A stretch of 40,727 nucleotides of DNA from Candidatus Nanoarchaeia archaeon. Its GTDB lineage: Archaea > Nanobdellota > Nanobdellia > SCGC-AAA011-G17 > JAUYJU01. Shown here piece after piece: positions 1 to 40,727 of the stretch. A model generated the notes under the pieces. The model made no database searches, was not told where the DNA came from, and was given only the letters and a program-made list of their open reading frames with translations. The DNA lies in contig JAUYJU010000029.1 in NCBI GenBank assembly GCA_030700155.1, positions 1 through 40,727 on the forward strand, read 5' to 3'. The position numbers and the translations under genes are program-made. Positions within the stretch are counted from its first letter, which is position 1. Each line of letters opens with the position of its first letter.

Positions 1-1053
1 GTTGGCACAGGAAATGCTACTGAAATTTTAAAAGAAGGACAAGAGATTACTGTAGATGGAAGAGAAGGAAAAGTTTATAGTGGTAAAGTTGAAATTGCAG
101 AATCTGAAGTATTGAAAGGAGAAAAAACTGAAGAAGGATCCTCAAATTTAGAAACCATAACTGAGGTAAAAACAATAGTTGATTTACCTGAAATTGCTGA
201 AAAAGCTGCAAAGACTGGTGCTGATGGAGTTGGCTTATTAAGAGTTGAATTCTTAATATTGAATATGCCAGAGCACCCATTTTATATGATTACTCATGGT
301 AAGAAAGAAGAATTTGTAACTAAATTAGCTAATGATCTAAGAATAATTGCAACAGCTTTCAAAGGTAAACCTGTTTGGTACAGGACTATGGATGCTCCAA
401 CAGATGAGTTTAGGAAAATGAAGGGAGGAGAAACAGAACCAGAAGAAGATAATCCTATGATGGGCTGGAGATCAATAAGAAGAGATTTAGATCAACCAGA
501 AATGTTACTTGCTCAATTTGAGGCTATTAAAAAGTTACATGACGAAGGCTTAACTAATATAGGAGTTATGATTCCATTAGTTACACATGTAGAACAAATT
601 ATAAAGGCTAAAGAGTATTTGAGAAAAGCTGGTCTTGAACCATTAGAAGAAATTGAATTTGGAATAATGGTAGAAACTCCTGCCGCTGTACAGATAATAG
701 AAGATATTTGCAAGGAAGGAATTGATTTTGTTTCTTTTGGAACTAATGATTTAACTCAGTTTACTTTGGCTATTGATAGGAATAATGGAAGGATAGCTAA
801 GTTATATGATGAGATGCATCCTGCTGTTTTGAAACAAATCAAACATGTTATTGAAGTTTGCAAAGAATATAATGTTGAGACTTCAATGTGCGGACAAGCT
901 GCTTCAAGATTAGATATGGCTGAGTGGTTAGTTAAGACTGGAATTGATTCTATTAGTCCAAATATTGATGCAGTTTCTGAAGTTAGAAGGGTTGTTTATA
1001 GAACTGAGAAGAGATTATTACTTGGAGCTGCAAGAGATAAGTTAAATGAATAA
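1..1053 (+). CDS. ppsA: Phosphoenolpyruvate synthase, C-terminal part (5' truncated by window)
   Basis: Frame 1 is open from base 1 (VGTGNATEILKEGQEITVDGREGKVYSG...), so the ORF is longer than the 112..1053 track entry; PEP-utilising TIM-barrel motifs GADGVGLLRVEF, FGIMVETPAAV, DFVSFGTNDLTQ, SMCGQAA. Confidence 0.95.
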   Translation, partial: VGTGNATEILKEGQEITVDGREGKVYSGKVEIAESEVLKGEKTEEGSSNLETITEVKTIVDLPEIAEKAAKTGADGVGLLRVEFLILNMPEHPFYMITHGKKEEFVTKLANDLRIIATAFKGKPVWYRTMDAPTDEFRKMKGGETEPEEDNPMMGWRSIRRDLDQPEMLLAQFEAIKKLHDEGLTNIGVMIPLVTHVEQIIKAKEYLRKAGLEPLEEIEFGIMVETPAAVQIIEDICKEGIDFVSFGTNDLTQFTLAIDRNNGRIAKLYDEMHPAVLKQIKHVIEVCKEYNVETSMCGQAASRLDMAEWLVKTGIDSISPNIDAVSEVRRVVYRTEKRLLLGAARDKLNE

Positions 1054-1066
1054 TGGATAGTGAATA

Positions 1067-1468
1067 ATGGATAGAATACTAAAATCCAATTTGAGATTGA
1101 TGCAGAGTACTGGGCGAGGTGGAATGACTCATCTTTTAAATCAAGCGAGTTTTGGCGCAAGAGGAAGTTTTAGAGGATTTGGATATTTTTCTACAAATTT
1201 TTTTTATGATGGTGATGGCAAGATTATAGAATTTACAAATAAGAAGCTGCCAGAATCTGATGTTGAGATTCATAGAGGGGGCTTCATAATAATTATGGAT
1301 ATTAAGAATCAAAGACAAGGAATTGCAAGAGTTGATGTGCCTAAAGATAGCCCTAGAACAGCCACTGTGAAACTTGTTGAATCTGCAAAAGAACTAAACC
1401 AAATATGGGGCTGGCCCGAATGTGAAGTTGAGTTAGGAGACTTTGAAAAATTTCTTGGACAAAAATGA
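1067..1468 (+). CDS. Hypothetical protein (133 aa)
   Basis: Intact ORF directly downstream of ppsA; no family recognised. Confidence 0.6.
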   Translation: MDRILKSNLRLMQSTGRGGMTHLLNQASFGARGSFRGFGYFSTNFFYDGDGKIIEFTNKKLPESDVEIHRGGFIIIMDIKNQRQGIARVDVPKDSPRTATVKLVESAKELNQIWGWPECEVELGDFEKFLGQK

Positions 1469-1474
1469 GTAAAT

Positions 1475-1888
1475 TTAGATTAAACTAATCATTTCTTGAG
1501 TAGTGATTATTTTAATTTTAGTTTGTTTTATTAATTTCTTATCATTAGACCTAATAACACTAGAAGGATAAGCTAAGGCACATGCAAAGAAAAGTTGGTC
1601 TTCTGGAGATTCAACCTTATTTGCTAATTCTTCAGATTCATTGTAAAATTGATTAAGCATTTCTGTTGGAATAATCATGACTTTTTTTAGTATTAAACCC
1701 AATAATTTATCGAATTCTTTTTCATCCATTCCCGATTTTTCAAGTAAATTTGATTTGTATTTCTCAACTTCCTCAAAAATTATCTCTGGAAATAAGAATA
1801 AATTTTCATATTCAAGTATTAGTTTACGAGTAGAAGAATCTTTAATTAAAGCTGCAAAGAGTATATTAGAATCAATGACTATATGCAT
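1475..1888 (-). CDS. PIN-domain toxin (VapC-like)
   Basis: MHIVIDSNILFAAL N-terminus, SPEDQLFFACALA and SNDKKL motifs typical of PIN RNases; overlaps the upstream antitoxin ORF. Confidence 0.85.
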   Translation of the reverse strand: MHIVIDSNILFAALIKDSSTRKLILEYENLFLFPEIIFEEVEKYKSNLLEKSGMDEKEFDKLLGLILKKVMIIPTEMLNQFYNESEELANKVESPEDQLFFACALAYPSSVIRSNDKKLIKQTKIKIITTQEMISLI

Positions 1889-2105
1889 GCGTGAACCTTT
1901 GCGTAGCTGCTGATTTTATCTTTTTACTGAATTCTTCAACATCTTTTTTTGTCAGCTTACTTTTTTTGGCCAATTTATCAGCTAAAATCAGAGATTCTAA
2001 TCTCTCTAGGATTGCTTTTCGAGCTACTTCACTCCATTTAATTTCTGAAAATTGTTTCATTTTTTCTTGTACATCATCTGGCATTGATAGAGTCATATTA
2101 CCCAT
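1872..2105 (-). CDS. RHH-type antitoxin (VapB-like)
   Basis: MGNMTLSMPDDVQEKMKQFSEIKWSEVARKAILERLE ribbon-helix-helix pattern; likely start is the internal Met of the 1872..2135 ORF; overlaps vapC start. Confidence 0.8.
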   Translation of the reverse strand: MGNMTLSMPDDVQEKMKQFSEIKWSEVARKAILERLESLILADKLAKKSKLTKKDVEEFSKKIKSAATQRFTHAYSH

Positions 2106-2207
2106 AATAATCACCACATAAATATGTGATGGCACATATATAAATCTTTGGGTTTGTGAACAATGTGAATGATTAATATTGTTATTATAAACTCATAAAA
2201 GAAGCAA

Positions 2208-2342
2208 TTAAGCTACACGACGAATCCGACCATGTTTAGCGTCTTCGAGACTTTCAGTTAGTTGTTTTATCAAGTCGTGATCAATTTTTTCGAGCTTTTT
2301 TAGACGCCCATACTCTTCTTTTGATATTGTTATTGTTTCCAT
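2208..2342 (-). CDS. Short orphan antitoxin-like protein (44 aa)
   Basis: Not in the ORF track. Translates to METITISKEEYGRLKKLEKIDHDLIKQLTESLEDAKHGRIRRVA*, the pattern of archaeal short antitoxins (xTITISKEEYxxLKKLxKID...SLEDxKxGRIRRV). Confidence 0.75.
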   Translation of the reverse strand: METITISKEEYGRLKKLEKIDHDLIKQLTESLEDAKHGRIRRVA

Positions 2343-2430
2343 TTAAAATACTTTGATTACAACTTATATAAAATTAACGTTGAAAATTTAAATGAGTAAA
2401 TTTATATATACTTTATAAGATATTCTTTAT

Positions 2431-2494
2431 AAAGGCTATTAGCTTGAGTTTGGCATAGTGCTGGAAACGCTAAATTCAAGCTTCTAAAGCCTTT
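2431..2494 (+). ncRNA. Putative structured small RNA (single long stem-loop)
   Basis: AAAGGCT(2431-2437)/AGCCTTT(2488-2494) and AGCTTGAGTTT(2441-2451)/AAATTCAAGCT(2472-2482, one G-U) nested stems; TATA-like TTTATATATA at 2401-2410 about 25-30 bp upstream. Confidence 0.45.
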
Positions 2495-2586
2495 TAGACT
2501 TACCATTTAGTCGTGGTAACAAAACGAAAGATTTATATACGACCACTATTATTTGTATTACTATCGTTGGTTGATAACACTTAATT

Positions 2587-2631
2587 CCCAAATGGCGTTT
2601 CTTTACCCCCCGGTAAGTTAGCGCCTTTGGG
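2587..2631 (+). promoter_or_regulatory. Hairpin in probable 5' UTR of the zinc-ribbon gene
   Basis: CCCAAA(2587-2592)/TTTGGG(2626-2631), GGCG(2594-2597)/CGCC(2622-2625), TTACC(2603-2607)/GGTAA(2612-2616); TATA-like ATTTATATAC at 2531-2540. Confidence 0.5.
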
Positions 2632-2655
2632 TACTTTTAAGACTAATAAAACATC

Positions 2656-2814
2656 ATGGAGGATGCAAAAGTGGAACAAGTCCTTGAAACAAGAGATAAC
2701 ACAGGATTGAAGATGAGGTGCTTTAAGTGCAATTATGAATGGGAGAGCAGAAAAGAAAGCCCAAAAGCTTGTCCTAGATGTAAGACAAGACTTGATTACA
2801 CTCGTAAAGAATAA
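2656..2814 (+). CDS. Small zinc-ribbon protein (52 aa)
   Basis: Not in the ORF track. MEDAKVEQVLETRDNTGLKMRCFKCNYEWESRKESPKACPRCKTRLDYTRKE* with CxxC...CxxC. Confidence 0.8.
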   Translation: MEDAKVEQVLETRDNTGLKMRCFKCNYEWESRKESPKACPRCKTRLDYTRKE

Positions 2815-2866
2815 TTATTTCAACCAAAGAAAGAGGTTATCTTTTTTTAAAATTGAGGTTTAAAAA

Positions 2867-3811
2867 ATGAGATTAGTACACGTTACAGATCTGCATACAG
2901 ATCTTAAAAAATATGAAAGAGCTGTGAATTATGTTAATTCTAGCGGAGCTGACGGCTTAATAATTACAGGGGATTTAACTGATAGAAATTCTGTTACTTA
3001 TCCTCAAGCTTATAAAGAAGCTGTTATGAAAGCTAAGGTGAAGAATGCTAGTCCTGAAGTTAGTGATTTAATGAAACAACATGATTTTCTAGTTGGAAAG
3101 AATGTTGAAATGAAGAAAAAAGGTGCAACTGATGAAGATTTGGAAGATTTAATTGGTGAATTTCAAATTCTAGAATCAAAAATAGAAAAGGCTTTAGAAC
3201 CTATTAGAGGTGAAATTGATAAATCTGCTTTGCAGTTATTTAGAAATTATCAGGTCAGTGAAGCTCAGGAAGTTGATGAGATTTTGGGTGGAGCTAAATC
3301 TACAGTTTTAGCTGTATTAGGAAATCATGATCCGTATTTTTTACCAGAAGTTATGGAAAATATTCATTTTTTAGATAGAGCAGGTTCTGTTGAATTAAGT
3401 GGATTAAGATTTGCAGGAACTCCATCAACTTATGAAATGGTTAGAGGAATACCTATGAACGATTATACTCACTTAGGAGATTATGTAGTTGATGGTCAGG
3501 TTAGTGAAAGTCCTGAATATAATAGATTGAAAGGGCAGAAAATTGATGTTTTAGCTACGCATACTACTTTATTAGATAGATTAACTAAGGATACTATGAG
3601 GGGTAAAAAACCTGATCAAGTTATGCTTAGGATTTTGCAAGAATCTGGAGCTAAATTGAATTTAGGTGGACATTTCCACGAACCTTCTCAAGGTAGAGTT
3701 AGTGATATTTTAAATTTGAATCCCGGTGATGGACAGATTTATGATATGGAAATAGAAAAAGTAAATGGTGCTGCTAGAGTTAAGAAATTAATTATTTATG
3801 GTTTTGAATAG
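2867..3811 (+). CDS. Metallophosphoesterase
   Basis: DLHTD, GDLTDR, LGNHD, THTT and GGHFHEP motifs of calcineurin-like phosphoesterases. Confidence 0.9.
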   Translation: MRLVHVTDLHTDLKKYERAVNYVNSSGADGLIITGDLTDRNSVTYPQAYKEAVMKAKVKNASPEVSDLMKQHDFLVGKNVEMKKKGATDEDLEDLIGEFQILESKIEKALEPIRGEIDKSALQLFRNYQVSEAQEVDEILGGAKSTVLAVLGNHDPYFLPEVMENIHFLDRAGSVELSGLRFAGTPSTYEMVRGIPMNDYTHLGDYVVDGQVSESPEYNRLKGQKIDVLATHTTLLDRLTKDTMRGKKPDQVMLRILQESGAKLNLGGHFHEPSQGRVSDILNLNPGDGQIYDMEIEKVNGAARVKKLIIYGFE

Positions 3812-3812
3812 A

Positions 3813-4121
3813 TTATTCGATAATTAGTTCTTCATTTAAATTTCTTTTAATTAACATCCAATCAAGCTTAACTAAGTTTTTGACAAATAGATTGCTCATG
3901 TTTAATTGATAATAATCAGATTTTCCAATTTTTCTTGTTTTAATAAGTATACCTGACTTTATGAAATCCTTGAAAAATGATTTAATAGAATTGTAACTTA
4001 CGTTACTGCCTTTAGCTATTTCTGTCATAGGGAAATCGAAAAAATGATTATCTATTAGGAAATCTAATACTCTTACTTTTGGACTATTTCCAAATAATTT
4101 TTTAATGCTTGTGATCTTCAT
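3813..4121 (-). CDS. Winged-helix DNA-binding protein
   Basis: KVRVLDFLIDNHFFDFPMTEIAKGSNVSYNSIKSFFKDFIKSGILIKTRKIGKSDYYQLN; start chosen at internal MKITSIKKLF of the 3813..4205 ORF, overlapping the end of the upstream gene. Confidence 0.7.
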   Translation of the reverse strand: MKITSIKKLFGNSPKVRVLDFLIDNHFFDFPMTEIAKGSNVSYNSIKSFFKDFIKSGILIKTRKIGKSDYYQLNMSNLFVKNLVKLDWMLIKRNLNEELIIE

Positions 4122-4770
4122 GAGAATCTGCTTTTTTATATAATTCTTTTTCAGTATATTCTCCAAGTTTTTTAAGTCCTGGATATACTCCTGGTTCTGC
4201 TTCAACTTTACCTATTTCCGCTTCAAGTTCTTCAGTTGTTGGCGGTCTTGAAGACGTCCTGGTTACTGCTGGAGTAGGTCTTCCTGGAATTGGCAATGCT
4301 GATGATGGAAATCCAACAATCCACCATATTGTTAAGATTGCTCCAAGGAAAACTAGGATATATCTGTTTAATACTAAATTTACAATAAATTGTTCTATAG
4401 TTTCATTTACAAATTGGAAATATAATATTACGAAGAAAGTTGCAAATCCAATCCAAGAAAGTTTCTTTTGATCTTTAATACCAAGTAAACCAAGAATCAT
4501 CATAAAAGATACCATAATAATTAATCCAAAACCTACTTTTTCCAAAAAAGAATTCATCAAAGAAGATATTTGCATAGAAGCTGTTGTAAAAAATCCTATT
4601 ATGGCTGCAAGAGCGATACTATACTTTTTCTTTTCAAATAATCTTACTTTTTCTAGAATTGCATAAACTAAAGTGAATGCTAAAAAAAATGGAATTACTA
4701 TACTGAATACACCAATTTCCCTGCTAGTATCTAAGAATGTATTAAACACCATATTATCTCTTTGATTCAA
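4102..4770 (-). CDS. Membrane protein, multiple TM segments
   Basis: Several hydrophobic segments (FSIVIPFFLAFTLVYAIL, GLIIMVSFMMILGLLGI, YILVFLGAILTIWWIVGF) with a charged C-terminal tail. Confidence 0.7.
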   Translation of the reverse strand: MNQRDNMVFNTFLDTSREIGVFSIVIPFFLAFTLVYAILEKVRLFEKKKYSIALAAIIGFFTTASMQISSLMNSFLEKVGFGLIIMVSFMMILGLLGIKDQKKLSWIGFATFFVILYFQFVNETIEQFIVNLVLNRYILVFLGAILTIWWIVGFPSSALPIPGRPTPAVTRTSSRPPTTEELEAEIGKVEAEPGVYPGLKKLGEYTEKELYKKADSHEDHKH

Positions 4771-5548
4771 TAAATTGTTTCATATTATTTACGAATTTTT
4801 CTGCCATTTTCCTATATCTGTCGTAATCAAGACCTGAAACTTCTTTAATATCACGATGAGTAATTCCCTTGAATACATTGTAAAGAGTATCTATTGTTTT
4901 AGCATCTGTTCTATCTACCTTAAGATGCTGTCTTAGCATATCTGCAACATGAGAAGGTGTAGGTGGTATTTCACCCTGTGCCATTAAAGCTGCATGAGCT
5001 GCATCAATAGCTGCCCAGTATAAATCTACTGTCGCTGTTAGTATGTTCATCTTAGACCTGTGTAAAGAAGCTGGAGCCATTGTGAAGTAAGTCCAGACTG
5101 ATTCTTCTGAAGGTCTAATACGTCCTTGGTCTAATAAAGCTTGTAAAGGATCAAAAAATCCAGTATCTATTAAGGCTATACCATACCTTAAAATATTAAC
5201 TGCTACTGGATCTCCTACTTTAGCATATTCCCAAAATGAAGTTAGTTTCATAGTTTGTATGTGCAGTCTTTTAGGTTCTACGTCTGCGATTGCTTTTTCT
5301 GCAAGAATTCTATAAGTTTGAATTAAACTTTCTGAGAATTGTATACGGACATCATCTAAAACTACAAGAATATCAATATCATTTGCTCCTTTTTGTCTTC
5401 TTGCTACTGAACCAAATAAAATAACTCCTGATAATAATCCACCAATTTCTTTGTACATTATTCTAGCAAACTTTCTTGCAAGTTCTACATCTTGTTGTGG
5501 ATATCTAGTTATATTTTTAGGAGCTGTTCTCCTTACATTGAATCTCAT
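4754..5548 (-). CDS. Nucleotidyltransferase (MNT-type) with C-terminal helical, HEPN-like region
   Basis: GVILFGSVARRQKGANDIDILVV (GS...DxD) motif followed by a helical domain. Confidence 0.8.
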   Translation of the reverse strand: MRFNVRRTAPKNITRYPQQDVELARKFARIMYKEIGGLLSGVILFGSVARRQKGANDIDILVVLDDVRIQFSESLIQTYRILAEKAIADVEPKRLHIQTMKLTSFWEYAKVGDPVAVNILRYGIALIDTGFFDPLQALLDQGRIRPSEESVWTYFTMAPASLHRSKMNILTATVDLYWAAIDAAHAALMAQGEIPPTPSHVADMLRQHLKVDRTDAKTIDTLYNVFKGITHRDIKEVSGLDYDRYRKMAEKFVNNMKQFIESKR

Positions 5549-5560
5549 TAATTCACCTCT

Positions 5561-7345
5561 TTATTCTAATGGTATTTCAGATGACCATGAAGACCAGTCT
5601 CTGAAAGGAACGTATTCTCCAACAATGTGTTGTGTTGGATTTCCTACTTGATTGAAATATGAAGTTTCTATTTCTGTCCAGGAGTTAGGAGCACCATCTA
5701 TCTTGTAAATTGGAGTGTTAAGTAATTTCCAAGTATCTGTTACAGCTGAGTGAATGTGTTCTGGTGCTTGACCACCTGGTTCGATGATCATTCTTCCATC
5801 CCAGCCGCCTTCTGAAATTTCTTTTACAAATTCTTCTATTGGAGCATTACCTGCTCCAGGTGTTAAGTGTTCATCATTCCAACCAAAATTATCATTTAAG
5901 TGAACATGACCTATAATCCCTCTTTGTTTTAAATCTTTTACCTGAGCTAATAACCATTTGTTAAATTTCTGATCGTTCTGCTCGTTTGTTAAAGAAGGAT
6001 CTTTCTTAAAATATTTTCTCCAGAAGTTTGCGTGTCCAATATCAAAAGTTGCCTTAATATGGTCTGCTGCTGTTTTTGCTGCTTCTCCTGAGGACATGCC
6101 TTTATTTTTTAATTCATTGGCCATTATTGCTCTTGATTTTTCTATTACTTCTGCTAATTCCTGGGGGTGATTTCCATAACTTTCAGGTGCCCAGTTTTCT
6201 ACTGCAATCCACAGTTTTTCATCTAATTTCTTTTCTTTTTCAATTTTGTATGCTTTTAGAGCTTCTTCTGCAAGTCCTTCAGCAGCTCTTTCTATTCCAT
6301 AACCATAAACTGTTTCTGTATTCTGTATATCTTTTTCTATGTTCTTAACTTGTTTTAAATGTGCAATTGCTGATTTTTTAAGAGCATCATGTTCTTCTCT
6401 TTTTCTTTCTGCTATTTCCTTAAGAGCTTCTTCTGGATTATCCAAAAGAATACCTTCACGTCTTGAAATATTCCTTGCTATTGAGATTGCTTGAGCATCT
6501 CCTTCTTTAGCTTTTCTTGCAAGTTCTTCTGCTTGTTCAACTTCATTGAATAATCTTTTTGTTCTGCTTGAGGCTCTTAATGCTTCTCCTTGTGCAAGTT
6601 CTAATTCTTTTTTTAAATATTCTTTGTAAACTACTTCTCCAGCTTTTATTCCATGAGTTGGTTCTTTTTCTTTTATTAATTCGTGAATTGTTTTTTCTTG
6701 TATTAGAGGGACTCCATATCTATCTGTATGTTCTTCATCTGTTACCTGAATTTTTGTTGATCTTGAAATTTGTTTTAACTTTCCTGTTTCTGTATCTACT
6801 AAAGTTAAAGGACCTTCTATTCTTTCTTTAGAACTTGATTCAAAAAAATCATCCTTGGAAGCAAATCTTTTTTCTGCTTCAAATACCGGTCTTGGGAATT
6901 CTCCTAAATGAACGACTACTGGACCCCCGCCTGCAACATCAGCTGCAAAACTTAAAGCTCTGTCAATTTCTACTTTTGCTCTTCCTTGATTTTCTTTTGA
7001 GAAACCTTCTTGTCCTAATCCTGATAATGTAGAAGCATTACCAGAACCAACTGCTGGTGAAGCGTGTGTAGACAGACGAACTTTGTTTATTTTTGCCAAT
7101 TCACGCATTTCATCTCTTTCTTCTCTTGAATGTAATTCTGGAGTTAAATTACCTTGACCTATACTACCTTTTCCTGAGCCAAACCAGCCTAATTCTATGA
7201 CTTTTCCACCACGAGAAATAGCTGATTTTAATTCTTGTAATTGATGTTTTCCAGGGTGGGTAGATACTCCTAAGTGAGATGTCTCTATCTGGAATTTCTT
7301 CCTTGTAGTATCCAATGTATTTTGATAGTCGTTACTAAACTTCAT
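5561..7345 (-). CDS. Sugar phosphate isomerase/epimerase-like TIM-barrel protein with long coiled-coil insertion
   Basis: GPVVVHLGEFPRP, FDIGHANFW, IGHVHLNDNFGWNDEHLTPGAGNAP, WDGRMIIEPGG match AP-endonuclease-2/xylose-isomerase-like barrels; long charged helical segment in the middle. Confidence 0.8.
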   Translation of the reverse strand: MKFSNDYQNTLDTTRKKFQIETSHLGVSTHPGKHQLQELKSAISRGGKVIELGWFGSGKGSIGQGNLTPELHSREERDEMRELAKINKVRLSTHASPAVGSGNASTLSGLGQEGFSKENQGRAKVEIDRALSFAADVAGGGPVVVHLGEFPRPVFEAEKRFASKDDFFESSSKERIEGPLTLVDTETGKLKQISRSTKIQVTDEEHTDRYGVPLIQEKTIHELIKEKEPTHGIKAGEVVYKEYLKKELELAQGEALRASSRTKRLFNEVEQAEELARKAKEGDAQAISIARNISRREGILLDNPEEALKEIAERKREEHDALKKSAIAHLKQVKNIEKDIQNTETVYGYGIERAAEGLAEEALKAYKIEKEKKLDEKLWIAVENWAPESYGNHPQELAEVIEKSRAIMANELKNKGMSSGEAAKTAADHIKATFDIGHANFWRKYFKKDPSLTNEQNDQKFNKWLLAQVKDLKQRGIIGHVHLNDNFGWNDEHLTPGAGNAPIEEFVKEISEGGWDGRMIIEPGGQAPEHIHSAVTDTWKLLNTPIYKIDGAPNSWTEIETSYFNQVGNPTQHIVGEYVPFRDWSSWSSEIPLE

Positions 7346-7394
7346 TTTACTATTATGAGGAAGATTTAGGTCTTTTTAAGCTTTATTATAAAGA

Positions 7395-7826
7395 TTAGAA
7401 CTCTTTTTCTTTGATTTTGAAGATAGGGTGTCTGTTATCATAACCTGATTCAATTTCATGCCAGTGCTGTATTTTTTCTTCACCTTCTCTCCAGCATAAG
7501 AATACATCTCGGCCTTCAAATTTGAATAAGAAATCTACTAAAGCAGGTTCTAATCCCTTTAAGATACAACCTAAACTTTCTATTTCATCAAGTTCTTTAT
7601 AGAATTCGTAATATAATTTATGTAAATTTTTGTATAATTTAGTGTAAGACTGGAAATGCATTAGTGCTTGATCTTCAAATTCAATATGTAAATCTTCTTC
7701 AACAAGTTTTTGAGAAGCTTCTAGAACTTTAATTCCTTGGTTAAGTTTCTTGACCCTATCTATCTTAGAACTCAATTCAGGTATTATCCCCTCTGCTTTT
7801 TCTATAGTAAAGTACCTCTTTTTCAT
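7395..7826 (-). CDS. DUF2203 family protein
   Basis: YFTIEKAEGIIPEL...GCILKGLEPALVDFLFKFEGRDVFLCWREGEEKIQHWHEIESGYDNRHPI. Confidence 0.8.
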   Translation of the reverse strand: MKKRYFTIEKAEGIIPELSSKIDRVKKLNQGIKVLEASQKLVEEDLHIEFEDQALMHFQSYTKLYKNLHKLYYEFYKELDEIESLGCILKGLEPALVDFLFKFEGRDVFLCWREGEEKIQHWHEIESGYDNRHPIFKIKEKEF

Positions 7827-8167
7827 TAGAATCCCACTGAACTACCACATCCACATTGAGAAGCTTCATTAGGATTGATTACTTCAAATCTTGCTCCGTG
7901 AAGATCTTCAATAAATTCTATTTTTGATCCGATTAAGAAAGGCATACTTTCTCCGTCGGTTATAATTTTTACTCCTTGATATTCTACGATTATATCGTTT
8001 GCTGAAGGTTTACCAAAGTTAAGATCGTATTTGAATCCTGAACATCCACCAGGAACTACTTTAACTCTTACTCCTTCATCCTGTCTGTTTTGCTGTTGTA
8101 TTAGAGTTGTAATTCTTTTGACAGCGTTATCAGTTAATGTTATTTGTGATTGATTTTTTGTTTCCAT
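7826..8167 (-). CDS. A-type Fe-S carrier (IscA/SufA/ErpA/HesB family)
   Basis: VKVVPGGCSGFKYDL ... CGCGSSVGF cysteine signature. Confidence 0.93.
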   Translation of the reverse strand: METKNQSQITLTDNAVKRITTLIQQQNRQDEGVRVKVVPGGCSGFKYDLNFGKPSANDIIVEYQGVKIITDGESMPFLIGSKIEFIEDLHGARFEVINPNEASQCGCGSSVGF

Positions 8168-8206
8168 TTTTACCTGCCTTAATGTTGTTTGAATGCTTTT
8201 TATACT

Positions 8207-9310
8207 TTATTGTTTTAAATCTTTAATAATTTTGGTTACTATTTCTATTACTTGACCTATTTGTTCTTCTGTTGTATATTTTCCAATAGTTATCCTAATA
8301 CTTGATTGTATAATGTCCTTAGGGAGCCTTAGAGCTTCTAAAACATGAGAGTGTTTTAATGTTTTAGTTGTGCATGCTGAACCTGTTGCAACTGCTACTC
8401 CTTGGTCGTCAAGTGATAATAATAACGTTTCTGCTTCTACTCCTTTGAATGAGATGTTTATGTTATTTGGAAGACTGTTTTTTGGTGAATTTAAAGTTGC
8501 ATTTAATTTTAGTAATCCATTAATTAGTTTATTTTTTAGATTTTCTAATCTTTTGTATTCAATATCTTTTTCTTTGAATGCTAATTCCAATGCTTTTGAG
8601 AAACCTACTATTCCTGGAACATTTTCTGTTCCTGAGCGTAATCCAAATTCTTGTTCTCCTCCGTGAATTAAAGGTTCTAGTTTAGTTTTTGTTTTTAAAA
8701 GTGCAATTCCCTTTGGTCCGTAGATTTTTGCTGAGTTTATTGTTACTAAATCTACATCTGGAATTTCTAGTAATCCTGCTGATTGTGAGGCATCAGTATG
8801 GAATAAAATATTTTTAGAAATTTCTTTTAATTCTTTGATAGGGTTGATAGAGCCTATTTCATTGTTAGCATGCATTATTGAAATTAGGATTGTTGAAGGT
8901 TTTATTGCTTCTTTTAATCTTTCTTTTGAAATTGTTCCATCTTTCTCTGGTTCTAAATAAGTTACTTCAAAACCATGTTTTTCTAGATATTTGCAAGTTT
9001 CTAAAACTGCTTTATGTTCTATTTTTGATGTGATAATGTGATTTCCTTTAGATTTATTTGCCGAAGCCGCTCCTTTAATTGCTAAGTTAACTGATTCTGT
9101 TCCTGAACCAGCAAAAATAATTTGATCTAGTTTTGCATTTAGAAGTTTAGCTATCTTCAATCTTGCTTCATCAACTGCTTCTGCTGCTTCAATTCCGAAA
9201 GAGTTTATAGAACCTGGATTTCCAAATTTATCTGAGAAATAAGGAAGCATAGCTTTTAGAACTTCTTCTCTTACAGGTGTTGTTGCTGCGTAATCTAAGT
9301 ATATTCTCAT
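8207..9310 (-). CDS. Cysteine desulfurase, NifS/IscS type
   Basis: MRIYLDYAATTPVREEVL, HTDASQSAG, SGTENVPGIVGFSKAL, TGSACTTKTLKHSHVL active-site loop. Confidence 0.95.
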   Translation of the reverse strand: MRIYLDYAATTPVREEVLKAMLPYFSDKFGNPGSINSFGIEAAEAVDEARLKIAKLLNAKLDQIIFAGSGTESVNLAIKGAASANKSKGNHIITSKIEHKAVLETCKYLEKHGFEVTYLEPEKDGTISKERLKEAIKPSTILISIMHANNEIGSINPIKELKEISKNILFHTDASQSAGLLEIPDVDLVTINSAKIYGPKGIALLKTKTKLEPLIHGGEQEFGLRSGTENVPGIVGFSKALELAFKEKDIEYKRLENLKNKLINGLLKLNATLNSPKNSLPNNINISFKGVEAETLLLSLDDQGVAVATGSACTTKTLKHSHVLEALRLPKDIIQSSIRITIGKYTTEEQIGQVIEIVTKIIKDLKQ

Positions 9311-9666
9311 TTCTCAAAGCATACCTTACAACTAGAGTGTGTCTGTGTTTTATCGTGACAAACCTTGCAAGTTACAAGCTCCTCCATTGATAGTTTTAAC
9401 AGGTTCTGCATCTCTTTTTGGAATGTTTCTTCTGTTATCGTTGGAGCTAATTCTTTGATTCTTGATTTTACTTTATCATTAAATGTTACATGTATTGCTC
9501 TTTTCTCATTGAAATATTGCGAAATTGCTTGTTCTGTTACCCTTAGTTTTTTAGCTATTTCTCTTTGGGTTAATCCTAAATCTTTCATGGCTGCTGCTAA
9601 TTCCTTTCTTAGAGAAGGAATCATGTAGTTAACTTCTATTTCCTGCGGAAAAATAAAATTTGCCAT
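9307..9666 (-). CDS. HTH (XRE-like) transcriptional regulator with C-terminal cysteine cluster
   Basis: MKDLGLTQREIAKKLRVTEQAISQYFNEKRA HTH; C-terminus CKVCHDKTQTHSSCKVCFEK. Confidence 0.85.
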   Translation of the reverse strand: MANFIFPQEIEVNYMIPSLRKELAAAMKDLGLTQREIAKKLRVTEQAISQYFNEKRAIHVTFNDKVKSRIKELAPTITEETFQKEMQNLLKLSMEELVTCKVCHDKTQTHSSCKVCFEK

Positions 9667-9953
9667 TAAGCCACCCCTAACATTTCTTTTACTTCTTCAC
9701 TTGGTTGCCAAGGGGGGTTGAATGTAATTTCTATTTCTGCTTCCTTGAATCCAAGTTGCTCTAGTTTTGATTTTAATTCTTCTAACATCAAAGGTCCATA
9801 AGGACACGTTGGTGTAGTGAAGGTCATTGTTACTTTTATAGTTTCTTCTTTAATTTCAATATTGTAAACTAAACCTAAAGTCCAGATGTCAATACCTAGT
9901 TCAGGATCTTCACATGTTTTCATTATTTCAATTGTTTGTTCTTTAGTTATCAT
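9666..9953 (-). CDS. sufT: MIP18/DUF59 family Fe-S assembly protein (SufT-like)
   Basis: CEDPELGIDIWTLGLVYNIEI ... TFTTPTCPYGPLM ... NPPWQPSEEVKEMLG. Confidence 0.9.
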   Translation of the reverse strand: MITKEQTIEIMKTCEDPELGIDIWTLGLVYNIEIKEETIKVTMTFTTPTCPYGPLMLEELKSKLEQLGFKEAEIEITFNPPWQPSEEVKEMLGVA

Positions 9954-10678
9954 TGTGCAATTTGATAGCCTTGTTCTTCTATTTGCTTAGCTAATTCTGG
10001 ACCTCCTTGTTTTATTATTTTGCCTGCTTGCATTATGTAAGTTTTATTTGGAGTTAAGTAATCTAAAAACCTATAATAATGAGTGATTACTAATATTCCC
10101 ATATCTTTATCCATAATAGACTTTATGCCGTCTGCAATTACTTTTAAAGCATCAACATCTGTTCCTGAATCTGTTTCATCTAGAAGAGCATACTTAGGAT
10201 TTAAAGTTATTAGTTGAAGTATTTCACATTTCTTTTTTTCTCCACCTGAGAATCCTTCATTTAATGATCTTTTTAGTAAAGCTGAATCCATATTTAGTTT
10301 AGACATCTTTTCTTTTAGTAGTTTATGGAAATCTACAACTGAAAGGTCTTTGCCTGTAACTGCATTATAAGCTGTTCTTAGGAAACTTGAGACCCTAACA
10401 CCTGAGATTTCAGATGGATATTGAAATGATAGGAATAATCCTTTTTTTGCCCTTTCATTTGCTGGAGCATTAGTTATGTCTTCTCCGTCTAGTAAAATTT
10501 GACCTTTAGTTACTTTATATTTAGGATGACCCATTAAAGTATTTGCTAAAGTTGATTTTCCAGAACCGTTTGGACCCATTATTGCTGTAATTTCCCCTTT
10601 AATGATCTCTAAATTAACTCCTTTTAGTATTTCTTTTCCTTCAACTTCAACATGTAAGTTTTTGATTTCTATTTTCAT
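9950..10678 (-). CDS. sufC: Fe-S assembly ATPase SufC
   Basis: GPNGSGKST Walker A, FLSFQYPSEISGV, NEGFSGGEKKKCEILQ signature, ALLDETDSGTDVDALKV. Confidence 0.97.
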   Translation of the reverse strand: MKIEIKNLHVEVEGKEILKGVNLEIIKGEITAIMGPNGSGKSTLANTLMGHPKYKVTKGQILLDGEDITNAPANERAKKGLFLSFQYPSEISGVRVSSFLRTAYNAVTGKDLSVVDFHKLLKEKMSKLNMDSALLKRSLNEGFSGGEKKKCEILQLITLNPKYALLDETDSGTDVDALKVIADGIKSIMDKDMGILVITHYYRFLDYLTPNKTYIMQAGKIIKQGGPELAKQIEEQGYQIAQ

Positions 10679-10679
10679 T

Positions 10680-11081
10680 TTATTCTCCTGTTATTTTCTT
10701 TAAAGTTTTTAGTGATAAGTTAGCGCATTTAATACGCATGTAACTTATTGGAATTCCTAGTAATTCTTTTATTTTTTCTTCATTAACTTGTTTTACTTCA
10801 TTTAAATCTTTGTTTTTTATATGTTCTGTTAGCAATGATGCAGATGCTTGTGATATTGCGCATCCCTTTCCATTGAATTTTATGTCTTCTATTTTATTGT
10901 TGTTTAACTTTACAAATAATTCTATTTGGTCTCCACATAATGGATTTAATCCTTTTTCTTTTTTACAATCTAATAAAGTTCCAAAATTTCTTGGATTTTT
11001 AAAATGATCTAATACGTTCTCTTTGTACATTTCTTGTTCTTCTGTCAAAGATACTTCTGTTATTTGGTTTTTGTCTATCAC
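10680..11081 (-). CDS. sufU: Fe-S scaffold / SufU-like (IscU family)
   Basis: YKENVLDHFKNPRNFG, NPLCGDQIELFVKL, GKGCAISQASASLLTE, RIKCANLSLKTLKK (three conserved Cys). Confidence 0.92.
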   Translation of the reverse strand: MIDKNQITEVSLTEEQEMYKENVLDHFKNPRNFGTLLDCKKEKGLNPLCGDQIELFVKLNNNKIEDIKFNGKGCAISQASASLLTEHIKNKDLNEVKQVNEEKIKELLGIPISYMRIKCANLSLKTLKKITGE

Positions 11082-12313
11082 TTGTTAAATACCTGTTTTG
11101 CTTTTTCTACTGCTAAAACTAAATTTTCTATATCATCATATGAGTTGTATAAATAGAAACTTGCCCTAACAGTTCCTTGTAAGTTTAGTTTTGTCATTAA
11201 AGGCATTGCGCAATGATGTCCTCCACGAACACAAACCCCTTCTTTATCTAAAATTGAAGCTACATCATGAGCGTGAATCCCTTCAATATTGAAAGATACT
11301 ATATTAGACCTGTTTTCTGAATTAGTTGGACCGTAAACAGTGACTCCTTGTATTGAGTTTAACCTATCACGAGCGTATTCTGCTAAATCTTTAGTATGCG
11401 CGTGTATTTTTTCTGGATCTGCTGCCTTTAGATATTCTGCAGCTACTCCGAAACCTATTCCTCCTGCTATATTTGGAGTTCCTGCTTCAAATTTCATTGG
11501 TAGTTCGTTCCATGTTGAATCTTCCCATGTAACTTCTGAGATCATGTCTCCACCGTACATGAAAGGAGATATTTTTTCTAGTAATTCCCTTTTGCCATAT
11601 AAAGCTCCAATTCCAGTTGGACCTAACATTTTATGTCCTGAAAAAGCTAAAAAATCTACGTCTAAATCTTTTACATCAACTTTCATATGCGGAACTGATT
11701 GTGCTCCATCTACAATGTAGTAAGCTTTAACTTCATGAGCTAATTTTGCTAATTCTTTTACTGGAATTAAAGTTCCAATTGCATTTGAAACATGAGTTGA
11801 TGCTACTATTTTTGTATTTGAATTTATTAATTGTTTAGCGTGTTCTAAATCTAGAGTTAAGTCTTCTTTTACCTTTATGAAAGATAATTTTAGTTTCTTT
11901 TCTTTTGCTAATTGCTGCCAAGGAACTAAGTTTGAATGATGTTCTAATTCTGTTAAAACTATTTCATCTCCTTGTTTTAGTTCTTTTCCTAAAGAGTAAG
12001 CTAATAAGTTTATAGAAGCTGTTGTTCCTGAAGTGAAAATTATCTCATTTGGATTTGCATTGATCAAATCAGCTACTTTTTTATGCGCTTCTTCGTATGC
12101 TATTGTAGCTTCTTCTGATAGCTTGTAAACTCCTCTGTGGATGTTTGCATTAGTATTTTCATAGAAATTCTTAATTGTATCAATTACTATTTGTGGTTTC
12201 TGTGAAGATGCTGCGCTGTCTAAATAAATTATTTCTTTATTATTGATTAATCTTTTTAAGATAGGGAAATCTTGCTTCATCATTTCCATTGATAAAGTCT
12301 GTTTTATTGTCAT
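11078..12313 (-). CDS. sufS: Cysteine desulfurase SufS
   Basis: YLDSAASSQKP, NIHRGVYKLSEEAT, DGAQSVPHM, FSGHKMLGPTGIGALYG, VRGGHHCAMPLM. Confidence 0.97.
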   Translation of the reverse strand: MTIKQTLSMEMMKQDFPILKRLINNKEIIYLDSAASSQKPQIVIDTIKNFYENTNANIHRGVYKLSEEATIAYEEAHKKVADLINANPNEIIFTSGTTASINLLAYSLGKELKQGDEIVLTELEHHSNLVPWQQLAKEKKLKLSFIKVKEDLTLDLEHAKQLINSNTKIVASTHVSNAIGTLIPVKELAKLAHEVKAYYIVDGAQSVPHMKVDVKDLDVDFLAFSGHKMLGPTGIGALYGKRELLEKISPFMYGGDMISEVTWEDSTWNELPMKFEAGTPNIAGGIGFGVAAEYLKAADPEKIHAHTKDLAEYARDRLNSIQGVTVYGPTNSENRSNIVSFNIEGIHAHDVASILDKEGVCVRGGHHCAMPLMTKLNLQGTVRASFYLYNSYDDIENLVLAVEKAKQVFNK

Positions 12314-13245
12314 TGTAATCTCTCCAGAACTATTTGTTTTACATTGTCGTTTTCTATTAAAGATTCAAAAAATCCTTCTATAATCTTGTTTTTAGCTTCT
12401 TTTTCTCCTACTCCGCGTGACATTAAATAGAATATCTTTTCTGGGTCTAGCTTGCTTATAGTTGTTCCGTGGCTGCATTTTACATTATCATTATGTATTT
12501 CTAAAGTTGGAACTGCATCTGCTTTTGCTTCATTGCTTAATAAAATAGTTTCTTGTTTTTGGTATCCTATTGTGTTATGTCCCTTTTCCTGGATTTTTAT
12601 TAAACCGTTATAGTTTGATTTTGCTTTATCATTTAATACTCCGCGAGAGAGCATATTAGATTCTGTATGCGGTGCGTTGTGGATTGTTCTTACATCAAAA
12701 TTAAATTCTTGATTTTTGTCTCCGAAAAATAAACCTATATTCTTAGTTTTAGAACCTTGTCCGTTTAGATCTGTAATTAAAGTTGAATTTGTTGCTTTTG
12801 ATCCCAAAGTACAATCTAACCAGTTGACTACTGCATCTTTTCCTAAAGAAGCTTTCTTTATTGATTTATTATTAGTTTCTTTATTTAAGTTTTGTACTGA
12901 GATAAATTCTATATTTGAATTATCTTTAGCTATAATTTCTACTATTTGAGATCTTTCATTTACTTTATCATTTGATTTTGCTAAATCTATAATAGAAGCT
13001 TTTGAATTTTCTTCTGCAATGATTAAAATATTTTCTTTGGAGTTAGCTATTAAGTTTAGAGAAATTTCTATTGGGGTTTCTATAATTGTGTTTTTAGGGA
13101 TATAGATTAGTAAACCATCTGTGTAATCTTGTTTTTCTGCTAAAGAGAATAGATATTTTTGTATTAAATCTTCGTATTCTCCTGCTTCTTCAAAGGGGAG
13201 AATTATAGCTTTCTCATTTCCTTTAATATTAAATTCGGAGTCCAT
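12310..13245 (-). CDS. sufD: Fe-S assembly protein SufD
   Basis: C-terminal SufBD pattern NAPHTESNMLSRGVLNDKAKSNYNGLIKI...PTLEIHNDNVKCSHGTTISKLDPEKIFYLMSRG. Confidence 0.93.
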   Translation of the reverse strand: MDSEFNIKGNEKAIILPFEEAGEYEDLIQKYLFSLAEKQDYTDGLLIYIPKNTIIETPIEISLNLIANSKENILIIAEENSKASIIDLAKSNDKVNERSQIVEIIAKDNSNIEFISVQNLNKETNNKSIKKASLGKDAVVNWLDCTLGSKATNSTLITDLNGQGSKTKNIGLFFGDKNQEFNFDVRTIHNAPHTESNMLSRGVLNDKAKSNYNGLIKIQEKGHNTIGYQKQETILLSNEAKADAVPTLEIHNDNVKCSHGTTISKLDPEKIFYLMSRGVGEKEAKNKIIEGFFESLIENDNVKQIVLERLQ

Positions 13246-13255
13246 GTTACTGTAT

Positions 13256-14668
13256 TCAACCTACTGCTCCCTCCATTTCTAGTTCTATTAGTTTGTTTAA
13301 TTCAACTGCATATTCTAAAGGTAATTCTTTTACCACTGGGGCTATGAAACCTGAAACTATCATTTTTAGAGCTTGTTCTTCTGATAGACCACGGGACATT
13401 AAATAAAATATTTCTTCATCTCCTATTTTGCCTACACGAGCTTCATGAGCTATTTCTACGTCGTTATTGTCTATCTTCATGTAAGGGTAAGTGTTAGAAG
13501 TTGATTTGTCATCTATTAACAAAGCGTCACATTGTACGCTTGACTTAGTGTCTTTAGCTGCTGGAGAGACTTTTAGTAAACCTCTGTAAGTGGATATTCC
13601 TCCACCTTTGCTTATGCTCTTTGCACGAATTATAGAATTTGTTCTTGGAGCTGCGTGTATTACTTTAGATCCCGTGTCTTGATTTTGTCCTGGACCTGCA
13701 AAGGCAATACCTAAACTATCTGAAGATGCTCCTTCTCCAACTAAAACTGAACATGGATAAAGCATCGTAGTTCCGCTTCCCATATTGCCATTTAGCCATA
13801 AAACTTTTCCATTTTTTTCTACAATTGCTCTTTTAGTATTTAGGTTGTAAGTATTCTTAGACCAATTTTCAATTGAACTGTATTTTATTGTTGCACCTTC
13901 CTTTACAAATAATTCTACACAACCCGCATGTAGCGCTGACTTTTCAAATCTTGGAGCACTGCAGCCTTCATAATATGACACCTCAGAATTTTTATCTGCA
14001 ATAATTAAAGTGTGTTCAAATTGTCCACCTTGTTCTGCGTTCATTCTGAAATAAGCTTGTAGTGGTAATTCTACTTTTACATTTGGAGGAACGTAAATGA
14101 AAGTTCCAGAAGACCATACTGCGCCGTGAAGCATAATGAATTTGTGGTCATTAATTGGAATACATTTTGTCATGAAATGTTCTTTTACTAATTCTGGATA
14201 TTTTTGGACTGCAACGTCCATGTTTTCAAAAATAACCCCCTTGTCTTCCCATTCTTTTTTTAAGTTGTGGTACACTGTATCACTATCATATTGGAAAGCT
14301 GCACCACCCAAAACTCTTTTTTCTGCTTCTGGAATTCCTAATTTTTCTGCTGTTCTTCTTATTTCTTCAGGAACATCTTCCCATTTTGTTGATTCTTTCG
14401 CATCTGGCCTTACATAGTAAGCTATTTGATTTAGATCTAGCTTTTTTAAAGAAGGACCCCAGTTTGGCATTTTTGTTTTATTGAACCATTCCAGTGCTTT
14501 TAGTCTTTTTTGAAGCATCCATTCTGGCTCGTTTTTTTGTTTTGAAATTTCCCTTACTATGTTTTCTGTGATTCCTAAATCTGCCCTGAATTTTGATTTA
14601 TCCGGGTTTGCATCGTCGTATCTAGATCTGTCGATGCTAAAATCCTGAATTTGAGATGGTTTAGACAT
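13256..14668 (-). CDS. sufB: Fe-S assembly protein SufB
   Basis: EGCSAPRFEKSALHAGCVELFVKEGATIKYSSIENWSKNTYNLNTKRA...GSKVIHAAPRTNSIIRAKSISKGGGISTYRGLL. Confidence 0.97.
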   Translation of the reverse strand: MSKPSQIQDFSIDRSRYDDANPDKSKFRADLGITENIVREISKQKNEPEWMLQKRLKALEWFNKTKMPNWGPSLKKLDLNQIAYYVRPDAKESTKWEDVPEEIRRTAEKLGIPEAEKRVLGGAAFQYDSDTVYHNLKKEWEDKGVIFENMDVAVQKYPELVKEHFMTKCIPINDHKFIMLHGAVWSSGTFIYVPPNVKVELPLQAYFRMNAEQGGQFEHTLIIADKNSEVSYYEGCSAPRFEKSALHAGCVELFVKEGATIKYSSIENWSKNTYNLNTKRAIVEKNGKVLWLNGNMGSGTTMLYPCSVLVGEGASSDSLGIAFAGPGQNQDTGSKVIHAAPRTNSIIRAKSISKGGGISTYRGLLKVSPAAKDTKSSVQCDALLIDDKSTSNTYPYMKIDNNDVEIAHEARVGKIGDEEIFYLMSRGLSEEQALKMIVSGFIAPVVKELPLEYAVELNKLIELEMEGAVG

Positions 14669-14702
14669 ATTTAAGGACCCATTGTAAGAATTAGTTTTAA
14701 TG

Positions 14703-14728
14703 GTATATAAACTTAACGTATGTTAAGT
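14703..14728 (-). promoter_or_regulatory. SUF operon promoter: TATA box with adjacent 18-bp palindrome
   Basis: ACTTAAC-GTAT-GTTAAGT perfect inverted repeat at 14711-14728 abutting the TATA-like element (14702-14712; reads GTTTATATACC on the minus strand) upstream of sufB. Confidence 0.65.
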
Positions 14729-14750
14729 ATTATTAGTTTTGTAGAAAATT

Positions 14751-15338
14751 TCATTTCAAAGAACTAAATCTTTCCCCAACAATATTCCAATCAACATTGT
14801 CTAAGAAGGTGTTAACATAAGTTGCTTTATCTGTACCATAATCTATCATGAAAGCATGCTCCCAACAATCAAGAGCTAATAATATTTCTTGACCGGCAGG
14901 CAAACCTATATGGTGTTCAAATACAATATAAGTATCAATCCTTTTTTCCACAGGATTCCAAGTAATCAGCACCCATCCAGGTGTTGATGCAGCTGCAGCT
15001 TTGATGTCTTGAACAAATTTATCCCAGGAACCAAATGAGCTTTCAACTGCAGATTTAAAGTCAGATGAAGGTTCTGTTTTAGAACCAGTTAAATTCTCAA
15101 AATATAATTCGTGCAAGAATGTACCGTTCCATGCAACTACTTTAGCCCTCATTAAAGCTGAGTAAGGCGTGTAAGAATAATTTCCAGCTTTCTCAGCTGT
15201 CTCTAAAGCTTTTGTGATTTCAATGTATTTGTTAACATAACCCTTGTATAAACCGAAATGTGCTTCTAGTTGTTTTTCGGAAAGTCCTTTTATTTTTCCT
15301 TTCAAATGCGAGTAATCTTTTACTTTGTGGTCTACCAT
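14751..15338 (-). CDS. Superoxide dismutase (Fe/Mn family)
   Basis: LEAHFGLYKGYVNKY, WVLITWNP, LALDCWEHAFMIDYG metal-ligand motifs. Confidence 0.95.
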   Translation of the reverse strand: MVDHKVKDYSHLKGKIKGLSEKQLEAHFGLYKGYVNKYIEITKALETAEKAGNYSYTPYSALMRAKVVAWNGTFLHELYFENLTGSKTEPSSDFKSAVESSFGSWDKFVQDIKAAAASTPGWVLITWNPVEKRIDTYIVFEHHIGLPAGQEILLALDCWEHAFMIDYGTDKATYVNTFLDNVDWNIVGERFSSLK

Positions 15339-15400
15339 GAGGTAATACTCTTTATTGGAATCTTATAAACATTTATTGACTGGAGAATATAGTTTATACT

Positions 15401-15415
15401 CCGGAAGATTTCCGG
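15401..15415. repeat. Inverted repeat CCGGAAGATTTCCGG in divergent promoter region
   Basis: Perfect 6-bp arms around GAT; core CGGAAGATTTCC recurs at 15879-15890. Confidence 0.7.
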
Positions 15416-15461
15416 TTTTTTCTGAGAAATTTATATTAAGGTTTAAAATCCATCTTGGTTA

Positions 15462-15674
15462 ATGAGGATTATTTATACGAATCACGCTAAATTTAAAATT
15501 GAAAAGTTAAAAATTCCCAGAGTATGGATTGAAGAGACTTTTAAATCTCCAGATTTGATAATCACTTTTGGAGATAAGTTCATTATTAATAGGAAATTAA
15601 ATGGTAAGACTTTAGAAATAGTTTATATAAAAGCAAAGTATATAAGGGTAGTTACATTATATTTTTTAAGATGA
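15462..15674 (+). CDS. DUF4258-like small protein (putative toxin partner)
   Basis: 70-aa protein MRIIYTNHAKFKIEKLKIPRVWIEETFKSPD... immediately followed, with overlap, by a DUF2283 gene. Confidence 0.75.
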   Translation: MRIIYTNHAKFKIEKLKIPRVWIEETFKSPDLIITFGDKFIINRKLNGKTLEIVYIKAKYIRVVTLYFLR

Positions 15675-15877
15675 AGGTAAGATACGACCCTGATGCGGAT
15701 GCAATGTACATCACACTAAATGATGATGAAGTTGATGTAACTAGAAAATTGGATGATAACACCCTATTAGACTTTAATAAAAAAGGAGAATTAGTTGGAA
15801 TTGAATTACTTTTTGTAAAAGAGAGAAATCCTGAAATTTTAAAAAATTTTAAGGTTGATAAATTACTGACTGCTTAA
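15671..15877 (+). CDS. DUF2283 family protein (putative antitoxin partner)
   Basis: MKVRYDPDADAMYITLNDDEVDVTRKLDDNTLLDFNKKGELVGIELLFV. Confidence 0.88.
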   Translation: MKVRYDPDADAMYITLNDDEVDVTRKLDDNTLLDFNKKGELVGIELLFVKERNPEILKNFKVDKLLTA

Positions 15878-15878
15878 T

Positions 15879-15890
15879 CGGAAGATTTCC
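15879..15890. repeat. Second copy of CGGAAGATTTCC
   Basis: Identical 12-mer to 15402-15413, right after the DUF2283 stop and upstream of a TATA-like element (~15909-15914). Confidence 0.7.
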
Positions 15891-15938
15891 AGAATTTCTT
15901 ACAAAAAGCATATAAAGAAAGTTTACTAGTAGATTAGT

Positions 15939-16211
15939 ATGACCAAAGTGCTTACTCAAGAACAATTGGAGTTTAGGAGCAAGATTTATACTGGAATATT
16001 TTGGACTTCGTTAGCAGTTATTCTTTTATGGTATATTTTAAAATCTACAGGTTTAGTTCAAACTCCATTATGGTTTGAGTTGTTGCCTTTTGCAGCAGCT
16101 ACCTTTGGTGCTGGTGCTTTTTTTAGACAGATTACTATTGATATTAGAGACTTAAAAATGCGTACGACTCATTTAGAAAAAGATATGCATTATGTCAAGG
16201 CTAATATTTAA
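15939..16211 (+). CDS. Small membrane protein (90 aa), two TM segments plus C-terminal helix
   Basis: Hydrophobic IFWTSLAVILLWYIL and LWFELLPFAAATFGAGAFF segments; TATA-like element upstream. Confidence 0.7.
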   Translation: MTKVLTQEQLEFRSKIYTGIFWTSLAVILLWYILKSTGLVQTPLWFELLPFAAATFGAGAFFRQITIDIRDLKMRTTHLEKDMHYVKANI

Positions 16212-16561
16212 TCTTTAAATTCCAAAGGAGAATCCTGAACAAATTCTAAATTTAGTTTCATAGCAACTATTGCTTTTTGTATCTCTGAACCAAGATAAGC
16301 TGCATGCTGTAAACTTGAGACCCATTCATTTCTTACAATAGTTTGGACTATTGCCTCAGCATCTTTTCCAACAATAATCGCTTGTTTTTCATGGCCTGTT
16401 GGAGTTACTTTGTAATAACGAACACGAATAACACTTTCTTCTGGAAATGGTTTTATAGTGAAAAATCCTTTAGGGTCTAATTTCCATTCTTTTTTAGAGT
16501 CATAACTAGCTTCTACTACTGGAACTCCTTTGTCTTCTTTTGGATCGTATGTCATAGTCAC
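16208..16561 (-). CDS. DUF4346-like protein
   Basis: DPKGFFTIKPFPEESVIRVRYYKV ... HAAYLGSEIQKAIVAMKLNLEFVQDSPL. Confidence 0.65.
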   Translation of the reverse strand: MTMTYDPKEDKGVPVVEASYDSKKEWKLDPKGFFTIKPFPEESVIRVRYYKVTPTGHEKQAIIVGKDAEAIVQTIVRNEWVSSLQHAAYLGSEIQKAIVAMKLNLEFVQDSPLEFKD

Positions 16562-16607
16562 TTAGGTTGTAGTAAGCTTAATAAATGTTACTGCTTTTAT
16601 CAAGAAG

Positions 16608-16829
16608 ATGGCAACTTGGTTTCCAGGATTAGTTGAATTTTTCAAAGATTTAGGAATTTATTCTTCTATCTTTATATTCTTAGTTATTTGGTCTATATTT
16701 TGGAGAGGTGCTGCAATGTGGAAAGCTGCAAGAAAAAAACAGTATTTCTGGTTTGCTGCAATCTACTTATTTGAGAGTTTAGGAATTTTGCCAATGATTT
16801 ATTTGTGGATGTACAAGAAAAAACGTTAG
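16608..16829 (+). CDS. DUF5652-like small membrane protein
   Basis: 73-aa two-TM protein with WRGAAMWKAARKKQYFWFAAIYL...GILPMIYLW. Confidence 0.7.
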   Translation: MATWFPGLVEFFKDLGIYSSIFIFLVIWSIFWRGAAMWKAARKKQYFWFAAIYLFESLGILPMIYLWMYKKKR

Positions 16830-17095
16830 AATATCTGTTCGCCTGTTTCTAAATCATAAATGTGAATTATATTAACGGGACAAACTTCTGCTGCATGCCT
16901 GTGCTTTTCAAGATCTTCCAGTTCAGCTTCTATAATTAATTCCTGAGTTTTATTTCCATCAGGTGTTGTGAAATCTTTGATATCGGCTTTACCATCTTCA
17001 TTCAAAGACCAGTATTCTGGCAAGGCTCCTACGCATGAAGCTGCACCTATACAATCTCCTCTTTTGTAAACAATTTTATATTTTTTCTTTGTCAT
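16826..17095 (-). CDS. Ferredoxin-like protein (single cluster)
   Basis: YKRGDCIGAASCVGALPEYW ... AAEVCPVNIIHI. Confidence 0.85.
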   Translation of the reverse strand: MTKKKYKIVYKRGDCIGAASCVGALPEYWSLNEDGKADIKDFTTPDGNKTQELIIEAELEDLEKHRHAAEVCPVNIIHIYDLETGEQIF

Positions 17096-17104
17096 TTTGA
17101 AATC

Positions 17105-17395
17105 TCAATAGTTTTTTATTAAACCTCTCTTATGCCAACATCTTTGCCCAATTAAATAATTTTGCCTTTTTTCTTGCTTTTTATAATTATCTGCTAATAA
17201 TTGAAGTGCTTTTTCTTCCCTTAAAGTTATCATATGCCTTATAGCCGGGACTTTTTGATATTTTTCCCATGAGTTAATATAAGCATCCCAAGCCCTAATT
17301 GTTCTTTTACTTAATCCAAGTTTTTCTGCTATGCGAGCTAGAGATATGCCATTATCTCTTAAATCTAACATCTCAGTTATTCTATTTTCAAGCAT
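17105..17395 (-). CDS. HTH DNA-binding protein
   Basis: LRDNGISLARIAEKLGLSKRTIRAWDAYI helix-turn-helix. Confidence 0.65.
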   Translation of the reverse strand: MLENRITEMLDLRDNGISLARIAEKLGLSKRTIRAWDAYINSWEKYQKVPAIRHMITLREEKALQLLADNYKKQEKRQNYLIGQRCWHKRGLIKNY

Positions 17396-17425
17396 GAAAT
17401 GAGGATAGAAAAAGTGTTTTTAAAT

Positions 17426-17635
17426 CTATCGGGACCTGGTTCTTCCGCCGCCGCCTTTCTTATAAACTGCATAGCGACCTTTAGCTTTTTGTGATTTTTT
17501 TTCACCTGGTTCTGATGCGTCCCAGTCTTCTGCTTCATCAAAACCACAATTCTTGCATAATAAGAACTCTATGCCATCCACATCTCTAATAATAGTATCT
17601 GTGGAATTACAGACTGGACATTTTACCTTTTCCAT
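17426..17635 (-). CDS. Zinc-ribbon protein (69 aa)
   Basis: CPVCNSTDTIIRDVDGIEFLLCKNCGFDE with basic Gly/Arg C-terminus. Confidence 0.75.
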   Translation of the reverse strand: MEKVKCPVCNSTDTIIRDVDGIEFLLCKNCGFDEAEDWDASEPGEKKSQKAKGRYAVYKKGGGGRTRSR

Positions 17636-19044
17636 TATTCCGTGATCATTCCGTGAGACTTTTTAAACACATAGTATAATGCGTATGATTTTCCTTGGGA
17701 TGCACCCACTGCATTTTTTAAACTTTCTTTTTCTTCTTTTGTAGTTAGAATAGTTTCTGTTTTTTTCTTTTCTCCCTTACCAAATATATCCTTAAAGCCA
17801 TTCCATATTGCTGTGAAAGGTTCGAAAAATGGTTCTGATTTTTCTTTTTTAGTTTCTGGCTCTGGTTGTTTTTCTTTTTTATTTAGCTCCTCTGCCTTTT
17901 TAAGATAGTAATCTAGCTCATCTTTCATTGCCTCTAGAGATTCATCTACAGTTGTTAATATTTTTAGATCTTCTTCGTCTTGATCTTTCTTGTAGTCTTC
18001 TATTTGTTTTTCGTTAGCTACTGTGCCTTCTATTGTGATAATTGTTTTTCCTAAATGTATGGCTCCTCTTGAGGATCCTTCTTGATAGGCTATCTGTGGC
18101 ACAGCAGTGAATTCAAATTTTATTCTAATTACTTCTTTGAAATTATCTATTGAACCCTCTTTTGGTTTTGGTCCCCCTATAGCTAATATTTCTAAATCCA
18201 TCATAGAAGTATCAAAAGCTTTTACTAATTCTGCTCTTGAGCTTGATGCTGTTTGTAAAGTTTTAATATTATTTAGATAAGGTCTTAACCAGTTTAAATA
18301 CAATTTAATTACCTGAACGTGCTGCTGTAAATATTTTAATTGGAATCTCCATCTTTGTTCTAGTTCTTTGAAAGTTTTTTCTTTCCATAACAAGAACTTA
18401 GTTAGTTTTTGTTTTAGAACACTTTTTACTCTTTCATTTAATTGTAATCCTTCTTGTTTTTCTCTGCTACCTACTATTCTTTCAACTTCGTCAACAGTTT
18501 TGGGATGTGTTGAGAAAAATAAATCTGGCAAAGTTACGTAACCAGGTTGACCTGCTAAAGCGAAAACTGAAGTTGGAGATTTACCCTCAACTAAATCTGT
18601 CCAAATAGTTTTTAGTGCAACTGTTGCTGAATCAATGTTACGTGCATCTTCTTGATAGAAAGATAATCTTTCTTCTAAAATTCTTAGATCCCTTAACATC
18701 TGGATTAAGGATTTAGTCATTCCACCTATAGTAGTCATGTATTTTTCAAATCTGTCCTGCTGAATTGCTCTACGAGCTTCAACATCCCCCCAGTAAGCTG
18801 AGGTTTCTGATGCTGAGAAAATGTCTTTTATTTTCTCTATTCTTGAGAAGTTTAGTCCATATCTGCCTGATTTTTGCAACATGTTAAGAATCCAGAAGTA
18901 GTAGGGTTCTACGCCTTGTTGAGGTGTTTCTATGTATAAGGTGTATTTAGAATCTCCGCCGGCTTTTCCGTCTACAAGTAGACTGTCTTTTAATGGATTT
19001 TTACCACTTTTGAACTCTTTTTCTAATTTAGCTGCATCAGCCAA
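17635..19044 (-). CDS. Large helical hypothetical protein (469 aa)
   Basis: Intact ORF abutting the zinc-ribbon gene (operon-like); no family recognised. Confidence 0.75.
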   Translation of the reverse strand: MADAAKLEKEFKSGKNPLKDSLLVDGKAGGDSKYTLYIETPQQGVEPYYFWILNMLQKSGRYGLNFSRIEKIKDIFSASETSAYWGDVEARRAIQQDRFEKYMTTIGGMTKSLIQMLRDLRILEERLSFYQEDARNIDSATVALKTIWTDLVEGKSPTSVFALAGQPGYVTLPDLFFSTHPKTVDEVERIVGSREKQEGLQLNERVKSVLKQKLTKFLLWKEKTFKELEQRWRFQLKYLQQHVQVIKLYLNWLRPYLNNIKTLQTASSSRAELVKAFDTSMMDLEILAIGGPKPKEGSIDNFKEVIRIKFEFTAVPQIAYQEGSSRGAIHLGKTIITIEGTVANEKQIEDYKKDQDEEDLKILTTVDESLEAMKDELDYYLKKAEELNKKEKQPEPETKKEKSEPFFEPFTAIWNGFKDIFGKGEKKKTETILTTKEEKESLKNAVGASQGKSYALYYVFKKSHGMITE

Positions 19045-19068
19045 CGTTACACCTCAAAAGATTTAAAT

Positions 19069-19464
19069 ATGCTTTTTAATTTAAAGCTTTTGGTGGCAAA
19101 TAAACTGATTTTTACAGGTTTTTTGGTAGTTTTGCTAGACCAGATTACCAAGTTTTGGATGGAAAATTATCATTCTGTGACCCATAACTATGGTGCGGCC
19201 TTTGGATTATTCCAGGGTGGAAGAATATTATTTATTTTAGTTGGAATTTTAGTTCTTTATTTGATATATAAATGGAGAAATAGTTATAATAATTTTGCTT
19301 TAGGTTTGTTGCTAGGTGGAGTAATTGGAAACTTAATCGATAGAGTTGTTAGAGTATATGTTGTTGATTTTATAGATTTAGGATTTTGGCCTAGTTTTAA
19401 TGTAGCAGATAGTGCTGCAACCGTTGGAGTAATATTATTAATTTATTATCATTGGAAAGATTAA
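19069..19464 (+). CDS. lspA: Signal peptidase II (LspA) family protein
   Basis: LLDQITKFW, HNYGAAFGLF, GNLIDRV (first catalytic Asp), FNVADSA (second catalytic Asp), four hydrophobic segments. Confidence 0.9.
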   Translation: MLFNLKLLVANKLIFTGFLVVLLDQITKFWMENYHSVTHNYGAAFGLFQGGRILFILVGILVLYLIYKWRNSYNNFALGLLLGGVIGNLIDRVVRVYVVDFIDLGFWPSFNVADSAATVGVILLIYYHWKD

Positions 19465-19946
19465 TTTAATTTATGTAGTTGCAAGAAAGATTTAATTTCA
19501 TTTATTAATTCAGTTGCTTCTTCTCCAGCTTCTGTTTGTAAAAGGATTATTCTGTTTTTAATAATAAATTTTTCGTAGATATTTCTTATCATAGGGCTGA
19601 ATTTATCTTTTGGATCTCTTATTAATACCATATCAAATATTATTTCTATAGAACCTTTATTTGATTTTGTTTTAACTCCTTCTTGTTCTATGTCTACTTT
19701 TTGTAATCCTATTAATAAAAAGTTTATATCTAATTCTATTTTAGTATAATTATCAAGATCTTTTTCAGCATGCCAAACTATTTCTACGTGATCTCCTTGA
19801 CCATGATACCTGTATTCTTTTTCAGAGAATTTATAGCCATGATTTTCAAACCAGCGGAATAACATTTTGTACATATCTCCAAGATTGAAGATGTGATCCT
19901 GTTTTAATTTGAATCCGTTTAGTAATTTATCTTTTTGCCCTGGCAT
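19461..19946 (-). CDS. Hypothetical protein (161 aa)
   Basis: Intact ORF, no family recognised. Confidence 0.65.
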   Translation of the reverse strand: MPGQKDKLLNGFKLKQDHIFNLGDMYKMLFRWFENHGYKFSEKEYRYHGQGDHVEIVWHAEKDLDNYTKIELDINFLLIGLQKVDIEQEGVKTKSNKGSIEIIFDMVLIRDPKDKFSPMIRNIYEKFIIKNRIILLQTEAGEEATELINEIKSFLQLHKLN

Positions 19947-19993
19947 TTTAACCTCTTTTGATTATAATTAGTTGGATTTAATATTAATAAGCT

Positions 19994-20554
19994 TTACTTT
20001 ATAGTGAATATTCCTTTTATTAGGTATCTTTTGCCTTTTTCTTGATGATTTATGTACTTTATGAAACTTTTGAAGTTTGGAGCTTGTTTAACTATGGATA
20101 AAGCGTTTGGTATTGAATATTGGTTTAGGTTATTATAGTTTTTATTGAAAAATACTGTGTAACCCTGTTTTAGCTTGTTAAAATCAAAGTAGATAGTTAT
20201 ATTCTTTTTATTTTGTTTATCTTGGAGGAGAGTGTAATTTCCTGCTTTGAATAATTGTGCTTCAGTAGTAATGTTTTTTATTTTTTCTCCTGTGCATTGT
20301 TCTATGAAAATTTTGAATCCTTTTGATTTTATTAATGAATCAAATTGTTTTGGAGTTTTTGCTGAGTAGTAAGAATGCATGTCTGGCTGATAATTTAGTT
20401 TATATTTTAGTTTTGTAATTTGTTTTTTTAGTTTATTGAATTCTTCATGATTAAGGAAATTAGTTAATTGTATATTTGGAATAATGGGATGATTTATGAA
20501 ATCTTTTTTAATTTCTTTGATAACCCTCTGTTTTAAATAAGCTAGGTTAACCAT
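19994..20554 (-). CDS. Catalytically degenerate Tpa1/OGFOD1-like double-stranded beta-helix protein
   Basis: Layout parallels the upstream 2OG oxygenase (VNLAYL...PIIPNIQLTNFLNHEEF...FKAGNYTLLQDKQNKKNITIYFDFN...) but HxD is replaced by QDK and the distal His is absent. Confidence 0.6.
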   Translation of the reverse strand: MVNLAYLKQRVIKEIKKDFINHPIIPNIQLTNFLNHEEFNKLKKQITKLKYKLNYQPDMHSYYSAKTPKQFDSLIKSKGFKIFIEQCTGEKIKNITTEAQLFKAGNYTLLQDKQNKKNITIYFDFNKLKQGYTVFFNKNYNNLNQYSIPNALSIVKQAPNFKSFIKYINHQEKGKRYLIKGIFTIK

Positions 20555-21152
20555 AGAACCACCCTGGAATTGTTCTTCTTTCTTTATTTTTAAGAACTTC
20601 TGCCACTTGATGGAATGATTTTCTTGAAACTTGAAATAAAATTAAATTATTGAATTTAGGAATTATAGATTTTGTTATTTTAATAGGGTGATTGTTCTTT
20701 GTTGAGAAAAATTCTAATTGACCACCATCTTGTTTTTTGAATTCTGATAAATTTAGAATGTAAGCTACTTTTCTTTTTTCCAGTCTATCATCATGCGGTA
20801 AGAGATAACAAGTTTTTTTGTATATTGCAGCAGCAGCACTTGCTGTTTTTACTTTAGATCCTGTGATCTTTTTAATAATCTCCAGAAAGGCTCTTGAACG
20901 GATTAACTTATAGAATTCTTTTAATAGCTCGTTTTTAACAAAATCAAAATCACGTGATTCATACAAACGATATAAGTCCCAGTCTTTATATTTGTATTTT
21001 TCTTTTTTAACTTCTTTTAGTAATAATTTTGCCTTAGATACTTTAAAGAAATCTTTTAAAATGAGGTGTGGAAAGGGTTTGTTTTTATTGAATTCCTTAT
21101 TTAGCTTAGAATAATTCTTTAAGTATTTTTGATTTATCCAGTCTTTTAGCAT
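20547..21152 (-). CDS. 2-oxoglutarate/Fe(II) oxygenase, Tpa1/OGFOD1-like prolyl hydroxylase
   Basis: KPFPHLILKDFF ... YLLPHDDRLEKRKVAYILNLSE ... DGGQLEFFS ... KSIIPKFNNLILFQVSRKSFHQVAEVLKNKERRTIPGWFYG: HxD...H...R catalytic pattern. Confidence 0.88.
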   Translation of the reverse strand: MLKDWINQKYLKNYSKLNKEFNKNKPFPHLILKDFFKVSKAKLLLKEVKKEKYKYKDWDLYRLYESRDFDFVKNELLKEFYKLIRSRAFLEIIKKITGSKVKTASAAAAIYKKTCYLLPHDDRLEKRKVAYILNLSEFKKQDGGQLEFFSTKNNHPIKITKSIIPKFNNLILFQVSRKSFHQVAEVLKNKERRTIPGWFYG

Positions 21153-21625
21153 TATCTCTTCTTTTTAGCTTTGTCTACTCTTCTATAGGTATAGAACACC
21201 AGTACTACAAGAGCAAGACCTAAAATTGTTAGTCTTAGATATTTATTTAGTAGTCCCCAGTATCTTGTTACAGCATATATTACTGTCATGATTCCGCCAC
21301 CAAGGATTCCTGAACTTACTACTTCAATATTTGCTAATATGAAACTTGCTATCATGGCTAAAATAGCGATTATTGCAAGAGTGATGAAGCTTCTAAATTC
21401 GTGATTTTCTCTTTTTACATTATATGCCTCTTGACAGGTTTGATACTCTTCTGACATATAATAATCATCAATTGCTTGTCTTTCTTTGTTAACCTCTACC
21501 ATCTTCGGTCTTGGAGGCTCACAATTGTATTCTGGAGGCTCGTAGAAAACTTCCATTGCATAACCAAAGAAAAATGTAAAAATAAGTGCTATTCCTAATG
21601 TAAGTATGAATTTCTTCATTAACAT
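21152..21625 (-). CDS. Membrane protein (157 aa)
   Basis: N-terminal hydrophobic segment and three further TM-like segments; stop/start overlap with the downstream oxygenase gene. Confidence 0.7.
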   Translation of the reverse strand: MLMKKFILTLGIALIFTFFFGYAMEVFYEPPEYNCEPPRPKMVEVNKERQAIDDYYMSEEYQTCQEAYNVKRENHEFRSFITLAIIAILAMIASFILANIEVVSSGILGGGIMTVIYAVTRYWGLLNKYLRLTILGLALVVLVFYTYRRVDKAKKKR

Positions 21626-21648
21626 CTTTTAAGTGAGATAGAAGGAGT

Positions 21649-21915
21649 TTATAAATATTGCTCAAGCAATTGCCTGCCTTCTTCTGAAGGAACAAACTTT
21701 TCTTTTTCTATAGCTCCAAAATATAGGCCTGCTGATCTTATGTTTAGTTCATCAAAATTTATTTTTTCTATGTCTTTTGAAATCAAATAAAACCTGCTTT
21801 TAATAACATGAATGTAGTCTTCAATTTTAAGCTTCTTTATTCCGTATTGTTCTTTAATCTGGTTTAAAAGTCTCTTTACCTGCCTTTTATTGAGGAATTT
21901 CATAGTAATAGGCAA
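21649..21915 (-). CDS. Stand-alone NIP7-like pre-PUA domain protein (88 aa)
   Basis: FLNKRQVKRLLNQIKEQYG ... YLISKDIEKINFDELNIRSAGLYFGAIEKEKFVPSEEGRQLL resembles the archaeal pre-PUA domain of RNA-modification proteins; start may be the internal Met at 21903. Confidence 0.6.
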   Translation of the reverse strand: MPITMKFLNKRQVKRLLNQIKEQYGIKKLKIEDYIHVIKSRFYLISKDIEKINFDELNIRSAGLYFGAIEKEKFVPSEEGRQLLEQYL

Positions 21916-21978
21916 TCGTAAAGTTAATAAAAGGCTATCGAAACCTTTTTAAATAATATTCTTGGATTAATAGAGAAA

Positions 21979-22698
21979 ATGACAAAACCTTCTAAAGTAC
22001 CAAAACATGTAGGGATCATTTTAGATGGCAACAGGCGGTGTGCAAAGAGATTAATGATGAAACCCTGGATGGGGCATGAGTGGGGAGCTAAAAAGGTGGA
22101 GAAACTAGCTTCATGGTGCAAAGAGTTAGGGGTTAAAGAATTAACCTTGTATGCATTCTCAATACAAAATTTTAACAGGCCTAAAATAGAATTTGATTAT
22201 TTAATGAAGTTGTTTAGAACTTCTTTCAATGATTTGATGAATGATGCAAAAAAATGGAAAGAGATTGTTGATAATAAAATAAGAGTAAATTTTATAGGAA
22301 GAATCTGGAAATTCCCTAAAGACGTGCAGGAAGCAATGAATACTTTAATGGACAAAACAAAAGAGTTTGGAGAACATGTTATTAATTTTGCAATGGCTTA
22401 TGGTGGAAGAGAAGAAGTTATTGATGCTGTTAAGAAATTAGCTGGAGAAATAAAAGAAGGAAAAGTTAATGTTGAGGATATTAATGAAGAAGTGTTTGCT
22501 AAGAATTTGTATACTGAATCTGAACCTGAGATGATTATAAGAACTGGTGGAGAAAAAAGAACTTCTAATTTCTTATTATGGCAGAGTAATTATTCAGAAT
22601 GGTTTTTCTTAGATAAGTTCTGGCCTGAGTTTGAAAAAGAAGATTTCAAACAATGCTTGGAAGAATACGCTGAAAGAGAAAGAAGATTTGGGAAATAA
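21979..22698 (+). CDS. uppS: Undecaprenyl diphosphate synthase / cis-prenyltransferase
   Basis: HVGIILDGNRRCAKRL, GHEWGAKKVEKL, LTLYAFSIQNFNRP, EPEMIIRTGGEKRTSNFLLWQSNYSEWFF. Confidence 0.95.
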   Translation: MTKPSKVPKHVGIILDGNRRCAKRLMMKPWMGHEWGAKKVEKLASWCKELGVKELTLYAFSIQNFNRPKIEFDYLMKLFRTSFNDLMNDAKKWKEIVDNKIRVNFIGRIWKFPKDVQEAMNTLMDKTKEFGEHVINFAMAYGGREEVIDAVKKLAGEIKEGKVNVEDINEEVFAKNLYTESEPEMIIRTGGEKRTSNFLLWQSNYSEWFFLDKFWPEFEKEDFKQCLEEYAERERRFGK

Positions 22699-23085
22699 TT
22701 AAGCTATTGCTTTAAGTTTTTTGTTTCTTATTTTGTTTGCTATAGCATTTACAATGGAGTCTTGGATTTCCCCAATACTTTCAAAAGGTCTTCTTAAGAA
22801 ATAACTTGCTCCATGTTCTATTGCTAAATTTTCTTTTGATGGATCTCCTGATATTGCTACAATGGGTATGTTGCTTAATTCAGTTATAGCTTCTAAAGAA
22901 TTAGGCATTCTTAAATCAATAATCGCTGCATACCAATTTCCTTTTATATACTTATTTAGAACCTCTGTCTTTGTTGATGCAATTTCAACTTTGTAACCTT
23001 CTCTTTGAAGAACTCTTGTGTAAAGATCAGTATGATCTGTTTCGCCTATCAATATTTTCAGGGTTTCTGTCATTGTTTTTCTCAC
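22699..23085 (-). CDS. Response-regulator receiver-like domain protein (stand-alone)
   Basis: LKILIGETDHTDLYTRVLQREGYKVEIA ... AAIIDLRMPNS ... PIVAISGDPSKENLAIEHGASYFLRRPF. Confidence 0.8.
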   Translation of the reverse strand: MRKTMTETLKILIGETDHTDLYTRVLQREGYKVEIASTKTEVLNKYIKGNWYAAIIDLRMPNSLEAITELSNIPIVAISGDPSKENLAIEHGASYFLRRPFESIGEIQDSIVNAIANKIRNKKLKAIA

Positions 23086-23176
23086 TATTCCCCCTGATAT
23101 TATTTTTAAGTATTATATAATTTATAAACCTTTCTGTGGGGTAAACTATATAAATTCTTTAAATTTATTATTAGCC

Positions 23177-24838
23177 ATGAAAGGAGTAAAAGAGACCATA
23201 TTGAAGTTTGTTCTTCAGAATTTTGTAAGGTACGGCAAGGCAGAGATAGGTCCTATAGTTGGCAAGGTTATTGGTGAACATCCGGATATGAAATCTAAAA
23301 CTAAAGAGTTAGTTAAAGAAATTTCTGAGGTTGTTAAGGAAGTCAATAAAATGAAGAAAGAAGAAGCTGAAGCTAAATTAAAGAAGCTGGATCCGAAACT
23401 TTTAGAGAAAAAGGAAGAGAAAGAAAAAGTACTTGATGAGCTTAAAGACGCTGTAAAAGGTAAAGTTGTAATGAGATTTGCTCCTTCTCCAAGCGGGGCG
23501 TTGCATATAGGTCATGCTTACATACTTTTATTGAGCTCTGAATATTGCAGGAAATACAATGGAAAATTGATTTTGAGAATTGAAGATACTAATCCTGAGA
23601 ATATTAATCCTCAAGCTTATAATTTAATTCCTGAGGAAGCTAAGTGGGTTACTAAAGGCAATGTGGCGCAGGTAATAATACAATCTGATAGGATTGAGAA
23701 TTATTATGGTGTTGTTGAAAAATTAATCTCAAAAGGTCACGCTTATGTTTGCGAGTGTGATGCTGAGGCTTTTAGAGAATTATCTATTAAGAAAGAAGCT
23801 TGTCCCTGCAGAAATTTGAGCGTTGAAGATAATCACCATAGATGGGATGAGATGTTTACTTCTTATGAACCTGGAGAAGCTGTTGTAAGGTTGAAAACTG
23901 ATATTGAACATAAGAATCCTGCTTTGAGAGATTTTCCTTTAGCAAGAATAAACCATAATGAACATCCAATGCAAGGAACTAAATTCAAAGTTTGGCCTTT
24001 GATGAATTTGTCTGTTGCTGTTGATGATTATGATACTGGAATTACACATACAATAAGGGGAAAAGACCATATGGATAATGAAAGAAAACAACATTATATT
24101 TTTGAGTATATGGGCTGGAAAGAACCAGTGCATATGTATGCCGGAAGAATTAATTTTAAAGGATTGAATTTAAGTGCAAGTGAAACTGCAAAGATGATCT
24201 CTTATAAAAAATATTCGGGGTGGGATGATATTAGATTACCTTTTTTATCTGCTTTGAAAAGACGTGGATATACTCCTGAAGCTTTTGTCACTTATGCTTT
24301 AGAAGTAGGATTGAATGAAACTGACAAGTCCATAACTGCAGAAGATTTTTATAAAATGCTTAATCACGCTAATAAAGCGATTGTTGAAAATGCAAACAGA
24401 TATTTCTTTATTGAAAAACCTAAAAAAATTAAGATTAAAGAGGTTAAATCTATGAAAGTTGATGTGCCTTTACACGTTGGACATTTGAAAAGAGGGTCAA
24501 GAACTTTTAATACTAATGATGAATTTTATATACAAGATGCCTTGAAAACTGGAAAAAATTATAGATTGATGCACCTGTTTAATTTTAAAAATAAAAAATT
24601 TACTTCTGAAGCACACAATCCAGATTTAGAGGCACAATTAATACATTGGTTGCCTGTCTCTAAGGATTTGATTGAGGTTGAGTTAGTTATGCCTGACGGA
24701 AAAGTTAAGAAAGGTCTTGGAGAACTTATGCTTAAACACGTTAAAGAAGGGGAAGTTGTGCAATTTGAAAGGGTTGGTTTTGTAAGATTAGATAAGAAGG
24801 AAAAAAATAAGTTAATATTCTGGTATGCGCATAGATAG
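23177..24838 (+). CDS. gltX: Glutamyl-tRNA synthetase (archaeal type)
   Basis: MRFAPSPSGALHIGHAYI (HIGH), ILRIEDTNPENI, GKDHMDNERKQHYIFEYMGW, LNLSASETAKMI, GWDDIRLPFL. Confidence 0.96.
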   Translation: MKGVKETILKFVLQNFVRYGKAEIGPIVGKVIGEHPDMKSKTKELVKEISEVVKEVNKMKKEEAEAKLKKLDPKLLEKKEEKEKVLDELKDAVKGKVVMRFAPSPSGALHIGHAYILLLSSEYCRKYNGKLILRIEDTNPENINPQAYNLIPEEAKWVTKGNVAQVIIQSDRIENYYGVVEKLISKGHAYVCECDAEAFRELSIKKEACPCRNLSVEDNHHRWDEMFTSYEPGEAVVRLKTDIEHKNPALRDFPLARINHNEHPMQGTKFKVWPLMNLSVAVDDYDTGITHTIRGKDHMDNERKQHYIFEYMGWKEPVHMYAGRINFKGLNLSASETAKMISYKKYSGWDDIRLPFLSALKRRGYTPEAFVTYALEVGLNETDKSITAEDFYKMLNHANKAIVENANRYFFIEKPKKIKIKEVKSMKVDVPLHVGHLKRGSRTFNTNDEFYIQDALKTGKNYRLMHLFNFKNKKFTSEAHNPDLEAQLIHWLPVSKDLIEVELVMPDGKVKKGLGELMLKHVKEGEVVQFERVGFVRLDKKEKNKLIFWYAHR

Positions 24839-24884
24839 TTTAGAGGATAGATATCTTTATAATTAAAACTGATAAATTAATGAT

Positions 24885-25301
24885 ATGCCAGGATTATATC
24901 CACCGAGATTTGCAGGTAAATTCTTTAGTTACTTAAGACAACATCTAGATGGCTTTCCGCATGATCCTGAAGGGCATATTAATCTATATTGGGCCATAAA
25001 TTCTGCCATCAATAAAACTGGTTTATTTAAAGGAGATTTTTATTTTGCGCCAAAACCAAATTTAGAATCACCTGAAATTGACCATCTTATTAAAAATGGT
25101 TTAGAGGAATTAATAGAACCTATCTCCAAGCATAATTGGGCTAAGATTCCAGAGGTGGTTGGTTATAAATTTAAAATTTCAAAAATGGGAGCTGTAAGTT
25201 TACTGAAAAAACTTAATGAAGATAAGGATATTGCTAGACTAGCAGAGAAAGTTGCAGAATATTTTACTGATTTATCTGTAAAAAACCCTGTTGTTCAATA
25301 G
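24885..25301 (+). CDS. Hypothetical protein (138 aa)
   Basis: Intact ORF; TATA-like sequence upstream (ATCTTTATAATT). Confidence 0.6.
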   Translation: MPGLYPPRFAGKFFSYLRQHLDGFPHDPEGHINLYWAINSAINKTGLFKGDFYFAPKPNLESPEIDHLIKNGLEELIEPISKHNWAKIPEVVGYKFKISKMGAVSLLKKLNEDKDIARLAEKVAEYFTDLSVKNPVVQ

Positions 25302-25866
25302 GAATAATATGATTCTTGAAACAGATTGCAACTATTGCTGTTCCAAATTTCTTTTCAACTACAAAACTTCTTGTTATTAATTGAAGGTCTCTTAATTCAT
25401 ATTTTTCTGAATAGCCGTTATTATAAAGTTCTTGTAAACTTAAGTTAAGACTTGCACTAGCTTCTTCTTCTGAAATATTTCCATTATATTCACAAACTAG
25501 TCCGCCAAATCTTTCATTAGTTTCTTTATTATATAACCAACCAAAAATAATTCCTGCCGTAGCCTTGTCACCTTTTTGAGAAGTAGCGGTCGCCATTATT
25601 GTTTCCATAACAGCTCCATGAACAAACTGCCTGGGATGTTCAACTTCAGTTGCAACCCCTGGGAGAATTGAAGAATAAACCATGATGTTGCAGTTTTCTA
25701 TACCTGCATCTTTCAACGCGAGGTGATATGAACCTGCGTGAACTGTGATATCTGATTCTCCAACTCCTGTTGTAATAAAATAATCCTTAGGAATTCTTTG
25801 CCCAATAGTGATGGCAGAGAGCTGTGTATTATTTAGAAAGATTTGCTTTGTTCTAGTTTGGTTCAT
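25264..25866 (-). CDS. pdaD: Pyruvoyl-dependent arginine decarboxylase
   Basis: DYFITTGVGESDITVHAGSYHLALKDAGIENCNIMVYSSILPGVATEV (SS self-cleavage site), HGAVMETIMA. Confidence 0.93.
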   Translation of the reverse strand: MNQTRTKQIFLNNTQLSAITIGQRIPKDYFITTGVGESDITVHAGSYHLALKDAGIENCNIMVYSSILPGVATEVEHPRQFVHGAVMETIMATATSQKGDKATAGIIFGWLYNKETNERFGGLVCEYNGNISEEEASASLNLSLQELYNNGYSEKYELRDLQLITRSFVVEKKFGTAIVAICFKNHIIPIEQQGFLQINQ

Positions 25867-25936
25867 TTTTGTATTAAAAATAATTCCAAATGTGTTTTAT
25901 TTAAGAATGAGTTTTTGTTTTTAAAGCTTTCGATTT

Positions 25937-26686
25937 TTAGTCTCTAAGCTTGACTTCTTTTTGGTCGATCCATTTTTCAACATAACCTGCTAAAGTTATT
26001 CCACCAAAAGGAAATTCAGAATTTTTATAGTTCCAAGGAGCACTTGGTGGAAGTTTTAATCTGGTTATAATTGTTTCTAAACTTAAGCTCAGAGCTTTAT
26101 CCGAGATAATTTCTTTACATTGATATCCCAACTTAGTCATATTTGGAACTTTGTATTGGAATTCTGCTGCTAATTCCTTTAGAATTTCATTTTCTTCACA
26201 ACTTAATCTATATACTTTAATGTACCCCTCTTTAGTTTTAACTAATAAATCCTTGAGTATAGGATTTTGTTCAATGAAGTCTTGTACTTGAGTTTGCGTA
26301 TAAGGATCTTTTGCTTTTAATTGTTCAAAGAAACTTCTGTTTTCTAAAAAGTAGACATAAGTGCATCTTATTGTTCCATCTAGGTATTTAGTCCCTTTAT
26401 TATTATGGTTATGGCACTCTTTTTGGTCTATATGAGGAAGTTCAATTTTGTATGTTAATTTACTTTGATTAAATCTGTTTTCGATATTATCATCATTTAG
26501 TTTCTTCCACTTATCAATAAAATCAACTAATTGAGGTATGGTCATCTCCCACATACAAGTCGTTTGGGAACCCCACCTACAACTTTCAAGGCATTCTGAA
26601 AGATATTGGCCTTGCATAGTCTTGCCTTCTAGAAGATATTTTTGCCTTTCTTTAGGTAGACTGATACTTTCAAGGGTTTTTATCAT
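25937..26686 (-). CDS. Hypothetical protein (249 aa)
   Basis: Intact ORF with scattered Cys/His (ECLESCRWGSQTTCMWEM, QKECHNHNN); no family recognised. Confidence 0.65.
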   Translation of the reverse strand: MIKTLESISLPKERQKYLLEGKTMQGQYLSECLESCRWGSQTTCMWEMTIPQLVDFIDKWKKLNDDNIENRFNQSKLTYKIELPHIDQKECHNHNNKGTKYLDGTIRCTYVYFLENRSFFEQLKAKDPYTQTQVQDFIEQNPILKDLLVKTKEGYIKVYRLSCEENEILKELAAEFQYKVPNMTKLGYQCKEIISDKALSLSLETIITRLKLPPSAPWNYKNSEFPFGGITLAGYVEKWIDQKEVKLRD

Positions 26687-26771
26687 CTTGTTTGAATACT
26701 GTTTTAACCTTATAAGATTTCTTAGCTTTGAGTATAGAAACCTTTTTAAATAGCCAATTTAATGTTTTATC

Positions 26772-26793
26772 AACCAATGACGACCTGGAGGTT
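26772..26793 (+). promoter_or_regulatory. Kink-turn (L7Ae-binding) motif overlapping the rpl7ae ribosome binding site
   Basis: AACC-AAT-GA-CGACCTG-GA-GGTT: C-stem AACC/GGTT, 3-nt bulge AAU, tandem GA/GA, C-G closure; located 4 nt before the ATG at 26797. Confidence 0.75.
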
Positions 26794-26796
26794 ACT

Positions 26797-27132
26797 ATGG
26801 CAGAAGCAAGTAAAGAAGTAATAGATAAGGCTTATGAAGCTATAGAGATAGCTAAAAAAACCGGTAAAATAAAGAAAGGAGCTAATGAAGTCACTAAGCT
26901 TGTTGAAAGAGGACAGGCAAAATTAGTTCTTGTTGCTGGCGACGTTAATCCACCTGAAGTTATAATGCACTTCGGTCCGCTTTGCAAAGAAAAGAAAGTT
27001 CCTTTGGTTATAGTTCCTAGTAAAGAAGAACTTGGAACAGTTGCTGGTTTGAATGTTTCTACAGCTGCTGTTGCGATTGTTAAAGAAGGAGACGCTAAGG
27101 ACTTAATTAAACAGATAGCTGATAAGTTATAA
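26797..27132 (+). CDS. rpl7ae: Ribosomal protein L7Ae / eL8
   Basis: [60 protein letters not shown]; start chosen after GGAGG SD, within the 26728 ORF. Confidence 0.97.
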
Positions 27133-27134
27133 AC

Positions 27135-27389
27135 ATGGCAGAAAAAGAAAAACCAAAATTTAAGAGAGAAAAATCAGGAGAAGCTGTTCCCGCTGTTGTT
27201 GAAGAGATAGTTGGAAGAACAGGAACTCGTGGAGAGATTACTCAAGTTAGATGTAGGGTTCTTGATGGTTTTGATAAAGGAAAAGTTCTTAGAAGAAATG
27301 TTAAAGGTCCAATAAAAGAAAAAGATGTTTTGCTATTAAGAGAGACTGAAATTGAAGCTAGAAAACTAAATCAAGGTAGGAAGGGCTAA
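27135..27389 (+). CDS. rps28e: Ribosomal protein S28e
   Basis: [60 protein letters not shown]. Confidence 0.96.
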
Positions 27390-27589
27390 TGGTTGTCTGT
27401 ACTTTCTGCGGAAAAGAAATTACTTATGGAAGAGGAATTAAATTTGTTAAGAAAGATGGAAGAGTTTTTGATTTTTGTGCCACTAAATGTGAGAAAAATC
27501 TTTTGAAGCACCACAGAAAACCTGCTAAATTTAAATGGACAGTTGATGGTAGAAAAAAAGATAGTAAGAGAATAAATAAAAATGATTGA
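27389..27589 (+). CDS. rpl24e: Ribosomal protein L24e
   Basis: CTFCGKEITYGRGIKFVKKDGRVFDFCATKCEKNLLKHHRKPAKFKWT. Confidence 0.95.
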   Translation: MVVCTFCGKEITYGRGIKFVKKDGRVFDFCATKCEKNLLKHHRKPAKFKWTVDGRKKDSKRINKND

Positions 27590-28073
27590 GAGAACCTTAG
27601 TTCTAATAAAACCAGATGGTGTACAAAGAAGTTTAGTTGGTGAGATTATTTCTAGGTTTGAAAGAATTGGTTTAAAAATTTTAGGAATGAAATTTATTCA
27701 TGTTACAAAAGACTTTGCTGAGAAACATTATACTGAGGATATAGCTAAGAGAAGAGGAGAGAACGTTAGAAATTGGTTACTTGAGTTTATAACTGAAGGA
27801 CCAGTTGTGGCTCTGTGCCTAGAAGGCGTTGAAGCTATTGAAATCGTCAGAAAGATGGTTGGTGGAACAGAACCAAAATCTGCTGCTCCTGGAACGATTA
27901 GAGGAGATTATTCTCATGTAAGTTATAGTTATGCTGATAAAAATAATATTCCAATAAGAAATTTGATACATGCGTCTGGAGACAAGAAAGATGCTGAAAA
28001 AGAAGTTCCTTTATGGTTTAGTGAAGCTGAATTGTTTGAGTATGAAGTTTCACACGAAAAACATATAAGGTAA
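27582..28073 (+). CDS. ndk: Nucleoside diphosphate kinase
   Basis: MIERTLVLIKPDGVQRSLVGEIISRFERIGLKI ... GTIRGDYSH ... NLIHASGDKKDAEKEVPLWF. Confidence 0.97.
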   Translation: MIERTLVLIKPDGVQRSLVGEIISRFERIGLKILGMKFIHVTKDFAEKHYTEDIAKRRGENVRNWLLEFITEGPVVALCLEGVEAIEIVRKMVGGTEPKSAAPGTIRGDYSHVSYSYADKNNIPIRNLIHASGDKKDAEKEVPLWFSEAELFEYEVSHEKHIR

Positions 28074-28106
28074 TTAGATGCTTGATTTAGTAGAGGTGGT
28101 AATTAA

Positions 28107-28547
28107 TTGGCTTGGGATCCTATAAAAGATATTAACAAAATAAGAAAAGAGATGGAGAGGTCCTTCAATATTCTTTACAAAACTGTTGAAAAGTCAGTAA
28201 GAGAAGTCAATAAGGGAATTAACAGAACTTTTAATCTAAAAGAACCCAAAACTGAAATTTCTCAGGATCTAAATAAGATTACTGTGGTTATTGAATTGCC
28301 TGGAATGAATAAGAAAAATATTTCTTTGAAAATAACTGAAGATCATTTAGAAGTTTTTGCTGAGAAGCATAAAAAACTAAAAAAATCAAAGAAGATAGAA
28401 GAGTCTTATAACGGCTATAAAAGAGTGATTACACTCCCTTCTAATGTTATTCCAAGCAAGGCAGTTGCAGTTTACAAGGATGATAAGTTAATAGTTAAGA
28501 TTCCTAAATCTAAGAAAAAAGTAGTCAAAGAGGTTACTGTAAACTAG
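28107..28547 (+). CDS. Hsp20/alpha-crystallin family chaperone (TTG start)
   Basis: ITVVIELPGMNKKNISLKITEDHLEVFAE ... YNGYKRVITLPSNVIPSKAVAVYKDDKLIVKIPKSKKK; GAGGTGGT upstream of TTG. Confidence 0.9.
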   Translation: MAWDPIKDINKIRKEMERSFNILYKTVEKSVREVNKGINRTFNLKEPKTEISQDLNKITVVIELPGMNKKNISLKITEDHLEVFAEKHKKLKKSKKIEESYNGYKRVITLPSNVIPSKAVAVYKDDKLIVKIPKSKKKVVKEVTVN

Positions 28548-28666
28548 TAAGCTTCTATTAAACTTCTGCCCCTTATCTTTATTTCACAGTCACGACACAT
28601 AAAAGAGTGCGAAATGGCAACCTCTTGAATATGTTCGCGGCAATAAATACATTTTTTATTTTTCAT
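28544..28666 (-). CDS. Small CxxC zinc-finger-like protein (40 aa)
   Basis: Not in the ORF track. MKNKKCIYCREHIQEVAISHSFMCRDCEIKIRGRSLIEAY*; third ORF of a compact three-ORF run. Confidence 0.65.
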   Translation of the reverse strand: MKNKKCIYCREHIQEVAISHSFMCRDCEIKIRGRSLIEAY

Positions 28667-28667
28667 T

Positions 28668-28802
28668 TTAACGGTAAGCTACAATTATTCCTTTTTTAGA
28701 TGCAACTTGTATAGCTTCTTCCTCTGTGAGACATGCGCCCATGTCTGCTGTTTTATTTGTTTCATCTTCAATGAAAACTTTAAGCTCTACTTTTTCTTTC
28801 AT
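28668..28802 (-). CDS. Small protein (44 aa)
   Basis: Not in the ORF track. MKEKVELKVFIEDETNKTADMGACLTEEEAIQVASKKGIIVAYR*; TAATG-type overlap with the upstream ORF. Confidence 0.65.
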   Translation of the reverse strand: MKEKVELKVFIEDETNKTADMGACLTEEEAIQVASKKGIIVAYR

Positions 28803-28927
28803 TAGAGAGCCTCATCATGTCCAAGCATAAAACCCTCTTCAATGCCGGACATTTCATCGTCTTCTACAAGCCTTTGTAACATTCTTGGCTCGTATACGTC
28901 TCCTTCGACTTCCTCATAAAATTCCAT
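28802..28927 (-). CDS. Small acidic protein (41 aa)
   Basis: Not in the ORF track. MEFYEEVEGDVYEPRMLQRLVEDDEMSGIEEGFMLGHDEAL*; purine-rich GGGGGGT upstream of ATG and TATA-like element beyond it. Confidence 0.65.
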   Translation of the reverse strand: MEFYEEVEGDVYEPRMLQRLVEDDEMSGIEEGFMLGHDEAL

Positions 28928-29055
28928 TTTAACCCCCCACTAGTCAGACGTAAATCTAACTTATATGGGAAAAGTTTATATATCAATATATACTTAATCG
29001 ATATATCAGATATATAGTATATACTTATGTGCTAAAAAAAGGGGGGATAGGCACA

Positions 29056-30024
29056 ATGGACTTCAGAAAACTAATAAAATTCGGAAATAGCTCACATGTA
29101 ATTTCTTTGCCTAGAGATTGGCTTACAAAAAATAAGTTGGATAAAGGGGACGTTATTTATTTTCATCAGAACGGGGGTAATGAACTAGTATTAACTCCTG
29201 CTGAACCTAAGTCTAAGAAAGAAGACAGGGAGATAGTTATTGATGCTAATAAAAAAGCCATTGAAACTATAAAAAGAGAATTAACTTCTGCTTATATTAG
29301 GGGATTTAATGTTATTAAAATAACTGATAATAATTTGAAAGAAAGAGCAGTTGAAATAAGAAATGAATTGCAAAACTTGATGGCTCTTGAAATAATGGAG
29401 CAAACTCAAACTTCTATGGTTGCAAGAGATATGCTGAATGTTAATGATGTAAATTTAAACACATTACTTAGAAGAATGGATATGACTACCAGAAGTATGA
29501 TGACTGACTTGAAAGAAGCAATAAAAGAAACTAGTAATACTTATGAACATTTTAGTTATAGGGATCAGGATATAAATAGAACTTATTTTGTAGTTTTGAG
29601 ATTGACTAATTTAGGAATGTCTGATTTAGCTTTTGCAAATTCAATTAAATTAACCCCCAAGGATCTTTTCAAGATATGGGGGGTTGGTTATTATTTAGAA
29701 AGCTTAGCTGATGAAGTTAAGAGAATTGCTGAATTGTTAAATAACACCAAAATAAACAAAAAAACTAAAGAATATTTATTGCGGTTATTTAATGATATTG
29801 AAGCTAGTTACTTTAGTGTAATGAAAGCATATTATACGGGAGATATACAATTAGCTTTGCAATATTCTGATGCTAGAAAAAAATTGTTTGAAAAAACAAA
29901 TGAGTTGTATAAAGAGCTAAATAGAAATCCTGACAATTTAAGAGTATTAGCTATATGCGAAAGATTCAATAATATGATTGAGTCTATAAATAAGATATCA
30001 AGAAAAGTTTATGACTTTGGTTAG
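29056..30024 (+). CDS. AbrB/SpoVT-domain plus PhoU-domain regulator
   Basis: MDFRKLIKFGNSSHVISLPRDWLTKNKLDKGDVIYFHQNGGNELVLTP (AbrB fold) followed by helical PhoU-like repeats; ATG follows GGGGGGAT. Confidence 0.85.
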   Translation: MDFRKLIKFGNSSHVISLPRDWLTKNKLDKGDVIYFHQNGGNELVLTPAEPKSKKEDREIVIDANKKAIETIKRELTSAYIRGFNVIKITDNNLKERAVEIRNELQNLMALEIMEQTQTSMVARDMLNVNDVNLNTLLRRMDMTTRSMMTDLKEAIKETSNTYEHFSYRDQDINRTYFVVLRLTNLGMSDLAFANSIKLTPKDLFKIWGVGYYLESLADEVKRIAELLNNTKINKKTKEYLLRLFNDIEASYFSVMKAYYTGDIQLALQYSDARKKLFEKTNELYKELNRNPDNLRVLAICERFNNMIESINKISRKVYDFG

Positions 30025-30077
30025 AAAACAAAAAACTTAAAAAAAGAGGGCTAAAGCGAAATTACAACGGTGGCCCT

Positions 30078-31610
30078 ATGGCTAAAGATGGAAATACACT
30101 ATACCTGGAAATATTGAACGAGATTTCTACTAATTCAGATTTCTATAGAAGTGGAGAGATTAGTGAAAGATTACGATTGATGAATATAGATCCTGGGAAT
30201 ATTGCAAATATAATACCCAATAGTCATCAACATGATGCTCCTACAAAGACTTCTACATCTTATGTATTGGATTTAATAAGTGGGGATCACAGAAGACCTT
30301 TAATTTCTTTGTATGCACAATTTTATTATACAGGGATGATACAGTCTAATACTCCTGGAGTCCCATTAAGACATGAAAAACGTAAAGCTAATTTAGTTTA
30401 TAGGAAAGAACAACTAGATTTTTTGAATAGACTTGGATTGCCAGTGCCACATGCCTTTACAATTGTAAATAGGGATTCTGGTGGTAACTTTGCTACTGCT
30501 TTACTTACAGAATATTGGAGATATGAGGTTCCACATTCATTAAATCTTCTTGCTTTGAATTATAGGCTTGCTCAAATTGAAGAAAGGATGAAGAGAGATC
30601 ATACTTTAGATCATTTTCCATATACCGTACTGAAGAATAAATTAAATGAAGAAAAAAAATTGATTATAAAAATCAAAGATGATATGATAGATTCTACTCT
30701 TGATACTATTAATATGATAGCTTCAATAGCCACACATACACTTTATCATGAGAGAGGTAATACTGCTTTAGATAAAGCTAAAATTTCATTTGATGAAGAC
30801 AAAGCTACAAATGCTTTCTCAGACGTTTATAATTGGTATGCCCTAATGGCTGGAAATGAAAGGCTTTCTATAAAAAATCATAAGGAGAAGATTCGTTCAA
30901 AATTTGCAAGTTCTATGGATAATTTAATAGAGTTTATTAAAGACCCTAGTAAAACAGTATATCTTCAAGGAGATGAGTTCTTGTATCATTTTCAGTATAC
31001 TAAAATGAACGGTAAAGTGTATAGCGGAATTTTCGATTTTGATCGTGCAGGACTTGATAGACTTGAAAAAAGCAAAGCCAAAGTATTACTTTCAGTATTA
31101 TTAGACTATGATTATGATAAACAAAGTGATTTTGTAATTAGATCCAATGAGAGATTGGAAGATATGTTGGCTTATGTCTCTAGTGATGAAAATGAAGAAG
31201 TGCGTAAGAGATTGAATTACATAAAAAATCCTGAAAAATTTATGTTATACTTTGATATTGCAGCAATTTATGAAACAATACGTATGGCTGGAAGAATCGC
31301 TTATGATACTCTAAAACATAAAGAGTTTGTTACTAAGAGAGAAGATTTACTTTTTGATTTTGATAATCAAATTTTAAAAGATATTATGGGAGAAGAATTT
31401 TATACTAATCTCCCAGAAAAAGTACCTTTGAAAATATTTGGAGCAAATAGTTCTATACCTTTACTTAAAGCTGGTTTGGAGACGAGAATTTATAGGATGA
31501 TAGAGGGAAATACTCCCTATGGAAAGGTTCCTGAAAAATCATTAGAAGATTTAGAGATTATACTAGGTTTATTTAGGGGATTTGATTCAAGGCAAACCAC
31601 TTTTATTTAA
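30078..31610 (+). CDS. Large hypothetical protein (510 aa)
   Basis: Intact ORF with CDS-like composition, no family recognised. Confidence 0.7.
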   Translation: MAKDGNTLYLEILNEISTNSDFYRSGEISERLRLMNIDPGNIANIIPNSHQHDAPTKTSTSYVLDLISGDHRRPLISLYAQFYYTGMIQSNTPGVPLRHEKRKANLVYRKEQLDFLNRLGLPVPHAFTIVNRDSGGNFATALLTEYWRYEVPHSLNLLALNYRLAQIEERMKRDHTLDHFPYTVLKNKLNEEKKLIIKIKDDMIDSTLDTINMIASIATHTLYHERGNTALDKAKISFDEDKATNAFSDVYNWYALMAGNERLSIKNHKEKIRSKFASSMDNLIEFIKDPSKTVYLQGDEFLYHFQYTKMNGKVYSGIFDFDRAGLDRLEKSKAKVLLSVLLDYDYDKQSDFVIRSNERLEDMLAYVSSDENEEVRKRLNYIKNPEKFMLYFDIAAIYETIRMAGRIAYDTLKHKEFVTKREDLLFDFDNQILKDIMGEEFYTNLPEKVPLKIFGANSSIPLLKAGLETRIYRMIEGNTPYGKVPEKSLEDLEIILGLFRGFDSRQTTFI

Positions 31611-31675
31611 AGTAATCCCTTCCAAAGGTTTAAAAAGCACTTTTTCTTTGTTTATAAAGCTGAGGAGCGCTTAAA

Positions 31676-33391
31676 ATGACTACTAGAAGCCCGATATGCA
31701 CAGTAATTGGTCATATAGACCATGGAAAGACTAGTATTTTGGATAAGATTAGAGGGACTGCTATTGTCAAGGGAGAGGCAGGGGGCATTACTCAGTGTAT
31801 CTCTTCAACTAAAGTTAATTTAGAGACTATAAAGAAAATATGTGGAAAACAACTTGATGCTCTGAAGATTAACATTACTTTACCTGGAATTTTGTTTATT
31901 GATACTCCTGGACACGCTGCTTTTAACAATATGAGAAAACGTGGTGGAAATTTAGCTGATATTGCTATTCTTGTTGTAAATCTTAGTGAAGGAATAAAAG
32001 AACAAACCATAGAATGCATAGAAATTTTAAAACAATATAAAACTCCTTTTATAATTGCTGCGAATAAAGTTGATTTAATTGACGGTTGGAAGGTAACTAA
32101 AGGGGATTCTTTTTCTGAAACGTTAAAAAAACAAAATGAAAGAGTTAAACAAGCTTTGGATAATAAGGTTTATACTTTAGTAGGCAAACTTTCTGAATTT
32201 GGATTAAATTCCGAGAGGATAGACAGAATTGAAGATTTCACAAAACAAATTACAATTATTCCATGTTCTGCTGCAACAGGAGAAGGAATTTCTGAATTGT
32301 TGATGATGTTAGTTGGTCTTGCGCAAAAATTCTTAGAAAAAAACTTAGAGGTTGGTGAACGAGGAAGAGGAACTGTCTTAGAAGTTTCAGAAGAAAAAGG
32401 CGTTGGAACAATGCTTGACGTTATTTTATATGATGGAAAATTAAAAGAAAATGATCAAATTGTTATTGGGGGTTTGGATAAACCAATAGTAACTAAGATT
32501 AAAGGATTATTTGAACCACAGGGAAAATTATTAAAAAATGTTAAGGAAGTTTCTGCAGCAGCTGGTGTAAGGATCTCTGCAATGGGATTAAAAGATGTTG
32601 TTGGTGGAGTGCCCCTTTTAGTTGCTAATGAAAATTTAGAAGAAGCTAAGGCTCAAGTTCAAGAAGAAGTTGAAGAAGTAATTTTAGAAACTGATGACGA
32701 AGGTGTTGTTATTAAAGCAGATACAATAGGAAGTCTTGAGGCATTAATCACTTTATTAAGAGAACAAAATATTAGAATAAGAAAAGCTGGCATTGGAGAC
32801 ATCAATAAAAAAGATATTGCTGAGGCAAAATCTGCAAAAGAACAGCTTGATAGGGCTATACTTGGGTTTAATGTTAATATAGCTGAACATTCTGACGTTA
32901 AAATAATAGTTAATGATGTGGTTTACAGATTAATAGAAGATTTATCTGCCTGGAGAATTGAGGAAGCTAAGAAACTTGAGGCTAAGGAATTAGAAGGATT
33001 GGTAAAACCAGCTAAAATTCAGATATTAAGGGGCTGTATTTTTAGACAGAGTAATCCTGCTGTTGTTGGAATTCAAATATTAGGTGGAACTTTGACAAAT
33101 GGAGCTACTCTGATAAAGCTTGATGGAAGTAAGGTAGATTCTGTTAAGACTATACAGGCTGAAAAGGAGAATTTAGCTGAGGCTGGAAAAGGTAAAGAAG
33201 TGGCTATTTCGTTGCCAAATGTGACAGCTGGAAGGCAAATCCATGAAGGAGATATACTGGTTACAGAGCTTACAGAAGATGATTTTATGACTTTTAAGAA
33301 ATTAAAAAGGTATTTAAAGGGAGATGAAGTTGAGATTTTGAAAGAGATCGCTGAATTGAAACGTAAAACCGATCCTTTGTGGGGAATATAA
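31676..33391 (+). CDS. infB: Translation initiation factor aIF5B (IF-2 family)
   Basis: TVIGHIDHGKTSILDKIRGT, FIDTPGHAAFNNMRKRGG, ANKVDLI, archaeal IF5B-type domain IV. Confidence 0.96.
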   Translation: MTTRSPICTVIGHIDHGKTSILDKIRGTAIVKGEAGGITQCISSTKVNLETIKKICGKQLDALKINITLPGILFIDTPGHAAFNNMRKRGGNLADIAILVVNLSEGIKEQTIECIEILKQYKTPFIIAANKVDLIDGWKVTKGDSFSETLKKQNERVKQALDNKVYTLVGKLSEFGLNSERIDRIEDFTKQITIIPCSAATGEGISELLMMLVGLAQKFLEKNLEVGERGRGTVLEVSEEKGVGTMLDVILYDGKLKENDQIVIGGLDKPIVTKIKGLFEPQGKLLKNVKEVSAAAGVRISAMGLKDVVGGVPLLVANENLEEAKAQVQEEVEEVILETDDEGVVIKADTIGSLEALITLLREQNIRIRKAGIGDINKKDIAEAKSAKEQLDRAILGFNVNIAEHSDVKIIVNDVVYRLIEDLSAWRIEEAKKLEAKELEGLVKPAKIQILRGCIFRQSNPAVVGIQILGGTLTNGATLIKLDGSKVDSVKTIQAEKENLAEAGKGKEVAISLPNVTAGRQIHEGDILVTELTEDDFMTFKKLKRYLKGDEVEILKEIAELKRKTDPLWGI

Positions 33392-34026
33392 TGAGCGATA
33401 ACACTTACAAGTCAATTTATGAAAGCAAAAAAGCGTTAGATAGATTGGACAGAATTGAGGAAAGATTTAATGGAATTTACATAAAAAATCCAATGAAAGC
33501 TTTAATTAAAAATGCTTATTTCACAAGTGTTAGAAGAAGAATAAATGCTCTCTCTACATTAAGAAGCGTGTTAGAAGAAGCACTTAATGAATATAATCTT
33601 AAGGCTGTTGCACAAATGTCACAGATTTTAGAAGAAGTTAAAAGAGATAGAAAAACTAATGAAAAAGAACGTCAAAGCAGATTACCTCGATCAATAGCTA
33701 AGATTTATGAACATTTAAGGACTGAGATTGAGGAGTATAAACTTGGCAAAGTTGCACACATAGTTGAACACTTAGAGAGTTTAGATGATAGGATATCAGA
33801 TGAGATTATGGATGGAAAACCAAGAGAGTCTATTGACTCAGAAATTACTGATTTTATGTTAGTTGCACTTTATGGATTGCCTAAAAGTAATGATGAAGGC
33901 AGAACTTTAAGTTTGAAATTTAGTAATAAATTAGAGCGTTATGATGAAATGTTTATGACCATTTATGAAGCAGAACAACATTATGATTTTATGGGGGGAG
34001 AAGATGGCGAAAGCACAAGAAATTAG
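33391..34026 (+). CDS. Helical hypothetical protein (211 aa)
   Basis: ATG overlaps the infB stop (TAATG); located between infB and rps6e; family not recognised with confidence. Confidence 0.7.
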   Translation: MSDNTYKSIYESKKALDRLDRIEERFNGIYIKNPMKALIKNAYFTSVRRRINALSTLRSVLEEALNEYNLKAVAQMSQILEEVKRDRKTNEKERQSRLPRSIAKIYEHLRTEIEEYKLGKVAHIVEHLESLDDRISDEIMDGKPRESIDSEITDFMLVALYGLPKSNDEGRTLSLKFSNKLERYDEMFMTIYEAEQHYDFMGGEDGESTRN

Positions 34027-34441
34027 ATTGACAATAAGTGATCCTAAATCTGGAAAGAGTTATAAGAAAGTTTTAACAGATCAAGTTTTCTTAAACAGAA
34101 AAATTGGAGATACTATAAATGGAAATATTGTAGGTTTAGATGGTTATGAATTGAAAATCACTGGTGGAAGTGATGATTCTGGTTTCCCATTAAGAGCTGA
34201 AATTGAAGGTGCTGTAAAAAAGAAACCCATCTTTAGAGGAAAAACAACCGGTTTCCATCCTAAAAAGAGAAAACCGCAGCATAAGACTCTCCATCACTAT
34301 CATTTATCAAAAAGAAAGACTGTAAGAGGAAATACAATTGTAGAGGATACAGCTCAAGTTAATTTAAGTGTTGTAAAATCCGGGTCTCAGGCTTTAGAAG
34401 CTGTTTTTGGAGCTCAAGAAAAGCCTGCAGTGGAGCAATGA
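34004..34441 (+). CDS. rps6e: Ribosomal protein S6e
   Basis: RLTISDPKSGKSYKKVLTDQVFLNRKIGDTINGNIVGLDGYELKITGGSDDSGFPLRAEIEGAVKKK; start after GGGGGGAG SD. Confidence 0.96.
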   Translation: MAKAQEIRLTISDPKSGKSYKKVLTDQVFLNRKIGDTINGNIVGLDGYELKITGGSDDSGFPLRAEIEGAVKKKPIFRGKTTGFHPKKRKPQHKTLHHYHLSKRKTVRGNTIVEDTAQVNLSVVKSGSQALEAVFGAQEKPAVEQ

Positions 34442-34445
34442 TATC

Positions 34446-35666
34446 GTGGCTGTTAAAGAAAGTTTGCAACCAGAAATTAGTATTGGCATGGTCGGACACA
34501 TTGACCATGGCAAGACAACATTATTAAGTCGTTTATCAGGTAAATGGACAGATACTCATTCTGAAGAAATTAAAAAGGGAATTACCATACGTTTAGGTTA
34601 TGCTGATGCAACTTTTTATAAATGTAAATGCAAAGGTTCTGATGCTTATAGTTCTAAGCCTAAGTGTGATAAATGTAATAGTGAAGGAAAAATTCTTAGA
34701 AAAGTTAGTTTTGTAGATTCTCCTGGACATGAAACTTTAATGGCTACTATGTTATCAGGTGCAGCTATTATGGATGCTGCTATTTTATTGGTTGCAGCAA
34801 ATGAAGAATGTCCGCAACCTCAAACACAAGAACACCTTATGGCTTTAGATATTGTTGGGATTAAAAATATCATAATTATACAGAATAAAATAGATTTGAT
34901 TACTGAAGAGCAAGCAAAGAAAAATTATGAACAGATTAAATCTTTTGTAAAAGGAAGTGTAGCTGAGAATGCCCCCATAATTCCAATAAGCGCACAACAT
35001 AATGTAAATCTTGGAGCTGTTATAGAAGCTATTGAAGAGAATTTTAAAACCCCTAAAAGAGATAAAACTAAATTACCTATAATGTTTGTTGCAAGAACCT
35101 TTGATGTTAATTTACCTGGAAGTGAAATTTCTAAATTAGTTGGTGGAGTTTTAGGTGGAAGCTTAAAACAAGGAGTTTTAAAAGTTGGAGATAAGATTGA
35201 GATAAGACCTGGAAGAGAAGCTAGTCAAGGTAAGTGGGAACCTGTTGAAACTGAAATTGCAGCCATTGTAACTGGAGGAGTTTCTGTTAAGGAAGCAGGT
35301 CCTGGTGGTTCTGTTGCTATTCAAACTAGATTAGATCCGTTTTATGTTAAGGGAGATTCATTAACTGGTTCTGTTGCTGGTTTGCCTGATAAATTACCTC
35401 AAGTTTGGTACGAATTTAGTATTAAACCAACTTTGTTGAAGAGAATTGTTGATACTGAAGATGAGATTAAGCCTATTGTTAAAGGAGAGGTTTTAATGTT
35501 GAATATTAATTCTGCAACCACTGTCGGTATTGTGAAAGAAACTAGAAAAGATAAAGTAACTTGTATTTTGAAGATTCCAGTTTGTGCTTCTAAAGAAGAT
35601 AGAATTGCAATTTCCAGAAGGTTTGGAACAAGATGGAAATTAATTGGCGTGGGGAATATAATTTAA
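34446..35666 (+). CDS. Translation initiation factor aIF2 gamma subunit
   Basis: PEISIGMVGHIDHGKTTLLSRLSGKWTDTHSEEIKKGITIRLGYADATFYKC; FVDSPGHETLMATMLSGAAIMDAAILLVAANEECPQPQTQEHL. Likely GTG start at 34446 within the 34407 ORF. Confidence 0.95.
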   Translation: MAVKESLQPEISIGMVGHIDHGKTTLLSRLSGKWTDTHSEEIKKGITIRLGYADATFYKCKCKGSDAYSSKPKCDKCNSEGKILRKVSFVDSPGHETLMATMLSGAAIMDAAILLVAANEECPQPQTQEHLMALDIVGIKNIIIIQNKIDLITEEQAKKNYEQIKSFVKGSVAENAPIIPISAQHNVNLGAVIEAIEENFKTPKRDKTKLPIMFVARTFDVNLPGSEISKLVGGVLGGSLKQGVLKVGDKIEIRPGREASQGKWEPVETEIAAIVTGGVSVKEAGPGGSVAIQTRLDPFYVKGDSLTGSVAGLPDKLPQVWYEFSIKPTLLKRIVDTEDEIKPIVKGEVLMLNINSATTVGIVKETRKDKVTCILKIPVCASKEDRIAISRRFGTRWKLIGVGNII

Positions 35667-35667
35667 A

Positions 35668-36528
35668 ATGAAATATTTAATAGTTGGTGACTTGCACGGA
35701 AATAAACCGAATATTTATTTTGATGGCTTTGATGCAATAATTGCTCCAGGAGACTTTTGTTCTGATGCTACAAGAAAAGATATGTTTGAAGCGTTAAGAC
35801 AAAATTTACAAAACCCAGGTTCTAAAGTTAATTGGTATGATTTTGTTGGAAAAACAAAAGCAAGACAAATGGTTTTAAAATCGATAGCTGATGGAAGGAA
35901 AATATTAGAGTTTTTGAATTCATTTGATGTTCCGGTTTATATGGTGCCTGGAAATTGGGAATGGATAGGTGAAAAAGATAGTGATTGGGATTTTTTAAGA
36001 AAAGATCGTTATACTCCCATGATTGAGGGTTTGGAAAACGTGGTTGATGTCCATCATAGAATTGTTGATGCAGGTGAACATCAGATAATAGGGCATGGAA
36101 TCACCTCTGGACCAGAATTTCCACAGCATAAAGAGGAACTTGAAAGATTAAAGAAAGACCCTAAAAAATTCAAACAAAAGAAAGCAGATTATGAACGACA
36201 AATGAAGAAAGTTGATTCTTTATTTAGAAGAGCTAGAAAGCCAGTAATATTTATGCCGCATAATGTGCCTTTCAATACACCAATAGATAAGATTACAAAT
36301 AAAGACTCTCCAAGGTAGGGGTATCACTTTGGATCTGTTGTTGCTAGAAACATGATAGAGAAACATCAACCTTTGGTTTGCGTTGGCGGACATATGCATG
36401 AACATTTCAGAAAATGTAAAATTGGAAGAACAACTGCAATCAATGCAGGATTTGGATCGTTTGTTAATGTTTGGATGGAGATTTTAGAAGATAAAATAAA
36501 GAAAATTGAGTTCTATAGAGGAAATTAA
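35668..36528 (+). pseudogene. Metallophosphoesterase interrupted by an in-frame TAG (36316-36318)
   Basis: GDLHGN, APGDF, PGNWEW before the TAG; the same frame continues after it as GYHFGSVVARNMIEKHQPLVCVGGHMHEHFRKCKIGRTTAINAGFGSFVNVWMEILEDKIKKIEFYRGN* including the conserved GGHMHE metal-binding motif. Confidence 0.75.
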
Positions 36529-39500
36529 TTATTCTTTAGCTACTTTAGCAACATTAGTAACTTTATCTGATTCTTTTGTTTTCATTATAGTAACACCTTG
36601 AGTGTTTCTTCCGATTGTAGAAATATTGTTTGCAGGTATACGAATTATGATTCCTTTTTCTGTGATTAACATTATTTCATCGTCATCTCTTACTGTTTTT
36701 ATATCAACAACTTTTCCATTTCTTTCTGTTGTTTGAATATTGATAACTCCTTTTCCACCACGTCTAATTAATCTGTATTCTTCTATTTGAGTTCTTTTAC
36801 CGTACCCATTTTCAGTAATTGTAAGTAAGGTTGTTCCATCAGGAGCATAGTCCATACCCACTAATTCATCGTTGTCTTCTAAAGTAACTCCACGAACTCC
36901 TGCAGCAGATCTTCCCATGGGTCTTACGTCTGATTCGTGGAATTTAACTGCTTGACCATTTTTAGTTCCTAAAACCATTACTTGATTTTCATCTGTCAGT
37001 TTAGTTGCAACTAGTTCATCTTTTTCTCTTAAAGTAATAGCTATTATTCCACCTTGTCTTGGTCTCATGAAATCCTGAATAGGGGATTTCTTTAATACCC
37101 CGTGTTTAGTTGCAAATAAAATATAATACCCTTCTTTATATTCTTTAATTGGAAGAATTTCATTGATTCTTTCATTTTCTTCTAACCTTAGTAAATTAAC
37201 AATAGCTTTTCCTTTTGCTTGTCTTGATCCTGCTGGAATTTCATAAGCTTTAAGCCAGTGAACTTTTCCTTTATTGGTGAAAAATAATAATTGTGCTTTA
37301 TTGGAAGTGCTGAATATTTGCTCTACAAAATCTTCTTCTTTAGTTTCTGTTCCTATAATTCCTGCGCCACCACGTCTTTGCTGTTTGTAAGTGTCTAGAG
37401 GAACCTGTTTTATATAACCTGTATGAGTTATAGTTATAACAATATTTTCTTCTTTGATTAATTCTTCTTGTTCTATAGAACCCTCTTCTTCAATTATTTG
37501 TGTTTTTCTTGCATCTCCATATTTATTTTTTATTTCTGATAATTCTTCTTTCATGATACTATAAATTCTTGGTTCTGAAGAAAGAATATCTTTTGAATTG
37601 GCAATGAATTTAATTAATTCATCATATTCCTGCAGTAATTTAATTGTTTCAAGAGAAGTTAATCTTTGTAATTTCATGTCTAGAATAGCTTTGGCTTGTA
37701 TTTCTGAAATTGTCAATAATTGCATTAAACCTTGTTTAGCTACATCTGGATTTTCTGCTTTTTTAACTAAAGCCACAACGTTATCAATATTCTCAAGAGC
37801 TACTTTTAATCCTTGAACTACATGAGTACGTTCTTCTGCTTTTTGCAAATCAAATTGCGTTCTTCTTGTGATTACTTCTTTTCTATGGAATATAAAATGT
37901 TGAATTAATTCTTTTAGATTTAAAACCTTAGGCTCTCCATCAACTAGAGCAAGCATAATTATTCCAAAAGTCTCTCTTAATTGAGTATGTTTGAATAATT
38001 GATTAAGAGTTATGTTAGGATCTGCTGATTTTTTTAGATCTATTACTATCCTGATACCTTGACTGTTAGATTCATCTCTTAAATCTGAGATGCCTTCTAT
38101 TTTTTTATCACGGACTAAATCTGCTATTGTTTCTAGTAAAGTAGCTTTGTTAACCTGATAAGGAATTTCCGTTACTATAATTTTGTTGCCTTCTATTTCT
38201 GCTTTTGATTTAATTATTACTTTTCCACGGCCTGTTTTGTAAGCATTAATTATTCCAGATCTTCCGGCTATGAAAGCTGAGGTTGGAAAATCAGGACCTT
38301 GTACAAAATTAATTAACTCATCAATATCAATTTGAGGATTATCAATTGTAGCAAGTGTAGCATTAATTACCTCTGTGATATTATGCGGCGGAATATTTGT
38401 TGCCATTCCAACTGCTATGCCTGCACTTCCATTAATCAAAAGATTAGGAATTCTTGCTGGCAATACTAAAGGTTCTTCTAAACTTCCATCAAAATTAAGG
38501 GCAAAATTAACTGTGTTCTTTTCTATATCGACTAACATCTCTTCTGCTATCTTTGAAAGTTTTGCTTCTGTATTATGATTGACAAATCCGTTTGCAATAA
38601 AAGAGTGGCAGGGACTGTCTACTTTGATAGAATATACCGCCTCTTTTTGATTTAGTTTTTCTATGCTTTTAACCTTATTAAAAAAGTACCTATGTTTCAA
38701 GAGCCAGTTAATGATATTTTGATCTGTTGTTTTCAATACCTTAATCAGTTTAGAATAATTTTTTTCTAAATTGTTGTATCGATCAAAATTATTTTTAATA
38801 ATAAATTGAGAAGGATAGTTTTTCCTAAGATATGCGCTAAGGTAGGGAATATAATCAATTCTGCTCATGCGGTCTTGGTTTATTGTTTTTGCTAAAGTAA
38901 GAATATTGTTTTTCCTTGCCGAGAAAAATCCTATTTTTTCTCTAAAAAGATTGATGTTGTAAGCTCCTGGGATTATAAGGCGATAGCAATTGCTTCTTTT
39001 ATCTCTGCTAGGTGCGCTGGTCACGATTCCAAAGTTCAGCAGTAAAATTTTGAGCTGATGAAGAAGTTTCTTACTTTTAGAGTCATACGTTAGTTGAATT
39101 GATTTTCCACTATGTCTTTTATCAGTAACATATTGGACTGATCCGTCTCCTTCATAGAGGGCCCTAAGAAATTGCCTGATAGTTTCCTTGGTAGAGGTAA
39201 AAATAATATGAGGAACTTCCTTTTCATGAGCTTTAGAAGATTTTAATCCAATATTCTTCAAGAATCGCACTGCTTTTTGGTGATATAACTCCAGTTCTCT
39301 GCAATCACCTGCGATGTCCCTTTCATATAATGTGACCTCAGGAAAATTTCGAAGGATTGCTTTCTTTACAGCCTTGTAAAAAACCATGTCCTTATTGTTG
39401 AAGATGATCTTCTTTTGGTGGAAACTTCCTTCTGAAACTAAAGCACCAAGTAGGAAGCCGAGCTGAGAATTCATCGTTGAAGGAAAAGTAATTATTTTTT

Positions 39501-40227
39501 CACGTGGCAAATGGGATGGATAATAATCTTTCAGAGAAGGTGTTCTTGTGTTAAATAGAGCAAAATTTCTATTTAGCAGCACATAATCTTCAGTTGTAAT
39601 CTCGGCTAATAATTTCCAGCGAATGGATGGGATTCCAAATTCATTAACAATCCAACAAAGAATCGGGTGATTAGAAGTTCCTTTTAATGTATACCCTTGT
39701 TCTGTAATAAGTTCAAAAATAGGGTGTTTTCCAGAATTGAAAAACCTTCTTGCTTTCTTCTTTTTTCCATTGTAATTGAGTATTGTTAAATTTATTTTTT
39801 CTTCTATTTTAGTAGAAAGACACCTTATTGGGATTAGGCCTTTATCAGTTAGTATTAACGTATCTCCTGTTACGCAATAACGCATTGCTGCTGCTGAATC
39901 CCCGTCAATTGAACCCCAGTTGCCTTGTCCATGTACTAATGGATAACGTAATGAGAATTCTTGCGCCATCCTTACAATGGATTCATAAGCTGCAGTGTCA
40001 CCATGGGGATGAAACTTACCTAAAATCTCTCCCACTATTCTTGCTGATTTTTTAAAAGGTTTATCTGAAGTAGCTCCGATTTCTTTCATAGCAAATAGCG
40101 CTCTTCTATGTACTGGTTTTAGACCGTCTTTAACATTTGGCAAGGCTCTAGAAGTGATAACAGACATAGCATAATCTATGTATGCTTCTTTCATTTCTTG
40201 TTCAATTAGTTTATCGTTAACTACCAT
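36529..40227 (-). CDS. gyrA: DNA gyrase subunit A, intein-containing precursor
   Basis: [54 protein letters not shown] catalytic Tyr region, GyrA-box-like QRRGGAG, repeated C-terminal beta-pinwheel blades. Confidence 0.97.
38572..39876 (-). mobile_element. GyrA intein (435 aa) with LAGLIDADG homing endonuclease domain
   Basis: Starts at Cys118 ([13 protein letters not shown]), block [19 protein letters not shown]-like LGALVSEGS and LYEGDGS, C-terminal [22 protein letters not shown] followed by extein Thr. Confidence 0.95.
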
Positions 40228-40228
40228 T

Positions 40229-40727
40229 TTAGATATCTATATTTTTAACGTCTTTAGCGTGTTCTTCTATAAATTTTCTTCTTGGTTCGACTTGTTCTCC
40301 CATAAGTATATTGAAAATCTCATCTGCTTGGACCGCATCATAAATAGTTACTCTTTTTAGAGTTCTTGTGGCTGGATCCATAGTTGTTTCCCATAATTGA
40401 TCTGGATTCATTTCTCCTAAACCTTTAAACCTCTGAATTAAAATATTATCTGAACCTATTTCAGAAAGAACTTTTTGTTTTTCTTCTTCATTTGCAACAT
40501 AATAAGTATTTTTATTTTTTACAATTTTATATAATGGCGGTTGTGCTATATACAAGTGACCTGCTTCTATAACCCGGCGCATATGCCTATAGAAAAAAGT
40601 CAGCAATAAGGTGTTGATGTGATTTCCATCGGTGTCAGCATCACATAACAAAATTATTTTGTGGTATCTGGCTTTGCTCATATCAATTTCTGCTCCAAAT
40701 CCAACACCAAGTGCAGAAATCATTGTA
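40229..40727 (-). CDS. gyrB: DNA gyrase subunit B, C-terminal part (truncated by window end)
   Basis: [33 protein letters not shown] motif, [38 protein letters not shown]. Confidence 0.97.

What the first reader, a model, noticed from the sequence alone, without database searches (positions are those of the whole stretch)
19994..21152. Tpa1/OGFOD1-like ribosomal oxygenase apparently split into two genes: an active 2OG hydroxylase followed by a pseudo-oxygenase
Seen: ORF 20547-21152 carries HxD...H...R (LLPHDDRLEKRKVAYILNL...GGQLEFF...KSIIPKFNNLILFQVSRKSFHQVAEVL...RRTIPGWFYG), which closely resembles from memory the catalytic domain of eukaryotic Tpa1/OGFOD1, including the HDDxLExR and SFHQVxEVL blocks. 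The next gene, overlapping it by 8 nt, has the same layout (N-terminal xxNxxYL, P..xxLxxFL, alignable core strands) but has QDK in place of HDD and lacks the distal His. Established: eukaryotic Tpa1/OGFOD1 has an N-terminal catalytic and a C-terminal non-catalytic double-stranded beta-helix in one chain and hydroxylates a proline in uS12. Inference: this archaeal pair is a two-gene version of that enzyme, possibly acting on uS12 as a heteromer.
Basis: partly seen in the sequence, partly recalled or inferred. Interest (0 to 1): 0.85.

Follow-up and report, generated by a model that had tools for sequence, protein, structure and literature searches.

The report
Archaeal two-gene version of OGFOD1
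These archaea carry, as two side-by-side genes, the two halves of an enzyme so far described only as a single protein in yeast, flies and humans, where it adds oxygen to a proline at the ribosome's decoding centre; this suggests that the enzyme, and perhaps the oxygen-dependent ribosome mark it makes, is not confined to eukaryotes.

Summary
ORF 20547-21152(-) is an intact HxD...H...R 2-oxoglutarate oxygenase whose nearest solved relatives are human OGFOD1 and yeast Tpa1, by sequence, profile and predicted fold. The downstream ORF 19994-20554(-), overlapping by 8 nt, matches Pfam Ofd1_CTDD (8e-17); a profile of its relatives finds the non-catalytic C-terminal domains of OGFOD1, Ofd1 and Tpa1, and its predicted structure matches them best. 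The pair recurs: 42 of 43 distinct catalytic genes, in Woesearchaeota-type and Marine Group III genomes, have the C gene next door (the other sits at a contig end), never fused. In a joint tree archaeal N groups with eukaryotic N and archaeal C with eukaryotic C; independent duplication in either domain is rejected, so the duplication predates their divergence. 'Split' may be the wrong word: two genes may be the ancestral, pre-fusion state. The uS12 target loop (EAKQPNS) is present in 12 of 12 pair-bearing genomes checked; 49 of 50 pair-bearing genomes encode Fe-SOD. uS12 as substrate and a heterodimer remain inferences. A 2015 paper states that the OGFOD1 subfamily is eukaryote-only; this contradicts it.

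The parts
20547..21152 (-). N gene: catalytic 2OG/Fe(II) oxygenase, orthologous to the OGFOD1/Tpa1/Ofd1 N-terminal domain (201 aa)
   Evidence: PF13661 9.3e-29; phmmer to human OGFOD1 1.2e-26, Tpa1 9e-12; AF2 pLDDT 97.4; Foldseek top eight hits all Tpa1/OGFOD1, TMq 0.86-0.91
19994..20554 (-). C gene: non-catalytic DSBH, orthologous to the OGFOD1/Ofd1 C-terminal domain (186 aa)
   Evidence: PF10637 Ofd1_CTDD 7.9e-17; profile vs PDB OGFOD1 1.3e-33 with the best stretches in the CTD, Ofd1 CTD 6e0t 4.7e-9; AF2 pLDDT 91.9; Foldseek rank 1 Ofd1 CTD, ranks 2-9 Tpa1/OGFOD1
20547..20554 (-). 8-nt overlap ATGGTTAA: start codon of C inside the last codons (Tyr-Gly-stop) of N
   Evidence: in all 16 distinct N genes ending in [HYND]G-stop the wobble base is T, which creates the ATG, against 67% T in comparable codons
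20787..20795 (-). HDD (H120-D121-D122) of N: two of the three iron ligands (H120, D122)
   Evidence: invariant 25/25; equals OGFOD1 His155/Asp157 (PMC4396695)
20610..20612 (-). H181 of N: distal iron ligand
   Evidence: invariant 25/25; equals OGFOD1 His218
20577..20579 (-). R192 of N: 2OG carboxylate ligand
   Evidence: invariant 25/25; equals OGFOD1 Arg230
20216..20224 (-). QDK (111-113) of C: degenerate position of the HxD iron motif
   Evidence: His-equivalent variable and Asp-equivalent lost in 23/23 sequences of alignment A2

Best explanation
The two genes encode the catalytic and the non-catalytic halves of an OGFOD1/Tpa1/Ofd1-type prolyl hydroxylase as separate, co-translated polypeptides. 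The N protein binds Fe(II) and 2-oxoglutarate and hydroxylates a proline using O2. The C protein is a catalytically dead DSBH that most likely packs against the N protein's beta4-beta5 hairpin face and helps dock the substrate, as proposed for the C-terminal domain in eukaryotes. The most likely substrate is the decoding-centre proline of uS12 (KQPNS loop). Shown here: homology of both halves to the matching OGFOD1 domains, intact active site in N, lost active site in C, conserved overlapping gene pair. Inferred: heterodimer (about 0.8), uS12 proline as substrate (about 0.65), link to an O2-exposed lifestyle.
For: N profile vs the whole PDB: OGFOD1 3.3e-57, Tpa1 3.3e-35, next best a bacterial hydroxylase at 3.7e-6. 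C profile: OGFOD1 1.3e-33, Ofd1 CTD 4.7e-9, Tpa1 6.5e-8, next best 0.12; the two best stretches in OGFOD1 are colinear in the CTD. Folds. Joint tree: archaeal N + eukaryotic N 100/99, archaeal C + eukaryotic C 100/97; AU test rejects independent duplication in archaea (p 0.0004) or in eukaryotes (p 0.0025). Groove residues named in PMC4396695 (Leu95, Leu152, Asp156, Arg162, Trp236) are invariant in 32/32 archaeal N; Leu95, Asp156 and Trp236 are mostly lost in 11 bacterial homologues. Pair conservation. uS12 EAKQPNS[AG] in 12/12 pair genomes. Fe-SOD in 49/50 pair genomes vs 152/332 without, Fisher p 3e-14. Fe-SOD and peroxiredoxin genes lie shortly upstream of the pair, same strand, in 3 loci.
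Against: No activity, complex or uS12 modification could be tested. uS12 is conserved in all archaea, so its proline is permissive, not diagnostic. The Pro of the Ofd1-binding tail motif (PMC5690285) is absent from most of these uS12 N-termini. The 2OG-contact Tyr169 is Asn in the window protein and variable in archaea. Groove residues Gln100 and Asp140 are changed in the window protein (Glu, Ser), though kept in most relatives. SOD co-occurrence is not corrected for phylogeny.
Confidence: 0.65

Rival explanations
1. The pair is a true OGFOD1-type heteromeric hydroxylase but acts on a different substrate than uS12, for example another ribosomal protein, a translation factor, or a protein of the oxidative-stress response.
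For: In three loci the pair lies shortly downstream of peroxiredoxin and Fe-SOD genes; neighbourhood clustering showed no recurrent ribosomal gene; part of the docking motif on uS12 is missing; Pseudomonas P4H, a related fold, is solved in complex with EF-Tu (4iw3).
Against: Groove residues shown in PMC4396695 to matter for uS12 hydroxylation are conserved, and the substrate loop is nearly identical across carriers.
Confidence: 0.22
2. The archaeal pair arose by transfer of a fused eukaryotic gene and fission into two genes, so 'split' is literally right. (This concerns origin and is compatible with the same function.)
For: Patchy distribution: 50 of 382 sampled genomes of the phylum and 6 of 198 of a second phylum, compatible with transfer; only opisthokont eukaryotes were available for the tree.
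Against: Archaeal N and C are not nested within the sampled eukaryotes (eukN 95/81, eukC 97/86, archN 99/84, archC 98/76). Both genes start and end at homologous positions and lack the linker, as tandem duplicates of a complete gene would. No fused archaeal form was seen in 43 distinct N genes.
Confidence: 0.25
3. One fused protein is made by a programmed +1 frameshift in the overlap.
For: In all overlapping pairs with an ATG the C frame is +1 relative to N (overlaps of 8, 11, 38, 47 nt).
Against: A start codon sits at the overlap in these pairs; the wobble T that creates the ATG is kept in 16/16 cases; no shared slippery sequence is visible in the junctions listed; four pairs have a gap of 3 to 768 nt instead.
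Confidence: 0.04
4. Generic bacterial-type prolyl 4-hydroxylase beside an unrelated gene.
For: PF13640 also matches (1.2e-15).
Against: Profile, tree and fold all place N with OGFOD1/Tpa1 apart from bacterial homologues; the second gene is an Ofd1_CTDD domain.
Confidence: 0.02

Closest known systems
OGFOD1 (human), Tpa1 (S. cerevisiae), Ofd1 (S. pombe), Sudestada1 (Drosophila): uS12 prolyl hydroxylases
   Same: Catalytic DSBH with HxD...H...R, hairpin signature DL[FY]xxxQ, HDDxLExR, SFHxVxEV, GWFHG; partnered with a non-catalytic Ofd1_CTDD DSBH; phylogenetically N with N and C with C
   Different: Two genes and two polypeptides, no linker, no acidic insertion in the C half, archaeal host; activity untested
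YhhC-type 2OG oxygenase of cyclophane peptide maturation (NCBIfam NF041706)
   Same: Only NCBIfam match to N (49 bits)
   Different: Far below that family's cut-off of 150 bits; spans the catalytic domain only
Pseudomonas putida P4H (PDB 4j25, 4iw3 with EF-Tu)
   Same: Same general prolyl-hydroxylase fold
   Different: More distant by fold (TMq 0.65-0.75 vs 0.86-0.91); single domain
Proteobacterial and cyanobacterial plasmid 2OG-Fe(II) oxygenases (L081, L082, L090-L098)
   Same: Best homologues found on bacterial plasmids (about 25% identity)
   Different: Mostly lack the hairpin signature and the GWFHG end; outside the N clade

Membership tests
OGFOD1/Tpa1/Ofd1 prolyl hydroxylases | Catalytic DSBH with iron triad HxD...H and 2OG-binding Arg | tested here: met
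   Invariant in 25 sequences; fold match
OGFOD1/Tpa1/Ofd1 prolyl hydroxylases | Substrate-groove and short beta4-beta5 hairpin residues (Leu95, Tyr96, Gln100, Leu152, Asp156, Arg162, Trp236) | tested here: met
   Leu95, Leu152, Asp156, Arg162, Trp236 in 32/32; Tyr96 is Phe/Tyr in 31/32; Gln100 in 26/32; the window protein has Tyr and Glu there
OGFOD1/Tpa1/Ofd1 prolyl hydroxylases | Second, non-catalytic DSBH of the Ofd1_CTDD family | tested here: met
   PF10637 7.9e-17
OGFOD1/Tpa1/Ofd1 prolyl hydroxylases | Both domains in one polypeptide, joined by a linker | tested here: not met
   Two ORFs; separate in all 42 pairs. This is why it is filed as a variant, not an ordinary member
OGFOD1/Tpa1/Ofd1 prolyl hydroxylases | Monophyly of each domain with its eukaryotic counterpart | tested here: met
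   100/99 for N, 100/97 for C; AU tests. Only four eukaryotic domain sequences (three species) were available
OGFOD1/Tpa1/Ofd1 prolyl hydroxylases | Hydroxylates the uS12 decoding-centre proline | not testable with these tools
   Target proline present in 12/12 genomes; activity not measured
OGFOD1/Tpa1/Ofd1 prolyl hydroxylases | uS12 N-terminal docking motif (basic, Pro, Gly, Leu; PMC5690285) | tested here: inconclusive
   Gly-Leu and basic residues kept in most, Pro seen only in the Marine Group III sequence L103
Generic bacterial single-domain P4H / PF13640 | Groups with bacterial single-domain enzymes; no CTD partner | tested here: not met

The most novel reading that the evidence does not exclude
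The archaeal pair is the surviving pre-fusion form of eukaryotic OGFOD1: a tandem duplication made an active and a dead oxygenase gene in a prokaryote, the two act together as a heterodimer on uS12, and eukaryotes inherited or acquired the pair and fused it. Oxygen-dependent modification of the ribosomal decoding centre would then not be a eukaryotic invention.
Probability: 0.4. Interest if true: 0.9.

Novelty: new variant of a known kind. Interest (0 to 1): 0.77.

Why it matters
The structural paper on OGFOD1 states that this subfamily is found only in eukaryotes and that prokaryotic prolyl hydroxylases are mostly single-domain (PMC4396695). A widespread archaeal two-gene form contradicts that, gives a natural two-gene counterpart of a fused human enzyme (good evidence that the two domains work together), dates the domain duplication before the archaeal/eukaryotic divergence of the family, and makes testable whether archaeal ribosomes carry hydroxyproline in the decoding centre. 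It also offers small, linker-free subunits for in vitro work, where isolated Tpa1 has shown no activity on uS12 peptides (PMC4396695).

Tried and rejected
Single-sequence phmmer of the C ORF against the PDB found nothing convincing; only a profile of relatives did. Scans of viral contigs with P0001 and with the N profile found no relatives; a C-profile scan could not be run because no stretch was conserved enough. Phage records: no match. Plasmids: only distant bacterial homologues. A 380-aa open frame in G440 first looked like a fused form but is the N domain with spurious upstream reading in a GC-rich stretch, with the C ORF still separate. Neighbourhood clustering gave no universal partner; only small groups share neighbours (PCNA and TFIIS-like genes in four loci, SOD in three plus the window). 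Assembly frameshift rejected because the same arrangement recurs in independent assemblies. Generic P4H rejected. Asgard archaea and non-opisthokont eukaryotes could not be searched specifically; the one genome-contig scan used the exact peptide pattern [DG][YF]LLPHDDx[LR], so relatives without that string were missed. Literature searches for an archaeal OGFOD1 found none in the held library.

Full report
What is there. On the minus strand of the window, ORF 20547-21152 (201 aa) is followed by ORF 19994-20554 (186 aa), overlapping by the eight bases ATGGTTAA. The first carries H120-x-D122...H181...R192. It matches PF13661 at 9.3e-29 and, by single-sequence phmmer against the whole PDB, human OGFOD1 at 1.2e-26 and yeast Tpa1 at about 9e-12, with nothing else below 0.04. 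The second matches PF10637 (Ofd1_CTDD, the C-terminal domain of Ofd1) at 7.9e-17. The own genome has only this one PF13661 match.

The second gene is the OGFOD1 C-terminal domain. Alone it finds nothing in the PDB, but a profile of 23 homologues finds OGFOD1 at 1.3e-33. The two strongest stretches are colinear in the C-terminal domain (288-386 and 456-547), on either side of the disordered acidic region, followed by the crystallised C-terminal domain of S. pombe Ofd1 (4.7e-9) and Tpa1 (6.5e-8); the next hit is at 0.12. Its AlphaFold model (pLDDT 91.9) has as best Foldseek match the Ofd1 C-terminal domain 6e0t (TMq 0.84), then Tpa1 and OGFOD1. It has no iron site: in the 23 sequences the Asp of HxD is never Asp and the distal-His column holds only V, T, I or L. 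In a wider joint alignment 4 of 31 C sequences place a D in the first of these columns, but the four commonest letters at the distal-His column (24 of 31 sequences) are S, K, F and Y.

The first gene is the catalytic domain. Its profile finds OGFOD1 at 3.3e-57 and Tpa1 at 3.3e-35, then drops to 3.7e-6 for a bacterial hydroxylase. The model (pLDDT 97.4) matches Tpa1/OGFOD1 at TMq 0.86-0.91, and bacterial and PHD-type hydroxylases mostly at 0.63-0.77. Iron ligands and the 2OG arginine are invariant. Substrate-groove residues identified in OGFOD1 (PMC4396695) are conserved: Leu95, Leu152, Asp156, Arg162 and Trp236 in 32 of 32 archaeal sequences; Leu95, Asp156 and Trp236 are mostly absent from the bacterial homologues. 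In PMC4396695 the variants L95A, Y96A and L152Y showed significantly reduced activity and R162A a partial loss. The window protein itself has Glu for Gln100, Ser for Asp140 and Asn for Tyr169.

The pair is conserved. A scan of one genome per species found 25 relatives, nearly all labelled Woesearchaeota and one Marine Group III euryarchaeote. In the window's phylum 50 of 382 sampled genomes match the catalytic-gene profile, and 6 of 198 in the phylum of the Marine Group III genome. Of 43 distinct catalytic genes, 42 have the C gene on the same strand next to it; the exception is at a contig end. Thirty-eight can overlap, mostly by 8 or 11 nt; four are separated by 3 to 768 nt; none is fused. 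In all 16 distinct N genes ending in [HYND]G-stop the wobble base is T, which creates the ATG of C, against 67% T at comparable codons (0.67^16 is about 0.002; the genes are related, so this is a rough figure). This argues that C starts its own translation. Two genomes show apparently decayed copies (L008, L014).

Evolution. N and C are paralogues: the N profile hits C ORFs at up to 4e-20. In a tree of 78 sequences, archaeal N joins human and yeast N (100/99), archaeal C joins human and S. pombe C (100/97), and 10 of 11 bacterial homologues fall outside both. Forcing archaeal N+C, or eukaryotic N+C, into one clade is rejected (AU p 0.0004 and 0.0025). So the duplication happened once, before the archaeal and eukaryotic forms separated. 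Both archaeal genes begin with the same WINxxYL-type segment and end after the last core strand, as tandem duplicates of a whole gene would; the eukaryotic linker is what is missing. The simplest reading is gene duplication first, fusion in the eukaryotic line later. With only three eukaryotic species, all opisthokont, transfer from another eukaryote followed by fission is not excluded.

Function. In eukaryotes these enzymes hydroxylate a uS12 proline in the decoding centre (PMC4396695, PMC5690285). The uS12 of this genome and of 11 other carriers has the loop EAKQPNS[AG]. In S. pombe, Ofd1 also grips the uS12 N-terminal tail through a basic-Pro-Gly-Leu-type motif; the archaeal tails mostly keep Gly-Leu and basic residues but, except in Marine Group III L103, not the Pro. 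Carriers nearly always have Fe-superoxide dismutase: 49 of 50, against 152 of 332 non-carriers (not corrected for relatedness). In three loci the pair sits shortly downstream of peroxiredoxin-like and SOD genes on the same strand (the peroxiredoxin was checked by Pfam in L024 only, the others by similarity). This fits an O2-using enzyme in O2-exposed cells. I therefore propose a heterodimeric uS12 prolyl hydroxylase in which C is the docking and stabilising subunit. Homology and active-site status are shown; the complex and the substrate are inferred.

Comparison with what is known. [quoted passage not shown] The present pair is what that duplication would look like before fusion. Literature searches found no report of it, within an open-access library that lacks most subscription journals; database annotation of archaeal PF10637 proteins may exist.

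Noticed in passing
window 19069-19464 (+): Signal peptidase II (LspA, PF01252 6.3e-27) next to the pair in an archaeal genome; lipoprotein signal peptidase is not generally expected in archaea.
   Followed up: no
window 14751-15338 (-): Fe-superoxide dismutase (PF02777) on the same strand about 4.7 kb downstream of the pair; SOD is linked to the pair in three other loci (L024, L031, L046).
   Followed up: partly
L008 (G041) and L014 (G031): Apparent decayed copies: L008 keeps 69 aa of N and a shortened C ORF, L014 only a 60-aa C fragment, suggesting loss of the system in some lineages.
   Followed up: partly
L024 4601-5368: About 770 bp lie between the N and C genes in this genome only; content not examined.
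   Followed up: no
L082 1647-2423 (Pandoraea plasmid): A bacterial single-domain 2OG oxygenase that falls, on a long branch, next to the C clade in the tree (95/63); grouping with the other bacteria is not rejected (p 0.19).
   Followed up: partly
junctions of N and C in L001-L088: The C frame is +1 relative to N in the overlapping pairs with an ATG; probably inherited with the overlap, but a frameshift fusion product was not tested.
   Followed up: partly
window 19461-19946 (-): 161-aa ORF just downstream of the pair with only a sub-threshold EcoRV-like Pfam match (0.017); unknown function.
   Followed up: no
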